Shown piece after piece: positions 1 to 64,000 of a DNA stretch of 64,000 nt. The DNA is from Actinomycetes bacterium. GTDB taxonomy: Bacteria; Actinomycetota; Acidimicrobiia; Acidimicrobiales; Acidimicrobilacustridaceae. The stretch covers positions 62,001 to 126,000 of the forward strand of contig JAKOVH010000021.1 of NCBI GenBank assembly GCA_029782145.1, given 5' to 3'. The notes below the pieces were generated by a model. The model did no database searches. It was not told the origin of the DNA and saw nothing but the letters and a program-made list of their open reading frames with translations. Position 1 is the stretch's first letter. Each line of letters opens with the position of its first letter. The position numbers and the translations under genes were made by a program.

Positions 1-1071
1 GTCGGCACCACCAAGGGCCTGTTCGCGCTCCGCGCCGGCCCCGACCGGCGGACATGGACCCGCTCCGGCCCCTGGTTCCCCGGTGAGGAGATCGCGGCCG
101 CCGCGCTCGACACCCGCGGTGGGCGCAACCGGCTGCTGGTCGGCGCCATGAGCTGGCACTTCGGCCCGTCGGTGTACACGTCCGACGACCTCGGGGGCAC
201 CTGGCGGGAACCAGAGCCGACCACGTTGCGCTTCCCCGACGACACCGGCGCGAGCGTGGCCCGCGTGTGGCAGCTGATGCCGGCGGCGGCCAGCCAGCCC
301 GACGTGGTGTACGCCGGAGTCGAGCCGGCCGCCCTGTTCCGCTCCGACGACGGTGGCGCGTCCTTCTCGCTCGTGCGGGAGCTGTGGGACCACCCTCACC
401 GCCAGCAGTGGCAGCCCGGTGGCGGCGGGCTGTGCCTGCACACCATCGTTCCCGACCCAGCCGGCGGCCCCCGGATGGGCATCGCCGTGTCGGCCGCCGG
501 CTTCTACCGCACCCTCGACGGCACCACCTGGGAAGCGGCCAACTCCGGCATCCTCCCGCCCTTCCTGCCCGAGCCGGCACCCGAGTTCGGCCAGTGCGTG
601 CACAAGGTGGCCCAGCACCCCGACCGGCCCGACACGCTCTACGTGCAGCACCACTGGGGCGTGTACCGCTCCGACGACTTCGGTGGCTCCTGGACCGAGG
701 TCGGCGAGGAGAAGCTGCCCTCCACCTTCGGCTTCCCGATCGTGGTCGACCCCAGCGACGCCGACACGGCCTACGTCGTCCCCCTCAAGTCCGACTTCTT
801 CCGCTGCTCGGCCGAGGGTGCCCTGCGCGTCTTCCGCACGACCGACGGCGGCGCGTCGTGGCACGCCCACGGCTCGGGCCTGCCGTCGCAGGACGCCTAC
901 CTCACCGTGCTGCGCGACGGCTTCGGCACCGACGGCCTGTCGCCGACCGGCCTCTACCTCGGCACCCGCACCGGCGAGGTGTTCGGCTCGGTCGACGGCG
1001 GGGGGACCTGGCAGGAGCTGGCCCGACACCTCCCACCGGTGGCGTGCGTGAAGGCGGCGGTGGTGGGGTGA
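1..1071 (+). CDS. BNR/YCF48-type beta-propeller (sialidase-like fold) protein, 5' partial
   Basis: The frame is open from the first base, so the true start lies upstream of the window and at least 356 residues are present. Repeated blade motifs of the kind S-x-D-x-G-x-[TS]-W are visible (SDDLGGTW, SDDGGASF, SDDFGGSW, TTDGGASW, SVDGGGTW), which are Asp-box/BNR repeats typical of WD40/YVTN/BNR-like or exo-alpha-sialidase-like propellers. No sialidase catalytic set can be recognised, so an enzymatic role is not claimed; in the family many such proteins are uncharacterised. The stop codon overlaps the start of the next gene by 4 bp (GTGA), implying translational coupling with the ThiS/MoaD-like protein. 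Confidence 0.85.
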   Translation, partial: VGTTKGLFALRAGPDRRTWTRSGPWFPGEEIAAAALDTRGGRNRLLVGAMSWHFGPSVYTSDDLGGTWREPEPTTLRFPDDTGASVARVWQLMPAAASQPDVVYAGVEPAALFRSDDGGASFSLVRELWDHPHRQQWQPGGGGLCLHTIVPDPAGGPRMGIAVSAAGFYRTLDGTTWEAANSGILPPFLPEPAPEFGQCVHKVAQHPDRPDTLYVQHHWGVYRSDDFGGSWTEVGEEKLPSTFGFPIVVDPSDADTAYVVPLKSDFFRCSAEGALRVFRTTDGGASWHAHGSGLPSQDAYLTVLRDGFGTDGLSPTGLYLGTRTGEVFGSVDGGGTWQELARHLPPVACVKAAVVG

Positions 1072-1352
1072 CGGTCCGCGTCCGCCTGGCCGAGGTGCTG
1101 CGCCCCCACGCCGGCGGAGCGGGCACCGTCGAGCTCGACGTGCCGCCGTCGGCCACCATCGGGGAGCTGCTCGACGTCCTCGCCGCGTGCCACCCGGCCC
1201 TCGGCCGGCGGATCCGCAACGAGGAAGGCGCGGTGCGCACCCACGTCAACGTCTTCGTCGGCGCCGACAACATCCGCGACCTCGACGGGCAGGCCACCGC
1301 GGTGCCGCCGGGCGCCGAGGTGTCGGTGCTGCCTGCCGTGTCGGGCGGATAG
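1068..1352 (+). CDS. MoaD/ThiS family sulfur-carrier-like protein
   Basis: A 94-residue protein starting at GTG 1068 inside the stop of the preceding gene. It has the beta-grasp layout of MoaD/ThiS proteins: an N-terminal strand (VTVRVRLAEVLRP), a helix (TIGELLDVLAACHP), the NVFVGADNIRDL segment and the C-terminal PPGAEVSVLPAVSGG, ending in the Gly-Gly needed for adenylation and thiocarboxylation. The family supplies sulfur for molybdopterin, thiamine or thiolated amino acids. No MoeB/ThiF partner or moaE is in view, so the pathway is undetermined; pairing with a BNR propeller gene is the only context available. Confidence 0.85.
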   Translation: MTVRVRLAEVLRPHAGGAGTVELDVPPSATIGELLDVLAACHPALGRRIRNEEGAVRTHVNVFVGADNIRDLDGQATAVPPGAEVSVLPAVSGG

Positions 1353-1416
1353 CGGCGCGCGGGCAGCGGCGGGCCGCCCGCTCGCGCTGCGCGAGAGCCC
1401 CTCCTACGATGCCGGC

Positions 1417-1631
1417 GTGCGAGGGGTGCGGTGGTCCGACGTCGAGGCCCGCCACGCCCACCAGCGCGCCGCGGCCGAGCAGCTGGGTGCGGGCCCGGCC
1501 GACGGGAAGTACGACGTCGTGATCGACGCGGCCGGCACGCCCACCGCTTCCCGCTCGACGCTGCGGCCGAGGCGTTCCGGGTGGCCGACGATCGCAGCAC
1601 GGGCGCGATCAAGGTCGTGCTGCACCCCTGA
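1417..1631 (+). pseudogene. relic of a zinc-dependent alcohol dehydrogenase (MDR family)
   Basis: Two fragments in different frames together resemble the C-terminal part of an MDR zinc dehydrogenase. From 1417 the frame reads EARHAHQRAAAEQLGA then KYDVVIDAAGTPTA, as in the NAD-binding domain. From about 1539, two frames over, it reads FPLDAAAEAFRVADDRSTGAIKVVLHP and stops at 1631, as at the C-terminus of the family. About 70-90 residues that normally separate these blocks are missing, and the N-terminal catalytic domain is absent. The join at about 1538 is therefore an internal deletion with frame change. It lies just after a MoaD-like gene and converges with a lipoprotein esterase. Confidence 0.7.
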
Positions 1632-1640
1632 GGGGCACGG

Positions 1641-2648
1641 TCAGCTCAGGCAGGAGTGGAGGAACGACGTGATGGTCGGGGTCTCCAGCGTCTCGCCGGC
1701 CGCGCCGAGCCGGGCGTTGACGTCGGCGTGGCTGTAGCCGTCGGCCTGCACCACGGTCACCTCGGCCCCGGCCCCGCGCAGGGCATCGGCGAACGCTTCA
1801 GCCTGCGCCCGCCGGCGGGGGAGGCCACGTGTGACGATCACCGCGTCGGGCACCGGGCCCCCAGCCTGCTCGAGCACCTGCAGTGGCGAGGCGGCCGCCA
1901 GCGCGGCAGGGTCGGTGCCGAAGGCGTTGGCGAGCATCTCGTCGGTGAGGTCGCTGCCCGTGTCGATGCGCTCCTGGAGGTCGTAGCCCTCGGTGTCGAG
2001 CGACACGAGGCAGTCGACGTCGGTGCGGTCGTGGCCGACGGCGGCGAGCAGCGCGGGGTCGACCGAGACGATGGAGACCAGGTGCCCGCCGGCGGAGTGG
2101 CCCATGAGCGCCACGCGCTGCGGGTCGATGCCGAGCTCGGCGGCGTGGTCGAGCGTGTGGCCGACGGCTGCGGCGACGTCCTGGCCGTGGGTCGGCCACA
2201 CCACGCCGGCGCCGGGAGCCGAGAGGCGGTAGTTCACCGCCACCAGCGCCCAGCCGTTCTCGGCGGCCCAGGCCGCCTTGGTGGCGGTGGAGGGGTTGGC
2301 CTTGTCGCCCGTCGACCAGCCCCCTCCGTGCACCCAGAACACGACCGGCACGGGCGGGCACCCGGCGGGCGGGCCGTACACGTCGACGCTGAGCAGGTCG
2401 GGATCGACGCCGTCGACGTGCTGGTACTGCACCGTGCGGGGCTCGACCGCCGAGTGCGAGCAGCCGCCGGTGGCGGTGCCGGTGTCCGTGCCGGTGCCGG
2501 CACCCTCCGGCGAGGGCGCCGAAGCGGTGGAGGGGGCCGTCGTCCGGTCGGCTGCGTCGGCGCCCGATCCGCACGCGGCCAGCACCAGCGTGCCGACCAC
2601 CAGCACTGCACCGATCACCGTCGTCCGTCGCCCCATGGGGGTGATCAT
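1641..2648 (-). CDS. alpha/beta hydrolase lipoprotein (esterase/lipase, HSL-like)
   Basis: An exported hydrolase. The N-terminus has a hydrophobic stretch ending in the lipobox LAAC, followed by a Thr/Ser/Ala/Gly-rich linker, so it should be anchored to the outer face of the membrane. The catalytic domain shows the oxyanion motif HGGGW, the nucleophile elbow GHSAGG and a late His in YSHADVN, the arrangement of hormone-sensitive-lipase/carboxylesterase-type enzymes; substrate is unknown. ATG 2648 is taken as start; ATG 2636 (MGRRTTV) is equally possible, while the frame continues without support to 2705. The start lies about 25 bp beyond the tRNA-Ser terminator, so it probably has its own promoter in that short gap. 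Confidence 0.85.
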   Translation of the reverse strand: MITPMGRRTTVIGAVLVVGTLVLAACGSGADAADRTTAPSTASAPSPEGAGTGTDTGTATGGCSHSAVEPRTVQYQHVDGVDPDLLSVDVYGPPAGCPPVPVVFWVHGGGWSTGDKANPSTATKAAWAAENGWALVAVNYRLSAPGAGVVWPTHGQDVAAAVGHTLDHAAELGIDPQRVALMGHSAGGHLVSIVSVDPALLAAVGHDRTDVDCLVSLDTEGYDLQERIDTGSDLTDEMLANAFGTDPAALAAASPLQVLEQAGGPVPDAVIVTRGLPRRRAQAEAFADALRGAGAEVTVVQADGYSHADVNARLGAAGETLETPTITSFLHSCLS

Positions 2649-2673
2649 CGCCGAGCCGCCTGACCCCGTGCTG

Positions 2674-2709
2674 AAAACGACCGATGGGCCCCCGCAGGGG
2701 CCCATCGGT
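2674..2709 (-). terminator. intrinsic terminator of the tRNA-Ser operon
   Basis: A perfect 13-bp stem (2680-2692 with 2697-2709) with a 4-base loop CGCA. On the minus strand it is followed within two bases by GTTTTC. It sits 7 bp after the 3' end of tRNA-Ser(GCT), so it ends the tRNA transcript just before the esterase gene. This is one of few hairpins in the window with a T-run. Confidence 0.75.
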
Positions 2710-2715
2710 GCGGTG

Positions 2716-2805
2716 CGGAGAGGGTGGGATTCGAACCCACGGACGAGTTGACCCCGTCACCTCCTTAGCAGGGAGGCCCGATCGACCGGACTCCGGCACC
2801 TCTCC
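2716..2805 (-). tRNA. tRNA-Ser(GCT)
   Basis: A 90-nt class II tRNA with long variable arm. The acceptor stem GGAGAGG (2799-2805) pairs with CCTCTCC (2717-2723), with discriminator G at 2716. The T arm has GGTTCGAATCC, and the anticodon GCT (AGC at 2767-2769 on the plus strand) sits in the loop CTGCTAA. CCA is not encoded. It follows tRNA-Ser(TGA) by 25 bp on the same strand, so the two are probably co-transcribed. Confidence 0.95.
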
Positions 2806-2830
2806 AGGCGCAGGCGAAAAGCCTACAGGG

Positions 2831-2915
2831 CGGAGGGAGGGGGATTCGAACCCCCGGAGGGTTGCCCCTCAACGGTTTTCAAGACCGTCGCAATCGTCCG
2901 CTCTGCCATCCCTCC
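2831..2915 (-). tRNA. tRNA-Ser(TGA)
   Basis: An 85-nt class II tRNA. The acceptor GGAGGGA (2909-2915) pairs with TCCCTCC (2832-2838), discriminator G at 2831, anticodon TGA in loop CTTGAAA (TCA at 2879-2881 on the plus strand), and GGTTCGAATCC T arm. The 5' half, from the anticodon loop outward and 5 bp beyond the gene, is duplicated at 12216-12259 with one mismatch (D-loop region, 2900 versus 12239). The intact gene is therefore a hybrid rebuilt when the island integrated: its 3' half is ancestral and its 5' half with the upstream region came from the element. Confidence 0.95.
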
Positions 2916-2920
2916 GAGAC
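2877..2920. repeat. left direct repeat of the island (attL-like)
   Basis: 44 bp, starting at the anticodon loop of tRNA-Ser(TGA) and ending 5 bp outside its 5' end. It matches 12216-12259 at 43 of 44 positions; the only difference is G at 2900 versus C at 12239. Confidence 0.85.
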
Positions 2921-3289
2921 CGCCGACTGGGCACCAGCCAGGGTTCAGCGGCTTGCTGCCGACCCACCGTCCACCGAGTGAGTTCCCGCGGCCACCAAGT
3001 GGTCACGGATAGGTCACGGAGTTCGGGCGAGTCCTTTGCAGAGTCTCACACCATGCGGGGTCGGTCGACGAAACGCCAGCTCCCGCTCGGCCTGGCGGTG
3101 GGAGGACACCGGTCCGGTCTTGACCGGCGAAGACCCGGCCGTACCGGTGAGCGGCGGTTCAGCTGGTCCGTGAGGACTTGCGCTGACCGGCCTGCTCGAC
3201 GCGGGCTGACATCTCCTTGACAAGGCGTTAGTTCAGACGTACCAATGCTGAGAGTGGTCGCGTGACCACGGTGGGGAGGCGGGGCGGCA
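2921..3289. other. gene-free leader between tRNA-Ser and the RHS gene
   Basis: 369 bp without a credible coding region. It must contain the present promoter of both tRNA-Ser genes (minus strand) and the promoter of the RHS gene (plus strand). A plausible plus-strand promoter is listed at 3217-3245. No clear minus-strand -35/-10 pair was found by eye. Confidence 0.6.
3217..3245 (+). promoter_or_regulatory. possible sigma-70-type promoter of the RHS gene
   Basis: A consensus TTGACA (3217-3222), a 17-bp spacer and TACCAA (3240-3245) as a weak -10. It lies 45 bp upstream of the chosen GTG start at 3290. The -35 match is exact, which is rare in this GC-rich window, but the -10 is poor. Confidence 0.4.
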
Positions 3290-6200
3290 GTGTCGGGTCG
3301 GGTGGTTTCGTCGGGGTCAAGCGGTCGCCGCGGGTGGGCGTCGTGGCCGGTGCTGAGGGTGTCGTTGTCGGGAGCTGCGAAGGCGGATCAGCTGTCGAGG
3401 GGTCGGGGTCGTGCTCGCACCAGCGCGGCGCGGTGTCTGCTCGCCACGGCGCTGCTCGCTTCGTCGGTGTTCGCGAGTGTCGCTGTCACCACGGCGGCGG
3501 CGCCGCCGAGCAGCGCGACGGGAAGCCCGTCCTACGTGTCGCCCTCGTCGGATCCGGCGAAGGGCCCGAAGATGTGCTCCAACGTCGGGGTCGCTGGTGT
3601 GATGTACAGCCCGACCCGCCAGGAGTACGCGGCCGTGTACCTGCCGCAGGGAACCTCGAGCGTTTCGGCCAACTGGGACTACCACACGCTCCCGGGGTTC
3701 AACGCAGGCGTCGCGATGTACGTCTCTGTCGAAGCGTTCGACGCTGCGGTGGGAAGCGGCCCCCGAGTGGTGGACGTGAACAACTGGTCGGGCGACGCCA
3801 GCGGCACCACCACGACATCTGTCACGGTTCCCGCTGCTGGCTGGTACCGGCTGTCGATCAACACCCACCTGTACTGGTATGTGTCCGGCGATCCGGGGCC
3901 GGGCACGTGGAGCGTCCTGGTGAGCACCTCCGGGCAGCAGCCCTGCGCCCCGGGCGCGCTCGAGTTGTACTGCTCGTGCTCGGAAGCGGGCCATGCCACG
4001 AACGCCGGGTCGGCGAGGGACGGCGACCCGGTGGGGACCGCGGTCGGCAACGTCATGGAGGACGCGACCGATCTGGCTGTCCCGACGCGGGGCGGCCAGC
4101 TCGAGGTGCGCCGCTCCTACAACTCGCTGGTCGCGGGGAACGACTCGACGATCGGGTACGGGTGGGCGAACAACTGGTCGACCCATCTGCAGTTCGACGC
4201 CCCGGCCAGCGGTGACGTCTCGGTGTGGCAGCCGAGCGGGGTGCCGGTGGTGTTCTCACCCATGATGAACTCCGACGGCAGCGTCGGCGGGTACACCGCT
4301 GGCTCGTGGATCAACGCCACACTGACCAAGGCCGGCTCCGATGTCGTGTTCCAACTCAAGGACGGCCTGAAGTACACCTACGGGTCCGACGGCAAGTTGA
4401 GGACCATCACGAACCTCCAGGGCTACGTCACGAACTTCACCTACACCTCGGGGAACCTGAGCTCGGTCACCGACGCCGACTCGGGACGCAGCCTCGCGGT
4501 CACCTGGACCGGCGGTCGGATCCACACGATCACCGACGGCGCCAGCCGCAGCGTCACCTACGCGTACGACGGGTCCGGCAACCTGAGCGACGCGACCGAC
4601 GGCGGTGGGGCGCACTGGAAGTTCGGTTACGACGCCTCGCACCAGCTGACCTCGGTTCGTCATCCGAACCAGGTGGCGGCCAACGTCACCAACCAGGACG
4701 TGGTCAACACCTACACGTCGGGCAAGGTGACGTTGCAGACCGACAACCGGGTGTCGCCGGCGTTGGTCCGCCAGTTCGACTACACGACGATCCCCGGCGC
4801 GACCAAGATCATCGACCCGAAGGGCAATGTCCGGGTCGACTACTACACCGAGGGGCGGCGCACCAAGGTCGTCGACGGCTACGGCACGCCCGAAGCGGTG
4901 ACCCGCACGTTCACCTACGACCCCTCGACCGGCGCGGTCGCCACGGTTGCGGTCGGGGAAGGCGCCGGCGCGGTCACGGTGGCGACCAACCGCTATGACT
5001 CGTCGGGCGATCTCATCTCGAGCGCCGACGCCTTGTCGCGCACCACCAAGGCCACCTACAACGAGCACGGGCAGCCGCTCACCGTCACGGACCCGGCCGG
5101 GATCGTCACCACGTTCGACTACGGCAGCGACGGGCTCGGCACGCTCAAATCACAGTGCGCGCCATTGGGTCCGTTCCCGGCGGCGGGGGCCACGTTGACG
5201 TGCGGGGACAGCGGGACGACACCGTCACGAACGACGTGGACCTACGGTGACACGAACCATCCGGGTGATGTGACGATGGTGAAGTCCCCGACCCAGCAGG
5301 ACTCCGATGTGGGCGACTCGACCCGGTTCAGCTACGACGTCGATGGTCAGGTCAAGACCGTCACCGAGGCAGCCACCGCGGCGTTCCCGACCGGGACGAC
5401 GACCACCTACTGCTACGACAACGTGGGCCGGTTGACCTCGACGTACTCGCCGCGGGCGGGGACGGTCGCCTGCGGGGACGCGTCGGCGTTCAAGACCAGC
5501 TTCGCCGTGGACGGCTACGGGGCCGCCACCGGGATCACCGCCCCCTCCACCAACCCGGTCACGCGCAGCTTCGACGCCGAGCACAACGTGACTTCCGAAC
5601 AGGGCGCCGACGGGCACACCACCGCCTATGTGCGTGACGGAGCGGGCCGGCCCACCCAGACCCGACAGGCCGATGACACCGCGTCGCCGAGTGTGTCGCT
5701 GACCCGCTGGAACCCCGATGGGACGGTGCAGGAGACCGAGGACCCGGCCGGGAACATCACCCACTACGACTACGACCACGTCGGGCGGGTGATCGCCCAG
5801 ATCGACCCGTCGGGGACCCGGAACCACACCTACGACGCGTTCAGCAGGGTGGCGACGAGTCAGGACCCGGGCGGGAACTGCGCAGCCACCCCGAAGACGG
5901 GCTGCACCACGTTCGGCTATGACGCGGCGTCACGGCTGACCAGCATCGACTACAGCGATCCGCTCACCCAGGACATCACGGTCGGCTACGACCTCGATGG
6001 GCGCGTCACGTCTCGTGGGGGCGGGTCGACGGCCACGAGCCAGGTGTGGGACTCGCTGGGCCGGCTGGCCTCCTCGACCGTCGGTTCAGCGACAACGCAG
6101 TACGGGTATGACCTGGCGGGGCGGACCACGTCGATCACCTACCCGGGCTCCACGGTGCCCGTGGTGCGCAGCTACGACGCGGCGGGCCGCTGGATCGCCA

Positions 6201-9004
6201 GCATCGACGGCACCGGCAGCACCGCCACCACCGGCAACACCACCAGCTTCGGCTACGACGCCGATTCGAACTGGACGTCGACCACGTTCCCGTCGGCGGT
6301 CAACACCGACACCTACACCGTCGACAACGCCGGCCGACCCACCGCGATCACCTACACCCAGGGCGCCACGACGCTGGGGTCGTTGACCTACGGACGTGAC
6401 GGCGCCGGCCGGGTGACTTCCGAGACCGTCGCGACGCTCACCGCGGCGAGCTCGACCTACGGCTACAACGCGCTCGGCCAGCTCGACCGCGTCAACTCGA
6501 CCAGCCCCAACCTGGCCTACGACACGGCGAAGAACCTCACCTCCCAACCCGGGCAGGTGCAGCAGTTCAACGCGGCGAACCAGATCTGCTGGTCGGCGAC
6601 CTCCGGGTCCGGGTCGTGCACCGCGCCACCGACGGGCGCGACCCGCTACGGGTTCGACAACCGAGGGAACCGCACCTCGACCGACCCCGCCACCGGCGCC
6701 ACCAACGCGGCGACGTTCGACCAGGCCAACCGGTTGACCTCGGTCGCGGTCGAGGACCTCTCCGGCGACCAGTACACCTCGCTGTCCGCCGCGGTGAAGG
6801 TCCTCGACACCGGGTCGTCACCGACCGTCGGCAAATGCCCGACCTCCAACACCCAGTGCCTGCCGCTCAACGCCACCAACGGCAACACCCGGGAGGTGCA
6901 GATCGCCGGTGAGGCCGGGCTCCCCGCAGCGGGCCAGATCGGGGCGGTGGTGGTCAACATCGTCGCCACCGGCACCTGCACCAGCTGCGCCGGGGTTGTG
7001 TCGTTGTGGCCCAACGACGTCACCTTCCCGTGGACCACGAACGTCAACTACACCGGCACCGAGGCCGTCTCCAACACCGCCATCGTGCGCCTCCCCGCCG
7101 ATGGACGCCTCAAGGTGTACGCCACCGACGCCAACGTGCAGCTGTGGGTCTCGGGCTACTTCGCCCCGAACAACGGCACCTGGGACAACGCCTTCGAGGC
7201 GGTCAACCCCGCCAACATCGCCGGCACCTCGAGCACCCCGAGCTCGCAGTCCGGGGTGTGCTCACCCGATTGTGGGCGCTTCGCGGGCACCGGCACCGCC
7301 CCCGACACCAAGACCTTCGAGGTGCGCGGCCACGGCGGCATCCCCGCCACCGGCGTCACCGCCGTCGCGATCAACGTCGGGATCGTGAACCCCGCCGGTG
7401 ACGGCAACCTGCTCGTCGGCCCGTCGAACAACTGGCCCAGCCAGACCATCCCGTACCACAACGCCGAGCTCGGCTCGAACCTGCTCATCGTCCCCGTCGG
7501 CGCTGACGGCCGCATCGGGGTGTGGGCCTGGGGCGGCGCCGTCGACGTCCGCCTCGACGTGTACGGCTACTTCACCGGCGACCCCTCCGCCACCGGCGGC
7601 TACCACCCCCTCACCACCCAGACCACCATCATGCGCGGCGAGACCGGCGCCACCGCCATCGGGAAATGCCCCGACACCACCCACCCCTGTAGCCCGCTGG
7701 GCGCCGCCCAGACCATCACCGTCCAGGTCGGCGGCGAAGGCGGCATCCCCACCACCAACGTCGACTCGGTGGTGGTCAACCTCAGCGCCACCAGTACCAA
7801 CCCCGGCTGGATCGGCGTCTGGGCCGACGACGGCAGCCCCTACCCCGGCAACGTCACCCTCTACGAACCCGGCGGCGGCTCCACCAACACCGTCGCTACC
7901 ACCGCCACGGTCAAGGTCGGACCCACCGGACGCATCAAGATCTTCACCTGGGCCGCCACCGACCTCCGCATCGACACCTACGGCTACTTCACCCCCGCCG
8001 CCACAACCACCACCTACGCCTACGACAACGACGGCCTCCGCACCACCAAGACCACCCCCGACGGAACCACCACCACCTACACCTGGGACACAACCAACCC
8101 CCTCATCCCCCTCCTGCTCACCGAAACCACCGGCACCAACACCACCCGCTACATCTACGGCCCCGGCGGCACCCCCTACGAACAGATCAACCCCGACGGC
8201 ACCCTCACCTACCTCCACCGAGACCAACTCGGCTCCACCCGACTGCTCACCAATGCCAGCGGCACCAACATCGGCGAACGCGCTTACACCCCGTACGGCA
8301 AACCCTCCACCACCACCGGCACCGCCGCGACACCCTTCGGCTACGCCGGCCAATACACCGACACCGACACCGGCTACCAGTACCTCCGAGCCCGCTACTA
8401 CGACCCGCAGACCGGGCAATTCTTAGGCCAGGATCCTCTTGCGTCAATTACGCAGGATCCTTACGGCTATGCGCGGCGTAGCCCGCTGCAGTTCCGAGAC
8501 CCCAGTGGTTTGGACTGCGCCGATGCAAGTCGATCGGGCGACTGGGCCAACGGTGACTGTACCGAACCCTACAGCGAGTATCCGTTGGCTCTCTCAGGAC
8601 CGTCCGCCATTCCGGAGAGTCCGAACTGCGAGTATCAGAGGCAGCCGAATCTGCAGAACGGCGTTCCACTCGCCCAAAGCGAAGTTCCCAATACGGGCCT
8701 GGATCCTCTGTGGGGGATTGCACTGACCTATTGCGGCGGACCTTGTTTCACACTGACGTTGGCACCAGGGGGGATCTACCTTACGACTGGCGCGGTGGGC
8801 GCTCGAGGGGTGAGTGTAACCTTCCTTGGCGCGGTAGATGAATGCGCCAGCGAAGGGCAAGGACTTGAGATATCGGCCAATACTCCATGGATGATTGGCG
8901 GAACACTCTCGACAACCGGAAGCGGTATATCACTCGGGTCCCCGGGTGTGAGCGGCGGGCCGACTACGACTAGAAGGCTTTCGGGGACAGGTCCGCAGTG
9001 TTGA
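3290..9004 (+). CDS. secreted RHS/YD-repeat protein with three embedded VYGYFT-type modules and a variable C-terminal tip
   Basis: 1904 residues. The start is GTG 3290; a later start before the hydrophobic segment at residues about 48-70 (CLLATALLASSVFASVAVTTAAA, signal-peptide-like) is possible. Order: N-terminal beta region with YWYVSGDPGPGTWSV; DUF6531-like entry (GDPVGTAVGNV...LEVRRSYNS...GYGWANNW, about residues 245-305); many YD repeats (for example YDGSGNL, YDNVGRL, YDLAGR) to about residue 1150; three tandem modules of about 125 residues (about 1165-1565), ending in VSGYFAP, DVYGYFTG and DTYGYFTP; a last YD stretch; RHS core (YLHRDQLGSTR, ARYYDPQTGQFLGQDP) to about 1735; then a tip of about 165 residues of unknown function. 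RHS cores form shells that enclose a cargo tip. Downstream genes overlap or follow closely. Confidence 0.9.
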   Translation: MSGRVVSSGSSGRRGWASWPVLRVSLSGAAKADQLSRGRGRARTSAARCLLATALLASSVFASVAVTTAAAPPSSATGSPSYVSPSSDPAKGPKMCSNVGVAGVMYSPTRQEYAAVYLPQGTSSVSANWDYHTLPGFNAGVAMYVSVEAFDAAVGSGPRVVDVNNWSGDASGTTTTSVTVPAAGWYRLSINTHLYWYVSGDPGPGTWSVLVSTSGQQPCAPGALELYCSCSEAGHATNAGSARDGDPVGTAVGNVMEDATDLAVPTRGGQLEVRRSYNSLVAGNDSTIGYGWANNWSTHLQFDAPASGDVSVWQPSGVPVVFSPMMNSDGSVGGYTAGSWINATLTKAGSDVVFQLKDGLKYTYGSDGKLRTITNLQGYVTNFTYTSGNLSSVTDADSGRSLAVTWTGGRIHTITDGASRSVTYAYDGSGNLSDATDGGGAHWKFGYDASHQLTSVRHPNQVAANVTNQDVVNTYTSGKVTLQTDNRVSPALVRQFDYTTIPGATKIIDPKGNVRVDYYTEGRRTKVVDGYGTPEAVTRTFTYDPSTGAVATVAVGEGAGAVTVATNRYDSSGDLISSADALSRTTKATYNEHGQPLTVTDPAGIVTTFDYGSDGLGTLKSQCAPLGPFPAAGATLTCGDSGTTPSRTTWTYGDTNHPGDVTMVKSPTQQDSDVGDSTRFSYDVDGQVKTVTEAATAAFPTGTTTTYCYDNVGRLTSTYSPRAGTVACGDASAFKTSFAVDGYGAATGITAPSTNPVTRSFDAEHNVTSEQGADGHTTAYVRDGAGRPTQTRQADDTASPSVSLTRWNPDGTVQETEDPAGNITHYDYDHVGRVIAQIDPSGTRNHTYDAFSRVATSQDPGGNCAATPKTGCTTFGYDAASRLTSIDYSDPLTQDITVGYDLDGRVTSRGGGSTATSQVWDSLGRLASSTVGSATTQYGYDLAGRTTSITYPGSTVPVVRSYDAAGRWIASIDGTGSTATTGNTTSFGYDADSNWTSTTFPSAVNTDTYTVDNAGRPTAITYTQGATTLGSLTYGRDGAGRVTSETVATLTAASSTYGYNALGQLDRVNSTSPNLAYDTAKNLTSQPGQVQQFNAANQICWSATSGSGSCTAPPTGATRYGFDNRGNRTSTDPATGATNAATFDQANRLTSVAVEDLSGDQYTSLSAAVKVLDTGSSPTVGKCPTSNTQCLPLNATNGNTREVQIAGEAGLPAAGQIGAVVVNIVATGTCTSCAGVVSLWPNDVTFPWTTNVNYTGTEAVSNTAIVRLPADGRLKVYATDANVQLWVSGYFAPNNGTWDNAFEAVNPANIAGTSSTPSSQSGVCSPDCGRFAGTGTAPDTKTFEVRGHGGIPATGVTAVAINVGIVNPAGDGNLLVGPSNNWPSQTIPYHNAELGSNLLIVPVGADGRIGVWAWGGAVDVRLDVYGYFTGDPSATGGYHPLTTQTTIMRGETGATAIGKCPDTTHPCSPLGAAQTITVQVGGEGGIPTTNVDSVVVNLSATSTNPGWIGVWADDGSPYPGNVTLYEPGGGSTNTVATTATVKVGPTGRIKIFTWAATDLRIDTYGYFTPAATTTTYAYDNDGLRTTKTTPDGTTTTYTWDTTNPLIPLLLTETTGTNTTRYIYGPGGTPYEQINPDGTLTYLHRDQLGSTRLLTNASGTNIGERAYTPYGKPSTTTGTAATPFGYAGQYTDTDTGYQYLRARYYDPQTGQFLGQDPLASITQDPYGYARRSPLQFRDPSGLDCADASRSGDWANGDCTEPYSEYPLALSGPSAIPESPNCEYQRQPNLQNGVPLAQSEVPNTGLDPLWGIALTYCGGPCFTLTLAPGGIYLTTGAVGARGVSVTFLGAVDECASEGQGLEISANTPWMIGGTLSTTGSGISLGSPGVSGGPTTTRRLSGTGPQC

Positions 9005-9204
9005 TCGCCACGGCGGGCTGGGGGGGCGCCTATCTTCTTCTCCTTGCTGGGTTCTTCTTCGTTTACGCCATCTACACTGCTAAGACGCGCTTCGTTTGGT
9101 TTGTGCGCAATCCAAGCAACCTTCAGGTGTGGTGGAACGTGATCGGCCTTTTAACGATGGGAGCCCTGTCGGTCTACGCGTTCCTCTCCCGACCGGCCCA
9201 TTAG
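8998..9204 (+). CDS. small two-helix membrane protein, candidate immunity partner of the RHS tip
   Basis: 68 residues from GTG 8998, overlapping the last 7 bp of the RHS gene, so translation is probably coupled. Two hydrophobic segments are seen: AYLLLLAGFFFVYAIY (about residues 11-26) and NVIGLLTMGALSVYAFL (about 47-63), with a basic/aromatic loop between them (TKTRFVWFVRNPSNLQVWW region). No family was recognised. A small gene directly after a polymorphic RHS tip is commonly an immunity gene; that role here is inference from position only. Codon use is less GC-rich than in the flanking chromosome. Confidence 0.6.
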   Translation: MLIATAGWGGAYLLLLAGFFFVYAIYTAKTRFVWFVRNPSNLQVWWNVIGLLTMGALSVYAFLSRPAH

Positions 9205-9324
9205 CGGTGTCCTTCTATCGTCAGCTCGCTTCTGCAACAGCGGATGGAAATGACACAGCCGCCAGAGCATCACTCGCCGCTAACACCCGCCGGCATCCGG
9301 CCAGGTTTGTGAGGAGCCATTCCG

Positions 9325-9906
9325 GTGCAGAACCGTAGAACATGTGGCCTCCCGCCCGTCGGCTCGAGGCGGATAGGTCGAAGCGCGCTCCTGTGGCTAG
9401 CCATCGTGCTCCTTGTGGGCTGTGGTCACTCGGCAGGTGATGGCCCGAGCGCCGGGACTGACATGAGCCGTGCCGAGGAAACCCATGAAACCCAGCCAGT
9501 CGCGCAAGAGGCACAGGGCGTGATTGCGGCAAACGCTATCTGCAGCGAGACCAATCAGAGGATCCAAGAGTTCGCCGACCAGGTGCGGAGCGGTCCCAAG
9601 ACCCCGACCGCACTCTCCACGTTGCTCAATGGATACGCAGATCGTTACAGGGACGAGCACTCGGAGTTGTTCAGCCTGATCGTCCCGAAGGATCAAGCAC
9701 CGCAAGTGCAAGTGGTCGCGACCCTGGCCGGCGACTACATCAAGAAGATGCGGGAAGCTGCATCAACAGCGTTGAATGGTACCGATGCGCAGTACAGCCA
9801 GGTCGCAAGAGCGCTCAATGCCAGCGCCACGCGGCTCGACACCGCCTTTGAGGAACTGGGTTGGAGCGAGTGCGCCAAGGGCCCGGCGCTCACCCGACGA
9901 GCGTAG
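9325..9906 (+). CDS. island-encoded lipoprotein of unknown function
   Basis: 193 residues from GTG 9325, preceded by GAGGAG at 9311-9316. The N-terminus is basic (RRTCGLPPVGSRRIGRS) followed by ALLWLAIVLLVGC, a signal peptide with lipobox LVGC. The mature part is mostly helical, with amphipathic stretches and two later cysteines (NAICSETN, GWSECAKG) that could form a disulfide. No known domain was recognised. It follows the RHS tip and small membrane gene by 120 bp and shares their lower GC. An accessory or second immunity-like role is possible but unproven. Confidence 0.75.
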   Translation: MQNRRTCGLPPVGSRRIGRSALLWLAIVLLVGCGHSAGDGPSAGTDMSRAEETHETQPVAQEAQGVIAANAICSETNQRIQEFADQVRSGPKTPTALSTLLNGYADRYRDEHSELFSLIVPKDQAPQVQVVATLAGDYIKKMREAASTALNGTDAQYSQVARALNASATRLDTAFEELGWSECAKGPALTRRA

Positions 9907-10081
9907 AGGGTCGATCCCGCCCTCGGCCTTTCAGCGCCCTACGCGACGAACCTGGGACGGCGGGCTCGGATGCTCGTGACCGATGGAGCGCCGCGTTGGC
10001 GGCGTGCCCTCTCTGTCAGAATTGGTATTGCGTCCTTGTAGGGTGAGTTGAGTGTAGTAGGGCGAGGAATGAGAAGGAGCT

Positions 10082-10489
10082 GTGGCAGTCACTACCGTTG
10101 GGGGCGTGGTTTCGCGTCCCGAGCCTGACCCGGAGGTTCGTCCGGGCCGCCAGTCGTATCCGGTGGCGTACAAGCTGAGGATCCTCGCCGAGCTCGACGC
10201 GGCGGACTCCAAGGCGGCCAAGGGCGAGATCATGCGCCGCGAGGGGCTGTACTCGTCGTTGATCTCGGCGTGGCGCGACCAGCGCGACAAGGGCGCTCTG
10301 GAGGCGATGAAGGCCCGGCGGCCGGGTCCGAAGGCTGACGCGGTGAAGGCGGAGAACGCCCGGCTGCGAGCCCAGGTCGCGGCCCTGGAGGACAAGCTGG
10401 CCACCGCCGAGGAGTTGATCGACGCGCAGGGAGAAGCCTCGGCGCTCTTCCAGCAAATGCGCCGCAAGAGCGCCGACCCGACATCGTGA
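10082..10489 (+). CDS. IS3-family OrfA-type transposase (first IS element)
   Basis: 135 residues from GTG 10082 with a strong site AGAAGGAG at 10072-10079. It contains a helix-turn-helix (YPVAYKLRILAELD...GEIMRREGLYSSLISAWR) and a C-terminal coiled coil rich in Leu/Glu/Lys (AENARLRAQVAALEDKLATAEELI), the usual plan of IS3-family OrfA proteins that bind the inverted repeats. The stop overlaps the start of the OrfB fragment by 4 bp (GTGA). The element's right end is missing because the second IS element is joined at 10791. Confidence 0.85.
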   Translation: MAVTTVGGVVSRPEPDPEVRPGRQSYPVAYKLRILAELDAADSKAAKGEIMRREGLYSSLISAWRDQRDKGALEAMKARRPGPKADAVKAENARLRAQVAALEDKLATAEELIDAQGEASALFQQMRRKSADPTS

Positions 10490-10790
10490 AGCTGCTCGAC
10501 GGCCGGGTCGAGGCGTTCGCCCCGAAGGTCGGCGTGCGCGCCGCGTGCGCGGCGTTCGGGGTCAAGGAGCGCTCGTACCACCATCGCCGCCAACGTGACG
10601 AGGGTCGCTTGCGGTTGCCGCCACCAGCCGAGCCTCGGCCCCGCCGGCGGCACCCGGCATCACTGAGCGACACCGAGAAGAACCTGATCATCGAGACGTT
10701 GTGCTCGGAACGCTTCGTGGACCTCGCTCCGGCCCAGGTGTGCTCGACGCTGCTCGACGAAGGGGTCTACCTGTGCTCGGAACGCCAGAT
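10486..10790 (+). pseudogene. truncated IS3-family OrfB (first IS element)
   Basis: The reading frame from GTG 10486 shows the N-terminal part of an IS3-type OrfB (RAACAAFGVKERSYHHRRQR; LSDTEKNLIIETLCSERFVDLAPAQVCSTLLDEGVYLCSERQ) and is cut at 10790, where the inverted repeat of the second IS begins. The DDE catalytic core that should follow is absent and is not found on the other side of the second IS. Reading continues into IS sequence to a chance stop at 10851. Confidence 0.85.
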
Positions 10791-11773
10791 TGAATCAGCA
10801 CGGGTTCAGTGGAGGGCTGGTTCTCCCGACAGGGCTCGTGTCGGGTGTTGATGTGACGGTAGTGGTCCGCCTCGAACTCGATCGGGGTGACGTAGCCGAG
10901 AGCGGAGTGGATGCGGGTGTTGTTGAACCACCACACCCAGTTGAGGGTGGCGAGCTCGAGGTCGTCGGCGCCGCGCCAGGGGCCCTCGTGGTGGACGCAT
11001 TCGGTCTTGTAGAGCCCGATGTTCGACTCCGCGAGGGCGTTGTCGTAGCTGTCGCCGACGGTGCCGATCGACGCGACCGCTCCTGCGTCGGTGAGGCGTT
11101 CGCTGTAGCGGATCGACGTGTATTGGCTCCCGGCGTCGGAGTGGTGGACGAGCCCGTCGACGAGCTGGTCGGCCTGGGCTCGGGTCCACAGGGCCATCTC
11201 CAGGGCGTCGAGGGGCAACTCGGTGGGCATGGTGGCCTTGGTGCGCCAGCCGACGATGCGCCGGGAGAACACGTCGGTCACGAACGCGGTGAACACCGTG
11301 CCCGACCAGGTCGGCACGTAGGTGAAGTCCACGACCCACAACTCGTTCGGGCGGCCGGCGGTGAAGTCCCGCTTCACCAGGTCCGGTGGCCGCTCGATGC
11401 CCGACCCGGGGCGGGTCGTGACGAACCGTCGGCCCCGGCGCACGCCTCGCAGGCCGTTGGCCCGCATCAACCGTTCGACCTGGCAACACGGCACGTGCCC
11501 CAGCTCGGGGTGCTCGCCGCGGGCTTGTTCGCGGGCGAGTTCCTTGTAGACCTTGCGGGCCCCGTAGAGGCGACGACCGATCGTGGGCGACTCGTGCACC
11601 CGCACGACATGAGCCAACACGATCTCGTCGCGGATCGCCCGCGCCGACGGTGAGCGCTTCTTGGCGGCGTAGTAGGTGCTCGGAGCGATCTTGACGCCGT
11701 GCTCGGTGAGCACCCGACAAATCGGCTCGACTCCGAAGCGGTCCCGGTGATCCTCGATGAACGCGATCACCAC
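10688..11773 (-). CDS. IS3-family OrfB transposase (DDE integrase core)
   Basis: From GTG 11773 the protein has the HTH_21-like N-terminus (VIAFIEDHRDRFGVEPICRVL), then an rve core with the expected acidic residues: D in WVVDFTYVPTW, D in VHHSDAGSQYTS, and E in YDNALAESNIGLYKTE. It is expressed with OrfA by overlap or -1 frameshifting, as usual in IS3. Unusually, the frame has no stop inside the element: it reads through the inverted repeat (residues STEPVLIQ) and ends only at 10688 in antisense sequence of the first IS, adding about 35 foreign residues. The core itself looks intact. Confidence 0.9.
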   Translation of the reverse strand: MVIAFIEDHRDRFGVEPICRVLTEHGVKIAPSTYYAAKKRSPSARAIRDEIVLAHVVRVHESPTIGRRLYGARKVYKELAREQARGEHPELGHVPCCQVERLMRANGLRGVRRGRRFVTTRPGSGIERPPDLVKRDFTAGRPNELWVVDFTYVPTWSGTVFTAFVTDVFSRRIVGWRTKATMPTELPLDALEMALWTRAQADQLVDGLVHHSDAGSQYTSIRYSERLTDAGAVASIGTVGDSYDNALAESNIGLYKTECVHHEGPWRGADDLELATLNWVWWFNNTRIHSALGYVTPIEFEADHYRHINTRHEPCRENQPSTEPVLIQSGVPSTGRPLRRAASSTPGPERGPRSVPSTTSR

Positions 11774-12144
11774 GGCAGTCGAGGGTCGAGCTCCCTCGCG
11801 AAGAAACTCGACGCCGCCAACAAGATCTCGTTGGCCCGCTTGAGTTCCTTGACCTCTTGGCGCAGCGCCTTGAGCTCCGCCGCCTCGGTCGTCGTGGTCC
11901 CCGGTCGGCGGCCCGTGTCGATCTCGGCCTGCTTGGCCCAGGTCCGCAACGTGTCCGGGTTCACCCCGACCCGAGGCCCGATCCGCTGCACCGCCGCGTT
12001 CAACGACAACGCCTCATCCTCGGACCGAGCCTCGAGCACGAGACGGACCGCCCGCTCCCGCAACTCCTCCGGGTACTTCCTCGGTGCTGGCATGACTCCA
12101 CCTTTCCGTGGGATCGATGCCTCCACAAGACCCGTGCTGATTCA
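10791..12144 (-). mobile_element. IS3-family insertion sequence, 1354 bp
   Basis: Terminal inverted repeats TGAATCAGCACGGGTT (10791-10806) and its complement at 12129-12144 match at 15 of 16 positions. It encodes overlapping orfA (minus, 11767-12093) and orfB (minus, frame shifted by -1), the normal IS3 arrangement. The bases just outside the two ends (GAT on the left, GTC on the right) show no target-site duplication, so a deletion or recombination probably occurred next to the element, removing the rest of the first IS. Confidence 0.85.
11767..12093 (-). CDS. IS3-family OrfA transposase
   Basis: 108 residues from ATG 12093, preceded by AGGTGG, so this start is preferred to an upstream in-frame one at 12126. 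The sequence has the typical YPEELRERAVRLVLEA helix, the HTH segment RVGVNPDTLRTWAKQAEIDTG and a C-terminal leucine zipper-like helix (EAAELKALRQEVKELKRANEILL). It overlaps the OrfB start by 7 bp. It represents the DNA-binding half of the two-part transposase. Confidence 0.9.
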   Translation of the reverse strand: MPAPRKYPEELRERAVRLVLEARSEDEALSLNAAVQRIGPRVGVNPDTLRTWAKQAEIDTGRRPGTTTTEAAELKALRQEVKELKRANEILLAASSFFARELDPRLPW

Positions 12145-12215
12145 GTCGTCGAAAACCGTTGAAAACGCAGGACCAACTGTCACGCAACCGGATCAGCCGA
12201 CATCCAGATCTCTGC

Positions 12216-12259
12216 TTTCAAGACCGTCGCAATCGTCCCCTCTGCCATCCCTCCGAGAC
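12216..12259. repeat. right direct repeat of the island: tRNA-Ser(TGA) 5'-half fragment (attR-like)
   Basis: A copy of the 5' half of tRNA-Ser(TGA) in the same orientation as the intact gene, beginning at the anticodon loop and including 5 bp beyond the tRNA start. It has one mismatch to 2877-2920. It cannot fold into a tRNA. It should be the end of the ancestral tRNA gene left behind with its original upstream region at about 12260-12320. Confidence 0.85.
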
Positions 12260-12324
12260 GCCTGCCGACCTTAGCGAGCGCGGGAGAAGCGGCCATGGAG
12301 ATGTCCCTGCCGGTCGAAGGCGGG

Positions 12325-12990
12325 TCAGCCGGCCGGTACGTCGACGGTGATCGGCGTGCCCACGTCGCTGTAGGACACGGTGACGCTGAGCTGCGAGCGG
12401 CCGTCGGTGGGGTGGTAGCTGAGCTGCGCGACGCGACCGTCGGCGAGTTGCACCTGCCCGGTGATCGGCTCGGGCCCGGCGTTGCCCTGGAGGAAGGAGT
12501 CGGCGCCGCTGAGCGTGAACGAGATGGTCGAGCCGTCGGTGCTCGTCACCTGCGCCCTCCCCAGTGCCGCGAAGGTCTCCGTCGGGCTGGCCGCGCTCAC
12601 TGCCGAGGCGCCGAGCGTCTTCCAGGCACCGGTGCTGTCCTTCACCCACGCCGAACCGCCCGAGAACACCGCCTCGGTCACGTGTCCGGTGCCGTCGGTG
12701 ACCACCTGGTGGACGCGGTCGGGGCCGGCGAACTCGCCGACGATCGTGGTGTCGCCGTTGGAGTGCACCGACGACTGGAAGCGGAACGAGCCGGCGTTCT
12801 GCATCGACGCCACGGCCTCCTGCAGCGCCGCGGTGGCGGCCGGGTCGACCGTGGCCGAGTCGGGAGCCGGTGCCGGGGCGGCGTCGGCCGCGCTGCCGCC
12901 GCCGCCCCCGCACGCCGCGAGGCTCGCCGCCGAGATGGCGGCGAGCCCCAGGACGCCGAGCTGGCCGGTCCGGGACCTGTTCGTGGTCAT
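12325..12990 (-). CDS. LppX/LprG-like lipoprotein
   Basis: 221 residues. The signal ends in lipobox LAAC followed by a Gly run and an Ala/Pro linker. The mature part (ALQEAVASMQNAGSFRFQSSV, VTDGTGHVTEAVFSGGSAWVKDSTGAWKTL, GQVQLADGRVAQLSYHPTDG) has the repeated beta-strand pattern of LolA-like/LppX-LprAFG proteins, which carry lipids or sense them at the membrane face. ATG 12990 is chosen; GTG 12996 is possible. It is the last gene of a minus-strand run led by an ECF sigma factor, so it may belong to that regulon. Confidence 0.8.
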   Translation of the reverse strand: MTTNRSRTGQLGVLGLAAISAASLAACGGGGGSAADAAPAPAPDSATVDPAATAALQEAVASMQNAGSFRFQSSVHSNGDTTIVGEFAGPDRVHQVVTDGTGHVTEAVFSGGSAWVKDSTGAWKTLGASAVSAASPTETFAALGRAQVTSTDGSTISFTLSGADSFLQGNAGPEPITGQVQLADGRVAQLSYHPTDGRSQLSVTVSYSDVGTPITVDVPAG

Positions 12991-13002
12991 CCGCACGGTG
13001 CC

Positions 13003-13701
13003 CTAGTCGCGGCCGGAGTCGTCGGAGCTGTCGGATCCGCCGTGGTGGCCACCGGTCGAGTCGCTCGCCGGGCCGGCGCTGCTGCCACTGCGGCTGCCGT
13101 CGTCCTCGCTGCTGCCGCCACTGCCGTGGTCGTCACTGGCGTGCTCGGAGCGGTCGGACGGGGTCGCCGGGGACACGCCGGGGTCGGCGGGCGTGGCGGC
13201 GTGCTCGTTGGCGTGCTCGTCACGGTTGCTGTGCTCACGGCCGCTGCCGCGCCCGTCGTGGCCGTCCTCGGTGCCGTCGTGGCCGTCGTCGGTGCCGTCC
13301 TCGGGCTCGGTCCCGTGGTCCTCGACCTCGGCGCTCAGCACGCCGTCCTCGGTCTCGATCTTCACCGCGAACGTCTGGGTGGTTCCGTCGGGGGCGACGT
13401 AGGAGATGCGCACGCACTCGGAGGTGAGGGCCGGGTCGGCGTCGGGCGTGAGGACGAGGCCCGTGACCGCGCCGGTCTCGTCCAGGGAGAACGTGATCAC
13501 GCCCACGCCGGGCAGCGTGGCGGTCCAGCCGTCGGTGGTCGACGTCGCCGCGATCGGGCTGTCGGCTGCGCTCGGGGCGGTCGCGGTGATGTCAGCCGCG
13601 GTGTCGGTGGTCTCGGCGCCGGCGGTGGCGGCGCTGATGGCGAGGCCCCCTGAGGCGAGGGCGGCCGCCGCGGCGGCGGCGGCGAGGCGTGAGCGGAACA
13701 T
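13003..13701 (-). CDS. secreted protein with acidic, Ser/Gly/His-rich tail
   Basis: 232 residues from ATG 13701 with GGAGG at a 4-base spacing. A signal peptide (RLAAAAAAAALASGGLAISAATAGAE) is followed by a small beta domain (about residues 55-125: DGWTATLPGVGVITFSLDETG, CVRISYVAPDGTTQTFAVKIE). The C-terminal 100 residues are low-complexity Asp/Glu/His/Ser/Gly (EDGTDDGHDGTEDGHDG, SDSSDDSGRD). Such acidic His-rich tails can bind divalent metals, but that is inference. The tail resembles that of the upstream membrane protein, suggesting the two share an extracellular setting. No known family was recognised. Confidence 0.8.
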   Translation of the reverse strand: MFRSRLAAAAAAAALASGGLAISAATAGAETTDTAADITATAPSAADSPIAATSTTDGWTATLPGVGVITFSLDETGAVTGLVLTPDADPALTSECVRISYVAPDGTTQTFAVKIETEDGVLSAEVEDHGTEPEDGTDDGHDGTEDGHDGRGSGREHSNRDEHANEHAATPADPGVSPATPSDRSEHASDDHGSGGSSEDDGSRSGSSAGPASDSTGGHHGGSDSSDDSGRD

Positions 13702-13787
13702 GCGTCCTCCGTGTGTTCGGGTGTGGAACGTCCTGACGCCCTGTACTTCGCGGCAGGAGCGCTCGCGTCACACGATTTCTCCGGCGC

Positions 13788-14546
13788 TCAACCCCCGCCG
13801 CCCTCGCCGCCGTCGCCGCCGCTGCCGGAGCCGTCCGACGAGCCCGAGCCGGCGCCCGAGCCCGACGAGCCGTGCGGACCACTCGAGAGGTCGGATCCCT
13901 CACCCGAATCGGATCCCTTCTGGTCCCCCGAGCTGCTGGAGCCGCTGGAGCTGCTCGATCCGCTCGATCCGGAACCGGACGAGCCGGACCCGTGGTCGCC
14001 CGCGGAGCTGCCGCCGCCGGCGCCTTGCCGCCCGTCGTCGTCGTCACTGTGGTCGACGTGATCCGAGGAGGGCCCCGAGGAGCTCTCGCCGGCGTGCGGT
14101 GCGCCGTGGCGGCCCGAGGTGCCCGTGCCGCCGGTGGCCTCGGTGGGCCCGTCGCCGGTCGCCGTCGGCGCCGCGGGGATCGAGGTCGAGGCGGCGGAGC
14201 CGTCGACCGGGTCGGCGTCGGTGGGGGCCGTGGGATCGGCGACGGCGGGTCCGGCGGGAGCGGTGGTCCCCGGCTCGGTCACGCCGAGGGCCCGGCCCAG
14301 CGCGCGCAAGGGGGGCGGCGCGTCGTTCCCCAGGGCGGCTGCTGCGGCCACCGGGCCCCCGAAGGTGAGGGCGCCGGCCGCGACGACCGCCGCCCACCTC
14401 GGCACCCGGCGGCGCGCCGCCGGCGGCACCACCTCGGCGCCCAGCAGGCTCCTGAACGCGGCCTCCTCGGCGTCGGACGGCGCGACAGGAGGCGTGGCGA
14501 GGGCCAGCTCGAGGCGGGTGAGGAGCTCGTCGTCGGTCATGGTCAT
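13788..14546 (-). CDS. single-pass membrane protein, probable anti-sigma partner with Ser/Gly-rich outer domain
   Basis: 252 residues. A cytoplasmic helical N-terminus (DELLTRLELALATPPVAPSDAEEAAFRSLLG) is followed by one hydrophobic segment (about residues 48-72, WAAVVAAGALTFGGPVAAAAALG). The outer part is Pro/Ala/Thr and then extremely Ser/Gly/Asp-rich (GSGSSGSGSSGSSSSSGSSS), ending in a Gly run. No HxxxCxxC zinc anti-sigma motif is present. Its ATG overlaps the sigma stop by 4 bp (ATGA) and has GGAGGAG upstream, so it is coupled to the sigma gene, the usual position of an anti-sigma factor; that function is inferred from context. Confidence 0.75.
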   Translation of the reverse strand: MTMTDDELLTRLELALATPPVAPSDAEEAAFRSLLGAEVVPPAARRRVPRWAAVVAAGALTFGGPVAAAAALGNDAPPPLRALGRALGVTEPGTTAPAGPAVADPTAPTDADPVDGSAASTSIPAAPTATGDGPTEATGGTGTSGRHGAPHAGESSSGPSSDHVDHSDDDDGRQGAGGGSSAGDHGSGSSGSGSSGSSSSSGSSSSGDQKGSDSGEGSDLSSGPHGSSGSGAGSGSSDGSGSGGDGGEGGGG

Positions 14547-15172
14547 CGCCGCTCCTCCATCAGGTCGCGCAGCCGGCCGAGGGCGCGTGACTGGGCCATG
14601 CGGACGGCTCCCGCTGTGCGTCCGGTCGCCAGCCCCACCTCCTCGGCGCTGAGGCCGGCGACCACCCGCAGCTCGAGCAGCTCTCGGTCGGCGGCCGGCA
14701 GCCGGCCGAAGGCGGTGCGCAACTCGGCGGCGTCCTCGTCGTCCACGAGGTGCTCGAGCACGTCGGGCGGGGCGGCCTCGCCGACCACCGGGACCGGTCG
14801 CCCGTCGCGGCGCTGCACGTTGCGCACGACGTTGCGCAGGATGCCGAACAGCCAGCCGGGGAAGCCGCCGGCGTCGGAGCGGTACCGGCCCAGGTCGGCG
14901 ACCGCCCTCGCCATGGTCTCGCTGACGGCGTCGACGGCGTCGTCGTGGGTCGGCAGCCGGCGGCGCGCGAAGGCGTAGAGGCCGGGATAGGCGTTGCGGT
15001 AGAGGGTGACCCAGGCCTCGGCGTCACCGGCGCGGGCGCGCTCGACCAGCTGCTCGGGCGAGGACGGTCGGATCGTGGGGACCGGCCGCAGGGCGGGCGC
15101 CGGTGCCGGTGCCGACGGGTCGGTCCCGGCGACGGGCGGGGCGGTGGCTCCGAGGCCCGGACCGGCGGTCAT
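14543..15172 (-). CDS. ECF sigma factor (RpoE-like)
   Basis: 209 residues. After a disordered Pro/Ala N-terminus of about 40 residues, region 2 is seen (ELVERARAGDAEAWVTLYRNAYPGLYAFARRRL, DDAVDAVSETMARAV, GGFPGWLFGILRNVVRN) and region 4 (FGRLPAADRELLELRVVAGLSAEEVGLATGRTAGAVRMAQSRALGRLRDL). These are the two DNA-binding domains of group 4 sigma factors. It heads a four-gene minus-strand block with a membrane protein and two exported proteins, suggesting a response to an envelope signal. A possible own-type promoter with GGAAC lies just upstream. Confidence 0.9.
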   Translation of the reverse strand: MTAGPGLGATAPPVAGTDPSAPAPAPALRPVPTIRPSSPEQLVERARAGDAEAWVTLYRNAYPGLYAFARRRLPTHDDAVDAVSETMARAVADLGRYRSDAGGFPGWLFGILRNVVRNVQRRDGRPVPVVGEAAPPDVLEHLVDDEDAAELRTAFGRLPAADRELLELRVVAGLSAEEVGLATGRTAGAVRMAQSRALGRLRDLMEERR

Positions 15173-15189
15173 CCGGCCGTCATCGGCAC

Positions 15190-15216
15190 GCAGAGCGTCC
15201 GGCTTGAACGCGTTCC
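15190..15216 (-). promoter_or_regulatory. possible ECF-type autoregulatory promoter of the sigma gene
   Basis: On the minus strand GGAAC (15212-15216) is followed after 17 bases by TCTGC (15190-15194), and the ATG is 17 bases further. GGAAC is the common -35 element of ECF sigma factors, often used for autoregulation. It overlaps the perfect palindrome GAACGCGTTC (15206-15215), which could also be a repressor site. The -10 is a guess. Confidence 0.35.
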
Positions 15217-15267
15217 GTGTCCTGCGGTGTCAGCCCGGCGGCCGCGAGGCCGCCGGCCGCCCTCGTG

Positions 15268-16236
15268 TCAGCCGGAGCGGACCTGGCGGCGCAGGTCGTC
15301 GACCCACGACGCCGCCTGCCGCCGGGACTCCTCGACCTCCTGGCGCCGCGCCGGCCCGTGCTCGCCCGCCGCCGGATACGAGCCGAGGAACTTCACGTCG
15401 GCCTGCTTGGCCTTGAGCGAGCGCAGCGCATCGGCCACGACCTCGTCGCTGAGGTGCCCCTCCAGGTCGATGAGGAAGCAGTAGTCGCCGAGCCCCCGGC
15501 CGGTCGGCCGTGACTCGAGCTTGCTGAGGTTGATGCCCCGCGCCGCGAACTCCTGGAGGATCGACAGCAGGCTGCCGGGCTCGTCGGCGCGCTGGAACAC
15601 GACGATGGAGGTCTTGTCGTGGCCGGTGGGGGCGGGGATGCCGTCGCGGGCCACGAGCACGAAGCGGGTCTCGTTCCCGGCGTGGTCCTCGATGGCGTGG
15701 GCGATGACCTCGAGCCCGTAGACCTCGGCCGCCCGACCGGGGGCGATGGCGGCGCCGTGGGGATCGTCGTGCTGGGCCAGCATGCGGGCCGCGTCGGCGG
15801 TCGAGTTGGACGCCTCGGCCTCGGCGAGGGGCAGCTCGCGTGCGAGGAACTTGCGGCACTGCGCCAGGGCGTGCGGGTACGACCACACCCGGGTGATCCG
15901 GTCGATGGTGGTCCCGGGGCGGACCATCAGGTCGAGGTGCACCGGCAGGACGACCTCGCGCTGGATTGGCAGCTCGACGTCGAAGGCCAGGGTGTCCTGG
16001 TTGACGTTGACCGTGCCCTCGATGGCGTTCTCGATGGCCACGAACCCGCAGTCGACGTCGCCGGCCTCGACCGCGTTGAGCACGGCCGAGAAGCTCGGCA
16101 TGGGGATGAGCTTGGCGCTCGCCAGGTCGGGCTGGGTGTGCAGCGCCTGCTCGGTGAACGTGCCGACCGGCCCCAGGAAGGCGATGGTGCGCGTCGCCCA
16201 GTCGTCCGCGGCGGGGGAGGTGGGGGAGGCGCTCAC
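15268..16236 (-). CDS. pheA: prephenate dehydratase
   Basis: 322 residues from GTG 16236. It converts prephenate to phenylpyruvate in phenylalanine synthesis (cytoplasm). The catalytic PDT domain starts at TIAFLGPVGTFTEQAL and includes AIENAIEGTVNVNQDTL and NETRFVLVA, the last carrying the conserved Thr-Arg-Phe. A C-terminal ACT domain (TSIVVFQRADEPGSLLSILQEFAARGINLSKLESRP) gives the ESRP motif of Phe feedback binding. It is a monofunctional enzyme, without chorismate mutase. It follows the PPOX-GAF gene by 41 bp on the same strand. Confidence 0.95.
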   Translation of the reverse strand: MSASPTSPAADDWATRTIAFLGPVGTFTEQALHTQPDLASAKLIPMPSFSAVLNAVEAGDVDCGFVAIENAIEGTVNVNQDTLAFDVELPIQREVVLPVHLDLMVRPGTTIDRITRVWSYPHALAQCRKFLARELPLAEAEASNSTADAARMLAQHDDPHGAAIAPGRAAEVYGLEVIAHAIEDHAGNETRFVLVARDGIPAPTGHDKTSIVVFQRADEPGSLLSILQEFAARGINLSKLESRPTGRGLGDYCFLIDLEGHLSDEVVADALRSLKAKQADVKFLGSYPAAGEHGPARRQEVEESRRQAASWVDDLRRQVRSG

Positions 16237-16277
16237 GACCGCGAGCCTACGGCCTGCCCTCGCCGGCTCGGGGCCGA

Positions 16278-17669
16278 TCAGTCGACCGACTCGAGGTGGA
16301 GCGGGCGGGTGACGACCAGCCGGAACCGGCCCCGTCCGGTCTTCTCGACGCGGATCGGGGCCTGCCGCTCGTCGAGGCGGCGCTTGAGCAGGATGAGCCG
16401 GCTCTCGAAGTTGTCCCGGAACTCGGGCAGCTCGAGCGACGGATCGAGTCGGACCTCCCGGTTGGTGAACTCGGTGCGCCCGTCGGCGGCGTGGCTCTGC
16501 AGCAGCGACCACAGGATGCGGCCGGCGACGCCCTTGATCAGGTAGTCGCCGTCGAGGAACGTGCTGCCGTCGACGGGGAAGTACCGCACCCGCGTCGTGC
16601 CCGTGGCCGGGGGGTCGGGCGGCGCGCCCGCGCCGGCCGGGGCGGAGCTGGTGTCGGCCCGGGCCCTGCTCCGCTCGATCTCGATGGCGCCGGCCAGCAT
16701 GGTGGCGACGATCTCGAGCCGGTGCTCGTCGTGCTCGTCGAAGGCCACGGAGGTCTCGCTCTCGACGACGAGCACACCCACCAGCTCGCCGAGGGCCTGC
16801 GCGGGGACGGCGATCTGGCTGTGGGCCAGCGGGAGCCCGGGCAGCGCGATGTCGCGCCCGGGGGACTGGCCCTCGATCTGCTCGATCGATCGCCGCACGG
16901 TGCCGCCGTACTTGGTCATCTGGTGGAGGTTCCCGACCCGGATGGCTCGACAGCGCGAGGCGGCCACGCCGACCACCCCCTCGCCCACGACCACCTCCGA
17001 GCCGACGCCCTGCTCGTCGTAGCCGTGGCTGGCGATGGTGTAGAGGCGCTCGCCCCGCTCGTCGGCCAGCAACAGGATGCAGTGCGAGTAGGCGAACAGC
17101 TCGGCCAGCGCCCGGACGGCCGTGCCGACGAGGGTGTCGAGGTCGGGACAGCGGCTCACCCGCCGGGTGAGCTCGGCGAGGCGCTCGGCGTCCTGAGCGG
17201 TGGAGGGCGCGTCCGTACCGTCGGCATCGGCGCCGAACTCGGGATCCGACGGCCGGATGCGTGCCGGGTGGCGCTCCACGGAGAGGACCCGGTAGATGTC
17301 GGCCGCCCGCAGGTGGAAGACGTCCTCCATGCCGTACAGGGCGGCGACCGTGTCGACGTCGGCGCGCAGCTGGTCGAAGACGGCCCCGCGCTTCTCGGTG
17401 CGCACGTACTCGACCTCGACGCGGTACTCGTCGTAGCGGACCGGATCGACCATCAGCACGCTGGCGTAGGGGTTCTCGGCCAGGTTCCTGCTGGTCTTCG
17501 AGAAGAACTGGTTGGAGACGGCGATGTGGCCGTCGTCGACCATCCGGACGCGCGACAGGTAGGTGACGTTGGGGACGCCGGCCGCCGAGGCGGTGGCGAT
17601 GACGACCGGCACCACCCCCTCGAAGCAGGTCCGGAGGGTGCCGAGCGGGATCGTCCCCGGTCCGGTCAC
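16278..17669 (-). CDS. PPOX-family flavin/F420-binding domain fused to GAF and winged-helix domains
   Basis: 463 residues, three parts. Residues about 1-140: a split-barrel PPOX-type domain (VVPVVIATASAAGVPNVTYLSRV, SRNLAENPYASVLMVDP). About 165-320: a GAF domain (LAELTRRVSRCPDLDTLVGTAVRALAELF, SHCILLLADERGERLYTIASHGYDEQGVGSEVVVGEGVVGVAA, IAVPAQALGELVGVLVVES). About 365-460: a winged-helix-like unit (DYLIKGVAGRILWSLLQSH, TNREVRLDPS, FRDNFESRLILLKRRLDE, IRVEKTGRGRFRLVV). The set suggests a one-component redox or ligand-responsive regulator, which is inference. GTG 17669 overlaps the stop of the next PPOX gene by 4 bp. Confidence 0.8.
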   Translation of the reverse strand: MTGPGTIPLGTLRTCFEGVVPVVIATASAAGVPNVTYLSRVRMVDDGHIAVSNQFFSKTSRNLAENPYASVLMVDPVRYDEYRVEVEYVRTEKRGAVFDQLRADVDTVAALYGMEDVFHLRAADIYRVLSVERHPARIRPSDPEFGADADGTDAPSTAQDAERLAELTRRVSRCPDLDTLVGTAVRALAELFAYSHCILLLADERGERLYTIASHGYDEQGVGSEVVVGEGVVGVAASRCRAIRVGNLHQMTKYGGTVRRSIEQIEGQSPGRDIALPGLPLAHSQIAVPAQALGELVGVLVVESETSVAFDEHDEHRLEIVATMLAGAIEIERSRARADTSSAPAGAGAPPDPPATGTTRVRYFPVDGSTFLDGDYLIKGVAGRILWSLLQSHAADGRTEFTNREVRLDPSLELPEFRDNFESRLILLKRRLDERQAPIRVEKTGRGRFRLVVTRPLHLESVD

Positions 17670-18181
17670 GACGAGCGCTCCGACAGGGGTCGACCGGCCT
17701 GGGGGCCGGGGGTCTGGTCGTAGACCTCCTCGATGGTGAAGGTGCAGGCCACCAGGTCGTCGGGACGGAGCCGGTCCATCTTCCAGCTCGGCAGGTGGTC
17801 GGTGCGCTCCACGTCGGCGAAGAACCCCTCGCAGTGGTCGGCCGAGTGGGCGAGGTCATCGTCGGTGACCGCGTCGAAGGCCTCGACTCGCCCCTTCAGC
17901 TGGCACGACCGCAGGGTCGGGACGTCGGAGCCGGTGACCGCGATGGCGCCCCCGTCGGCGAGGTGGGCGAGGCGGTCGAGGTCGCCGGCGTCGAGGAGCA
18001 GACGGCTGCGGCCGGTGGTCCCGTCGACCACGATCCCCCATCCGCGGGCGGAGAAGGGCCGTCCGTCGGCGCCCACGGCCCCGACGATCAGCGCCGCCTT
18101 GTCGCTGAGGAAACGCGCCGTGTCGGCCGCCAGGACCACGTCAACCGCCTCTCTGCCGTGGGAGTAGCGAGTTCTTAGCAT
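17666..18181 (-). CDS. pyridoxamine 5'-phosphate oxidase-like (PPOX) protein
   Basis: 171 residues from ATG 18181. The split-barrel flavin/F420-binding fold is indicated by AADTARFLSDKAALIVGAVGADGRPFSARGWGIVVDG and SCQLKGRVEAFDAVTDDD. The absence of the PNPOx C-terminal signature argues against true PdxH. Members of this group bind FMN, F420 or haem; the ligand here is unknown. It is translationally coupled (4-bp GTGA overlap) to the PPOX-GAF-winged-helix gene, so the two PPOX proteins may work together. It is divergent from the HHE gene. Confidence 0.8.
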   Translation of the reverse strand: MLRTRYSHGREAVDVVLAADTARFLSDKAALIVGAVGADGRPFSARGWGIVVDGTTGRSRLLLDAGDLDRLAHLADGGAIAVTGSDVPTLRSCQLKGRVEAFDAVTDDDLAHSADHCEGFFADVERTDHLPSWKMDRLRPDDLVACTFTIEEVYDQTPGPQAGRPLSERSS

Positions 18182-18289
18182 CCGGTGAGGGGTCTTTCAG
18201 CAGCACGCGTGGCGACGGTTCCTCACGATGGTCACAGCACCCCACGCACCGGCCGGCACCCGGGCCGGACCACCGAGACGGAGGAACCC

Positions 18290-19042
18290 ATGACCACCAC
18301 CGACAGCACCATCGACACGACCGGCGACACGACCGGCGACACGACCGACGCCGGCACCGGGCGACCCGCCGCCGTCCCCACCGTCGACCTCTACAAGGAC
18401 ATCCACAAGGGCATCCGTGCCGAGCTGTTCGGCGCCACCCTCGAGGCCGGCTCGCTCGACCCGTCGGACCGCGGCGACCGGCTGCACGTCGCCGGCCGCA
18501 TCGACCGTCTCGTGCACCTCCTGCACTCGCACGCCGAGCACGAGGACACCTCGGTGCAGCCCGCCATCGAGCTGCACGTGCCGGGCGTCGCCGAGCGGAT
18601 CGTGGCCGACCACGAGCTGCTCGACGCCCGCATCGGCGACATCCACGACCTGTCGGTCGTCGTGGCCGACACGTGCGGCCCATCCGCCCGCACCGCGGCC
18701 CACGAGCTGTACCTCGAGCTGGCGTCGTTCACCAGCGCCTACCTCGGCCACATCGACCTCGAGGAGCGGGTCGTGATGCCCGCTCTCGCCGCGGCGCTCG
18801 GGCCGGTGGCCGTGCTCGGGATCCACCAGGCCATCATCGGCTCGATCCCGCCCGCCGAGATGGCCGAGTCGCTGGCGCTGATGATCCCGGCCATGAACGT
18901 CGACGACCGCACCGAGCTGCTCGGCGGCATGCGGGCCGAGGCCCCGGCCGAGGTCTTCGCCGGGGTGTGGGGCCTGGTCGGCTCGGTCCTCGGCCCCTCC
19001 GACGTGGCCGCCCTGGCCGCACGCCTGGGCGTCGACGCCTGA
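18290..19042 (+). CDS. hemerythrin-like HHE-domain protein
   Basis: 250 residues from ATG 18290 with GGAGG upstream. After a Thr/Asp-rich disordered start made of a short DNA repeat (TTGDTTGDTTD), a four-helix HHE domain is seen with metal-ligand motifs: HLLHSHAEHED, DHELLDARIGDIHD, and YLGHIDLEERVVMPAL. HHE proteins bind a di-iron centre and handle oxygen or nitric oxide. The C-terminal half (IIGSIPPAEMAESLALMIPAMN) is common in actinobacterial HHE proteins. It is divergent from two PPOX flavoproteins; a redox link is possible. A long hairpin follows the stop. Confidence 0.85.
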   Translation: MTTTDSTIDTTGDTTGDTTDAGTGRPAAVPTVDLYKDIHKGIRAELFGATLEAGSLDPSDRGDRLHVAGRIDRLVHLLHSHAEHEDTSVQPAIELHVPGVAERIVADHELLDARIGDIHDLSVVVADTCGPSARTAAHELYLELASFTSAYLGHIDLEERVVMPALAAALGPVAVLGIHQAIIGSIPPAEMAESLALMIPAMNVDDRTELLGGMRAEAPAEVFAGVWGLVGSVLGPSDVAALAARLGVDA

Positions 19043-19073
19043 GCCGGCCGTCTCGATTCGCTGCCCGAGCAAC

Positions 19074-19116
19074 GCTGGCTCACCACGGTGCGGAAACCGC
19101 ACCCTGGTGAGCCAGC
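19074..19116 (+). terminator. 20-bp hairpin between the HHE gene and larB
   Basis: Stem 19074-19093 with 19097-19116, one mismatch, loop AAA. It lies 32 bp after the HHE stop and 48 bp before larB. No T-run follows, so it is either a U-less actinobacterial terminator or an RNA-stabilising hairpin. Confidence 0.6.
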
Positions 19117-19163
19117 TTGGACGGTGTGCGGCGGGGCCGCCGGGGATCGGGGAGGATGGGCGG

Positions 19164-19961
19164 ATGGACGAGGCCGCCCTCCGTGAGCTGCTCGACGGCG
19201 TGATGGCCGGCGAGGTCAGCGCCGACGACGCCGTCGCGGCCCTGCGCCGCCTGCCGTTCGCCGACCTCGGCTTCGCCCGCGTCGACCACCACCGCTCGCT
19301 GCGCCAGGGGATGGCCGAGACCGTGTACGGGCCGGGGAAGTCGCCCGAGCAGTGTGCGGCCATCGTGGCCGAGCTGCTGGCCCAGCCGGGGTCGTCGCCC
19401 GTCGTGCTCTCGAGGGCCGACGCCGAGCAGGTGGCCACCGCCGTGGCCGCCAACCCCGACGGCACCGTGGTCGAGGCCGGCCACGGCGACCCGGACCGCC
19501 GCCGCCTGCACACGGTGGTGTGGCGACCGGCGCCCGGGCGGTCGGAGGCCGTCGCCGTGGTCACCGCCGGCACCGCAGACCTCCCGGTGGCCGACGAGTG
19601 CGCCGCCACCCTGGTCGCTCACGGTGTGCGGCCGCTGCGCATCAGCGACGTCGGCGTGGCCGGGCTCCACCGCATCCTCGACGCCGCCGAGGAGCTGGCC
19701 GCCGCCGACGTGGTGGTGGTCGTCGCCGGCATGGAGGGGGCCCTGGCCAGCGTGGTCGGCGGGCTCACCGCCGCGCCGGTGATCGCCGTGCCCACGTCGG
19801 TGGGATACGGCTCGTCGCTGGAGGGGGTCACCGCCCTGCTCGGCATGCTGGCGTCGTGCGCCTCGGGGTTGACCGTCGTCGGCATCGACAACGGCTTCGG
19901 CGCCGCGTGCGCGGTGCTGCGAGCGCTGAACGTGCGCCGGTCGGAGCGGGCCGATGCCTGA
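19164..19961 (+). CDS. larB: nickel-pincer cofactor biosynthesis carboxylase LarB
   Basis: 265 residues from ATG 19164, with GGAGG at 19151-19155. LarB carboxylates and hydrolyses nicotinic acid adenine dinucleotide to pyridinium-3,5-biscarboxylate mononucleotide, the first step of the nickel-pincer nucleotide (NPN) cofactor. The sequence shows the N-terminal helical part (DDAVAALRRLPFADLGFARVDHHRSLRQGMAETVYGPGKSPEQ) and the AIR-carboxylase-like C-terminal domain (AVVTAGTADLPVADECAATL, VVVVAGMEGALASVVGGLTAAPVIAVPTSVGYG). It overlaps larC by 8 bp. larE and a LarA-type racemase are not in the window. Confidence 0.93.
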   Translation: MDEAALRELLDGVMAGEVSADDAVAALRRLPFADLGFARVDHHRSLRQGMAETVYGPGKSPEQCAAIVAELLAQPGSSPVVLSRADAEQVATAVAANPDGTVVEAGHGDPDRRRLHTVVWRPAPGRSEAVAVVTAGTADLPVADECAATLVAHGVRPLRISDVGVAGLHRILDAAEELAAADVVVVVAGMEGALASVVGGLTAAPVIAVPTSVGYGSSLEGVTALLGMLASCASGLTVVGIDNGFGAACAVLRALNVRRSERADA

Positions 19962-21276
19962 GCACGGCCACAGCCACGACCACGATCACGGGCACCGCCA
20001 CCTCGATCCCCAGCCGCACGACCACGGTCGCGGCGAGGGCCACGAGGGAGCGCCGCACACCAGCCCCGGCGCGTGGGCGGGCGTGACCGTCCCCGCGGGC
20101 GGTGGGCCGGGCGCCACGGTGGCGTGGTTCCACTGCTTCTCGGGCATCGCCGGCGACATGGCCCTCGGGGCGCTGCTCGACGCCGGTGCCGACGTCGACG
20201 AGGTGCGCACCATGCTGAAGCGCCTCCCGGTCGACGGCTGGGCGCTGGAGACCGAGACGGTGCTGCGCTCCGGCATCGCCGGCACCAAGGTGCACGTGCG
20301 CACCGAGGCCGACCCTCCGGCCCGCACGGCGGCCGAGGTGGCCGGCATCGTGGCCGAGGCGGGCCTTCCCGACCGCGTGCACCGGCGTGCCCTCGCCACG
20401 TTCCGGGCGCTGGCCGAGGCGGAGGGCCGCCTGCACCGCGAGGACCCGGACGCGGTGCACTTCCACGAGGTCGGGGCCCTCGACGCCATCGTCGACGTCG
20501 TCGGCACGTGCGCGGCGCTGGAGGTGCTCGGGGTCGACGACGTGGCGTCGTCCCCGGTCGCCGACGGCTCGGGCACCGTGCGCGCCGCCCACGGGCAGCT
20601 CCCGGTGCCCGTGCCGGCGGTGGTGGCCCTGCTCGAGGGCGCGCCGACCTACGGCCTCGACATCCCCCGCGAGCTCACGACGCCCACCGGGGCGGCGCTG
20701 CTGGCGGCCAACGTCGTGGAGTGGGGCCCGATGCCGGCGATGGTCGTCGCTTCCTCCGGCTACGGCGCGGGCACCGCCGACCTCGGCGATCGACCGAACC
20801 TCACCCGGGTCGTCGTCGGCCGGCGCAGCGATCCAGGCGGTCGGGTCCCCGGCCAGCCCGTGGTGCTGCTCGAGGCCAACGTCGACGACGTCACCGGGGA
20901 GACCCTCGCCTACGCCGTCGACGCGCTGCTCGCCGCCGGCGCCCACGACGCGTGGGTCACGCCGATCGTGATGAAGAAGGGCCGGCCGGCGCACACCGTC
21001 AGCGTGCTGGCCGAGCCGGCGCTCGCCGCCGACGTACGGGCCGTCCTCGTCCGAGAGACCGGCACGATGGGCGTGCGCGGCACGAACCTCGAGCGTTGGC
21101 CGCAGAGCCGCTCGTTCGACGAGATCCACGTCGACGGTCAGGTCATCCGCATCAAGGTGGCCGGCGAGCGGGTGAAGGCCGAGCACGACGATGCCGCCCG
21201 TGCCGCCCGGGCCCTCGGCCTCCCGCTGCGCGAGGTCGCCCGTCGCGCCGAGCAGGCCTGGCGCGACGCCCACTGA
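19954..21276 (+). CDS. larC: nickel insertion protein LarC
   Basis: 440 residues. LarC is the CTP-dependent nickel-inserting cyclometallase that finishes the NPN cofactor. Motifs: WFHCFSGIAGDMALGALLDAGAD, EDPDAVHFHEVGALDAIVDVVGT, PRELTTPTGAALLAA, and in the C-terminal domain LLEANVDDVTGETLAYAVDALLAAGAHDAWVTPIVMKKGRPAHTVSVL. The N-terminus is extended and His-rich (HGHSHDHDHGHRHLD, then more His to about residue 35), suiting nickel capture. It is a single uninterrupted gene, unlike the Lactobacillus version, which is split and read by frameshift. It is followed by a strong bidirectional hairpin. Confidence 0.93.
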   Translation: MPEHGHSHDHDHGHRHLDPQPHDHGRGEGHEGAPHTSPGAWAGVTVPAGGGPGATVAWFHCFSGIAGDMALGALLDAGADVDEVRTMLKRLPVDGWALETETVLRSGIAGTKVHVRTEADPPARTAAEVAGIVAEAGLPDRVHRRALATFRALAEAEGRLHREDPDAVHFHEVGALDAIVDVVGTCAALEVLGVDDVASSPVADGSGTVRAAHGQLPVPVPAVVALLEGAPTYGLDIPRELTTPTGAALLAANVVEWGPMPAMVVASSGYGAGTADLGDRPNLTRVVVGRRSDPGGRVPGQPVVLLEANVDDVTGETLAYAVDALLAAGAHDAWVTPIVMKKGRPAHTVSVLAEPALAADVRAVLVRETGTMGVRGTNLERWPQSRSFDEIHVDGQVIRIKVAGERVKAEHDDAARAARALGLPLREVARRAEQAWRDAH

Positions 21277-21305
21277 GCCGCCCGGCGCCCCGCCGACGGC
21301 GAACC

Positions 21306-21345
21306 TGTGCCCGATCCTGTTCCCCCAGGGACAGGATCGGGCACA
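21306..21345. terminator. perfect 15-bp hairpin between convergent larC and P450 genes
   Basis: Arms 21306-21320 and 21331-21345 are perfect complements with a 10-base loop TCCCCCAGGG. It lies between two stop codons facing each other (21276 and 21392), the expected place of a bidirectional terminator. No T-run. Confidence 0.6.
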
Positions 21346-21391
21346 AGAACGGCGAGTGGAGGAGTGCGCGCCGGGAGGGAGGAGGGCCGGG

Positions 21392-22612
21392 TCAGGTGGT
21401 GTGGAGGATCATCGGGGCGGCGGTGACGCCGGCGATGATGTTGCTGGCCGAGCGGCCGACCGGCCCCGCCAGCTCGAGGCGGGTGACGCCCCGGTCGAGC
21501 AGGGCGTCGAGCACGGCCGCCACCTCGAGGCGGGCGAGGGCCGCGCCCAGGCAGAAGTGGGCCCCGAAGCCGAAGGCGACGTGGTGGTTGGGCGAGCGGC
21601 CCACGTCGAACGAGCCGGCCGTGGGCCCGAACTCCGCCTCGTCGCGGTTGGCCGAGGCGTACACCATCACGACCGGCTCGCCGGCGGCGACCGGCACCCC
21701 GCCGAGCTCGGTGTCGCGCGTGGCGGTGCGCATGAAGTAGATGACCGCGGTGGTCCAGCGCAGGATCTCCTCCACTGCGCTGGCCACCAGCGACCGGTCG
21801 GCCACCAGGCGGGCCCACTGGTCGGGGTTCTCGGCCAGGGCGACGAGGCCACCGGAGATGGTGTTGCGGGTGGTCTCGTTGCCGGCGACGAGCAGCTGGT
21901 TGAGGAACATGGCCAGCTCGTCGTCGGTGAGCCGGTCGCCGTCGACCTCGGTGGTGGCCAGCTGCCCGATGACGTCGTCCTTGGGCGAGACCCGTGCCTC
22001 GGCCACCAGGCGCATGAGCTCGGCCATCATCTCGGCGTTGAGCGCGGCGCGGCGGGCCTCGTCGGCGTAGATCTCGGTGCCGGGGATGGAGGCCTCCGAC
22101 CAGGCCCACACGTCGTCCCAGCGCTCCTCGGGCAGCCCGAGCAGCTGGGCGATCACCTGCACGGGCAACGGCACGGCCAGAGGCGGCACCACGTCGACCG
22201 CCCGGTCGAGCGGGAGCCGGTCGACGAGCGCCTTGGCCGCCTCGCGCACGGAGGCGTCGAGGGTCTTGACCACCCGGCGCCCGAAGGCCGGCTGCACCAG
22301 CGCCCGGTAGCGGGTGTGGTCCGGCGGGTCGGTGTGCATCATCGTGGGTGGGCTGGCGTACTCGGCGCCGATCTCGAACGTGAGGATGCCCCTGCCCGAG
22401 CAGAACGTCTCGGAGTCGGTGGCGACGGCCATCACCTCGGCGTGGCGGGGGGCCACCCAGAAGCCCTGGGTGGCGTTCCACAGCAGCGGCCCTCTGGCCC
22501 GCAGCTCGGCGTAGTAGGCGACGTGGTCGGCGACGCTGAACTCGACCCCGAGGAACTGGTCGGTCAGCGGCTCGTGGACGTGGCCGGAGCGGTCGGACTC
22601 GACGGTGGTCAT
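21392..22612 (-). CDS. cytochrome P450
   Basis: 406 residues from ATG 22612 with GGGGGAGA upstream. Features: I-helix oxygen-binding motif LLVAGNETTRN, ExxR in EEILRW, and the haem-binding loop FGFGAHFCLGAALAR with the Cys ligand. Length and motifs match soluble bacterial class I P450s (CYP125/CYP124/CYP107-like neighbourhood), which hydroxylate lipids, sterols or terpenes with ferredoxin partners. No ferredoxin gene adjoins it. The substrate is not predictable; the neighbouring desaturase may hint at lipid metabolism. Confidence 0.93.
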   Translation of the reverse strand: MTTVESDRSGHVHEPLTDQFLGVEFSVADHVAYYAELRARGPLLWNATQGFWVAPRHAEVMAVATDSETFCSGRGILTFEIGAEYASPPTMMHTDPPDHTRYRALVQPAFGRRVVKTLDASVREAAKALVDRLPLDRAVDVVPPLAVPLPVQVIAQLLGLPEERWDDVWAWSEASIPGTEIYADEARRAALNAEMMAELMRLVAEARVSPKDDVIGQLATTEVDGDRLTDDELAMFLNQLLVAGNETTRNTISGGLVALAENPDQWARLVADRSLVASAVEEILRWTTAVIYFMRTATRDTELGGVPVAAGEPVVMVYASANRDEAEFGPTAGSFDVGRSPNHHVAFGFGAHFCLGAALARLEVAAVLDALLDRGVTRLELAGPVGRSASNIIAGVTAAPMILHTT

Positions 22613-22643
22613 GGTCTCCCCCTGGCCGGCGCCAGGGCGGCGC

Positions 22644-23600
22644 TCAGCCCGACGACGCAGCCTTCCACAGCTCGCCGTAGCTGCGGTACTCGAGCGGCGG
22701 CGTGACCCAGCCGGAGCGCACCAGCTCCTCGTGGAGGGCGGGCAGGCGCTGGAACGGCACCCCCATGTCGGCGTGGTGGGCCAGGTGCCAGCCGGTGTTG
22801 AACGGCACGATCCAGAAGCGCGGCAGCAGCGACTGGTGCACCACGTGGGTGGTGCGGCGGCGGTCGTCGGAGTGCTCCATGCCGCCGTGCTCGGCCACCG
22901 CTCGCAGCCGGTTGAGCACGCGCCACACCGTCATCCACGGCCCCAGCCACATGACCGGCCACAACCACCAGCGACCCGACAGCAGGCCCATGGCCACGAA
23001 CAGCACCACCTGGGTGCCGACGATGCGCACGGCGAAGGGCCGTGACGACGGCCGGGTGAGGGCGAGCAGCAGGCCCTTGAGGTTCTTCCAGCCCGAGCTG
23101 CCGAGGGCGTCGCGCCGCAGCTTGCGGTGCCACGACGCCTTGGTGACGGGATAGCCGAGGTAGAGGTTGAGGTCGGGCTCGTTGGGTCCCAGCTCGTCGC
23201 GGTGGTGGGCGAAGTGGCTGCGGCGGTAGGCGTCGAAGGGCACGAAGGCGGGGTAGGCGAGCAGCCACCGGCCGACCGTGTCGTTGACCGGCTTCTTGGA
23301 GAACAGCAGCCGGTGGGCGGCCTCGTGGGCGAGGATGGAGAACAGGGCGAAGCCCCGCCCGACCAGCACGAAGGCGGCGGCCCACACCACCAGCGCGGCG
23401 GCCAACGGCAGGGCGGGCGTGAGCCAGCACACCACGGCCAGCAGGCCCATGGTCTGGAGCCACACCGACACCACGTTGAGGACGTTGCGGGCGTTCGGGA
23501 CGCGGCGCAGCTCGTCACGCAGGAAGGGCCGCGGCATGCCGGTGGCGGTGAGGCGGTCGGTGGGCAGCACGTCGGGCAGCGCCTCGGGCGGCGGCACCAT
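22644..23600 (-). CDS. membrane fatty acid desaturase/hydroxylase
   Basis: 318 residues if ATG 23600 is used; ATG 23645 (MRHTWGVG) would add 15 residues. The three histidine clusters of membrane di-iron desaturases are present: HEAAH, HFAHH (in YRRSHFAHH) and HLAHH (in TGWHLAHHADMGVP). Several hydrophobic helices are seen (WLQTMGLLAVVCWLTPALPL, FVLVGRGFALFSILAHEAAH, VVLFVAMGLLS, WLWPVMWLGPW). Such enzymes insert double bonds or hydroxyls in acyl chains or carotenoids at the membrane. The P450 gene follows 31 bp downstream on the same strand. Confidence 0.88.
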   Translation of the reverse strand: MVPPPEALPDVLPTDRLTATGMPRPFLRDELRRVPNARNVLNVVSVWLQTMGLLAVVCWLTPALPLAAALVVWAAAFVLVGRGFALFSILAHEAAHRLLFSKKPVNDTVGRWLLAYPAFVPFDAYRRSHFAHHRDELGPNEPDLNLYLGYPVTKASWHRKLRRDALGSSGWKNLKGLLLALTRPSSRPFAVRIVGTQVVLFVAMGLLSGRWWLWPVMWLGPWMTVWRVLNRLRAVAEHGGMEHSDDRRRTTHVVHQSLLPRFWIVPFNTGWHLAHHADMGVPFQRLPALHEELVRSGWVTPPLEYRSYGELWKAASSG

Positions 23601-23663
23601 CGACGAGCGCGCAACTGCAGGTCCCACGCCCCAAGTGTGCCGCATCCGGGCGAGAATGGCGCC

Positions 23664-24389
23664 ATGACCGACGCCGCGCCCCGCCTCTACTTCCGCCAGC
23701 TGCTCGCCGGCCGGGACATCGCCACGAACGATCCCATCGCCCGCCAGATGGTGAACTTCGTCTACCTCATCGGCGACCGGGAGACGGGCGAGGCGGTGGC
23801 CATCGACCCGGCCTACGACCCCGCGGGGATCCTCGACGTGCTGGCCGCCGACGGCATGCGCCTCACGGGCGTGCTCGCCACCCACCACCACCAGGACCAC
23901 GTCGGCGGCTCGATGATGGGCTTCGAGATCGCCGGCGTGCACGAGCTGCTGGAGCTCGCCCAGGTGCCGGTGCACGTGCAGGCCGACGAGGCGCCGCTGG
24001 TGCAGAAGGTCACCCACCTCACCGACGCCGACCTCGTGCGCCACCACAGCGGCGACATCGTCATGGTCGGCGACATCCCCATCGAGCTCGTCCACACCCC
24101 CGGCCACACGCCGGGCAGCCAGTGCTTCATGCTCGACGGCGCCCTCGTCTCGGGCGACACCCTGTTCCTCGAGGGCTGTGGCCGCACCGACCTGCCCGGC
24201 GGCGACCCAGTGGCGCTCTACCACAGCCTGACCCACACCCTGGCCAAGGTGCCCGACGACTCCATCGTGTTCCCGGGCCACCTCTACTCGGCGGCCGCGG
24301 CCGCCTCCATGGGCGACACCCGGCGGGTCAACTTCGTCTTCCGGCCCCGCAACGAGCAGGAGTGGCTGACGATGTTCGGGGCGGGCTGA
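23664..24389 (+). CDS. metallo-beta-lactamase fold hydrolase (glyoxalase II-like)
   Basis: 241 residues from ATG 23664. The metal site motif is THHHQDHVGG, with later ligands in HTPGHTPGSQCF, SGDTLFLEGCGRTDLPGG and FPGHLYS. This pattern fits glyoxalase II/persulfide-dioxygenase-like hydrolases (CGRTD is shared with ETHE1-type proteins). Substrate may be a thioester or a persulfide; the sequence alone does not decide. It is divergent from the desaturase and precedes a lipoprotein hydrolase. Confidence 0.88.
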   Translation: MTDAAPRLYFRQLLAGRDIATNDPIARQMVNFVYLIGDRETGEAVAIDPAYDPAGILDVLAADGMRLTGVLATHHHQDHVGGSMMGFEIAGVHELLELAQVPVHVQADEAPLVQKVTHLTDADLVRHHSGDIVMVGDIPIELVHTPGHTPGSQCFMLDGALVSGDTLFLEGCGRTDLPGGDPVALYHSLTHTLAKVPDDSIVFPGHLYSAAAAASMGDTRRVNFVFRPRNEQEWLTMFGAG

Positions 24390-24416
24390 CCCGGGCGCGT
24401 GCCGGCGGAGCCCGGC

Positions 24417-24458
24417 GCACCGCGGCACACCGGGGCACACCGGGGCACACCCGGGCAC
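24417..24458 (+). repeat. 10-bp tandem repeat
   Basis: About four copies of CACCGGGG-type 10-mers (unit CGGGGCACAC, last copy degenerate) lie between the metallo-hydrolase stop and the lipoprotein start at 24478. Copy number could vary. It ends 19 bp before the start codon, so it would be in or near the leader of that gene. Confidence 0.7.
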
Positions 24459-24477
24459 GGGTCACTACCGTGGGCCC

Positions 24478-25701
24478 ATGAGGAACACCGGCCCACGCGC
24501 TCGCACCCGACTGGCCGTCGTGGCGGTGCTGGTCGCCGTGCTCGGCGTCCTCGCCGGCTGCACCAGCAGCTCGTCGGACGGCGCGGCGCCGACCACCGAG
24601 GCGCCCGGGCCAACCGACTACTCGGCGCCCGGGCCCTACCCGGTCGGCACGGCCACCCTCGCCCTCGACGACGCCGCCACCCAGAAGGTCTTCCTCTACT
24701 ACCCGGCCGACCCGGCCCGCCTGGGCGAGGGCACCAAGGTCACCTCCTACAGCTCGGGCGACGCCTTCCCCGAGGCGTTCCGTGCCATCGTGCCGGCCCA
24801 GCTGGTGCAGGAGATCCCCCTCGACGCCACCCGCGACGCGCCGGTCGCCGACGGCCCGTTCCCGGTGGTCCTCTACAGCCACGGGTTCGGCAGCTACCCC
24901 GAGTACTCCGCCAACCTGCTCGCCCACCTGGCCTCGTGGGGCTTCGTCGTCGCCGCACCCGACCACGTGAGCCGCAACCTGGCGGCCGCGGCCACGAACT
25001 CCGTGCAGCAGGGCGACGCCGACGTCGCCGACCTCCGATCGACCCTCGACCTGGTCCGCCGGGAGTCCGGGGCCGGTGGCCGGGTCGCCGGAGCGGTCGA
25101 CCTCGACCACGTCGCGGCGGAGGGCCACTCCGCCGGCGGCAGCGCGGCCGCCCAGCTCGCCTACGACGACGGCATCGACACCTTCATCGGGCTGGCGCCG
25201 GCGTCACCGCTCGACCTCTCGTCGTCGGGCGGCGTCGACCAGGCCGCGCTCGACGCCGCCTACGCGCAGAAGGCGCCCCCCGCCAAGCCCTCGCTGATCA
25301 TCGCCGGCGAGCGCGACGGCGTCATCCCGCTGGCGAGCATCCGGTCGGAGTACGCCTGGCTGGCGACGCCCAAGCGCTTCGCCGTGCTGGCGAACGCCGG
25401 CCACAACGCCTTCACCGACCTGTGCGCGCCGATCCGCGCCCAGGGCGGGCTCAGCCAGCTCAGCTCGTCGTTCCCCGCCGGGGCCACCCTGTTCCGCCTC
25501 GGCGAGGACGGCTGCCTCGACGGCTACCTCGACCCGGCCACCGGCTACCGGGTGATCGACCACCTCTCGGTCGCCCAGCTCCGGTGGGTGTTCGGCCTGG
25601 ACCCCAGCGAGGCGTCGCTCGCGCCGGCCTACGTCGAGTCGCTGTTCCCGGGCGCGCTGGCGACCTACGAGTCCGATCCGCCGGTGTCGGGCCAGGGATA
25701 G
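24478..25701 (+). CDS. alpha/beta hydrolase lipoprotein (PAF-acetylhydrolase/chlorophyllase-like)
   Basis: 407 residues. The signal peptide ends in lipobox LAGC (AVLVAVLGVLAGC) with a Ser/Thr/Pro linker. Catalytic features: oxyanion segment VLYSHGFGSYPEYSAN, nucleophile elbow EGHSAGGSAAAQLAY, acid in IIAGERDGVIP and a His in NAGHNAFTD. This resembles secreted dienelactone/PAF-acetylhydrolase-type enzymes acting on short acyl esters or polyesters. Its end overlaps the convergent nitrilase gene by 37 bp. Confidence 0.88.
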   Translation: MRNTGPRARTRLAVVAVLVAVLGVLAGCTSSSSDGAAPTTEAPGPTDYSAPGPYPVGTATLALDDAATQKVFLYYPADPARLGEGTKVTSYSSGDAFPEAFRAIVPAQLVQEIPLDATRDAPVADGPFPVVLYSHGFGSYPEYSANLLAHLASWGFVVAAPDHVSRNLAAAATNSVQQGDADVADLRSTLDLVRRESGAGGRVAGAVDLDHVAAEGHSAGGSAAAQLAYDDGIDTFIGLAPASPLDLSSSGGVDQAALDAAYAQKAPPAKPSLIIAGERDGVIPLASIRSEYAWLATPKRFAVLANAGHNAFTDLCAPIRAQGGLSQLSSSFPAGATLFRLGEDGCLDGYLDPATGYRVIDHLSVAQLRWVFGLDPSEASLAPAYVESLFPGALATYESDPPVSGQG

Positions 25702-26501
25702 GCCGCGGGGCGCCGGTTGGCGAGGCTCGGCAGCCGGGCACGGACGGCGGCCAGCCAGTCGAGGTCCACCTCGGCCGTGGCGAGGCCGTCGCCGTCGTCT
25801 CCCGCGTCGGCCAGGACCCGGCCCCACGGGTCGACCACCATGGCGTGCCCGTGGCGCTCGATGCCGTCGGGGGAGGTGCCCCACTGGGCGGCGGCCACCA
25901 CGGCCACCTGGTCCTCGACGGCGCGCGCCCGCACCAGCAGCTCCCAGTGGTCGCGACCCGTGGCGCGGGTGAAGGCGGCCGGCACCGACACCACGGCGGC
26001 CCCGAGGAGCGCCTCGATCCGGTACAGCTCGGGGAAGCGCAGGTCGTAGCAGACCGTGAGACCGAGGAGCGGTCCGTGGTCACCCAGCGGGGCCACGATG
26101 GGTCCCGCCCCGGAGCTGAACGTGTCGGACTCGCGCGTGGTGGCTCCGGGGACCTCGACGTCGAAGAGGTGGACCTTGCGGTAGGCGGCCCGCAGGCCGC
26201 CGTCGGGCGCGACCAGGCACGAGGTGTTGAACAGGTGGGTGCCGTCGCGCTCCACGAAGCTGCCGGCCACGAGGTGGAGGTGGTGGCGCCTCGCATGGTG
26301 CGAGGCCCACGCCAGGGTGGGTCCGTGGAGCGGTTCGGCGGCGGCCCGCATGGCCGAGGTGCGCCCGAGCGAAGCGAACAGCTCGGGCAGGACGACCAGC
26401 TCGGCGCGCTGCCCGGCGGCGGCCTCGACGAGCTCGGCGGCGCGCCGCAGGTTCTCGTCCCGGTCGGGCCCGCACCGCATCTGCACCGCCGCCACCCTCA
26501 T
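25665..26501 (-). CDS. carbon-nitrogen hydrolase (nitrilase superfamily, Nit-like omega-amidase)
   Basis: 278 residues from ATG 26501. The Glu-Lys-Cys triad is visible: E in LVVLPELFASL, K in YRKVHLFDV and C in LTVCYDLRFPELYR. The last motif is typical of Nit1/Nit2-like and deaminated-glutathione amidases. The reaction would be hydrolysis of an amide such as an omega-amide or deaminated glutathione; the substrate is inferred from motif similarity only. It ends inside the 3' end of the convergent lipoprotein gene and follows ctaG by 23 bp on the same strand. Confidence 0.9.
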   Translation of the reverse strand: MRVAAVQMRCGPDRDENLRRAAELVEAAAGQRAELVVLPELFASLGRTSAMRAAAEPLHGPTLAWASHHARRHHLHLVAGSFVERDGTHLFNTSCLVAPDGGLRAAYRKVHLFDVEVPGATTRESDTFSSGAGPIVAPLGDHGPLLGLTVCYDLRFPELYRIEALLGAAVVSVPAAFTRATGRDHWELLVRARAVEDQVAVVAAAQWGTSPDGIERHGHAMVVDPWGRVLADAGDDGDGLATAEVDLDWLAAVRARLPSLANRRPAAYPWPDTGGSDS

Positions 26502-26524
26502 GGCGACGACGGTACCGGGGCGGC

Positions 26525-27430
26525 TCAGCTGACCGGGGTGGGGGGCACGGGTGGGGTGGCCGCGACGGGGTTGCCGTCGTCGTCGACGAGCCCGACGCGC
26601 TGCTCGGACCTCGACTGCTCGAGCGCCGACTTGATGAACACAGCCGCGATCACGCTCCAGAGGATCGGGACGTTGCCGACCTTCATGAGCGCGCCCGCCA
26701 GCTGCTGGTCGTCCTCCGGGGTCCAGTCGCCGAACCGGGGGGCCAGCTCGTAGACCCGGTAGAGCGGCACGGGGGAGAAGGTGATGAACGCGCCCGGCAG
26801 CATGGGGAACAGGCCGAAGGCGACGAAGAGGTACACGCACTTCCAGACCGGCGACTGCACGCGATCGCCCCGGAAGGGGCTGACGATGGGCAGCCAGCCG
26901 ACCATGCCGGAGACGAGCCACATGGCGTCGAGGGCGAACGAGCCGATCTGCGACGCTCGGAACGCGTCGACCACCGGAGGGATGTGGGTGAAGACCAGCA
27001 CGCCGTTGAGCAGGAGCACGGCGAACCACGGCCTGGTGCTCAAGCGGTAGGCGCCCCACCCCCGCACCCGGTCGATCATCCGGCGGGCCATCCAGTCGGG
27101 GATGCCGATGACCATCAGCGGCGCGGCGACCATCGTGTAGATGAGGTACAGGGTGGTGTGCACGCTGAGCAGGTAGCCCGATCCCAGCAGCCCGAGCGGC
27201 CAGTCGCTGGCCACCCACAGGGCGAGGGTGCCGAGCACGAACCACAGGATCGCCCGCTTGTCGCGAGAGGTCAGGCCCTCGGTGCGGGCCCGGCGACGCA
27301 TGGCGACGCCGTAGGTGCCGAGCAGCACGGCCACCATGGCCCACACCCCGACGTAGGCCTTCGGGGTCCACGTCCACGGCGCGGTGGTGCTCTGGCACCA
27401 CCAGCTCACCGCCAGCACGCGGTCGGTCAC
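26525..27430 (-). CDS. CtaG-type cytochrome c oxidase assembly membrane protein
   Basis: 301 residues from GTG 27430, overlapping the stop of the Sco1 fusion gene by 4 bp. At least seven hydrophobic segments are seen (AYVGVWAMVAVLLGTYGVAM, ILWFVLGTLALWVASDW, TLYLIYTMVAAPLMVIGIP, FAVLLLNGVLVFTHIPPVV). The family (caa3_CtaG) helps build the copper site of haem-copper oxidases. Motifs LSVHTTLYLIYTMVAAPLM and FTHIPPVVD are family-like. Coupling to a Sco1-PCuAC protein supports a role in oxidase copper loading. Confidence 0.88.
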   Translation of the reverse strand: MTDRVLAVSWWCQSTTAPWTWTPKAYVGVWAMVAVLLGTYGVAMRRRARTEGLTSRDKRAILWFVLGTLALWVASDWPLGLLGSGYLLSVHTTLYLIYTMVAAPLMVIGIPDWMARRMIDRVRGWGAYRLSTRPWFAVLLLNGVLVFTHIPPVVDAFRASQIGSFALDAMWLVSGMVGWLPIVSPFRGDRVQSPVWKCVYLFVAFGLFPMLPGAFITFSPVPLYRVYELAPRFGDWTPEDDQQLAGALMKVGNVPILWSVIAAVFIKSALEQSRSEQRVGLVDDDGNPVAATPPVPPTPVS

Positions 27431-28524
27431 GACCCACCTCCTGGAGCGTCGGCGGCCTGCGCCATGCGGCCCGCCAGGTCGTCGTAGCTGACCACGGCGG
27501 CCTGCACGGTGGTCGCCGGCGCCTCTCGGAAGTGGACCACCAGCGTGATCGTGTCGCCCTCGGCCAGCTCGCGGGTGAGGCCGCTCAACATGACGTGGTC
27601 GCCGCCGGGGGCCAGCTGCACCGTGGCGCCGGCGGGGAGGGCCAGCTCGGTGGCCTCGCGCATGGTCGTTCCGCTCGTCACGTGCAGCTCGGCGGCGGCC
27701 GCGTCGGGGGAGGTGATACCCACGATGGCGTCGTCGCCGCCGGTGTTGGTGACGCTCAGGTAGGCGGCCCCGGCGCCGCCCGTGCCGGGGGAGGCGTAAG
27801 CGGCCGTCACCCGCACGCTGCCCGCTCCGTTCCAGCCCGGCTGGGCGAGGATGCGGGGGATGTCGGCCATCCAGTCGGACTGGACGGTGCCCGCCGGGTA
27901 GCTGAGGTGCTGAAGGTCGTCCGGCGTGTAGACGTTCATGGCGGCCGAGTGGCCCACGGTGTAGCTCCCGCCGGCGTCGGGCTGCTCGGCGATGGCCACC
28001 GTGGCCCCGGCGGCCTGCTGGGCGGCGGCCAGCTGCTCCGGCGTGCCGGTCAGGCCCACGACCTTCCCCTCGAAGTGGCCCAGCCACTCCTGCAGCCGCT
28101 CCGGGGTGTCACGGCTGGGGTCGGTGGTCACGAAGACCACCTGGGCGCCCACGCCGGGCAGGTCGTGGAGGGCCTGGGTGAGGGTGGCCATGCTGATGGG
28201 GCACACGTCCGGGCAGTTCGTGTACCCGAAGAACAAGAAGGTGAGCTGGCCGGCCGTCCTGGCCGCGAAGTCGTAGGGCTGGCCGTCGGTGCCGGTGAGG
28301 GTGAACGACGGCCGGGAGCGCGCCGGCTCGACCGTCGCACCCCGCCAGGTCGGGGCGGGCGGGCGGGTGTCGCCGCCGTCGTCGCGCAGGAAGGCGATGA
28401 CGCCGACCGCCGCGACGAGCAGGGCGGCCACGGTGATCAGCGCGAACGGGCCGCGGGCGCTTCGGGGCGCAGGGGCCTCGGGGGCCCGTTCGGGGTGGGG
28501 TGGTGCGTCGATGGCCATGGTCAC
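27427..28524 (-). CDS. Sco1/SenC-PCu(A)C fusion copper chaperone
   Basis: 365 residues, GTG 28524 or ATG 28518. One N-terminal membrane anchor (GPFALITVAALLVAAVGVIAFL). Residues about 70-225 form a Sco1 thioredoxin-like domain with the copper ligands CPDVC (FFGYTNCPDVCPISM) and a distal His (VGHSAAMNVYTPD). Residues about 230-350 form a PCu(A)C domain (AAYLSVTNTGGDDAIVGITSPDA, ELHVTSGTTMREA, GGDHVMLSGL) with the H-M-H-M copper set. In most bacteria these are separate proteins that pass copper to the CuA site; here they are fused. Operon with ctaG (4-bp overlap). Confidence 0.92.
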   Translation of the reverse strand: MTMAIDAPPHPERAPEAPAPRSARGPFALITVAALLVAAVGVIAFLRDDGGDTRPPAPTWRGATVEPARSRPSFTLTGTDGQPYDFAARTAGQLTFLFFGYTNCPDVCPISMATLTQALHDLPGVGAQVVFVTTDPSRDTPERLQEWLGHFEGKVVGLTGTPEQLAAAQQAAGATVAIAEQPDAGGSYTVGHSAAMNVYTPDDLQHLSYPAGTVQSDWMADIPRILAQPGWNGAGSVRVTAAYASPGTGGAGAAYLSVTNTGGDDAIVGITSPDAAAAELHVTSGTTMREATELALPAGATVQLAPGGDHVMLSGLTRELAEGDTITLVVHFREAPATTVQAAVVSYDDLAGRMAQAADAPGGGS

Positions 28525-28581
28525 GCTCGGCGGGCGACCCCGCCGGTGCCCGGCCCAAGTCTCGCCGCCCCGTCCCCAGGA

Positions 28582-29136
28582 TCAAAGTCGGGGGCGGGCT
28601 CTCCACTCGTGACGTCCGGCTCGCACCGCGGTGGCCGACACGTGGTGGTGCGCCGGATCGGTGTCGAGAACGACCACCTCCAGCCCCGCCGGTGGGTCCG
28701 CGGCGGGATCGTCGCCGGGCACGGCCCACGGCGGGCGCGGGGCGATGGCGACCAGCGGCAGCCGTGCGAGGGCCGTGTCACGCGCCCCGACGCCGCCGTA
28801 CCAGGCCGGATCGAGCAGCTGGTGCCATTTGTCGGCGCCCACGACCACCACGTCGTACCCCTCGGCGAGGTCGGCGAGCAGGCTCCGGGGGCTGGTGCGC
28901 GCAGCCAGCCACGGGTGGGCGGCGGCGAGCCGGTGCAGCTCGGCCAGGCGGGACGCGACCGGGGTGAGGGCAGCGTCGTCCTTGCCGAGCGTGGCGAGCG
29001 AGATGGTCAGGTCGAGGCGGACCAGCCCGAGCTGGGCCACCGCCTGCTCGGCCACGTGCAGGTGGGCGACCGTCGGCGGGTCGAACGAGCCGGGGTAGAC
29101 CCCGACCGGGCGCTCGGAGGTGCCGCCTCGACCCAT
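28582..29136 (-). CDS. NadD/CoaD-like nucleotidyltransferase
   Basis: 184 residues from ATG 29136. The nucleotide-binding start GVYPGSFDPPTVAHLHVAEQA corresponds to the GxFDPxHxGH signature with Thr/Val in place of the first His, and SATAVRAG near the end replaces ISSTxIR. The enzyme would adenylate a mononucleotide such as nicotinate mononucleotide. The degenerate signature makes the exact substrate uncertain. It is 57 bp upstream of the Sco1 fusion gene on the same strand. Confidence 0.75.
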   Translation of the reverse strand: MGRGGTSERPVGVYPGSFDPPTVAHLHVAEQAVAQLGLVRLDLTISLATLGKDDAALTPVASRLAELHRLAAAHPWLAARTSPRSLLADLAEGYDVVVVGADKWHQLLDPAWYGGVGARDTALARLPLVAIAPRPPWAVPGDDPAADPPAGLEVVVLDTDPAHHHVSATAVRAGRHEWRARPRL

Positions 29137-29202
29137 GCCTTGAGGGTAGGCGTCCGTGCGGGCATGCGAGCCGGTGCCCGTCCCCGACCCCCGGTGCCCA
29201 GA

Positions 29203-29316
29203 CCCTTTCCGTGGCTCGATCGATCACCTGATGAGGTGATGGATCGAGCCAGCGATGCCGAGGTCCCTTTCCGTGGCTCGATCGATGACCTGATGAGGTG
29301 ATGGATCGAGCCAGCG
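29203..29316 (-). terminator. tandem pair of 18-bp hairpins downstream of ald
   Basis: Two 52-bp copies (29203-29254 and 29265-29316, period 62) differing at one base. Each contains an inverted repeat (arms of 18, loop of 4), one mismatch in the first copy and two in the second. They sit 49 bp beyond the ald stop and before the nucleotidyltransferase start, so they probably form a double terminator on the minus strand. No T-run is seen. Confidence 0.6.
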
Positions 29317-29364
29317 GAGGGGTGGGGGGAGCCGGGGGAGGGGTGGGGCGAGCCTGTGGAGGGG

Positions 29365-30492
29365 TCAGGGCTGGGACAGGGCGGCGTGGAGGTCGAACGG
29401 GGTGGCGGAGAGCGCCTCGGTCACCGCCGGGTTGACGACGTGGCCGCCGGCGGTGTTCACGCCGTGGGCCAGGGCGGGGTCGCGGCCGACCGCCTCGGCG
29501 GGCCCGAGGCGGGCCAGCTCGGCGAGGTAGGGGAGGGTGGCGTTGGTGAGGGCGTGGGTCGACGTGTGGGGCACCGCGCCGGGCATGTTGCCGACGGCGT
29601 AGTGGACGACGCCGTGGCGCTCGAACACCGGGTCGGCGTGGGTGGTCTCGTGCGAGGTCTCCACGCAGCCGCCCTGGTCGATGGCGATGTCGATGATGAC
29701 CGCGCCCGGCTTCATCGAGCGCACCATCTCCTCGCTCACCACGGTGGGGGCCCGACCGCCGGGCACCAGCACGGCGCCGATCACCAGGTCGGCCTCGGCC
29801 ACGGTGCGCTCGACCATGCCCCGGTTGGAGGCCAGCGTGGTGATGCGTCCCATCTGGATCTGGTCGACGTGGCGGAGCTTGTCGATGCTCTTGTCGAGCA
29901 GGTGCACCTCGGCCTCCAGGCCGGCCGCCATCCACGCCGCGTTCCACCCGACGTTGCCGGCGCCGAGCACCACGACCCGCGCCGGCTGCACCCCCGGCGC
30001 GCCGCCGAGCAGCACGCCTCGGCCTCCGTTGTGGCGCTCGAGGAAGTGGGCGCCGACCTGCACGCTCATGCGCCCGGCGACCTCGCTCATCGGTGCCAGC
30101 AGGGGCAGCGATCCGTCGGCCAGCTGGACCGTCTCGTAGCCGATGCCGGTCACCCGGTGCTCGACCAGGGCCTCGGCGACCTTCGGGTAGGCGGCCAGGT
30201 GCAGGTAGGTGAACAGCACCAGGCCGGGCCGGAAGTGGGCGAACTCCGGGGCGAGGGGCTCCTTCACCTTGCACACCAGCTGGGCCCGCTCCCACACCTC
30301 GGCGGCGTCGGTGACGATGGTGGCCCCGGCGCGCCGGTAGTCGTCGTCGGGGATGCTCGAGTCGGCGCCGGCGCCGCTCTCGATCAGGACCTCGGCGCCG
30401 ACGTGGAGCAGCTCGCGCACACCGTCGGGTGTGATCGCGACCCGGTGCTCCTCCGGCTTGATCTCCCGGGGCACGCCGACGGTCAGTGGCAT
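29365..30492 (-). CDS. ald: alanine dehydrogenase
   Basis: 375 residues from ATG 30492 ([19 protein letters not shown]); ATG 30510 would add six. The enzyme interconverts L-alanine and pyruvate with NAD. Features: Lys in [34 protein letters not shown], the Rossmann motif [24 protein letters not shown] and [24 protein letters not shown], then [23 protein letters not shown]. All are family hallmarks and the length is standard. It is divergent from the enoyl-CoA hydratase gene, with only about 100 bp between starts. Confidence 0.95.
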
Positions 30493-30597
30493 CTGCGACG
30501 CTGGGCCCATCGAACGCAGGCTACGGCGTCGCCGTCGGGGCCGGGGATGTCGCCCGGTGCCGCCGGTCGAGGCGGTGGCAGGGGACAGGAGGCTGCG

Positions 30598-31359
30598 ATG
30601 ACGGCGACGTCGGAGACGGTGCACACCGAGGTGCGCGACCGGGTGCTGGTGGTGCGGATCGACCGGGAGGCGAAGCGCAACGCCATCGACCCGCCGACGA
30701 CGGCAGGGATCGGGGCCGCCCTCGACCGCCTCGACGACGACCCCGAGCTCTGGGCCGGCGTCATCACCGGCACACCCGGCGTCTTCTCGGCCGGCACCGA
30801 CCTCCGGGCCGGCATGAGCCAGACCGAGCGGGGCGGCCAGTACGGCGTGATCAAGCGCCGGCGGGCCAAGCCCCTGATCGCCGCCGTCGAGGGCTACGCC
30901 CTGGGGGGCGGCATGGAGGTGGTGCTCGCCTGCGACCTCGTCGTGGCGTCGACGACGGCCACCTTCGGCCTGCCCGAGGTGCAGCGCAGCCTGGTGGCGA
31001 CCTGCGCCGGCATGTTCCGCGCGCCGCGGGCGCTGCCGCTCAACGTGGCCCGCGAGCTGCTGCTCACCGGCGACCCCATCGACGCCGAGCGGGCCGAGCG
31101 CCTGGGCTTCGTGAACCGGCTGGTCGGGCCGGGTGAGGCGCTCGAGGAGGCCGTCGCCCTGGCCCAGCGGATCTGTCGCAACGGACCGGTGGCCGTGCGC
31201 GAGACCATGCGGGTGCTCGAGGGCCTCGTCGCCGACGACGACCGCACCGGCTGGGAGCTCACGCTGGAAGCCGAAGCGGTCATCCGCAGCTCGGCCGACA
31301 CCGTCGAGGGCGTGGACGCCTTCTTCGAGCGGCGCCAGCCCCGCTGGACCAACACCTGA
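30598..31359 (+). CDS. enoyl-CoA hydratase/isomerase family protein
   Basis: 253 residues from ATG 30598 with AGGAGG 5 bases upstream. Crotonase fold: oxyanion segments FSAGTDLRAG and GYALGGGMEVVLACDLVVAS, and the catalytic-position Glu in FGLPEVQRSL. The family hydrates enoyl-CoA or performs related CoA-ester reactions. It starts a plus-strand run with an acyl-CoA dehydrogenase, P450, CMD protein and aldehyde dehydrogenase. Confidence 0.9.
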   Translation: MTATSETVHTEVRDRVLVVRIDREAKRNAIDPPTTAGIGAALDRLDDDPELWAGVITGTPGVFSAGTDLRAGMSQTERGGQYGVIKRRRAKPLIAAVEGYALGGGMEVVLACDLVVASTTATFGLPEVQRSLVATCAGMFRAPRALPLNVARELLLTGDPIDAERAERLGFVNRLVGPGEALEEAVALAQRICRNGPVAVRETMRVLEGLVADDDRTGWELTLEAEAVIRSSADTVEGVDAFFERRQPRWTNT

Positions 31360-31465
31360 CCCTCCCGATGCGTCGCGCCGGATGCCGCTCCGGCGTGCGT
31401 TTGACGCGACGGAAGGCGCGGGTGGCATGGTGAGGGCCGCTGCCGCACACGCCAGGGGGAGATCC

Positions 31466-32683
31466 GTGGACTTCGACGAGACGCCGGAAGAGGCCGCCTT
31501 CCGCGCGCAGTGCCGGGAGTTCCTGTCGGCGCACGCCGAGCGCAGGGACCCGTCGACGCGCCGCATCACCATGTCGACGATGGCCGCGGACGAGGAGGCC
31601 CACGTCAAGGCGTGCCGCGACTGGCAGCGCACCAAGGCCGATGCCGGCTGGGCGGGGCTCACGTGGCCGGTCGAGTACGGCGGTCGGGGCCTCAGCGGGC
31701 TGATGCAGGGCATCTTCCTCGAGGAGGAGTCGCACTACGACGTGCCCGTCGGCATGTTCGCCCAGGCCATCGGCATGATGGGCCCGACGGTCATCGCCCA
31801 CGGCACCGACGAGCACAAGCAGCGCTTCCTCCGGCCGATCCTGCGCGGCGAGCAGGTCTGGTGCCAGCTCTTCAGCGAGCCCAACGCCGGCTCGGACCTG
31901 GCGTCGCTGCGCACCCGGGCCGAGCGCGACGGCGACGAGTACGTCGTCGACGGGCAGAAGGTCTGGACCTCGTCGGCCCACGTGGCCGACTGGGGCATGC
32001 TGCTGGCCCGCACCGACTGGGACGTTCCCAAGCACCGGGGCATCACCTTCTTCGCCGTCGACATGCGCACGCCGGGCATCGAGGTCCGGCCGTTGCGGCA
32101 GGCCACCGGCGGCGCCGAGTTCAACGAGGTCTTCCTCGAGCAGGTGCGCATCCCCGTGGCCAACGTCATCGGCCCGGTGAACGGCGGCTGGGGCGTGGCC
32201 ATGACCACCCTCACCAGCGAGCGAGCCGACATCGGTGCTGCCCACGGCAGCGGCTTCGACGGCGTGGTCGACCTGGCCCGGCGCTTCGGCGTGGCCGACG
32301 ACCCGGTCGTGCGCCAGAAGCTCGCCCAGCTGTTCACCAGCTACGAGATCTCCCGCTTCACCGGCTACCGCGCCCGCACCGCGGCCAGCCGGGGCGTGGC
32401 CCCCGGGCCGGAGGTGTCGGTCGCCAAGATCGCCGTCTCCGAGCGGCTGGCCCGCCAGGGCGACCTCGTCGAGCAGATCATGGGCGCGGCCGGCACGCTG
32501 TGGGGGGACGACGCCCCCGACGAGGGCTACTGGCAGACCATGGTGTTCCTGGGGCAGTGGATGTCGCGCATCGGTGGTGGCACCGAGGACGTGCAGCGCA
32601 ACATCGTCGGCGAGCGGGTGCTGGGCCTCCCCCGTGAGCCGGGCAACGACCGCACCACCCCGTTCCGGGACCTCCCGCACTAG
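31466..32683 (+). CDS. acyl-CoA dehydrogenase
   Basis: 405 residues from GTG 31466 with GGGGGAGA upstream. FAD enzyme oxidising acyl-CoA thioesters. Motifs: WPVEYGGRGLSGL, CQLFSEPNAGSDLASLRTRAERDGDEYVVDGQKVWTSSAHVADWG in the middle domain, and the C-terminal WMSRIGGGTEDVQRNIVGERVLGLP. The long N-terminal segment and loop around residue 30 resemble the FadE group acting on bulky or sterol-derived acyl-CoAs. It lies 106 bp after the enoyl-CoA hydratase gene. Confidence 0.93.
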   Translation: MDFDETPEEAAFRAQCREFLSAHAERRDPSTRRITMSTMAADEEAHVKACRDWQRTKADAGWAGLTWPVEYGGRGLSGLMQGIFLEEESHYDVPVGMFAQAIGMMGPTVIAHGTDEHKQRFLRPILRGEQVWCQLFSEPNAGSDLASLRTRAERDGDEYVVDGQKVWTSSAHVADWGMLLARTDWDVPKHRGITFFAVDMRTPGIEVRPLRQATGGAEFNEVFLEQVRIPVANVIGPVNGGWGVAMTTLTSERADIGAAHGSGFDGVVDLARRFGVADDPVVRQKLAQLFTSYEISRFTGYRARTAASRGVAPGPEVSVAKIAVSERLARQGDLVEQIMGAAGTLWGDDAPDEGYWQTMVFLGQWMSRIGGGTEDVQRNIVGERVLGLPREPGNDRTTPFRDLPH

Positions 32684-32738
32684 CTTCGGGCGATCCGCGA
32701 CGAGGGGTCCGGTCGCTCACCGATCACGAGGGGGCAGC

Positions 32739-33950
32739 GTGTTCAACCCGTTCGAGCCGGGCTTCGCGGCCGACCCGTACCCGCACTACCGCGAGCAGCG
32801 CGAGTCCGAGCCGGTCCAGCACCTGGCGCTGGGCCCGTGGATCGTGTTCGAGCACGCCGAGTGCACCCGGTTGCTGCGCGACACCTCGATGAGCGTCGAC
32901 GCCCGCAAGGCCCGAGCCATCGACCCGGAGCAGGAGACGGTGCGCCGGCGCATCATCGCCGAGGTCGCCCCCGACCTGGAGGTACGCGAGGACACCTCGA
33001 TCCTGAACATCGACCCGCCGGACCACACCCGGTTGCGCAAGCTGGTCAGCAGCGTGTTCACGCCCCGCCGCATCGCCGACCTGCGGCCCCTCGTCCAGCG
33101 CCTGGTCGTCGAGCACCTCGACGCCGCGGCCGACAGGGGCGAGATCGACCTCATCGCCGACCTGGCCTTCCCGCTGCCGTTCGCCGTGATCTCGGAGATG
33201 ATGGGCATGCCGGTGGCCGACCGGACCCAGGTGCGGGAGTGGTCGCACACCCTCGTGCGCATCCTCGACTTCACCATCGGTCCCGACGAGATGCGCGCTG
33301 CGCTCGCCGCGGGTGAGCAGATGCGCGCCCACCTGAGAGAGGTCATCGCCTGGAAGCGGGCCAACCCCGCCGACGACCTGCTCAGCGCGCTCATCCGCGC
33401 CGAGGAGGACGGTGACGTGCTCTCCGACACCGAGCTGCTCGACCAGGTCATGTTGCTCTACATCGCCGGCCACGAGACGACGGTGAACCTCATCGGCAAC
33501 GGCACCTGGGCCCTGCTGCGCCATCCCGACCAGCTCGCCCTGTGGCGCGACGATCCGTCGCTCGAGGCCACCGCGGTCGACGAGCTGCTCCGGTTCGACT
33601 CGCCGGTGCAGCTCTCGCGCCGCATCGCCCTGCAGAACATCGAGATCCAGGGTCGTCACGTGCCGGCGGGCAGCTTCGTGCTGACCTCGCTCGGTTCGGC
33701 CAACCGCGACCCGGCCGCCTTCGGGCCGACCGCCGAGCAGCTCGACCTGCGCCGGGCCGACGCGGCCCGCCACCTGTCGTTCGGCAGCGGCACCCACCAC
33801 TGCCTGGGGGCCTCGCTGGCCCGGTTGCAGGGCGGCGAGGCCATCGGCGGGCTGATCCGGCGCTTCCCCGACCTGGCCGCCGCCGGGGAGCCCCACTGGA
33901 ACGGCCGCCTGGTGCTGCGGGGCATGGAGTCGCTGCCCCTCACCGTCTGA
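32739..33950 (+). CDS. cytochrome P450
   Basis: 403 residues from GTG 32739. Motifs: LLYIAGHETTVNLIGNG (I-helix), VDELLRFDSPVQLSRR (ExxR helix region), and FGSGTHHCLGASLARLQ (haem-binding Cys). It is a second P450, clearly different from the one at 21392-22612. It stands 55 bp after the acyl-CoA dehydrogenase and precedes a CMD-family protein and an aldehyde dehydrogenase, so a hydroxylation step in a catabolic route is likely. No ferredoxin adjoins it. Confidence 0.93.
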   Translation: MFNPFEPGFAADPYPHYREQRESEPVQHLALGPWIVFEHAECTRLLRDTSMSVDARKARAIDPEQETVRRRIIAEVAPDLEVREDTSILNIDPPDHTRLRKLVSSVFTPRRIADLRPLVQRLVVEHLDAAADRGEIDLIADLAFPLPFAVISEMMGMPVADRTQVREWSHTLVRILDFTIGPDEMRAALAAGEQMRAHLREVIAWKRANPADDLLSALIRAEEDGDVLSDTELLDQVMLLYIAGHETTVNLIGNGTWALLRHPDQLALWRDDPSLEATAVDELLRFDSPVQLSRRIALQNIEIQGRHVPAGSFVLTSLGSANRDPAAFGPTAEQLDLRRADAARHLSFGSGTHHCLGASLARLQGGEAIGGLIRRFPDLAAAGEPHWNGRLVLRGMESLPLTV

Positions 33951-34057
33951 GCGATCGGCCGGCCCACGTCGTCGGATGGCGGCGGGGTCGTCCCGGCCGG
34001 CGGTCCGGTACCGTCCGGACGGATCGACGGCCGCGGTGCCGGGAAGGGGTGGAAGCC

Positions 34058-34432
34058 ATGGGGATCGAGCTGGAGCGGGAGAGCTACGCCCGGGGGTGGG
34101 AGCGAGCCATGGGAACGCCCGCGCCCGAGCTGCCCGGGGGCTGGGGAGCCTTCTCCGGCGCCATCGCCTTCGGTGACGTGTGGAACCGCGAGCAGCTCAC
34201 CGACCGCGAACGGCGCCTTATCGTGCTCACCGTCCTGGCCCTGTGGGGACGCGAGGACTACCTCACGCTCCACCTCGACGCGTCGCTGGGCAAGGGCGAG
34301 TTCGACGCCGCCGACGTCGACGACATCACCGTCACCCTGTGCACCTACGCCGGCATGCCGGTCGGTTCGTCGTTCGGCGCGATCGCCGGGCGGCTGCTCG
34401 CCCAGCGCGCCGCCGCAGCCGCCGATGACTGA
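34058..34432 (+). CDS. carboxymuconolactone decarboxylase (CMD)-family protein
   Basis: 124 residues from ATG 34058 with GGAAG upstream. The helical CMD/AhpD-like pattern is seen in ERESYARGWERAMG and RERRLIVLTVLALWGREDYLTLHLDASLGKGEFDAADVDDITVTLCTYAGMPVGSSFGAIAGRLLAQ. The CxxC pair of peroxidase-type AhpD is absent, so a gamma-carboxymuconolactone-type or unknown lyase role fits better. Its end overlaps a tiny reading frame at 34425. Confidence 0.8.
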   Translation: MGIELERESYARGWERAMGTPAPELPGGWGAFSGAIAFGDVWNREQLTDRERRLIVLTVLALWGREDYLTLHLDASLGKGEFDAADVDDITVTLCTYAGMPVGSSFGAIAGRLLAQRAAAAADD

Positions 34433-34520
34433 CCCGGCGGCACCCGTGGCCGTCCGCTCGGCGGACCGGTACTTCCTGCTGCCCGAGCCCACGACCGACG
34501 CGTTCCGACCCGCGATCTGA
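34425..34520 (+). CDS. possible 31-residue peptide coupled to the CMD gene
   Basis: ATG 34425 lies inside the end of the CMD gene (8-bp overlap) and the frame ends at 34520, 12 bp before the aldehyde dehydrogenase start. It encodes MTDPAAPVAVRSADRYFLLP and 11 more residues. It fills the gap between two operon genes exactly, which suits a small translated coupler. It may equally be chance. No family recognised. Confidence 0.35.
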   Translation: MTDPAAPVAVRSADRYFLLPEPTTDAFRPAI

Positions 34521-34532
34521 CAGGAGGGTCCC

Positions 34533-35969
34533 ATGACCGATCTGACCCCGATGCGCATCGGCGCCGACCTCGTCACCACCGACGACGTGTCGGTGGTGAA
34601 GAGCCCGTACGACGGCCACGAGGTGGGACGGGTGCCCGTCGGCACCGAGGCTCACATCGACGCCGCCGTGGCAGCGGCCGTCGCTCGGCGCGACGGCGAG
34701 CCGCTGCCGGCATGGCGCAGGGCCGAGGTCCTCGACCGCGCGGCCGTGCGGCTGGGGGAGCGGGCCGAGGAGTTCGCCCGGCGCGTCGCCGGCGAGTCGG
34801 CCAAGCCCATCCGCACGGCACGGGTCGAGGTCGCCCGAGCCGTCGACACCTTCCGGTTCAGCGCCGCCGTGGCCCGCACCCTCACCGGCGAGACCATCCC
34901 CATGGACGCGTCGTCCGCGGGTGCCCACAAGCTCGGGTTGGTGCTGCGGGTGCCCGTCGGCGTGGTCGGCGCCATCTCGCCGTTCAACTTCCCCGTGAAC
35001 CTGGTGGCCCACAAGATCGGGCCAGCCATCGCCGCCGGGTGCCCGGTGGTGCTCAAGCCGGCGTCGGCCACCCCGTTGTCGGCGCTGGCGCTGGCGCAGA
35101 TGCTGGTGGACGACTGCGGCCTTCCCGACGGGTGGCTCAACGTCGTCACGTGCTCGGGCGCCACGGCCAACCGCCTCGTCGAGCACCCCGACGTCGCCAT
35201 GGTCACCTTCACCGGCTCGCCGGCGGTGGGCTGGGGCATCCGCCAGCGCGTGCCGCACAAGCGGGTGAGCCTGGAGCTGGGCAACAACGCGCCGGTCATC
35301 GTCGAGCCGTCCGCCGACTGGGAGGCCGCGGCCGACAAGATCGCCGTGGCGGGCACGTCGTTCGCCGGGCAGTCGTGCATCTCCGTGCAGCGGGTGTACG
35401 TGCACCGGTCCATCGCCGAGGGCTTCCTCGCCCGCCTCGGAGAGGCCTTCTCGAAGTTGGTGGTCGGCGACCCGTACGACGACGCCACCGACGTCAGCGC
35501 CCTCATCGACCGGGGCGAGACCGACCGCGTGAAGTCATGGATCGACGAAGCGGCCCACGCCGGCGCCCGGGTGCTGGTGGGCGGCACCGTGGGCGACGAC
35601 GGTGTGCTGCGCCCCACGGTGCTCGCCGACGTGGAGCCCGACATGGAGGTGTGCCGCACCGAGGTGTTCGGCCCCCTCGTCGGTGTGCAGGCCTACGACG
35701 ACGTGGCCGACGCGCTCCGCCTCGCCAACGACACCCGCTACGGGCTCCAAGCCGGCATCTTCACCGCCGACCTCGACACCGCCCTGCTGGCGGCCCGCAC
35801 CCTGGACTTCGGCGGGGTCACGGTCAACGAGGTGCCCACCTGGCGGGCCGACCAGATGCCCTACGGCGGCGTGCGCGACTCGGGCAACACCCGGGAGGGG
35901 CCGGCCTACGCCGCCCGGGAGATGACCGAGGAGCGCCTGGTCGTCCTGCACTCCCCGTCCCTCCCTTGA
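34533..35969 (+). CDS. NAD(P)-dependent aldehyde dehydrogenase
   Basis: 478 residues from ATG 34533 with AGGAGG 6 bases upstream. Oxidises aldehydes to acids. The catalytic Cys is in FAGQSCISVQRVYVH, the general base Glu in VSLELGNNAPVIV, and the cofactor Asn in ISPFNFPVNLVAHKIGPAI. VFGPLVGVQAYDDVADALRLAN and GVRDSGNTREGPAYAAREMTE complete the family set. GNNAP in place of the usual GGK(N)AP is seen in one ALDH subgroup. It ends the catabolic run. Confidence 0.93.
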   Translation: MTDLTPMRIGADLVTTDDVSVVKSPYDGHEVGRVPVGTEAHIDAAVAAAVARRDGEPLPAWRRAEVLDRAAVRLGERAEEFARRVAGESAKPIRTARVEVARAVDTFRFSAAVARTLTGETIPMDASSAGAHKLGLVLRVPVGVVGAISPFNFPVNLVAHKIGPAIAAGCPVVLKPASATPLSALALAQMLVDDCGLPDGWLNVVTCSGATANRLVEHPDVAMVTFTGSPAVGWGIRQRVPHKRVSLELGNNAPVIVEPSADWEAAADKIAVAGTSFAGQSCISVQRVYVHRSIAEGFLARLGEAFSKLVVGDPYDDATDVSALIDRGETDRVKSWIDEAAHAGARVLVGGTVGDDGVLRPTVLADVEPDMEVCRTEVFGPLVGVQAYDDVADALRLANDTRYGLQAGIFTADLDTALLAARTLDFGGVTVNEVPTWRADQMPYGGVRDSGNTREGPAYAAREMTEERLVVLHSPSLP

Positions 35970-36025
35970 CCGGCCCGGCGCCGCTGATGGGAGGCGAGGT
36001 GGTGCCGGGTCCGTAGCCTGAGGAG

Positions 36026-36394
36026 ATGGCCGTCCACGTGTTCGTGCACGACGACGCAGTCGACGTCGACTTCACCGGGTGGGACCAGGTCTGGGCGCTG
36101 AAGCGCCACCTGCGCCTCGACATGGCCGACGTGGTGGAGGCCCGGATCGCCCGTCAGGACGAGCTCAAGGCCGACCTCGGCTGGCGCGTCGGCGGCACCT
36201 ACTGGCCGGGCTCGGTGGCGGCCGGACACTTCACGACGAAGGGCCGCAAGGGTGTGCGCCAGCTGTGGAGCTGCTACCGCGACGACGAGGTGCTGGTCGT
36301 CCAGACCCGCCTCGACAACCCGTGGCGGGTCGTGCTCCAGCACCCCGACCGGCACAACCTGGCCTGGTTGATCGCCGAGCGCATCCCCCGCTGA
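36026..36394 (+). CDS. small conserved hypothetical protein (possible PH-like fold)
   Basis: 122 residues from ATG 36026. It is soluble, with alternating short strands and one C-terminal helix (VHVFVHDDAVDVDFTGWDQVWALKRHLRLDMADVVEARIA; FTTKGRKGVRQLWSCYRDDEVLVVQ; HPDRHNLAWLIAERIP). The strand-rich layout with a last helix suggests a PH-like barrel, as in many small actinobacterial proteins, but that is a guess. It stands alone between the aldehyde dehydrogenase and CHAD genes. Confidence 0.75.
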   Translation: MAVHVFVHDDAVDVDFTGWDQVWALKRHLRLDMADVVEARIARQDELKADLGWRVGGTYWPGSVAAGHFTTKGRKGVRQLWSCYRDDEVLVVQTRLDNPWRVVLQHPDRHNLAWLIAERIPR

Positions 36395-36484
36395 CCGGGG
36401 GGCGACGACGGCGCCCGAACCGTCGGTGCCCCACCCGTGCTGGCACTAGCCTCGCCCGGGTCCGGCGACCCGGGAGGGGGCGAG

Positions 36485-38092
36485 GTGAGCGAGGTCCATC
36501 GGTTCGTGGTGACCGGCGCGGGCGACCCCTCGGCGGTGCTCGCCGGCCTGGCCGAGCGGGCCGGGTTGCGGGTGGTGAGCTCGACCGTGGTGGAGCGGAC
36601 CTTCCTCGACACCGCCGACGGCCGCCTCGACGCGGCGGGCATCGTGCTCGAGCTGCGCCGCCCTCTCGAGGGGGGCGCCTCACCGACCCTGGTGTGGGTG
36701 GAGGCCGAGCGCCTGGTGGCCACCGCCCCGCTCGACGCCCCGACGGCGCCGCGGTTCGCCTCCGACCTGCCGCCCTGGCCGGGCGCGCCGCACCTGGCGT
36801 CGCTGATGGAGATGCGCGCGCTGGTGCCCGGACCGGTGACGCGTAGCCGGCTCACCACGTTGGCCGCCCTCGACCGGGAGGAGAAGACCACCGCACGGGT
36901 GGTCGTGGACGCGTCGGCGCTGCCCGACGGCACGGAGCTGCCCGTGCTGCTCGAGGTGCACCAGCTGCGCGGCTACCAGCGCGAAGCCGAGAAGCTCGAG
37001 AAGCTGCTCGTCGCCCGGCTGGCGCTCGAGCCGACCACGACCACGGCCGCGGCCAACGCCCGCCGGCTCGCCGGGGCGCCGGCGTTCCTGCGCTCCAAGC
37101 TTCGGCTCTCGCTCGACCCGACCGCCGTCGCGGCCGACGCCTGGCGGGACGTGCTGCGGGAGCTGACCGCCGCCATGACGGCGAACTTCGCCGGGACGCT
37201 GGCCGACACCGACTCGGAGTTCCTGCACGACTTCCGGGTGGCGGTGCGCCGCACCCGTTCCGTGCTGCAGGAGGGCAAGGGGGTGCTGCCGCCGGGGGCT
37301 CGCGCCCACTTCCGCGCCGGCTTCAAATGGCTGGGCGACATCACCACCCCCCAGCGCGACGCCGACGTGCACCTGCTCGACCTCCCCGGCCTGGTGCAGC
37401 TCCTGCCGGCTGACCGGGTCGACGCCCTCGAACCGCTGCACGAGCTGCTCGTCGAGCGCCAACGGGCCTGCCACGAGCAGCTCGTCGGCGACCTCCGCTC
37501 GTGGCGGCGGGCCCGGCTGGGACAGGAGTGGGCGGCGTTCCTCGACGGCGACGGCCCCTGGCCGCCGGACAGCCTCGACGGCGACGGCGGTCATCCCGAC
37601 GGGCCACCAGGCGCCGACGCGCCCGACGCCTCGCGCCCGGCGATCGTGGTGGCCGCCGCCCGCATCCGCAAGGCCCACCGCCGCCTCGTGCGCGACGGCC
37701 GGGCGATCCACGCCGGCTCTCCGGCCACCGCGCTGCACGACCTGCGCAAGGACGCCAAGCGGCTGCGCTACCTGCTCGAGTGCTTCGGCTCGCTCTTCCC
37801 GACCGGCGACGTGTCGGTGGCCGTCAAGCCGCTCAAGGCCCTGCAGGACACCCTCGGCACGTTCCAGGACACCGAGGTCCAGGCCCACGCCCTCGAGGGC
37901 TTCGGTGACGAGCTCGTGCAGCGAGGGGCGGGCGCGCCCACCCTGCTCGCCCTCGGCGCGGTGATCGAGCACGTCTCGGCCCGCGGGGCCGCCGCCCGCC
38001 GGCAGTACGCCGAGCGCTTCGGCGCCTTCGACAGCCGCGCCGTGCGCGGCGCCTACGAGCGGCTCTCCGACGACGCGGAGGCCGCCACGTGA
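36485..38092 (+). CDS. CYTH-like/CHAD domain protein (polyphosphate-associated)
   Basis: 535 residues from GTG 36485. Residues about 1-205 look like a CYTH tunnel domain (VHRFVVTGAG, VVERTFLDTADGRLDAAGIVLELRRP, LPVLLEVHQLRGY), but the usual ExExK start is degenerate. Residues about 220-530 form a CHAD domain with its two basic helices, LHDFRVAVRRTRSVLQEG and LHDLRKDAKRLRYLLECF, whose conserved His/Arg/Lys bind polyphosphate in characterised members. An acidic insert of about 40 residues (PWPPDSLDGDGGHPDG) divides the CHAD halves. The stop overlaps the ParA-like gene by 4 bp. Confidence 0.9.
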   Translation: MSEVHRFVVTGAGDPSAVLAGLAERAGLRVVSSTVVERTFLDTADGRLDAAGIVLELRRPLEGGASPTLVWVEAERLVATAPLDAPTAPRFASDLPPWPGAPHLASLMEMRALVPGPVTRSRLTTLAALDREEKTTARVVVDASALPDGTELPVLLEVHQLRGYQREAEKLEKLLVARLALEPTTTTAAANARRLAGAPAFLRSKLRLSLDPTAVAADAWRDVLRELTAAMTANFAGTLADTDSEFLHDFRVAVRRTRSVLQEGKGVLPPGARAHFRAGFKWLGDITTPQRDADVHLLDLPGLVQLLPADRVDALEPLHELLVERQRACHEQLVGDLRSWRRARLGQEWAAFLDGDGPWPPDSLDGDGGHPDGPPGADAPDASRPAIVVAAARIRKAHRRLVRDGRAIHAGSPATALHDLRKDAKRLRYLLECFGSLFPTGDVSVAVKPLKALQDTLGTFQDTEVQAHALEGFGDELVQRGAGAPTLLALGAVIEHVSARGAAARRQYAERFGAFDSRAVRGAYERLSDDAEAAT

Positions 38093-38835
38093 AGGTGCTC
38101 GCCACCTACAACATCAAAGGCGGCGTGGGGAAGACGGCCACCGCGGTGAACCTGGCCTACGAGGCCGCCATCCGGGGGCACCGGGTGCTCGTGTGGGACC
38201 TCGACCCGCAGGGCGCCGCCACCTTCTACTTCCGCATCCGCCCGAAGGTGAAGGGAGGCGGCAAGGCGCTGGTGTCGGGGCGGCGGGTGCTCGACGAGAT
38301 CATCAAGGCGAGCGACTACGAGAACCTCGACGTGGTGCCCGCCGACTTCTCGATGCGCAACCTCGACCTGCTCCTCGAGGGCTCGAAGAAGCCGCTGGCC
38401 ACCCTGCGCCGCCTGCTCAAGAGCGTCGCCCACGAGTACGACCTGGTGTTCCTCGACTGCCCGCCCAGCATCTCGTTGGCGTCGGAGAGCGTGTTCCGCG
38501 CCGCCGACGCCCTGCTCGTGCCGGTGATCCCGACGACGCTGTCGATCCGGACCTTCGAGCAGCTCGACCGGTTCGTGGAGGAGAACCCCGAGGTCGTCGA
38601 GGAGCTCGACGTCATCGGGTTCTTCTCGATGGTCGACCGGCGCAAGCGGCTGCACCGGGAGCTGCTCGTCGACCTCCGCCAGGTTCGGCCCGACCTGCTC
38701 GACGCCGTCATCCCGGCCATCACCGACATCGAGCGCATGGGTGTCCACCGCCAGCCCGTCGCCGCCTTCGCGCCGGGCACCCGCTCGGCGCGTGCGTACT
38801 CGGCGCTGTGGACGGAGATCAACGAGCGCCTCTAG
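38089..38835 (+). CDS. orphan ParA/MinD-type ATPase coupled to the CHAD protein
   Basis: 248 residues from GTG 38089. The deviant Walker A motif KGGVGKTATAVNLA, the DLDPQGAATFYF segment and DCPPSISLASES (Walker B) identify a ParA-family ATPase. No ParB gene, parS-like repeats or plasmid functions are nearby. ParA-type ATPases position cargo on the nucleoid, not only DNA. Coupled translation with a CHAD protein (GTGA overlap) suggests that its cargo or partner is the CHAD protein, perhaps on polyphosphate bodies. That role is inference. Confidence 0.9.
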   Translation: MKVLATYNIKGGVGKTATAVNLAYEAAIRGHRVLVWDLDPQGAATFYFRIRPKVKGGGKALVSGRRVLDEIIKASDYENLDVVPADFSMRNLDLLLEGSKKPLATLRRLLKSVAHEYDLVFLDCPPSISLASESVFRAADALLVPVIPTTLSIRTFEQLDRFVEENPEVVEELDVIGFFSMVDRRKRLHRELLVDLRQVRPDLLDAVIPAITDIERMGVHRQPVAAFAPGTRSARAYSALWTEINERL

Positions 38836-38853
38836 CGCCGAGCGCCCACCGAC

Positions 38854-39786
38854 GTGCCCGACGGCCGCTTCGCCCCCAGCCCCACCGGCCCGCTGCACCT
38901 GGGGAACCTGCGCACCGCCCTGCTGGCGTGGCTGTTCGCCCGCTGCGACGGCAGCCGCTTCTTGCTGCGCATCGAGGACCTCGACGCCGCCGGCTCCCGG
39001 TCCGAGCACGAGGCGGGCGCGGTGGCCGACCTGGCCACGTTGGGCCTCGAGCACGACGGGCCGCTCGTGCGCCAGTCGGAGCGCCGGGACGCCCACGAGG
39101 CGGCGTTGGCCCGCCTCGTCGCCGAGGGCCGCACCTACCCGTGCTACTGCACCCGGCGGGAGATCCTGGCCGAGGTGGAGGCCGCCGTCGCCGCGCCCCA
39201 CGGCCCGCTTCCCGCCGGCGCCTACCCGGGCACCTGCCGCGACCTCGACCGGCGCCGACGGGCCGAGCGGGAGGCGGCCGGGCGGCGCCCCTCGCTGCGG
39301 CTGCGCGCCGAAGGCGAGGTGCTGTCGTTTCGCGACCGGGTCGCCGGCGAGGTCACCGGGGCGGTCGACGACTTCGTGATCCGGCGATCCGACGGCACCC
39401 CCGCCTACAACCTGGTGGTCGTGGTCGACGACCACGACCAGGGCATCGGCGAGGTGGTGCGGGGCGACGACCTGCTCGACAGCACCCCCCGGCAGCTGCT
39501 GGTGGCCCGCCTGCTCGGCATCGACCCGCCCGGCCACGCCCACGTGCCGCTGGTGCTCGGCCCCGACGGCGAGCGCCTGGCCAAGCGCCACGGGTCGGTC
39601 ACCCTCGCCGACCAGCTCGCCGCCGGCCGCACCGCGCCGCACGTCCTCGCCCTGTTCGGTGCGTCGCTCGGGCTGTGCCCGCCGGACGAGCCGGTCACCC
39701 CGACGGACCTGCTCGCCTGCTTCGACCCCGACCGCGTGGTGCGCGAGCCGTGGACCCTGCCCGACGACCTCGTCCACCCGAGCTGA
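38854..39786 (+). CDS. gluQ: glutamyl-Q tRNA(Asp) synthetase
   Basis: 310 residues from GTG 38854. It is a glutamyl-tRNA synthetase catalytic core without the anticodon-binding domain. Motifs: GRFAPSPTGPLHLGNLRTALLAW (HIGH-like), a zinc site with CYC in YPCYCTRREIL and CRDLDRR, and LAKRHGSVTL (KMSKS-like). Length and lack of C-terminal domain match GluQ-RS, which attaches Glu to queuosine in tRNA(Asp). It follows parA by 18 bp. Confidence 0.92.
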   Translation: MPDGRFAPSPTGPLHLGNLRTALLAWLFARCDGSRFLLRIEDLDAAGSRSEHEAGAVADLATLGLEHDGPLVRQSERRDAHEAALARLVAEGRTYPCYCTRREILAEVEAAVAAPHGPLPAGAYPGTCRDLDRRRRAEREAAGRRPSLRLRAEGEVLSFRDRVAGEVTGAVDDFVIRRSDGTPAYNLVVVVDDHDQGIGEVVRGDDLLDSTPRQLLVARLLGIDPPGHAHVPLVLGPDGERLAKRHGSVTLADQLAAGRTAPHVLALFGASLGLCPPDEPVTPTDLLACFDPDRVVREPWTLPDDLVHPS

Positions 39787-39809
39787 GCCAGGCCGATACC
39801 CTCAGCGAG

Positions 39810-40091
39810 GTGGCCGTGCTGGTGGACCAGGCGATCTGGCACTGGAGGGGGCGCCGCTGGGCGCACCTGGTGAGCGACGAGAGCTACGACGAGCTCCACC
39901 GCTTCGCCGAGCGCCTCGGCATCCCGCGCCGGGCGTTCCAGGGCGACCACTACGACGTGCCCGAGGACTACCGCCTGGAGGCCCTGCGCCTCGGCGCGGT
40001 GGACGTCGACGCGCGGGTGCTGGTGCGACGCCTCCGGGCGGCCGGGCTCCGCCGCCCCCGTTCGACGGCGGCGCTCTGGGCGCCTGCCTAG
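39810..40091 (+). CDS. DUF4031 family protein
   Basis: 93 residues from GTG 39810. The sequence VLVDQAIWHWRGRRWAHLVSDESYDELHRFAERLGIPRRAFQGDHYDVPEDYR is typical of the small DUF4031 family (conserved Trp-Arg/His and DHYDV). Function unknown in the family as far as I know. It lies 23 bp after gluQ and 9 bp before the ArsC-like gene, so the three are probably in one transcript. Confidence 0.85.
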   Translation: MAVLVDQAIWHWRGRRWAHLVSDESYDELHRFAERLGIPRRAFQGDHYDVPEDYRLEALRLGAVDVDARVLVRRLRAAGLRRPRSTAALWAPA

Positions 40092-40100
40092 CATCGGCCC

Positions 40101-40454
40101 ATGGCCGAGCTCACCCTCTTCCACAACCCCAAGTGCTCCAACTCCCGCCGGGCCCTGGAGGCCCTCGAGGCGGCCGGCGCCGAGTTCGACACGGTGCTGT
40201 ACCTGAAGACGCCGCCGGGCCGGGCCGACCTCGAGCGCATCGTCGGCCACCTCGACGGGCCGGTCTCCGAGCTGGTGCGCCACGACAACCGGTTCAAGGA
40301 GCTGGGCCTCGATCCCGCCGCCTACGAGACCCCCGAGGCCGTCGTGGACCTGCTCGTCGAGCACCCCGAGCTCATGCAGCGGCCGGTGCTCGAGACCGCC
40401 GACCGGGCGGCGGTGGCCCGACCGCCCGAAGACGTGGTCGCCAGCTTCGTCTGA
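40101..40454 (+). CDS. ArsC/Spx-family arsenate reductase-like protein
   Basis: 117 residues from ATG 40101. Thioredoxin-like fold with the active-site motif NPKCSNSRRALEAL (single Cys), then YLKTPPGRADLERIVGHL, and VEHPELMQRPVLE, which contains the conserved Arg-Pro of ArsC. Members reduce arsenate with glutaredoxin or are Spx/YffB-like regulators. No arsB, acr3 or arsR is near, so a role in arsenic resistance is not supported by context. Confidence 0.88.
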   Translation: MAELTLFHNPKCSNSRRALEALEAAGAEFDTVLYLKTPPGRADLERIVGHLDGPVSELVRHDNRFKELGLDPAAYETPEAVVDLLVEHPELMQRPVLETADRAAVARPPEDVVASFV

Positions 40455-40505
40455 CCCGGCCGCCGGCGCCGCCGACGGTCCTGGCGGCCGCGGGGGCCAA
40501 CTACG

Positions 40506-42452
40506 GTGCGTGACGTGCCTGCCGCTGCCTCCGAGCCCGTGCCGCCGCGGCGCCCCGACGGCGCGGAGGGCTTCCACGCCGCGCTGCTGCGGGCCTCGGC
40601 CAGCACGATCACGGTGATCGACCCGCAGGGCACCGTGGTGATGAGCGCCGGTGACACCGTGCCCACGCTCGGGTACCCGACGCTCATGTCGCTGAACGCC
40701 CGGGACCTCATCCACCCCGACGACCTGCACATCTACGAGGCGATGGAGCGCGACGTGCTCGCCGCCCCGGACGTGGAGATCGACTGCCAGCTGCGGATGC
40801 TGCACAACGAGGGCCACTGGGAGGTCATCGAGGCGACGGCGCGCAACATGCTCCACGATCCGCTGATCGCCGGCATCCTCGTCACCACCCGGAACGTGTC
40901 GCGCCGCCACCGCCACGACCGGCTCCTGGCCGACTCGGCGGCGGCGCTCGAAGCCATCGCCGCCGGGAAGTCGCTCGACGAGGTGTGCCGGCTCGTCCGC
41001 GACCTGCTGGTGCACCAGGACTCGGCCTACGAGCGGCTGTCCCCGGAGGTCGAGGCCCTCACCGAGGCGCTGGAGAGCGACGGCTCACCCGGTGCCGAGC
41101 AGGCCCGGCGCATCATCGCCCTCGCCCGCTCGAGCCACCGCGCCGCCACCGAGCTGCGGCGGAGGGCCACCGTCGACGCCCTCACGGGGCTGGCGAACCG
41201 GCTGGGGTTCGTCGAGGCGCTGCGCGACCACCTCGCGCGCGACGAGGGGCCGGCCGCCGTGCTGCTGTTCGACCTCGACCGCTTCAAGCAGGTCAACGAC
41301 GCCTACGGGCACTCGGTGGGCGACGCCGTGCTGGTGTCGGTGGCCGACGCCCTGCGCCGCACCGTGCGCACCGGCGACGTCGCCGCCCGCTTCGGGGGCG
41401 ACGAGTTCGCCGTGCTGTGCCGCGAGCTCGACGCCGACGACACCGAGCTCGACGCCCGCCGGGTCGGCCAGCGGGTGGCGCTGGCGCTGGCCACCACGCC
41501 CGGCCCGGCCGGCACGGGGCTGCGGGCGATGGCGAGCATCGGCGTCTCGGTCGACCGGGTCGGCGGGGGGCTCTGGAGCGATCCCGAGGCGTGGGTGGCC
41601 GACGCCGACCACGCCATGTACGAGGCCAAGCGGCTCGGGCGGGGTCGGGTCGTGGTGGCCGACCACGACACGCGGGCGCGCGCCGGTCGCCGGCGGCGGG
41701 TCGAGACGGGGCTGCGCGACGCGCTGGAGAGCGGGGGGCTCGAGGTGTGGTTCCAGCCCATCGTCGAGCTGCCGTCCCGGCACGTCGAGGGCCTCGAGGC
41801 CCTGCTGCGGTGGCGCAGCGCCGACGGGGCGGTGCACCTGCCGGGCGAGTTCCTGCAGGTGGCCGAGGACGCCGGGCTCATGGCGGCCATCTCGCTGCGC
41901 ACCCTGGGCGTGGCCTTCGAGCAGGCCGTCCGCTGGCCGGCCGAGCCCGGTCGCGCCGCTCCGTCGGTGTCGGTCAACCTGTCGGTCACCCAGCTGCTGG
42001 CCGACGACATCGTCGAGATCATCGCCGCCGACCTCGAGCGCACCGGCCTCGACCCGGGTCGGGTGGTGGTGGAGCTCACCGAGCACGTGCTCGCCGCCGA
42101 CGAGCAGCTCGTCGTCGAGCGGCTGGAGGACCTGCGGCGCATGGGGGTCGGGCTGGCGCTCGACGACTTCGGCACGGGCTGGTCGTCGCTGCGGCTGGTG
42201 CGCACGATGCCGTTCGACCTCATCAAGATCGACCGGACCTTCACCGCGGACGTCGACGTGAGCCCCGAGGGCGCGGACTTCGCCGAGCGCATCGTGGCCC
42301 TGGCCCGCTCCATGGGCCGCCGGGTCGTCGCCGAGGGTGTCGAGCGGTCGTCGCAGCTCGAGGTGCTGGTGGCCATGGGCTGCGAGTTCGCCCAGGGATG
42401 GCTGTTCGGTGAGCCCGTCCCGGCGCCGCAGGTGTCGCTGGATCGCCGCTGA
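40506..42452 (+). CDS. PAS-GGDEF-EAL cyclic di-GMP protein with a shortened GAF linker
   Basis: 648 residues; GTG 40506 or the next codons are the start. Residues about 25-140: a PAS domain (ASTITVIDPQGTVVMSAGD, LIHPDDLHIYEAMERDV). About 145-215: a linker beginning like a GAF domain (ALEAIAAGKSLDEVCRLVRDLL) and ending like one (ARRIIALARSSHRAATELRRRATVDALTGLANR), with the middle missing. GGDEF is intact (RFGGDEFAVLC, no obvious I-site). EAL: EGLEALLRW, VELTEHVL, LDDFGTGWSSLRLVR, IKIDRTFT, AEGVE. Both cyclase and phosphodiesterase motifs look competent. Cytoplasmic, no membrane segment. Confidence 0.93.
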   Translation: MRDVPAAASEPVPPRRPDGAEGFHAALLRASASTITVIDPQGTVVMSAGDTVPTLGYPTLMSLNARDLIHPDDLHIYEAMERDVLAAPDVEIDCQLRMLHNEGHWEVIEATARNMLHDPLIAGILVTTRNVSRRHRHDRLLADSAAALEAIAAGKSLDEVCRLVRDLLVHQDSAYERLSPEVEALTEALESDGSPGAEQARRIIALARSSHRAATELRRRATVDALTGLANRLGFVEALRDHLARDEGPAAVLLFDLDRFKQVNDAYGHSVGDAVLVSVADALRRTVRTGDVAARFGGDEFAVLCRELDADDTELDARRVGQRVALALATTPGPAGTGLRAMASIGVSVDRVGGGLWSDPEAWVADADHAMYEAKRLGRGRVVVADHDTRARAGRRRRVETGLRDALESGGLEVWFQPIVELPSRHVEGLEALLRWRSADGAVHLPGEFLQVAEDAGLMAAISLRTLGVAFEQAVRWPAEPGRAAPSVSVNLSVTQLLADDIVEIIAADLERTGLDPGRVVVELTEHVLAADEQLVVERLEDLRRMGVGLALDDFGTGWSSLRLVRTMPFDLIKIDRTFTADVDVSPEGADFAERIVALARSMGRRVVAEGVERSSQLEVLVAMGCEFAQGWLFGEPVPAPQVSLDRR

Positions 42453-42474
42453 CGGCGGGGTGGCTGGGGGGCTG

Positions 42475-42699
42475 TCAGGCCTCCGCGGCGTCGCCGCCCA
42501 GCTGCCGGGCGACGGCGAGCGCCTCGGTGGCCCCCATGCCGGCCCGCCCCACCAGGTAGCAGGTCAGCGGCGCGGCGATGCGCTCCGATGCATGGGCGGC
42601 CACGCCGGCGAGGTCGAGGAGCGCCTCGATGTCGTCGTCGCCCAGCGGTTCGAGGCCGAGCTGCTCGGCGAAGGCACGGATCCACTCGTTGCCGGTCAT
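42475..42699 (-). CDS. DUF6457 small protein
   Basis: 74 residues from ATG 42699. WIRAFAEQLGLEPLGDDDIEALLDLAGVAAHASERIAAPLTCYLVGRAGM matches the DUF6457 type, a small helical domain often found fused to molybdopterin-guanine dinucleotide synthesis proteins. Stand-alone here; function unknown. It is between convergent and divergent neighbours. Confidence 0.8.
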   Translation of the reverse strand: MTGNEWIRAFAEQLGLEPLGDDDIEALLDLAGVAAHASERIAAPLTCYLVGRAGMGATEALAVARQLGGDAAEA

Positions 42700-42738
42700 G
42701 ACGCCGGAGCGTAGGCGCCCGGCCCGTAGGCTCGGCGC

Positions 42739-43158
42739 GTGGGCACCGACACCGACCCGCTGCGGGTGACCGGCTCGGTCACCATCCCCGCCCACGAGCT
42801 GGAGTGGCGGTTCGGCCCGTCGGGCGGACCCGGCGGCCAGCACGCCAACCGCGCCCACACCCGCGCCGAGGTGCGCTTCGACGTCGTCGCGTCCAGCGCG
42901 CTCGGCCCGGCCCAGCGCGACCGGCTGCGGGCCCGCCTCGGTGACGTCGTGGTGGTGAGCGCCGACGACGAGCGGTCCCAGCTGCGGAACCGGCGGCTCG
43001 CCCTCGACCGTCTCCGCCACCGCCTGGCCGGTGCCCTGCGGGTCGAGCCGCCTCGGCGCCCGACCCGCCCCACCCGGGCCGCCGTCGAGCGACGCCTGGA
43101 GGCCAAGCGGCGCCAGGCGGCTCGCAAGCGCGACCGCCGCCCGCCCGGGGAGGACTGA
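42739..43158 (+). CDS. arfB: alternative ribosome-rescue factor ArfB (peptidyl-tRNA hydrolase, RF-1 domain)
   Basis: 139 residues from GTG 42739. The GGQ motif is in GPSGGPGGQHANRAHTRAEVRFDV; the C-terminal tail is long and very basic (RLEAKRRQAARKRDRR), as in ArfB/YaeJ, where it enters the empty mRNA channel of stalled ribosomes. It lacks the codon-recognition domains of RF1/RF2. Cytoplasmic, on ribosomes. Confidence 0.92.
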   Translation: MGTDTDPLRVTGSVTIPAHELEWRFGPSGGPGGQHANRAHTRAEVRFDVVASSALGPAQRDRLRARLGDVVVVSADDERSQLRNRRLALDRLRHRLAGALRVEPPRRPTRPTRAAVERRLEAKRRQAARKRDRRPPGED

Positions 43159-43217
43159 TCGGGAGGCCGGCCGCGAGCGAGGGGCCTGGCCGGCCGAGCG
43201 GAGGGTAGGGAGCCGGG

Positions 43218-44234
43218 ATGCCCGACTCGCCCCCGGCCCGACCACGCCGCCCGGACCCCTCCGGCGAGGCGTCGCGGCCCACCGACGGACGCGCCGACGA
43301 GCCCGTCGACTGCGCGGTGGTGGGCGGTGGCCCGGCCGGGTTGTCGGCGGCCCTCAACCTGGCCCGCTACCGGCGCTCGGTGCTGGTGCTCGACACCGAC
43401 GACGGGCGCAGCACCGGCCACCAGGTGAACCACAACCTGCTCGGCCACCCCGGCGGCATCCCGGCACGGGAGCTGCGGCGGTTGGGCTGGGCCCAGCTCG
43501 ACGCCCAGCCCGAGGTGCGGCGCGGCGACGGGCCAGTGTCGGACCTGCGGGTCGTCGACGACGGGTTCGAGGTGGTGGCCCCCGGGGGCACGACGGTGGC
43601 CCGCACCGTGGTGCTCGCCACGGGCGTGCGCGACCACTTCCCCCGGTTCGACGGCTGGGAGTCGTGCGTGGGTCGCTCCATGTTCTGGTGCCTGGCGTGC
43701 GACGCCTACGAGCACCGCGGCGATCGCGTGGTGGTCGCCGGCAGCAGCGATGCGGCGGCCGGTGAAGCCCTCCAGCTGCGTCGCTACAGCGAGGACCTGA
43801 CGCTGGTCACCAACGGCCGGGCCCGCCTGTCGCCGCGCTGGGCCGAGCGGGTCGAGCGGGCCGGCATCCCCGTCGTGGAGGGCCGGATCGTGGAGGCCGT
43901 GCACGACGGCGGGCACCTCCGGCGGCTGCGCCTCGACGACGGCCGCGACCTGGAGCTCGGCGCCCTCTTCGTGGCCCAGGGCGCGACCCCGGCGTCGGAT
44001 CTCGCCGCCCGGGTGGGCGCCGAGCTGAACGACGACGGCTGGGTGGTCGTCGACGAAGAGCAGCACACGACGGTGCCCGGCCTGTTCGCCGCCGGCGACG
44101 TGACGGCCCTGCACTCCCACCAGGTGGCGACCGCCATGCACGAGGGCACCCAGGCGGCGGCCGCGGTCAACTACTTCCTCTACCCGACGACGCTGCGGGC
44201 GGTGGAACCGGCGGACGTGAGCGGGGATCGTTAG
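43218..44234 (+). CDS. thioredoxin reductase-like NAD(P)/FAD oxidoreductase
   Basis: 338 residues from ATG 43218 with GGAG upstream. The FAD-binding start CAVVGGGPAGLSAALNLARYRRSVLVLD follows a disordered N-terminus of about 30 residues. NADPH domain VVVAGSSDAAAGEALQLRRY and second FAD motif GLFAAGDVTALHSHQVATAMHEG. The redox pair is CLAC in MFWCLACDAYEH, in the position of the CxxC of thioredoxin reductases. GSS replaces the usual GGG in the NADPH motif. Substrate could be thioredoxin or a small dithiol; not certain. Confidence 0.88.
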   Translation: MPDSPPARPRRPDPSGEASRPTDGRADEPVDCAVVGGGPAGLSAALNLARYRRSVLVLDTDDGRSTGHQVNHNLLGHPGGIPARELRRLGWAQLDAQPEVRRGDGPVSDLRVVDDGFEVVAPGGTTVARTVVLATGVRDHFPRFDGWESCVGRSMFWCLACDAYEHRGDRVVVAGSSDAAAGEALQLRRYSEDLTLVTNGRARLSPRWAERVERAGIPVVEGRIVEAVHDGGHLRRLRLDDGRDLELGALFVAQGATPASDLAARVGAELNDDGWVVVDEEQHTTVPGLFAAGDVTALHSHQVATAMHEGTQAAAAVNYFLYPTTLRAVEPADVSGDR

Positions 44235-44263
44235 CCTCGCCAGGACAGCACCGAGGAGGGCAC

Positions 44264-45145
44264 ATGGACATCGGCATCTTCTGCGAGCCGAGCACCGTCG
44301 AGCGCGCCGTCGAGGACGTGCGGGGGATCGCCACCGCCGGCTTCTCCTCGGCGTGGATGCCGCAGATCTTCGGGGTCGACACCTTGACCACCCTGGCGGT
44401 GGTCGCACGCGAGGTGCCCGACGTGGGGCTCGGCACGGCCGTGATCCCGACCTTCCCCCGTCACCCGATGATGCTGGCCGCACAGGCCCGAACCGTGCAG
44501 CAGGTGGCGGGTGGCCGGCTCACCCTCGGCATCGGCCTCTCGCACCAGATCGTCATCGAGGGCATGCTCGGCATCCCGTGGGAGAAGCCGGTGCGCCACC
44601 TGCGCGAGTATCTGTCGATCCTGGCGCCGCTGCTGCGCGGCGAAGCGGTCGAGGTCGAGGGCGAGACCCTCACCGCCAAGCTGGCCCTGCAGGTCGACTC
44701 ACCCGACGTGCCGGTGCTCGTCGCCGCGCTGGGCACCCAGATGCTCAACGTCACCGGTCGGCTGGCCGACGGCACCGTGACCTGGATGACCGGGCCGTCC
44801 ACCATCGGTGCCCACATCGTCCCCACCATCACCGCGGCTGCGGCGGCCGCTGGTCGCCCGAGCCCGCGGGTGGTGTGCGCCCTGCCCGTCTGCGTGACCG
44901 ACGACGTCGAAGGGGCGCGGGCGGTGGCGGCGGAGCGGTTCCAGATGTACGGCTTCCTGCCGTCGTACCGGGCGATGCTCGAGCGAGAAGGCGCCGCCGG
45001 CCCGGCCGACGTCGCCATCGTCGGCGACGCCGCCACGGTGCGCGCCGGGGTCGAGCACCTCTTCGAGCAGGGGGCGACGGACTTCGTCGCCATCGCCTAC
45101 CGCAACCGCGACGCCACCCTCGCCGTGCTGGCCGACCTGCTCTGA
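44264..45145 (+). CDS. LLM-class F420-dependent oxidoreductase
   Basis: 293 residues from ATG 44264 with AGGAGG 5 bases upstream. TIM-barrel luciferase-like fold: GIATAGFSSAWMPQIFGVDTLTTLAVVAREVPDVGLGTAVIPTFPRHPMMLAAQARTV then GGRLTLGIGLSHQ, and SPDVPVLVAALGTQMLNVTGRLADG. The pattern is that of the mycobacterial/actinobacterial F420-dependent group. The substrate is unknown. It lies 29 bp after the flavoprotein gene. Confidence 0.88.
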   Translation: MDIGIFCEPSTVERAVEDVRGIATAGFSSAWMPQIFGVDTLTTLAVVAREVPDVGLGTAVIPTFPRHPMMLAAQARTVQQVAGGRLTLGIGLSHQIVIEGMLGIPWEKPVRHLREYLSILAPLLRGEAVEVEGETLTAKLALQVDSPDVPVLVAALGTQMLNVTGRLADGTVTWMTGPSTIGAHIVPTITAAAAAAGRPSPRVVCALPVCVTDDVEGARAVAAERFQMYGFLPSYRAMLEREGAAGPADVAIVGDAATVRAGVEHLFEQGATDFVAIAYRNRDATLAVLADLL

Positions 45146-45152
45146 GCCGGCG

Positions 45153-45731
45153 TCACTCGACGAGCGCGTCGAGCAGCTGCTCGAGCTCGGCTCGCGGGAC
45201 CGTCACCCGGTCGAGCGGCACGGCGACCCCGAACAGGCACACCATCTGCCCGTCGTCGTCGACCAGCGGCCACCCCATGGCCAGCGTGGTGACGTGGCTG
45301 CCGTCGGGGCGCTCGTACTGCTTGAGCATCACCTGGCCCTCGGCGGCGGCACCGATGGCCTTCACGGTGGCCGCCCGGTCCAGCGGGGCGGTGAGGTCGA
45401 CGGAGCGCATGCCGGCGAGGGAGGTCAGCGGCCGGCCCATGAGGTCGGCGTAGTGCTGGTTGGCCCGCAGGATGGTGCTGTCGGCCTGCATGAGCACCAA
45501 GGCCACCTTGGCGGTGTGGAACAGCACGTCGAGCGCCGGCTCCACGTCGCCCAGCCGGACCCGCGCCCGGCGGCCCGCCTCGGTCTCGGGGTCCCACCGC
45601 TGGCCGTGGGCGAGGCGGGCGATGGCCAGCTTGGCCTCGGCCAGCGCCCGCCGGCTCTCGGAGACGCGCAGCCGCTCCAGCAGCGCCTCCCTGTCGAGCT
45701 CCTCGAGCGAGGTCGTGGACTCCGTGGTCAA
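45153..45731 (-). CDS. PAS-domain protein
   Basis: 192 residues from TTG 45731, chosen because GGAGGG lies at proper spacing; the frame is open further upstream but without support. An N-terminal coiled coil (SLEELDREALLERLRVSESRRALAEAKLAIARLAHG) leads into a PAS domain (LDVLFHTAKVALVLMQADSTILRANQHYADLMGRPLTSLAGMRSVDLT, GQVMLKQYERPDGSHVTTLAMGWPLVDDDGQMVCLFGVAVP). No output domain is attached, so it may signal through protein contact. It overlaps no neighbour and is convergent with the F420 gene. Confidence 0.78.
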   Translation of the reverse strand: MTTESTTSLEELDREALLERLRVSESRRALAEAKLAIARLAHGQRWDPETEAGRRARVRLGDVEPALDVLFHTAKVALVLMQADSTILRANQHYADLMGRPLTSLAGMRSVDLTAPLDRAATVKAIGAAAEGQVMLKQYERPDGSHVTTLAMGWPLVDDDGQMVCLFGVAVPLDRVTVPRAELEQLLDALVE

Positions 45732-45940
45732 GCTGCCCTCCGGCACCTCTGGTGGGCGCCGACCCCACGTCGGTCGCCTGTCCTCAGCAAGGTACGGGAC
45801 ACCCGCCGCCACCGGAACCGCACGCGTTGGGTATCTCGCGCGCCGGTCGGGTGCTCGGCCTCCCCCGGCCCGCGGTGCCGCCGGGGTCCGGCCGGGTGCC
45901 TCGTCGTGGCCGGCCGGCACGCCAGGTAGCGTGGCGCCCC

Positions 45941-46654
45941 GTGCCCGTCCGGTCCACGATCCGCACCGAGGCCCGCCGCCTCGCCGCCACCACCGCCAAC
46001 CGGGCGTGGGCCTGGGCGAAGCGCCACGGCGTGGTCGATGCCACCCATCCTCTGGCCGCCGAGCTCGGGGCGATGGGGGAGGGCAGCTACATCGCCTTCC
46101 CGCCGGGCGACCGCTGCAACCCCCACGCCGTGCACATCGGCCGGGAGTGCGTCCTGGGCGCCGACGTCACCCTCGCCGTGGGCATGCCCACCGAGGTGTA
46201 CCCGCCGGACTGCCCACCGGTCATCGAGATCGGTGATCGCACCACGGTCGGCAAGGGCTGCTGGTTCGTGGCGCGGGAGCGGCTGGTGCTCGAGCACGAC
46301 GTCACCTTGGCCCCGAACGTGTACATCACCGACCACAACCACACCTACGCCGACCCCTGGCTGCCCGTGGGCAAGCAGATCCTGCAGTGCGACCCCGTCC
46401 GGGTGGGCAGCGGCACCTGGATCGGCACCAACGTGGTCGTGCTGCCCGGGTCCGACATCGGGCGCAACTGCGCCATCGCCGCCGGCACCGTGGTGCGGGG
46501 GGTCATCCCCGACCACTCGGTGGTGGCCGGTGTGCCCGGCAAGGTGATCCGCCGGTGGACCGACGACGACGGCTGGCAGCCGCCGCTCACCCGCGAGGTC
46601 GTGGTGCTCGAGGGGTGGCCGGTGGGGGTGCCCCCGCTCGACGGCGAGGGCTGA
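45941..46654 (+). CDS. left-handed beta-helix (hexapeptide) acyltransferase
   Basis: 237 residues from GTG 45941. Hexapeptide repeats are clear (VHIGRECVLGADVTLAVG, IEIGDRTTVGKGCWFVARERLVLEHDVTLAPNVYITDHNHTYAD, VRVGSGTWIGTNVVVLPGSDIGRNCAIAAGTVVRGVIPDHSVVAGVPGKVIRRW). The DHNH motif holds the catalytic His as in maltose/galactoside O-acetyltransferases. Likely O-acetylates a sugar or envelope component; acceptor unknown. Confidence 0.9.
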   Translation: MPVRSTIRTEARRLAATTANRAWAWAKRHGVVDATHPLAAELGAMGEGSYIAFPPGDRCNPHAVHIGRECVLGADVTLAVGMPTEVYPPDCPPVIEIGDRTTVGKGCWFVARERLVLEHDVTLAPNVYITDHNHTYADPWLPVGKQILQCDPVRVGSGTWIGTNVVVLPGSDIGRNCAIAAGTVVRGVIPDHSVVAGVPGKVIRRWTDDDGWQPPLTREVVVLEGWPVGVPPLDGEG

Positions 46655-46713
46655 ACCCACCCTCTCGGCCCGTCGCGCCGGCTGCGCCCGCTCGCCGGTC
46701 CGGCCGGAGACGC

Positions 46714-47355
46714 TCAGCCGGGGTGGTCGTCGAGGGGGTCGATGTCGACGACCTCGCCCACCGAGCCCTCCGGCACCAAGAGCGCGGCGATCTCGGCGCA
46801 CAGGCCGTCGAGGCGCTCGGCGGTGGCCCGGTAGGTGGCGAGCCCCAGCCCGACCGGATCGTCGATCTCGTCGCTGCCGAGGCCGGGTGGCCGTCGTGGT
46901 GGCCGCCGCCCCGCCACCTGGGCGCACCAGTCGCGCACCGGCTGGCCGGCGCGGCGGGGCCCGACCTGGCGCCCGAGGCGGACGAGCTCGCCGATGACGA
47001 ACGCCCGGTCGGCGGCCGACGGATCGTGGGCCACCACCCCGCCGACGTGGTCACGGGTCATGCCGAGCACGAGGTCGGCCTCGCCGACGATGTCGCCCGA
47101 GAGGCGCCGGCTCAGGTGCTCGGAGAGGTCGATGCCCCGATCGGCGAGCACCTCCACGGCGTGGTCGGTGGCCGGACCGCCCCAGCCCAGCGTGCCCGCC
47201 GAGTGCACCCGCGCGTCCATGCCCCGGCGGGCCAGGTGGTGAGCGAGCAGCCCCATGGCCATGGGGGAGCGGCAGGTGTTGCCCGAGCAGACGACCAGGA
47301 TCTCGATGGGGGTGATCCTACGAGCCGCCGCCGGGCGCCCCGGCTGGGCTCCCAC
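46714..47355 (-). CDS. low-molecular-weight protein tyrosine phosphatase family protein
   Basis: 213 residues from GTG 47355, overlapping the preceding gene by 38 bp. The P-loop VVCSGNTCRSPMAMGLLAHHL has the CX5R(S) motif, and the acid is in DDPVGLGLATYRATAERLD. Usual length is about 150; the excess comes from a short N-terminal extension and an Arg/Pro/Gly loop (GRRPPRRPPGLG). Members act on phosphotyrosine of envelope-polymer kinases or reduce arsenate. Confidence 0.88.
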   Translation of the reverse strand: MGAQPGRPAAARRITPIEILVVCSGNTCRSPMAMGLLAHHLARRGMDARVHSAGTLGWGGPATDHAVEVLADRGIDLSEHLSRRLSGDIVGEADLVLGMTRDHVGGVVAHDPSAADRAFVIGELVRLGRQVGPRRAGQPVRDWCAQVAGRRPPRRPPGLGSDEIDDPVGLGLATYRATAERLDGLCAEIAALLVPEGSVGEVVDIDPLDDHPG

Positions 47356-47977
47356 CGGCGGCCCCGTCCGCGGTGGCGAGGAAGGCGAGCCGGTAGAGGC
47401 CCCAGCCCACGCCCGGGTGGTGGCCGACGGGCAGGCTCAGCGACGCGGGGTCGAGGCCCTGTGGCACCTCCTCGATCTCGACCATCACGATCTGCTCGCC
47501 GCTGGCGGTGCGCAGGAGCCGAGCCGAGGAGCCACGGCAGGCGTCGAGCAGGGGCAGCCCTTGGTCGACGAACCATTCGGCCAGCTCGGGGCCGTCGGGG
47601 ACGAACAGGTGGGCCAGGCCGCGACCGCCGTCGGTCACCCCCTCGACGCCGGGGATCCCCGCCACCAGCCACGCCTCGGAGCGGGCGGCGCGCAGGTGGC
47701 CCTGCAGGAACTCCGGCAGGCCGGGGGAGCGCCGCCCGTAGTCGGCGTAGGCCTCGCTCTGCAGCACCTCCAACCGGTCGAGGTCGTAGACGGTGAGGAA
47801 GCGGGGCGGCTCGGCGGCGGCCGAGCGCTCGAGCTCGAAGCGGCGGACCCGCTGGAAGCCCGGCACGGCGAGCTGCTCGAGGTGGTGCACGTCGCACCAG
47901 GCCGAGAAGCGCTCGTCGAGCTCAGCGGGGAGCCAGGTGCGCAGGTGCAGCAGCCCCGAGGGCGTCTCGTCGGGCAT
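47318..47977 (-). CDS. conserved hypothetical protein, possible dimeric alpha/beta-barrel (DUF4286-like)
   Basis: 219 residues from ATG 47977. The N-terminal part LHLRTWLPAELDERFSAWCDVHHLEQLAVPGFQRVRRFEL and RFLTVYDLDRLEVLQSEAYADYG recalls small ABM/DUF4286 proteins with a W-x(4)-H-[LV] motif. A second half repeats the theme weakly (LAHLFVPDGPELAEWFVDQGLPLLDA; QIVMVEIEEVPQGL). Function unknown. It overlaps the phosphatase gene by 38 bp, so they are likely co-translated. Confidence 0.72.
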   Translation of the reverse strand: MPDETPSGLLHLRTWLPAELDERFSAWCDVHHLEQLAVPGFQRVRRFELERSAAAEPPRFLTVYDLDRLEVLQSEAYADYGRRSPGLPEFLQGHLRAARSEAWLVAGIPGVEGVTDGGRGLAHLFVPDGPELAEWFVDQGLPLLDACRGSSARLLRTASGEQIVMVEIEEVPQGLDPASLSLPVGHHPGVGWGLYRLAFLATADGAAGGSPAGAPGGGS

Positions 47978-48138
47978 GGTGGTCAGACGCGCCGCTGCGG
48001 AGCCCGTTGCACAGGAGGGGAGTCTACGGACCGCAGCACCCGCTCGGTCGGGTGGCCGGCCACGGCGGGGCTCGGCGAGCTCCAGGGGGCCCCGGCCGGG
48101 GACCGGACGGGTAGCGTCGGCCTGCGAGGAGGGCAGGC

Positions 48139-48828
48139 ATGGCCGACGAGGGGACGACGGTGGTGGTGGGCGGCGACCGGGGCATCGGCCGGGCCCTGGT
48201 CGAGGCCCTCGCGGCGCGAGGGCGTGCGGTGGGGGTGGTGCCCTCGGCGCTCGACCTCGCCGACGCCGATGCCGTCCGCGCCGAGCTGGCGGCGGCCGCC
48301 GGCGACGGCGCGATGACCACGGCGGTGCTGGCCCACCTCGACCCGGCCGGCTTCGTGGCCACCCCCCTCGTCGCGCTCGACGAGGCGGCGTGGGACGCGG
48401 CGGCCGAGCGCTCGCTGCGGGCGGCGGTGGTCGTGCTGCAGCAGATCCACGCCGTGGCGCCCGACGGGGCCGCCGTCGTGGTGGTCCTGCCCACCGTCGC
48501 CGGGGTCGGGGTCCCGGGGTTGGTGCCGTTGTGCACCGCCGTCGAGGGCATCAGGGTGATGGCCAAGGCGCTGGCCCGTCGCTGGGGCGCCCGCCGCATC
48601 ACCGTCAACACCGTCGAGGTGGAGCTGTCGGCCTTCCTGCTCGGTGACGACGAGCCCGGCGCGGGCGTCGACCTGCCCTCGGTGCCGGTGCTCGGCAGTC
48701 CGGCCCTCCCTGCCGGCTCCGTGGCGGCCGACGTGGCCGGGCTGGTGGACCTGCTCGGCTCCGCCGACGCGGCCGGGCTCACCGGGGCGCTGCTCGCCGC
48801 CGACCGCGGCACGGTGATGCTGCCGTGA
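48139..48828 (+). CDS. SDR-family protein with lost catalytic residues
   Basis: 229 residues from ATG 48139 with GAGGAGGG upstream. The Rossmann start VVVGGDRGIGRALVEALAARG and the region ARRWGARRITVNTVEVE show SDR ancestry. Where the catalytic YxxxK should be, the sequence is PLCTAVEGIRVMAKAL: Tyr is replaced by Cys and Lys by Glu. A canonical reductase activity is therefore unlikely. The stop overlaps the following active-looking SDR by 4 bp, suggesting a heteromeric or regulatory partner. Confidence 0.85.
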   Translation: MADEGTTVVVGGDRGIGRALVEALAARGRAVGVVPSALDLADADAVRAELAAAAGDGAMTTAVLAHLDPAGFVATPLVALDEAAWDAAAERSLRAAVVVLQQIHAVAPDGAAVVVVLPTVAGVGVPGLVPLCTAVEGIRVMAKALARRWGARRITVNTVEVELSAFLLGDDEPGAGVDLPSVPVLGSPALPAGSVAADVAGLVDLLGSADAAGLTGALLAADRGTVMLP

Positions 48829-49619
48829 GCGTGGCGGTGCCGATGCCCGCCGCTGTGCCGTCGATGGCCGGCCGGGTGGTGCTCGTCACGGGTGCGGCCG
48901 CCGGGGTGGGCCGCGGCGTGACCGAGGCCTTCGGGGCGGCGGGGGCGGTGGTGGCCCTCGGCGTGCGCCGGCCCGAGGCGGCCCGCGACGCGGCGGACGC
49001 GGTGCGGGCGGCGGGCGGCACCGCCATGGTGCTGCGCTGCGACGTCACTGACGCCGCCCAGAGCGCGGCGGCCATCGCCGCCGTGGTGGAGGCGCACGGG
49101 CGCCTCGACGCGCTCGTGCACAACGCCGTCAGCAACCGCTCCAGCGAGCCGACCGACTTCGAGTCGGCGAGCCTCGAGCTGTGGGAGGAGCACGCCTCGG
49201 TGTCGGTCCGGGCGGCGTACCGCCTCGCCGTCCAGGCCCATCCCCACCTGAAGGCCAGCGGCGGCGCGCTGCTGCTCATGACCTCCCCGGCGGGCATCGA
49301 GGGCTCGGCGCCGCTGCCGTTCTACAGCGCGGTGAAGGCGGCCCAGCGGGGGTTCGTGCGGGCCCTGGCGAGGGAGTGGGGGCCCGACGGCATCCGGGTG
49401 AACAGCGTGGCCCCCCTCGCCGTCTCACCCGCGCTGGAGCACCTGAAGGCCACCGACCCCGAGCGGGTGGCTCGCCTGGAGGGCCTGGTCCCGCTGGGCT
49501 GGCTGGGCGACCCGGCGGCCGACATCGGCCCGCCGTCGGTGTTCCTCTGCAGCGACGCGGCCCGCTACGTCACCGGCCAGACGCTCGTGGTGAGCGGTGG
49601 GCGGTTCACTGGCTTGTAG
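48825..49619 (+). CDS. SDR-family oxidoreductase
   Basis: 264 residues from GTG 48825 (4-bp overlap with the preceding SDR). NAD(P) motif VLVTGAAAGVGRGVTEAFG, NAVSN in place of NNAG, and the active site YSAVK in LPFYSAVKAAQRGFVRALAREWGPDGIRVNSVAP; C-terminal RYVTGQTLVVSGGRFTG. A classical SDR with intact Tyr/Lys. Substrate unknown. Ends 5 bp before the convergent DapB-like gene. Confidence 0.9.
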   Translation: MSVAVPMPAAVPSMAGRVVLVTGAAAGVGRGVTEAFGAAGAVVALGVRRPEAARDAADAVRAAGGTAMVLRCDVTDAAQSAAAIAAVVEAHGRLDALVHNAVSNRSSEPTDFESASLELWEEHASVSVRAAYRLAVQAHPHLKASGGALLLMTSPAGIEGSAPLPFYSAVKAAQRGFVRALAREWGPDGIRVNSVAPLAVSPALEHLKATDPERVARLEGLVPLGWLGDPAADIGPPSVFLCSDAARYVTGQTLVVSGGRFTGL

Positions 49620-49624
49620 CCGGA

Positions 49625-50671
49625 TCAGGCGCTGACGTAGCCGGTGGGCAGTGGGAGCGGCAGATCGGTGTAGGTGACGATGCCCGGCGGCGCGGCGACG
49701 ACCGCGGGGATGGCGTTGACGGCGGGGACGGCGGTCATGATGTGCCCGAGCACCATGAACTCCTCCATGGTCGTGGCCGCGAAGTCCGGCGGCGGCAGGA
49801 AGTGCACGGCGGTGGTGATGGTGGGGCGGCCGTCGATCTGGATGGTGTGGCCCATGCCGACCTGCCAGTCCGGGTCGAGCGTGGCGCCCTTGCGCCACCG
49901 GACGCTCAGCTCCACCACGGTGCGGTCGCCCACCCGCCCCTGCCAGCTGGCCGCCACCCCGGCGACGCACCCGGCGGGGATCGTCCACGATGCCATGACG
50001 AGGTCCTCGGTGGTCTGGGCGTGCTCCGACACGCACCGCACCTCGTCGAACTCGACGCCGATGGCGTCGCCCACCATGCGCACCGCCTCGCCGAACACGG
50101 CGGTGCCCTCCTCGGTGAGCTTCGCCAGCTCCGGGTCGTCGATGGGGCGGCCGAAGCCGGCGGCGATCTCGGTGTCGGGCGAGTCGTAGGCGGTGGTGTC
50201 GGCCTCCTCGGCCACGGTGATCTTGTCGATGCGGTCGCATGCGCCGGCGGAGGCGATGGTGAGCATCTCGATGAAGCCGGGGTTGATCCCCGAGCCGAAC
50301 ACGGTGGACCCGCCCCGCTCGCAGGCTGCGGCGACGCGCGCCCGGTCGGCCCCGAGCGAGTGGCCGGTGATGAACGCCGCCGTGCTCACCACGTTGGCCC
50401 CCGACTTGAGGATCCGCACCATCTCGCCGACGTCGCGCCACATCGGGTTGTAGACCACGCAGTCCGGCGAGAGCGCCAGCAGCGCGTCGACGTCGTCGGT
50501 GGCGCTCACGCCGATCGGGTCGATGTCACAGAGCTCGCCCACATCGCGCCGCACCTTGTCCGGTGACCACGCGAAGCACCCGACCAGCTCCAGGTCCGGC
50601 CGCTTGACGATCGCCTGGACCGACTGCTTGCCGACGTTGCCCGTCGTCCACTGCACCACCCGCAGCGCCAT
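49625..50671 (-). CDS. DapB-like NAD(P)H-dependent amine dehydrogenase/reductase family protein
   Basis: 348 residues from ATG 50671 with GAGAGGGGG upstream. The Rossmann start RVVQWTTGNVGKQSVQAIVKRPDLELVG and the following FAWSPDKVRRDVGELC are shared with 2,4-diaminopentanoate dehydrogenase-like and other dihydrodipicolinate-reductase-fold proteins of actinobacteria. Further: GSGINPGFIEMLTIASAG, TVAEEADTTAYDSP. The substrate is unknown; the group is frequent near lipid and steroid catabolism genes. An 18-bp imperfect palindrome lies 28 bp upstream of the start. Confidence 0.85.
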   Translation of the reverse strand: MALRVVQWTTGNVGKQSVQAIVKRPDLELVGCFAWSPDKVRRDVGELCDIDPIGVSATDDVDALLALSPDCVVYNPMWRDVGEMVRILKSGANVVSTAAFITGHSLGADRARVAAACERGGSTVFGSGINPGFIEMLTIASAGACDRIDKITVAEEADTTAYDSPDTEIAAGFGRPIDDPELAKLTEEGTAVFGEAVRMVGDAIGVEFDEVRCVSEHAQTTEDLVMASWTIPAGCVAGVAASWQGRVGDRTVVELSVRWRKGATLDPDWQVGMGHTIQIDGRPTITTAVHFLPPPDFAATTMEEFMVLGHIMTAVPAVNAIPAVVAAPPGIVTYTDLPLPLPTGYVSA

Positions 50672-50698
50672 GCCGCCCCCCTCTCGAGCCCCCGACGT

Positions 50699-50716
50699 GT
50701 TGAACAACTGTACAAC
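50699..50716. promoter_or_regulatory. 18-bp imperfect palindrome, probable operator
   Basis: GTTGAACA-AC-TGTACAAC: half-sites GTTGNACA and TGTNCAAC, 14 of 18 positions symmetric. It is in the divergent region between the DapB-like gene (start 50671) and the acyltransferase gene (start 50847). Its A/T content stands out from the surroundings. Such sites usually bind TetR- or GntR-type repressors; no regulator gene adjoins. Confidence 0.5.
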
Positions 50717-50846
50717 AAGGCACGGGTCGGCCGCCCGGACGCCGTCGTCCCGTGCGCCGGCACCGGGCCCGAGGGGCCTTCGGCCCTATCCGCCACCCGC
50801 GGCGAGGATCAGGGTGAGGGGAAGAGCTCACGGGGGAGGGGTTCTC

Positions 50847-51860
50847 ATGGCGTCCATGCTCCAGGCACCGACCGAGCGGCTCGACGAGCTGTGGGCCCAG
50901 GCCGTCGAGGCCCTCGAGAACCACACCGCGGCCGAGCTGTCCGCACCGGCGTTCCAACGCGACCCGGAGTTCATCGAGCGGTACCTGCCGGTGGTGGGCG
51001 ACGTCATCGACCGGTACTTCGCGCCGGAGGTCAGGGGTGTCGACCGCCTGCCCGACGACGGGCCCTTCCTGCTCGTGTCGAACCACTCCGGCGGGTTCCT
51101 GATGCCCGACGTGTGGGCCCTGGCCGCGGAGATGCTCGACAGCTTCGGCATCGACCGGGTGATCCATCCGCTCGTGTTCGACTTCGCCTTCGCCATCCCC
51201 GGCTTCGGCCCGGCGCTGCGGCGCCTCGGTGGCGTGCCGGCCAACATGGACAACGCCAAGCAGGCGCTCTCGGACGGCGCCGGCGTGCTCGTCTACCCCG
51301 GTGGCGACTGGGAGGCCTACCGGCCCTGGCCGGACCGGAACCGCATCGACTTCAAGGACCACACCGGGTTCATCCGCCTGGCGATGCGGGAGGGGGTGCC
51401 GGTCTACCCGGCGGTGACCCACGGCAGCCACGACACGCTCGTGGTCGTCTCCCGAGGCGAGGAGATCAGCAGGGCTCTCGGCCTCGACAAGCTGCGGGTG
51501 CAGGTGTTCCCGTTCACCCTGGGGGTGCCGTTCGGCGTCGTGCCGGTGTTCCTGCCCAACCTGCCCAACCCGGCCAAGATCCTCATCGAGGTGCTCGAAC
51601 CGCTGAGCTGGACCCACCACGGGCCCGCCGCGGCCGACGACGAGGACGTCGTGCGGGCCGCCTACGCCGAGGTGACCGGTCGGATGCAGCAGACCCTCGA
51701 CCGGCTGGTGGCCGAGATGCCCCACCCGGTGGCCACCCGTGTGGTCGACATGGCGGGCACGGCGCTCGGCGGCGTGTCGTCCGCCGTCGGGAACGCCGCC
51801 GGGACGGCGCTCGCCCCGGTCCGGGGGGCGGCCCGACGCCTGCTGCGCCCGTTCGGCTGA
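50847..51860 (+). CDS. PlsC-like (lysophospholipid) acyltransferase
   Basis: 337 residues from ATG 50847 with GGGGAGGGG upstream. The acceptor/donor motifs of the family are NHSGGFLMPDVWAL (variant of the NHxxxxD block), RRLGGVPANMDNAKQAL and GAGVLVYPGGDWEAYRPW. This form is known from diacylglycerol-acyltransferase-like DAGAT/LPLAT proteins of actinobacteria. A C-terminal extension of about 45 residues is Ala/Gly-rich. Membrane-associated acyl transfer to glycerolipids is the likely role. Confidence 0.87.
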   Translation: MASMLQAPTERLDELWAQAVEALENHTAAELSAPAFQRDPEFIERYLPVVGDVIDRYFAPEVRGVDRLPDDGPFLLVSNHSGGFLMPDVWALAAEMLDSFGIDRVIHPLVFDFAFAIPGFGPALRRLGGVPANMDNAKQALSDGAGVLVYPGGDWEAYRPWPDRNRIDFKDHTGFIRLAMREGVPVYPAVTHGSHDTLVVVSRGEEISRALGLDKLRVQVFPFTLGVPFGVVPVFLPNLPNPAKILIEVLEPLSWTHHGPAAADDEDVVRAAYAEVTGRMQQTLDRLVAEMPHPVATRVVDMAGTALGGVSSAVGNAAGTALAPVRGAARRLLRPFG

Positions 51861-51866
51861 CGCCCC

Positions 51867-52715
51867 TCAGCGGCCCGTCAGCCGGGCCCGCAGCTCCTCG
51901 TTGTGCACGAACACCGGCAGCTCGTCGCGGTCGTTGACCGCGGGCCGCACGGACGTGCCGCCGTCGACGGCGATGACCTGGCCGGTGACGTACGAGGCCA
52001 GGTCGGACATGAGGAACAGCACCGCCGTGGCGATGTCGTCGGGGGTGCCCCGGCGTCGCATGGGGATGACCTCGAGGTCGTCGCGGTCGGTGTCACCGGG
52101 CGCTCGGGTCGACGCACTCTTGGGGGTGGCGATCGAGCCGGGCGCGACGGCGTTCACCCGGATGCCCTCACGGCCCCACTCGACCGCCAGCGAGCGGGTG
52201 AGCGACAGCACGGCGGCCTTGGCCGCGGCGTAGGCCGACCCGTAGGGCATGGCGTTGAGGGCCGACACCGTGGCGATGTTGACGACCGCCCCGCCCTCGC
52301 CCTGCTCGACCAGCCGGCGGCCCACGGCCCGCAGGGCGTTGACCGTGGTGCCGAGGTTGAGCTCGACCACGTCGTCGAACGCCGGGTCGTCGCTCGCGAA
52401 CGGGGCCCACTGGGCCGGCCACATGCCGCCGGCGACCTGCACCGAGCCTCGCAGGCGGCCCAGCTCGCAGGCCCGCTCGACGGCGGCAGCCATCGCCTCG
52501 CGGTCGCGCCCGTCGGCCACGAACCCGGCGTGGGCCGTGCCGTCGGCGGTGAGCGCCTCGGTGCAGAGGGCCAGCTTGTCGGGGTCGACGTCGACCGCCA
52601 GCACCCGGGCACCGGCCCGGCCGAGGTGGCGGGCGATGGCCGTGCCGATGCCGCCGCCCCCGGCGCCCAGCACCACCACCGATCGGCCCTCGAGGCCCCA
52701 GACGTCGTGGTCCAT
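51867..52715 (-). CDS. SDR-family oxidoreductase
   Basis: 282 residues from ATG 52715. Rossmann motif VVVLGAGGGGIGTAIARHLGRAGARVLAVD, active site YAAAK in AYAAAKAAVLSLTRSLAVEWGREGIRVNAVAPGSI, and C-terminal YVTGQVIAVDGGTS. Ser in NIATVSALN matches the catalytic Ser region. It follows another SDR by 25 bp on the same strand. Substrate unknown. Confidence 0.92.
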   Translation of the reverse strand: MDHDVWGLEGRSVVVLGAGGGGIGTAIARHLGRAGARVLAVDVDPDKLALCTEALTADGTAHAGFVADGRDREAMAAAVERACELGRLRGSVQVAGGMWPAQWAPFASDDPAFDDVVELNLGTTVNALRAVGRRLVEQGEGGAVVNIATVSALNAMPYGSAYAAAKAAVLSLTRSLAVEWGREGIRVNAVAPGSIATPKSASTRAPGDTDRDDLEVIPMRRRGTPDDIATAVLFLMSDLASYVTGQVIAVDGGTSVRPAVNDRDELPVFVHNEELRARLTGR

Positions 52716-52740
52716 CGTCGTGCTCCCCGGGTCAGATCCG

Positions 52741-53574
52741 CTACAGGTCGTCGTGCATGGCGTCGGCGTCGACCGGCCGGTGCCAGCCGCCGGCGGCCCG
52801 GTTGCCCCCGTCGACGTGGAGGGTGGTGCCGGTGATGAAGCGGGACAGGTCGCTCGCCAGGAACAGAGCGGCCGCCGCGGAGTCCTCGGGGGTGCCGAAG
52901 TAGCCCAGGGGAGGCAGGAAGGCCGGCAGGTACTCGGGCGCCTGGTCCAGCATGGCCTGGCGCGCCTCCTTCTCGCCGCCGCTCGGCTGGGCGTCGGGTG
53001 CGATGCTGTTCACCCGGATGCGCCGGGCGCCGAGCTCGAGGGCCAGCGTCTTCGACAGGCTCTCCACCGCCGCCTTCATGGCCGCGTAGATCCCGAAGCT
53101 GGGACCGGCCTGGTGCGCCTCGATGGAGGTGAGGTTCACGATCGAGCCACCGTCGCGCATCACCGGCACGACCCGGCGCACGAAGTGCGTGACCTGGGTG
53201 AAGTTCTCGGCGACGAGCGACGCCTCGCCCTTCGGGGCGGTGTCGAGGAACGGCGCCACGAACGTGCCGCCGGCGTTGTTGACCAGCACGTCGACGTGCT
53301 CGAAGCGAGCGGCGACGGCCTCCACGAAGCGGTCGACGGCCTCGGGATCGCGCACGTCGAGCTCAGCGGTCAGCACCGGGCGCCCCAGCGCCTCGATCTC
53401 GGCGGCCACCTCGGCCAGCAGGCCCGCCTCCCGGTCGCACAGCGCCATCGACGCCCCGCAGCGGGCGAACAGGCGGGCGGTGGCCCGGCCGATCCCCTGG
53501 GCGGCGCCGGTCACGATCGCCACGCGGTCGGTGAGCAGGATGGAGCGCTCGTCGAACAGGTCGCCCTCGGCCAT
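52741..53574 (-). CDS. SDR-family oxidoreductase
   Basis: 277 residues from ATG 53574. Motifs: VAIVTGAAQGIGRATARLFARCGASMALCDRE, NNAGGTF, active site YAAMK in IYAAMKAAVESLSKTLALELGARRIRVNSIAPDAQPSGGEKEARQAM, and FITGTTLHVDGGNRAAGGW. Classical SDR with intact Tyr/Lys. It is divergent from the F420-type gene at 53650. Together with the next SDR it forms a two-gene minus-strand unit. Confidence 0.92.
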   Translation of the reverse strand: MAEGDLFDERSILLTDRVAIVTGAAQGIGRATARLFARCGASMALCDREAGLLAEVAAEIEALGRPVLTAELDVRDPEAVDRFVEAVAARFEHVDVLVNNAGGTFVAPFLDTAPKGEASLVAENFTQVTHFVRRVVPVMRDGGSIVNLTSIEAHQAGPSFGIYAAMKAAVESLSKTLALELGARRIRVNSIAPDAQPSGGEKEARQAMLDQAPEYLPAFLPPLGYFGTPEDSAAAALFLASDLSRFITGTTLHVDGGNRAAGGWHRPVDADAMHDDL

Positions 53575-53649
53575 GGCGGCCACTCTGTCACACCGTGCCG
53601 AGCACCTCGGTCGGCCGCGGCCGCGCCAGCACCCGGCGAGACTGGCGCC

Positions 53650-54558
53650 ATGGAGCTCTCCCTCTGGCCCACCACCAGCCAGCCCTGGCCGGACCTGCTT
53701 GACGCGGTCCGCCACGCCGAGGCCACCGGTTGGCACGCGGCCTACGTCGCCGACCACTTCATGGGCGACGGAGCGGCCTTCGGCGCCGAGAGCGCCCCGT
53801 GGCTGGAGGCCACCGCGGTGCTCGCCGCCCTGGCCGGCGCCACCGCCCGCATCCGGCTCGGGTCGCTCGTGCTGTCCGCGACCTACCGGCACCCGGCCGT
53901 GGTGGCCAACTGGGCGGCCACGGTCGACCATGCCAGCGGCGGCCGGCTCACCCTCGGCGTGGGCGCCGGCTGGCAGGAGAACGAGCACCACCAGTACGGC
54001 CTCGCCCTCGGCCCGCCGGGCCAGCGGATCCGGCGCCTCGACGAGCACCTCACGGTCGTGCGCAGCCTGCTCGACCGCCCGAGCACATCGTTCGCCGGCG
54101 AATGGTTCCAGCTCGACGGGGCGCTCTGCGAGCCCAAGCCGCTCCAGCGTCCGCTGCCGGTGCTCGTGGGAGGCAAGGGCGACCGCATGCTCGGTCTGGT
54201 CGCCCGGCACGCCGACGCCTGGAACATGTGGAGCCTCCCACCCGCCATGCGGGCGCGGTCCGAGGTGCTCGCTCGTCGCTGTGAGGAGATCGGCCGTGAC
54301 CCGGCCACGCTGCGCCGCACCACCCAGGCGCGCGTCCTCGTGACCGGGGACCGGCACCGGGCGAACGCCTTCGTCGACGCCCTGGCTCCGCGAGCAGCGG
54401 TCGCCGGCCCCCCGTCGGCGTTCGCCGAGGTGGCGGCCGAGTGGGCGGCGGCGGGCGTGGACGAGGTCATCGTCCCCGACTGGGACCTCGGGACCGGAGC
54501 GGAGCGGGCCGATCGCCTCGACGCCCTGCACGACGCCGTCGCCGGGCTCTGCCCGTAG
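53650..54558 (+). CDS. LLM-class F420-dependent oxidoreductase
   Basis: 302 residues from ATG 53650. Luciferase-like barrel: ELSLWPTTSQPWPDLLDAVRHAEATGWHAAYVADHFMGD, TARIRLGSLVLSATYRHPAVVANWAATVDHASGGRLTLGVGAGWQENEHHQYGLALG, and CEPKPLQRPLPVLVGGKGDRMLGLVARHADAWN. The RLTLGVGAGW block is diagnostic for the F420-dependent group. Different subgroup from the one at 44264-45145. Confidence 0.9.
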   Translation: MELSLWPTTSQPWPDLLDAVRHAEATGWHAAYVADHFMGDGAAFGAESAPWLEATAVLAALAGATARIRLGSLVLSATYRHPAVVANWAATVDHASGGRLTLGVGAGWQENEHHQYGLALGPPGQRIRRLDEHLTVVRSLLDRPSTSFAGEWFQLDGALCEPKPLQRPLPVLVGGKGDRMLGLVARHADAWNMWSLPPAMRARSEVLARRCEEIGRDPATLRRTTQARVLVTGDRHRANAFVDALAPRAAVAGPPSAFAEVAAEWAAAGVDEVIVPDWDLGTGAERADRLDALHDAVAGLCP

Positions 54559-54566
54559 CGCAGGGC

Positions 54567-55718
54567 TCAGGTGCCGGCGGCCACGGGGTGCCGGCGCCAG
54601 CTCCGCCGAGACGCCCACACCAGCCACGCCACCGCCCCGACCGGGATCTCCAGCAGGTAGGTGAACCCGCGGAACAAGAACACGGCGGCGGCGCAGGCGG
54701 GCTCGTGGCCGCCGAAGCCGATCAGGGCGGCGACCGCCCCCGTCTCGACGAAGCCCACCCCGCTCGGGGTGATGGGGATGGTCTCGAGCAGCCGGGCGAA
54801 GGCGAACGCGGCGAAGACCTCGATCCAGCCGAGCGACTCCACGCCGACTCCCACCGCCCGCACGCACGCCAGCAGGAGGAGGAACTGCGCCACGTTGAAG
54901 ACCACGATCCACGTGGTCAGGCGCCACCAGCGCTGCCGCAGCAGGCCGATGCTGTTGTGGCGGAAGTCGAGCACCGCGGCCGAGACGTCCGGCGACGACG
55001 AGCGGCGCAGGCCGCGGCTGACCCGGTCGACCAGGCGCTGCCCCATGGCGCCGATCCTCACGGCGAGAGCCTCGCTGCGCATGATCAGCGCCAGCACCGT
55101 GGCGGCCCCGCCGAGGGCGAGCAAGCCCACCAGGGTCGGCACGATCAGGTGGCCGGCGGCCCGACCGGTGGCCACGAGGAGGATGAGGGCGATCACCGGC
55201 ATCAACAGCTTGGCGAACACGTTCCAGACGCCCGACACCAGGATGGACAGCGTCACGGAGGGCATCGTGAAGCCCCACGACATGTCGATGGCGTAGGTGG
55301 CGCCCACGCCGACCGCGCCGCCGAAGGGCACAACGTTCGACACCGCGCTGCCCGCGAAGTTCACCGTGAGCGCCTGCGGGTGGGTGAGCCCCGGCAGGCT
55401 GTTGGTGAGCACCCCGGTGTAGGCGAGCATGCCGGCCGCCCAGATGCCGACGAGGGCGAGCACCCACGCGCCCGAGAGCTTGGTGATCTCCCGCCAGATG
55501 TCCGAGTAGTGCGAGCCGGTCACGGCGGGCAGCACGAAGGCGAAGATCACCGCGACCACCGCGAGCGACGCGGCGGCCTCACCGACGCGGCGGGCGGTCG
55601 ACTTGCGGTGCAGCTCGTGGCCGACCACGGCCATGGGGTCGAGCGCCTCGTCGTCGGAGAGGCCGGCCAGCACGGCGGGGCGCTCGTGCTCGCCCGGCGG
55701 GCCGGAGGACCTGCTCAC
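54567..55718 (-). CDS. YbhN/LPG-synthase-TM family integral membrane protein
   Basis: 383 residues from GTG 55718, overlapping the PIG-L gene stop by 4 bp. Seven to eight hydrophobic helices (ASLAVVAVIFAFVLPAV, WVLALVGIWAAGMLAYTGVL, NVVPFGGAVGVGATYAI, FAKLLMPVIALILLVATG, VPTLVGLLALGGAATVLALI, WIVVFNVAQFLLLLACVRAV). The motif PITPSGVGFVETGAVAALIGFGG is typical of lysylphosphatidylglycerol synthetase-TM/UPF0104 proteins, some of which flip lipids. No soluble aminoacyl-transfer domain is attached. Coupled to a deacetylase gene. Confidence 0.88.
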   Translation of the reverse strand: MSRSSGPPGEHERPAVLAGLSDDEALDPMAVVGHELHRKSTARRVGEAAASLAVVAVIFAFVLPAVTGSHYSDIWREITKLSGAWVLALVGIWAAGMLAYTGVLTNSLPGLTHPQALTVNFAGSAVSNVVPFGGAVGVGATYAIDMSWGFTMPSVTLSILVSGVWNVFAKLLMPVIALILLVATGRAAGHLIVPTLVGLLALGGAATVLALIMRSEALAVRIGAMGQRLVDRVSRGLRRSSSPDVSAAVLDFRHNSIGLLRQRWWRLTTWIVVFNVAQFLLLLACVRAVGVGVESLGWIEVFAAFAFARLLETIPITPSGVGFVETGAVAALIGFGGHEPACAAAVFLFRGFTYLLEIPVGAVAWLVWASRRSWRRHPVAAGT

Positions 55719-56554
55719 GGGACGGCCGGCGCCGAGGGCCGGAAGAGCTCCTCGACGAGGTCGTCGGGCACCGCCGGTCCGGAGGGGTCGGACACGAACC
55801 ATTCGGTGCAGAAGGCGACGGCGAAGATCTCCTCGGGAAGCCCGAGGAAGACGGCCAGGGTGCGGACGGTGTCCGGTGCGCCGGTGGCCTGGGTGGCGTG
55901 GGCGGCCATGGAGGCACGCTTGGCGGCGAGCACCGTGGAGGCGTCGACGGTGTGGGTGACCTCGTCGTGCGGGGTGTACCAGTGGGTGACGTCCGGCGGC
56001 ACGAAGCCCTCGGGCACCTCGAGGCCCATGCCGCGGGCCAGCTCGATGCCGCCGGCGAGGAACTCGCGGTCGATGGTGGCCTGCAGCAGCGGGATGCCCC
56101 TCGACGCAGCGGCGGCTGTCGCGACCCGGTGGACCTGGAGGTGGTCGGGGTGGCCGTAGCCGCCGCGGGCGTCGTCGGCCACGAGCACGTCGGCCCCCTC
56201 CTCGGCGAGCACGGCCCCGAGGCGGGCTGCCGCGTCGGCGACGGGCGTGGCGCAGAACGACCCGGCGGGCCACCCGCCGGCGGGGCGGTCCTCGTGCCCG
56301 GAGTCGCCGTAGCCGAGCAGCACCAGCCGGGCCACGCCGAGCGCGTCGGCCGAGGCCCGGGCCTCCCGCTCCCGTCGGGGACCGAGGTCGTCGCCTCCCA
56401 GCACCGACTCGCCGACCAGCCCGGCCTCGCCACTGGTGGCCAGCACCAGCACCACGCGATGGCCGGCCGCCGCCGCCCGGGCGAGGGTGCCCGCGCTCAG
56501 CAGGGCCTCGTCGTCGGGGTGCGCGTGGAACGCGACGATCGTGCGGAGGGACAC
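55715..56554 (-). CDS. PIG-L family deacetylase
   Basis: 279 residues from GTG 56554. The zinc motif AFHAHPDDEALLSAGTLARAAAAGHRVVLVLATSGEAG and the second GGYGHPDHLQVHRVA identify the LmbE/PIG-L fold, which removes N-acetyl groups from GlcNAc-linked substrates or splits related amides (MshB, Mca). THWYTPHDEVTHTVD is often seen in actinobacterial members. It is divergent from the GT4 gene (42 bp apart), suggesting a common pathway. Confidence 0.9.
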   Translation of the reverse strand: MSLRTIVAFHAHPDDEALLSAGTLARAAAAGHRVVLVLATSGEAGLVGESVLGGDDLGPRREREARASADALGVARLVLLGYGDSGHEDRPAGGWPAGSFCATPVADAAARLGAVLAEEGADVLVADDARGGYGHPDHLQVHRVATAAAASRGIPLLQATIDREFLAGGIELARGMGLEVPEGFVPPDVTHWYTPHDEVTHTVDASTVLAAKRASMAAHATQATGAPDTVRTLAVFLGLPEEIFAVAFCTEWFVSDPSGPAVPDDLVEELFRPSAPAVP

Positions 56555-56596
56555 CCGCGCATTCTTGCAGCGCGTCGGCGGGGCTACCGTGACCTC

Positions 56597-57748
56597 GTGC
56601 CCGCCACCCGGCCGCTGCGCATCGGTCTCGTGTCCGACTGCTACGTCCCCCGCCTCGGCGGGATCGAGATGCAGGTGCACGACCTCGCCCGCCACCTGCA
56701 GGGCGCCGGCCACGAGGTCGTGGTCATCACCCCCACCCCCGGGCCCACCGTGGTCGACGGCGTGCCGGTCCACCGCATCGACGTGCCGCTGTTGCCCTTC
56801 GACATCCCCTTCACCCCGCGGGCGTTCCGGCTGGTCGCCGAGCTGCTCGAGCGCGAGCGGGTCGACGTGGCCCACTTCCACGGCGGCATCGCCAGCCCCC
56901 TCGCCTATGGGGCCGCCCGGGCCGCCCAGCGGGCCGGCGTGCCCACCGTGATCACGGTGCACTGCATGTGGAGCTACGCCACCCCGCTGTTCGCCGCCCT
57001 CGACCGCCTCAGCGGCTGGAGCGAGTGGCCGGTGGTGCTCTCGGCCGTCAGCGACGTCGCCGCCCAACCGCTGCGCCGCATCGCCGGCCCCGACCGCCCC
57101 GTGGTGGTGCTGCCGAACGGCATCGACAACGCGGCGTGGGTGGTCGAGCCGGTCGAGCGCGACCCGTCGGTCGTCACCCTGGTGTCGGTGATGCGCCTGG
57201 CGCCGCGCAAGCGGCCCCTGCAGCTGCTCAAGATGGTCAAGCGGGTGGTCGAGCGGGTGTCGGGCGACGTGGCCGTGCGGGTCGTGGTCATCGGTGAGGG
57301 CCCCGAGCGGCCGCAGCTGGAGCGCTACCTGCGCGCCAACGGCCTCACCGAGGTCGTCGAGCTGGTCGGCCGCCGCAGCCGGGAGGAGATCAGGGAGATC
57401 TTCGGCCGCTCCGACGTCTTCGTGGCGCCCGCCAACCTGGAGTCGTTCGGGATCGCCGCCCTCGAGGCCCGCTGCGCCGGGCTGCCGGTCGTGGCCAAGG
57501 CCCGCACCGGCATCCGCGAGTTCGTCGAGCACGGCCGCGAGGGCCTGCTGGCCTCCTCCGACTCCGACATGGTCGAGCAGCTGGTGCGCATCGTGAAGGA
57601 CCGCGAGCTGCGCCTGCTCATCACCAAGAACAACCGTGAGGTGCCCTCGCCGGTCGACTGGACCGACGTGGTGGCCCGCAACGTGGGCGCCTACGGGTCG
57701 GCGATCGCCCTGCAAGCCGGTCGCCGAGCACTCCACCCGAGCAGCTGA
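56597..57748 (+). CDS. GT4-family glycosyltransferase
   Basis: 383 residues from GTG 56597. GT-B fold: donor-site features IGLVSDCYVPRLGGIEMQVHDLARHLQGAGHEVVVITP, HFHGGIASPLAYGAARAAQRAGVPTVITVHCMWS, LPNGIDNAAW, VSVMRLAPRKRPLQLLKMVKRV, and the E-x7-E motif in ANLESFGIAALEARCAGLPVVAKARTGIREFVEHG. Probably transfers a sugar from a nucleotide sugar to a lipid or glycan; close relatives include PimB/MshA-like enzymes. Adjacent PIG-L deacetylase resembles the MshA/MshB pairing but could serve another glycolipid. Confidence 0.9.
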   Translation: MPATRPLRIGLVSDCYVPRLGGIEMQVHDLARHLQGAGHEVVVITPTPGPTVVDGVPVHRIDVPLLPFDIPFTPRAFRLVAELLERERVDVAHFHGGIASPLAYGAARAAQRAGVPTVITVHCMWSYATPLFAALDRLSGWSEWPVVLSAVSDVAAQPLRRIAGPDRPVVVLPNGIDNAAWVVEPVERDPSVVTLVSVMRLAPRKRPLQLLKMVKRVVERVSGDVAVRVVVIGEGPERPQLERYLRANGLTEVVELVGRRSREEIREIFGRSDVFVAPANLESFGIAALEARCAGLPVVAKARTGIREFVEHGREGLLASSDSDMVEQLVRIVKDRELRLLITKNNREVPSPVDWTDVVARNVGAYGSAIALQAGRRALHPSS

Positions 57749-57788
57749 CGACCAGCGGGCATCGCCGGCCGGGGCGATCGGGTTCCGC

Positions 57789-58640
57789 TCAGGCGCCAGT
57801 GGCGGCGTCGACCGTGCCGGGCTCGGCGGGGGCGACGCGACGCCTCCCGGCCCGGGTGACCACGCGGGCGAGCCCGTAGCCGGCGACCATGATCACGAGG
57901 CCGCCGACGGCGTCGAGGAAGTAGTGGTTGCCCGTGACCACCACCACCGAGATCGTGGCGACCGGGTAGAGCACGGCCAGGCTCTTGGCCCACCAGCTCC
58001 TCACGCGCGGGTAGAAGACCGCCAGGCCCCAGAACGCCCAGCCGCAGTGCAGCGACGGCATGGCCGCGAACTGGTTGGAGATCGTCTTCATCCCCTCCGA
58101 GTCGAACGACCAGAAGGTGGGGTACTTGATGAGCGTGTCGACGAACCCGAAGTGGGTGATGCCGTCGCCCATCGAGTCGAGCAGGCGGGGCGGCATCAGC
58201 GGGAAGGTGGCGAACCCGATGAGCCCGAGCATGGTGCCGATGGCGAGCGTGTTGCGCCACAGCGGGTAGTCGTCGCTGTGGAGGCGGTAGAGGAACACCA
58301 GGCCGAGGACGGTGGCGACGATGTAGACGGAGCCGTAGAAGTAGTTGGCGGCGATGATGAGGGGGGTGAAGCCGAGGGCCCACTGCTGGATGGCGTGCTC
58401 GTGCCAGATGCCCAGGTCCTTCTGCCAGTCGATCAGCCGCATGGCGTTGCGGTAGGCCTTCTCGGGCTTGGCCGACGACAGGTTCCGGACCGACTCGTAC
58501 ACGAGGTCGAGCACGAGGACGATCACCAGCTCCTTCCACCAGTAGAGGGTGGAGCCGTCGGAGAGCGTGCGGCCCCGGCGCCACTTGGGCCGGGCCTCGG
58601 CGGCGACGTCGGTGCCGCTGGCGCGCAGGTCGGTGCTCAC
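57789..58640 (-). CDS. PAP2-superfamily membrane enzyme (inositolphosphotransferase/phosphatase-like)
   Basis: 283 residues from GTG 58640 (4-bp overlap with the sugar dehydrogenase gene). About six hydrophobic segments. The PAP2 catalytic residues appear in AAMPSLHCGWAFWGLAVF and TGNHYFLDAVGGLVIMV; the N-terminal phosphatase motif is weak. The FATFPLMPPRLLD segment is found in the AUR1/inositol-phosphoceramide-synthase-like branch of actinobacteria. Likely acts on lipid phosphates or transfers a head group at the membrane. Confidence 0.85.
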   Translation of the reverse strand: MSTDLRASGTDVAAEARPKWRRGRTLSDGSTLYWWKELVIVLVLDLVYESVRNLSSAKPEKAYRNAMRLIDWQKDLGIWHEHAIQQWALGFTPLIIAANYFYGSVYIVATVLGLVFLYRLHSDDYPLWRNTLAIGTMLGLIGFATFPLMPPRLLDSMGDGITHFGFVDTLIKYPTFWSFDSEGMKTISNQFAAMPSLHCGWAFWGLAVFYPRVRSWWAKSLAVLYPVATISVVVVTGNHYFLDAVGGLVIMVAGYGLARVVTRAGRRRVAPAEPGTVDAATGA

Positions 58641-60013
58641 CCGGCCACGATCCGCGAGAGGCTGCCCGTGGAGGACAGCACGTAGAGCTCGCCCTGGTCG
58701 TCCTGACCGAAGCTGACGAGGGAGCTGGCCGGCACCTGCCCGCCGAGGGGGCGGTCGTCGAGCTCGATGCCCTTGCGGGCGAGCAGCCCCCGGATCGCCC
58801 CGGTGCAGTAGTCGCCGTAGACGTAGGTGCCGACCAGCTTCGGCACCGCCGAGCCCCGGTACACGTAGCCGCCGGTGATCGCGCACCGGCCGCCGTCGTG
58901 GCCGTAGGTGAGCAGCGGCTTGACGGTGCCCTCGGGCGGCGTGCCGTCGGTGCGGAAGCGCTGGTCGCCCTCGAACCAGCTCCAGCCCAGGTTGGCGCCC
59001 CGCCCGGCGCCCGAGGACGCCGGCAGCCAGTCGACCTCCTCGACCGCGTTCTGGCCGACGTCGGCCACCCACAGGTCGCCGGTGGCGTCGTCGAAGCTGA
59101 ACCGCCACGGGTTGCGCACGCCGTAGAGGTAGATCTCCGGGCGGCCGCCCGACGTGGCGAACGGGTTCGAGGGCGGCACCGCGTAGGCCTGCCCGAGGGC
59201 GGCACCCGCGGGGTCGACGCGCAGGATCTTGCCGAGCAGCGTGTCGGTGCTCTGGCCGTTGCCCTTGGGGTCGCCCGACCCGCCGCCGTCACCGACACCG
59301 ACGTAGAGGTACCCGTCGGGCCCGAGCAGCAGCTGCCCGCCGTTGTGGTTGGAGTTCTCCTGGTGGGGGATCGTGAGCAGCTCCCGGCGGCTGGCCGGGT
59401 CGACGAAGGCCACCCTGCCGGCCTGCGGTGGCGTGGCCCCCGGGCCGCCGCTGAACTCGCTCTTGTCCTCGACCTGGTAGGACGCCACGACGATGTCGCC
59501 GTTGGCGAGGGTGTGGTCGACGAACAGGGTGTTGCCGTCGGTGGAGAACGCCAGCCCCAGCAGGCCCCGCTCGCCGCTGGTGGTGGTGAGCGACGACACG
59601 TCGAGCGCAGCGCCGGGCAACAACGTGTAGCCCGTGCGCTTGGTCTTGCCGGTGGTCTTGTCGTAGGTGGTGTCGACGCTCACGATCCGCACGCGACCCG
59701 GGCGCTCGGTCACCCACAGCTGGTTGCGCATGGGCCGCGTCGCCATGGCGGTCGGGTCGTCGAGGCCGTTCGGCACCACCGGGTCGAGGCGGACGGCGAC
59801 GCCCTCGAGGGAGGTCGGCCCGGGGCCGGGGTCGACGGCGGTGGTCGAGGTGGTCGAGCTCGACGAGGTGGTGCTCGCCCCCGAGGCCGGGCTGTCGCTC
59901 GACGCGCAGGCGCTCGCCGTCAGGCCCAGCGCGCCGAGCAGGGCGAGGGCCGTGACGAGCAGGCGGCGCCGGGTGCGGGCCGGCGGTCGTCGGTCAGGTG
60001 GGGGGCTCGACAT
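58637..60013 (-). CDS. PQQ-dependent sugar dehydrogenase (aldose/sorbosone type) lipoprotein
   Basis: 458 residues from ATG 60013. Signal peptide with SAC lipobox (ALGLTASAC) and a Ser/Thr linker. Six-bladed propeller motifs: ERPGRVRIVSVD, GERGLLGLAFSTDGNTLFVDHTLANGDIVVASYQVED, HQENSNHNGGQLLLGPDGYLYVGVGDGGGSGDPKGNGQ, LYGVRNPWRFSFDDATGDLWVADVGQNAVEEVDWLP, GGYVYRG and YVYGDYCTG. This fits soluble aldose sugar dehydrogenases that use PQQ outside the cell. No PQQ synthesis genes are nearby. Coupled to a PAP2 gene. Confidence 0.9.
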   Translation of the reverse strand: MSSPPPDRRPPARTRRRLLVTALALLGALGLTASACASSDSPASGASTTSSSSTTSTTAVDPGPGPTSLEGVAVRLDPVVPNGLDDPTAMATRPMRNQLWVTERPGRVRIVSVDTTYDKTTGKTKRTGYTLLPGAALDVSSLTTTSGERGLLGLAFSTDGNTLFVDHTLANGDIVVASYQVEDKSEFSGGPGATPPQAGRVAFVDPASRRELLTIPHQENSNHNGGQLLLGPDGYLYVGVGDGGGSGDPKGNGQSTDTLLGKILRVDPAGAALGQAYAVPPSNPFATSGGRPEIYLYGVRNPWRFSFDDATGDLWVADVGQNAVEEVDWLPASSGAGRGANLGWSWFEGDQRFRTDGTPPEGTVKPLLTYGHDGGRCAITGGYVYRGSAVPKLVGTYVYGDYCTGAIRGLLARKGIELDDRPLGGQVPASSLVSFGQDDQGELYVLSSTGSLSRIVAG

Positions 60014-60052
60014 GGCAGACCGAGGCTACCCACGGCCCGGGCCGGGAACGGG

Positions 60053-60904
60053 TCAACGGGGCGGGCGGATGAGGCCCTCCTGCACCACGGTGACGGCCAG
60101 CTTGCCGTCGGACGTGAACACCGATCCCTGGGCGAAGCCGCGCCCGCCGGAGGCCGACGGGGTCTGCTGCGCGTAGAGCAGCCACCCGTCGGCGCGGAAG
60201 GGACGGTGGAACCACATGGCGTGGTCGAGGCTGGCCATGAAGGCGTTGTCGAGGCGGTGCAGGCCGTGGGGGAGAAGGGCGGTGTCGAGCAGGGTCATGT
60301 CCGACGCGTAGGTGAGGGCACAGGCGTGGATCACGGGGTCGTCGGGCAGCACCCCCGTGGTCTTCAGCCAGATCCGCTGGTAGGGCGGCAGCGGCTTGTC
60401 GCGGTCGCCGGGCGTCCAGTCGCAGTTGCGCAGGTCGAACGGCAGGTCGAGGTCGATGGTGGTGTCGCCCCGCTCGGCGGCCAGCTCTCCCCACCGCTCG
60501 CGGATGGTGGGCAGCGTGTCGGGCGGGGGCACGTCCGGCATCGGGTCGGAGTGCTCGAAGCCGTCCTCGGGCACCTGGAACGAGGCGGAGAGGCTGAAGA
60601 TGGCCCGGCCGTGCTGGATCGCCGTGACCCGACGGGTCACGAACGACAGGCCGTCGCGGATCCGCTCGACCTCGTAGAGGATCGGGATGCGGGTGTCGCC
60701 CGGGCGGAGGAAGTAGGCGTGCAACGAGTGGACCCGGCTGTCGGGCTCGACCGTGCGGGCGGCGGCCACCAGCGCCTGGCCCGCCACCTGACCGCCGAAG
60801 ACCCGCTGGCGCTCAGCCGGAGGGCTGCCGCCCCGGAAGATGTTGACCTCGATCGGTTCGAGGTCGAGCAGGGCGATGAGAGCGTCGACGGCTGCCTGGG
60901 ACAC
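60053..60904 (-). CDS. tesB: acyl-CoA thioesterase II
   Basis: 283 residues with GTG 60904; TTG 60910 is also possible. Double-hotdog fold of TesB: ALIALLDLEPIEVNIFRGG, RVFGGQVAGQALVAAARTV, VHSLHAYFLRPGD, IPILYEVERIRDGLSFVTRRVTAIQHGRAIFSLSASFQ in the first half; ACALTYASDMTLLDTALLPHGL, ASLDHAMWFHRPFRADGWLLYAQQTPSASGGRGFAQGSVFTSDGKLAVTVVQEGLIR in the second. Catalytic Asp in ASLDHAMWFH. Hydrolyses acyl-CoA. Confidence 0.93.
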   Translation of the reverse strand: MSQAAVDALIALLDLEPIEVNIFRGGSPPAERQRVFGGQVAGQALVAAARTVEPDSRVHSLHAYFLRPGDTRIPILYEVERIRDGLSFVTRRVTAIQHGRAIFSLSASFQVPEDGFEHSDPMPDVPPPDTLPTIRERWGELAAERGDTTIDLDLPFDLRNCDWTPGDRDKPLPPYQRIWLKTTGVLPDDPVIHACALTYASDMTLLDTALLPHGLHRLDNAFMASLDHAMWFHRPFRADGWLLYAQQTPSASGGRGFAQGSVFTSDGKLAVTVVQEGLIRPPR

Positions 60905-60990
60905 GCTCAAATCTGGCACATCGGCCGTCCCCGGACGTGCCGGCGGCGGGCGGAGGCGCTCCCGGGGGTGCTGCGTTAGGGTCCCGCGCC

Positions 60991-62187
60991 ATGGGGACGG
61001 ACTTCCCGGAGGGCTTCCGGTGGGGCACCGCCACGGCCGCGCACCAGGTCGAGGGCGGCAACTGGAACAACGACTGGTGGGCATGGGAGCACGCCGAGGG
61101 CACGCCGTGCGCCGAGCCGAGCGGCGACGCCTGCGACCACTGGCACCGCTTCGAGCAGGACATCTCCCTGCTGGCCGCCCTCGGCTTCGACGACTACCGC
61201 TTCTCCATCGAGTGGTCGCGCATCGAGCCCGAGCCGGGTGAGATCTCCCTGGCGGCGCTCGACCACTACCGCCGGGTGTGCGCCGCCTGCCTCGCCCACG
61301 GCGTGCGGCCGGTGGTCACCTTCCACCACTTCACCAGCCCCCGCTGGGTCGCCCAGGCCGGCGGCTGGCACGACGCGAGCACCGTCGAGCACTTCGTGCG
61401 CTTCGCCGAGCGGGCCGTCGCCCACCTCGGCGACCTGATCGGCGCGGCCTGCACCATCAACGAGCCCAACGTGGTGGCCTTCGTGGGCTACCAGCTCGGC
61501 GTCTTCCCGCCGGGCATCGTGTCCGACGAGCTGTTCCGGGTCGCCACCGACAACCTCCTCGCCGCCCACGAGCGGGTCGTGCCGGTGCTGCGCTCCGGCC
61601 CCGGCGAGTTCCCGGTGGGGCTCACCTTGTCGATGACCGACTACCAGCCCCACCCGGGCGACGACCCGGCCGCCGTGGCCCGCTGCGAAGAGGCCCGTGC
61701 GACCCTCGAGGACCCCTATCTGGAGCTGGCCGCGGGCGACGACTTCCTCGGCGTGCAGACCTACAGCCGCATGCGCTTCGGCCCCGAGGGGGCGCTCGGC
61801 CCGGAGGACGACGTGCCCGTCCTGCCCATGGGCTACGAGTACTACCCGGACTCGCTGGAGGCGTGCCTGCGCCGGGCATGGGCCGTCACCGGCGGGCAGG
61901 TGCCGCTGGTCGTCACCGAGAACGGCATCGGCACCGACGACGACACCCAGCGCATCGACTACCTGCGCACCGCCCTGGGCGGCGTGCTGGCCTGCCTGGC
62001 CGACGGCCTCGACGTGCGCGGCTACACCTACTGGAGCCTGCTCGACAACTTCGAGTGGGCGTTCGGCTACCGCCCCCGGTTCGGCATCGTTGCCGTCGAC
62101 CGGGCCACCCAGCGCCGCACGGTGAAGCCCAGCGCCGAGTGGTTGGGGGCCGTCGCCCTGGCCAACTCGCTGGCCGTCGACGGGTAG
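60991..62187 (+). CDS. glycoside hydrolase family 1 beta-glucosidase
   Basis: 398 residues from ATG 60991. TIM barrel with acid/base Glu in CTINEPNVVAFVGY and nucleophile Glu in LVVTENGIGTDD; N-terminal FRWGTATAAHQVEGGNWNNDWWAWE and C-terminal GYTYWSLLDNFEWAFGYRPRFGIVAVD with the Trp-Ser-Leu and glycone-binding residues. It is somewhat shorter than the usual 440-480 but keeps all core motifs. Cytoplasmic, no signal peptide. Confidence 0.95.
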   Translation: MGTDFPEGFRWGTATAAHQVEGGNWNNDWWAWEHAEGTPCAEPSGDACDHWHRFEQDISLLAALGFDDYRFSIEWSRIEPEPGEISLAALDHYRRVCAACLAHGVRPVVTFHHFTSPRWVAQAGGWHDASTVEHFVRFAERAVAHLGDLIGAACTINEPNVVAFVGYQLGVFPPGIVSDELFRVATDNLLAAHERVVPVLRSGPGEFPVGLTLSMTDYQPHPGDDPAAVARCEEARATLEDPYLELAAGDDFLGVQTYSRMRFGPEGALGPEDDVPVLPMGYEYYPDSLEACLRRAWAVTGGQVPLVVTENGIGTDDDTQRIDYLRTALGGVLACLADGLDVRGYTYWSLLDNFEWAFGYRPRFGIVAVDRATQRRTVKPSAEWLGAVALANSLAVDG

Positions 62188-62258
62188 GTGCCATGGGGTC
62201 CGCCGACCGGTGCGGGTAGGCTCGTGAGGTTTGACGGAACGGATGGAGCTCCCCCCGC

Positions 62259-62759
62259 ATGAGCAGCCACACCCCGGCGGCCCCGGCCGCCGCCCACGAC
62301 GCCGAAGCCGGCATCGTCGGCTACGTCCTCACGCTGGTCCGCACCAAGGGTCTGAAGTACATCGGCGTCTCGGTGGTCAACGTCCTCGTCGGCGGTGGCC
62401 TCCTCGTGCTCTTCCAGCACTGGATGGACGCGGTCGAGGCCAACCTCGTCGCCGTGGGCATCTCCGCCGTGCCCGCCTACTACATGAACCGGGCGTGGGT
62501 GTGGGGCAAGCGGGGCAAGAGCCACTGGAAGAAGGAGGTCCTGCCGTTCTGGGTGTTCACCGCGGCGGGCCTCGTCATGTCGACGCTGTTCATCCACGTC
62601 GCCGAGGACCACTTCGACCGCACCACGACCGAGGGCAAGCTGGCCATCCTCTTCGTCCAGCTGTTCGCCTTCGGTGTGCTGTGGGTCGTGCGCTTCTTCG
62701 TCCTCGACAAGCTCTTCCACGTCGAGGTGTTCGAGGACGACACGCCCGACGAGGACTGA
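62259..62759 (+). CDS. GtrA-family membrane protein
   Basis: 166 residues from ATG 62259. Four hydrophobic segments (KYIGVSVVNVLVGGGLLVLF, NLVAVGISAVPAYYMNRAWVWG, VLPFWVFTAAGLVMSTLFI, ILFVQLFAFGVLWVVRFFVLDKLF). The segment AYYMNRAWVWGKRGK carries the family Asn-Arg-x-Trp motif. GtrA proteins are linked with transport or flipping of sugar-lipid carriers. It precedes a methyltransferase by 19 bp. Confidence 0.87.
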   Translation: MSSHTPAAPAAAHDAEAGIVGYVLTLVRTKGLKYIGVSVVNVLVGGGLLVLFQHWMDAVEANLVAVGISAVPAYYMNRAWVWGKRGKSHWKKEVLPFWVFTAAGLVMSTLFIHVAEDHFDRTTTEGKLAILFVQLFAFGVLWVVRFFVLDKLFHVEVFEDDTPDED

Positions 62760-62778
62760 TCGGGCGGGGCAGCTGAGC

Positions 62779-63402
62779 ATGGATCCGGTGCTGCGCGCCG
62801 CGGCCGAGGCGGCCCGGGGCTTCATGCCCCCCGGCGAGGGCCTCGCCCTGCACGACGCCGCGCTCGCCGTGCCCGAGGGCGGGTCGCCGATGCTCGAGAT
62901 CGGCAGCTACTGCGGCAAGTCGGCCGTCTACCTCGGCGCCGCCGCCCGCAAGCGGGGCACGGTGCTGTTCGCCCTCGACCACCACCGGGGCTCGGAGGAG
63001 AACCAGCCCGGGTGGGAGTGGCACGAGCCCGACCTGGTCGACCCCGAGGTGGGGCGCATCGACACCCTGCCCCGCTTCCGGCGCACGGTGCACGACGCCG
63101 GCCTGGAGGACGTGGTGGTGGCCCTGGTCGGCGACTCGCCGACCGTCGGCAGCCGCTGGCGCATCCCGCTGTCGCTGCTGTTCATCGACGGGGGGCACGG
63201 CGCCGAGCCGGCCCACCGCGACTACGAGCTGTGGACCCCGTGGGTCGAGCCGGGCGGCCTGCTGGCCATCCACGACGTGTTCCCCGACCCCGCCGACGGC
63301 GGCCGCCCGCCCTACGAGATCTACTGCCGGGCGCTCGAGTCGGGCCGGTTCGCCGACGTCTCGGCCACCGGCTCGCTGCGGGTCCTGCGCCGCACCGCCT
63401 GA
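62779..63402 (+). CDS. class I SAM-dependent methyltransferase
   Basis: 207 residues from ATG 62779. Motif I is in MLEIGSYCGKSAVYLGAAARKRGTVLFALDHHRGSEENQ, and motifs LLFIDGGHGAEPAHRDYELWTPWVEPGGLLAIHDVF resemble the cephalosporin-hydroxylase/CmcI-like or glycan-linked methyltransferases. Substrate unknown. It follows the GtrA gene and converges with the last gene of the window. Confidence 0.87.
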   Translation: MDPVLRAAAEAARGFMPPGEGLALHDAALAVPEGGSPMLEIGSYCGKSAVYLGAAARKRGTVLFALDHHRGSEENQPGWEWHEPDLVDPEVGRIDTLPRFRRTVHDAGLEDVVVALVGDSPTVGSRWRIPLSLLFIDGGHGAEPAHRDYELWTPWVEPGGLLAIHDVFPDPADGGRPPYEIYCRALESGRFADVSATGSLRVLRRTA

Positions 63403-63423
63403 CCGCTCGACCTGCCCCCGTCG

Positions 63424-63477
63424 CCGAACCTGCCCGTGGAACGGTCGTCGGAGCGACCGATTCGCGCGTGGGTTCGG
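63424..63477. terminator. imperfect hairpin between convergent genes
   Basis: An outer 7-bp stem (CCGAACC 63424-63430 with GGTTCGG 63471-63477) and an inner 6-bp stem (CGGTCG 63442-63447 with CGACCG 63454-63459), separated by a mismatched internal loop. It fills the gap between two facing stop codons. Confidence 0.4.
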
Positions 63478-63478
63478 A

Positions 63479-64000
63479 TCAGTCGGTGGGGTCGGCGACG
63501 GGCTCGTCGTCGAGCTCGACCAGCGCCGGCAGGGCGTCGTGGTCGGTGAACATGCCGGCGGCCGGCGAGGTGCGGCTCAGCGCGTCGGCGGCGAGGATCA
63601 CCGCGGCGTCGGTGTAGGTGGTGCGCTCGTCGCCGGGGAAGTGCACTTCGTCGGGGAACACGATGCCGGTCCAGTAGTGGCCGTCGTGGTCGCGCAGCTC
63701 CTGGGCCCAGCCGAACAGCTGCAGGGCGTGCTCGCGGTTGCCGACCGACAGCTCGGCCATGAGGCACTCGCAGGTCTCGGCGGCGGTGACCCACGGGCGG
63801 TCGCTCACGCAGCGCACCCCTCGCCCCTCGACCACGAAGGCGTCGCGCCGGGCGTCGAGGCGGGCGTGGGCCTCGTCGTCGCGCAGCACGCCGCCGAGCA
63901 CCGGGTAGTACCAGTCCATGGCCCAGCGGGCCTTGGGGGCGAAGGCGTCGGGGGCCTGCCCGGCGCAGTGGGCCCGGATGACCTGGGCCAGCCGGGCGGC
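63479..64000 (-). CDS. partial gene: alpha/alpha-toroid-like (prenyltransferase/squalene-cyclase-like) protein, 5' end outside the window
   Basis: The frame is open to base 64000, so at least 173 C-terminal residues are seen. Helical pairs with Trp and Asp residues (WAMDWYYPVLGGVLRDDEAHARLDAR; DRPWVTAAETCECLMAELSVGNREHALQLFGWAQELRDHDGHYWTGIVFPDEVHFPGDERTTYTDAAVILAADAL) suggest an alpha/alpha-barrel of the type found in prenyltransferase/squalene-oxidase repeat or glycoside-hydrolase toroid proteins. Function unknown. Such genes often lie near methyltransferase and glycosyltransferase genes in actinobacteria, as here. Confidence 0.7.
   Translation of the reverse strand, partial: AARLAQVIRAHCAGQAPDAFAPKARWAMDWYYPVLGGVLRDDEAHARLDARRDAFVVEGRGVRCVSDRPWVTAAETCECLMAELSVGNREHALQLFGWAQELRDHDGHYWTGIVFPDEVHFPGDERTTYTDAAVILAADALSRTSPAAGMFTDHDALPALVELDDEPVADPTD

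Follow-up and report, generated by a model that had tools for sequence, protein, structure and literature searches.

In reviews, the example of a protein that keeps polyphosphate (polyP) granules spaced on the nucleoid is AlgP of Pseudomonas aeruginosa (PMC9239181, PMC13052382); according to the 2025 review that names AlgP for this spacing, it is not known if the process requires ATP (PMC13052382). Polyphosphate is not mentioned in a 2023 analysis that covered seven ParA/MinD ATPases of a single bacterium (PMC10241942). On the side of polyP binding, CtCHAD has been crystallized with the polymer (6qva), which is touched in the crystal by H253, R256, R260 and R296, residues that were also mutated by Lorenzo-Orts et al. 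(PMC6537752). A folD–ppk–parA–CHAD cluster was reported to be highly conserved in Acidithiobacillus in 2019 and again in 2024, and the accessible parts of these two papers propose no positioning role for its parA; the remark in the preliminary description of the present locus that no described system of this type was known therefore stands, within those parts, for the mechanism and fails for the neighbourhood, since parA–CHAD–ppk had already been reported there (PMC6416229, PMC10892726). A search confined to open-access papers found no further report of CHAD with ParA.

The window, the whole 64-kb stretch of DNA that was analysed, lies on contig C33 of a 4.2-Mb actinobacterial genome and carries a CHAD gene followed by a parA gene, with the features listed below.

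36473..36481, + strand: GGGAGGGGG, a Shine–Dalgarno-like run 5′ of the GTG at 36485, by direct sequence reading
36485..38092, + strand: TTM(CYTH-like)–CHAD protein, 535 residues; GTG start, TGA stop; PF05235, E 5e-51
37529..37625, + strand: acidic disordered insert in the CHAD domain, approximately residues 349–381; mid-stretch pLDDT 54–66, no orthologue consensus
38089..38092, + strand: 4-bp GTGA overlap of CHAD stop and ParA start, by sequence; translational coupling
38089..38835, + strand: ParA-family ATPase of the CHAD-linked subfamily, 248 residues; GTG start, TAG stop; AAA_31, 5e-36, with KGGVGKT

The pairing of a CHAD protein with a ParA ATPase through a 4-bp overlap, as first described, is thus borne out. 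The mechanical ORF of the CHAD gene begins at 36437, and the GTG at 36485 is favoured as the start because the GGGAGGGGG run lies just upstream of it. The pair is flanked on its 5′ side by a small ORF lacking a Pfam match and an aldehyde dehydrogenase gene, and on its 3′ side by gluQRS and genes for an ArsC-like and a GGDEF–EAL protein; no gene for a polyP enzyme was found adjoining it in the window. No sigma-70 promoter or terminator consensus was found around the pair, a result that is uninformative in this GC-rich genome. Elsewhere, the window contains tandem tRNA-Ser genes with anticodons GCT and TGA (2715–2916, − strand), a gene for a 1904-residue RHS-repeat protein with a DUF6531 domain (3290–9001, + strand) followed by a 193-residue ORF with no Pfam match (9325–9903), and an IS3-type element (10688–12123, − strand) made up of an integrase ORF and an upstream ORF, in which an ALIL pseudoknot (Rfam RF01497, 11681–11808) marks programmed frameshifting.

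The absence of ParB and parS from the vicinity of the pair was also confirmed. No parS-like site with up to three mismatches occurs in the 64 kb, and the two ParB_N matches of the genome are on contigs C12 and C29, its chromosomal ParABS being located on another contig than the pair. No convincing centromere-like repeats surround the two genes, those repeats that were found being coding-sequence similarities. These results support a pair that is separate from ParABS.

Pfam places the CHAD domain at residues 239–486 of the long ORF and returns no match for an N-terminal CYTH/TTM domain. The AlphaFold2 model, calculated with 58 orthologues (pLDDT 93), is composed of a degenerate TTM domain (approximately residues 1–200) and a long-type CHAD domain (approximately residues 202–532), so that the CYTH-like domain claimed in the preliminary description is recovered as a TTM fold, although it is invisible to Pfam. 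The VIA-align fold comparison mainly covers the TTM part and, among the matches listed, aligns residues 1–200 of the model with many TTM enzymes at Z scores of approximately 12–16 and 9–15% identity (best match: Z up to 15.7, 2.9 Å over 172 residues). Residues 202–532 superpose on CtCHAD (6qv7) with a Z score of 34.9 and an r.m.s.d. of 2.0 Å over 314 residues, at 35% identity. H248, R251, R255 and R291, which correspond respectively to the CtCHAD residues H253, R256, R260 and R296, are invariant in 58/58 orthologues. With both the CHAD domain and the polyP-contacting His and Arg residues in place, the protein is a putative member of the CHAD phosins.

The catalytic ExExK motif on strand 1 of the TTM domain is absent, with no conservation across the 58 orthologues, and from this loss the domain is judged to be catalytically dead. 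It retains other conserved features, namely a D(T/S)FDW motif, R111, K134 and G163–Y164, and because its residues are conserved it is a better candidate for contacting ParA than the basic N terminus or the acidic insert, the two sites proposed earlier. Both of these are unlikely: the first 20 residues have a mean net charge of −0.2 over the 58 orthologues and contain no conserved motif, and the insert, besides its low pLDDT, is unconserved in orthologues. A ParB-like basic peptide was looked for at the N and C termini of the CHAD protein in the same 58 orthologues and is absent, and no natural CHAD–ParA or PPK–CHAD fusion occurs among loci L023–L129.

A ParA at least 56% identical to that of the window is encoded in 18 of 41 genomes of the order, and in 18/18 of these loci CHAD lies immediately upstream on the same strand, whereas none of ten paralogous ParA loci of the same order, used as controls, has a CHAD gene nearby. 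A ParA profile scan of 84,980 species genomes yielded 80 loci; among the 75 with enough upstream sequence, CHAD lies within 250 nt upstream in 52 and within 3 kb in 3 more. Neighbourhoods were defined by profile matches on six-frame ORFs, because gene calling by sequence composition put several genes of high-GC loci in the wrong place. Adjacent pairs carry approximately nine phylum-level labels (Actinomycetota, Calditrichota, Chlorobiota, Pseudomonadota, Thermodesulfobacteriota, Verrucomicrobiota, KSB1, Anaeroferrophillacea and one Methanophagales metagenome-assembled genome), and the identical 4-bp overlap recurs in 38 of the 64 CHAD-adjacent pairs of the combined tree set. The pair is also present in cultured organisms, for example Methylotuvimicrobium buryatense 5G. 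The locus labelled as a Methanophagales archaeon (L096) has the order ppk1–CHAD–parA and may represent mis-binned bacterial DNA or horizontal transfer. Adjacency in this genome alone, named beforehand as an outcome that would count against the proposal, is excluded by this wide conservation. Adjacency counts from the contig scan are biased to query-like sequences, and for this reason searches of evenly drawn samples were added. Within the sample from actinobacteria, ParA adjacency holds for each of the seven CHADs with the best matches to the linked profile (E < 1e-140) but not for the eighth (1e-111); since linked CHADs went into the making of that profile, the agreement is in part circular.

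The pair is repeatedly found with polyP genes. By a crude estimate, ppk1 would be expected within the examined flanks of approximately 0.3 of the 80 loci, versus 13 observed. It is present in 46/48 ParA-positive genomes, the two without it being 72% and 79% complete; in the genome of the window, the only ppk1 is on contig C17, not beside the pair. In one genome (G246), sixA, ppk1 (confirmed by PF02503), CHAD, parA, CYTH and Nudix genes form a one-strand operon. The compact sixA–ppk1–CHAD–parA–CYTH–Nudix arrangement was seen in two actinobacterial genomes (L037:2209-8020 and L050), and its separate CYTH gene could be the source of the triphosphatase activity lost by the TTM domain of the CHAD protein. 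On contig C17 of the window genome (L049, G000:C17:20000-33000), a second CHAD gene, distantly related to the first, comes after the sole ppk1, a layout resembling the ppk–CHAD arrangement of Streptomyces PptA. CtCHAD branches with a Chlorobiaceae CHAD that is both ParA-linked and ppk1-linked (78% identity, SH-aLRT 99), and by this placement it is a member of the ParA-linked CHAD family. Of the two long CHADs of this family encoded in one Chlorobium genome, the first adjoins parA and the other lies immediately upstream of ppk1 (L131, G344:C1:412000-420000; L106). In Methylobacter-type genomes in which parA is separated from CHAD, 8/8 examined keep one CHAD elsewhere, and the seven of these placed on the tree (L132–L138) all fall in the ParA-linked clade. 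The ppk1 neighbourhoods and the invariant polyP-binding residues support a tie between the pair and polyP metabolism.

The ATPase is predicted with a pLDDT of 88, and its closest folds are Soj/ParA proteins (Foldseek TM scores of 0.83 to TtSoj 2bek and 0.86 to 8ray). In 53/53 ParAs there is no variation at the P-loop lysines K10 and K15 or at the hydrolytic D39. A single long-branched clade (SH-aLRT 96–100) unites the CHAD-linked ParAs with their close kin and is marked by residues unseen in canonical ParA: R49, D86-x-S-x-R90, IPTTLSxRT, K186, H189 and E215-x-M-G-x-x-R221. Position 185, equivalent to the Arg of the Soj motif MYDGR, is Arg in 45 and Lys in 3 of the 53 sequences, with K186 and H189 added next to it, whereas the second Soj DNA-binding motif, RNVRLSEAP, is replaced in the clade by YASDVERMG..R.P; the putative nucleoid-binding surface is thus Soj-like only in part. 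Members of the family end a few residues past a conserved LW with no tail after the last helix, the protein of the window terminating in LWTEINERL, and a C-terminal amphipathic membrane-targeting extension of the MinD type is, from sequence only, absent.

Gene coupling, deep conservation, the intact ATPase motif and polyP residues, the lost TTM motif and the ppk1 association are direct observations, and a functional link between CHAD and ParA is nearly certain. We favour, with some confidence, an interpretation of the pair as a McdAB-like cargo-positioning module for polyP granules in which TTM–CHAD would serve as the adaptor. A positioning mechanism is probable, and for it we infer CHAD–ParA contact, activation, nucleoid binding and granule movement. 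TTM–CHAD would coat polyP granules via its CHAD domain, polyP binding in vitro being known for a Chlorobium member of the family, and the co-translated ParA would, as expected from its family, bind ATP, dimerize and load onto the nucleoid. Granule-bound TTM–CHAD would then contact ParA–ATP, most likely by its dead TTM domain or by a CHAD surface, and this contact would stimulate hydrolysis, leading to granule spacing or inheritance by a diffusion ratchet, as in McdA/McdB or ParA/ParB. The broadest form of the proposal, which we consider evenly balanced between right and wrong, is a widespread ATP-driven positioning system for polyP granules, extending from Actinomycetota to Chlorobiota and Pseudomonadota, in which the dead TTM–CHAD phosin would be both granule coat and activator of ParA, acting via a folded domain and without a basic peptide of the ParB/McdB type. 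The lack of a membrane-targeting tail on ParA, the retention of its catalytic lysines and aspartate and the separateness from ParABS count for the positioning model; the lack of a ParB-like basic peptide, the partial replacement of the Soj DNA-binding motif and the low frequency of CHAD adjacency in Pseudomonadota count against it.

The main rival to positioning is a metabolic or assembly role, in which the ATPase would be a switch or chaperone that binds TTM–CHAD and controls polyP synthesis, granule nucleation, coat formation or PPK1 activity without moving granules on the nucleoid. The ParA-family member BcsQ, which supports cellulose synthase, acts in this way, and BcsQ folds are among the matches of the ParA model; the ppk1, sixA, CYTH and Nudix neighbours suit metabolism as much as positioning, and the partly replaced Soj motif also agrees with such a role. 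However, Soj/ParA folds are nearer to the model than BcsQ folds, and the basic DNA-binding position R185 is kept and reinforced in CHAD-linked members; we regard this role as unlikely, if still worth weighing.

Information might instead flow in reverse, from a CHAD protein that senses polyP to a ParA with the nucleoid or the cell cycle as its target, and chromosome organization would then follow the phosphate or energy state. In Caulobacter, granule placement follows chromosome segregation (review PMC13052382), and conservation of the pair does not depend on ParABS; set against this, the window has neither a parS nor a ParB gene linked to the pair, the recurrent neighbours of which are polyP genes, and we regard this direction as improbable.

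A different cargo for the ParA clade, with CHAD as one of several adaptors or as an incidental operon partner, is suggested by the evenly drawn sample of 299 Pseudomonadota genomes, in which 61 (approximately a fifth) encode a ParA of the clade and only 5 of these 61 have it adjacent to CHAD, leaving 56 without. ParAs of the clade can therefore work without a linked CHAD, and across the whole clade there may consequently be more than one kind of cargo. In addition, 10 of 20 orphan loci examined (among L188–L207) belong to a subclade that has Cys (once Gly) at position 49 and no Arg at position 185, having lost both R49 and R185. Yet CHAD is encoded somewhere in the genome in 51/61 ParA-positive (84%) versus 15/39 ParA-negative (38%) Pseudomonadota genomes (Fisher p ≈ 8e-6, with genomes treated as unrelated), and adjacency with the conserved 4-bp overlap recurs across phyla; we regard this explanation as highly improbable. 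ParA genes are often mobile and no ParB gene is near, but a plasmid-partition remnant beside CHAD by chance, to which we attach practically no weight, is refuted by the conservation of the pair in 18/18 near relatives and in approximately nine phyla, which makes chance adjacency negligible.

Under the preferred positioning model, the pair is a conserved candidate ATPase and adaptor for polyP granule positioning in many phyla. A polyP-bound crystal structure from the same adaptor family and the existence of cultured members make granule spacing and inheritance directly testable, and, if the model is true, polyP granules may prove to be a further cargo of ParA proteins, alongside carboxysomes and plasmids.

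Among known systems, the pair resembles McdA/McdB in its ParA/MinD-type ATPase gene beside the gene of a protein that associates with cargo, in the absence of ParB and parS and in the nucleoid scaffold proposed for it. It differs in its adaptor, a folded TTM–CHAD protein rather than the small, disordered McdB, in its recurrent neighbours (ppk1, sixA, CYTH and Nudix genes, whereas McdAB lies beside carboxysome or Rubisco genes) and in its ATPase, whose modelled structure resembles Soj more than McdA. With ParABS (Soj/Spo0J) it has in common the ParA fold, the deviant Walker A motif and the catalytic Asp, but it lacks ParB and parS, and R49, R90, LSxRT and E215–R221 replace canonical motifs. MinD differs from the ATPase of the window in its C-terminal membrane-targeting extension, a distinction judged from the primary structure. 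The TTM domain has the fold of TTM/CYTH phosphohydrolases and cyclases without their catalytic ExExK. The CHAD phosins (CtCHAD, PptA, the R. eutropha CHAD proteins and ygiF) have the same polyP-binding domain and basic residues, CtCHAD falling in the same clade, whereas the CHAD of the window is linked to ParA and its TTM domain has no ExExK; Streptomyces PptA is ppk-linked, with no ParA described there. AlgP, in contrast, is a histone-H1-like tether and involves no ATPase. The Acidithiobacillus cluster, as far as its published gene content allows the comparison, has the same genes as the pair together with ppk.
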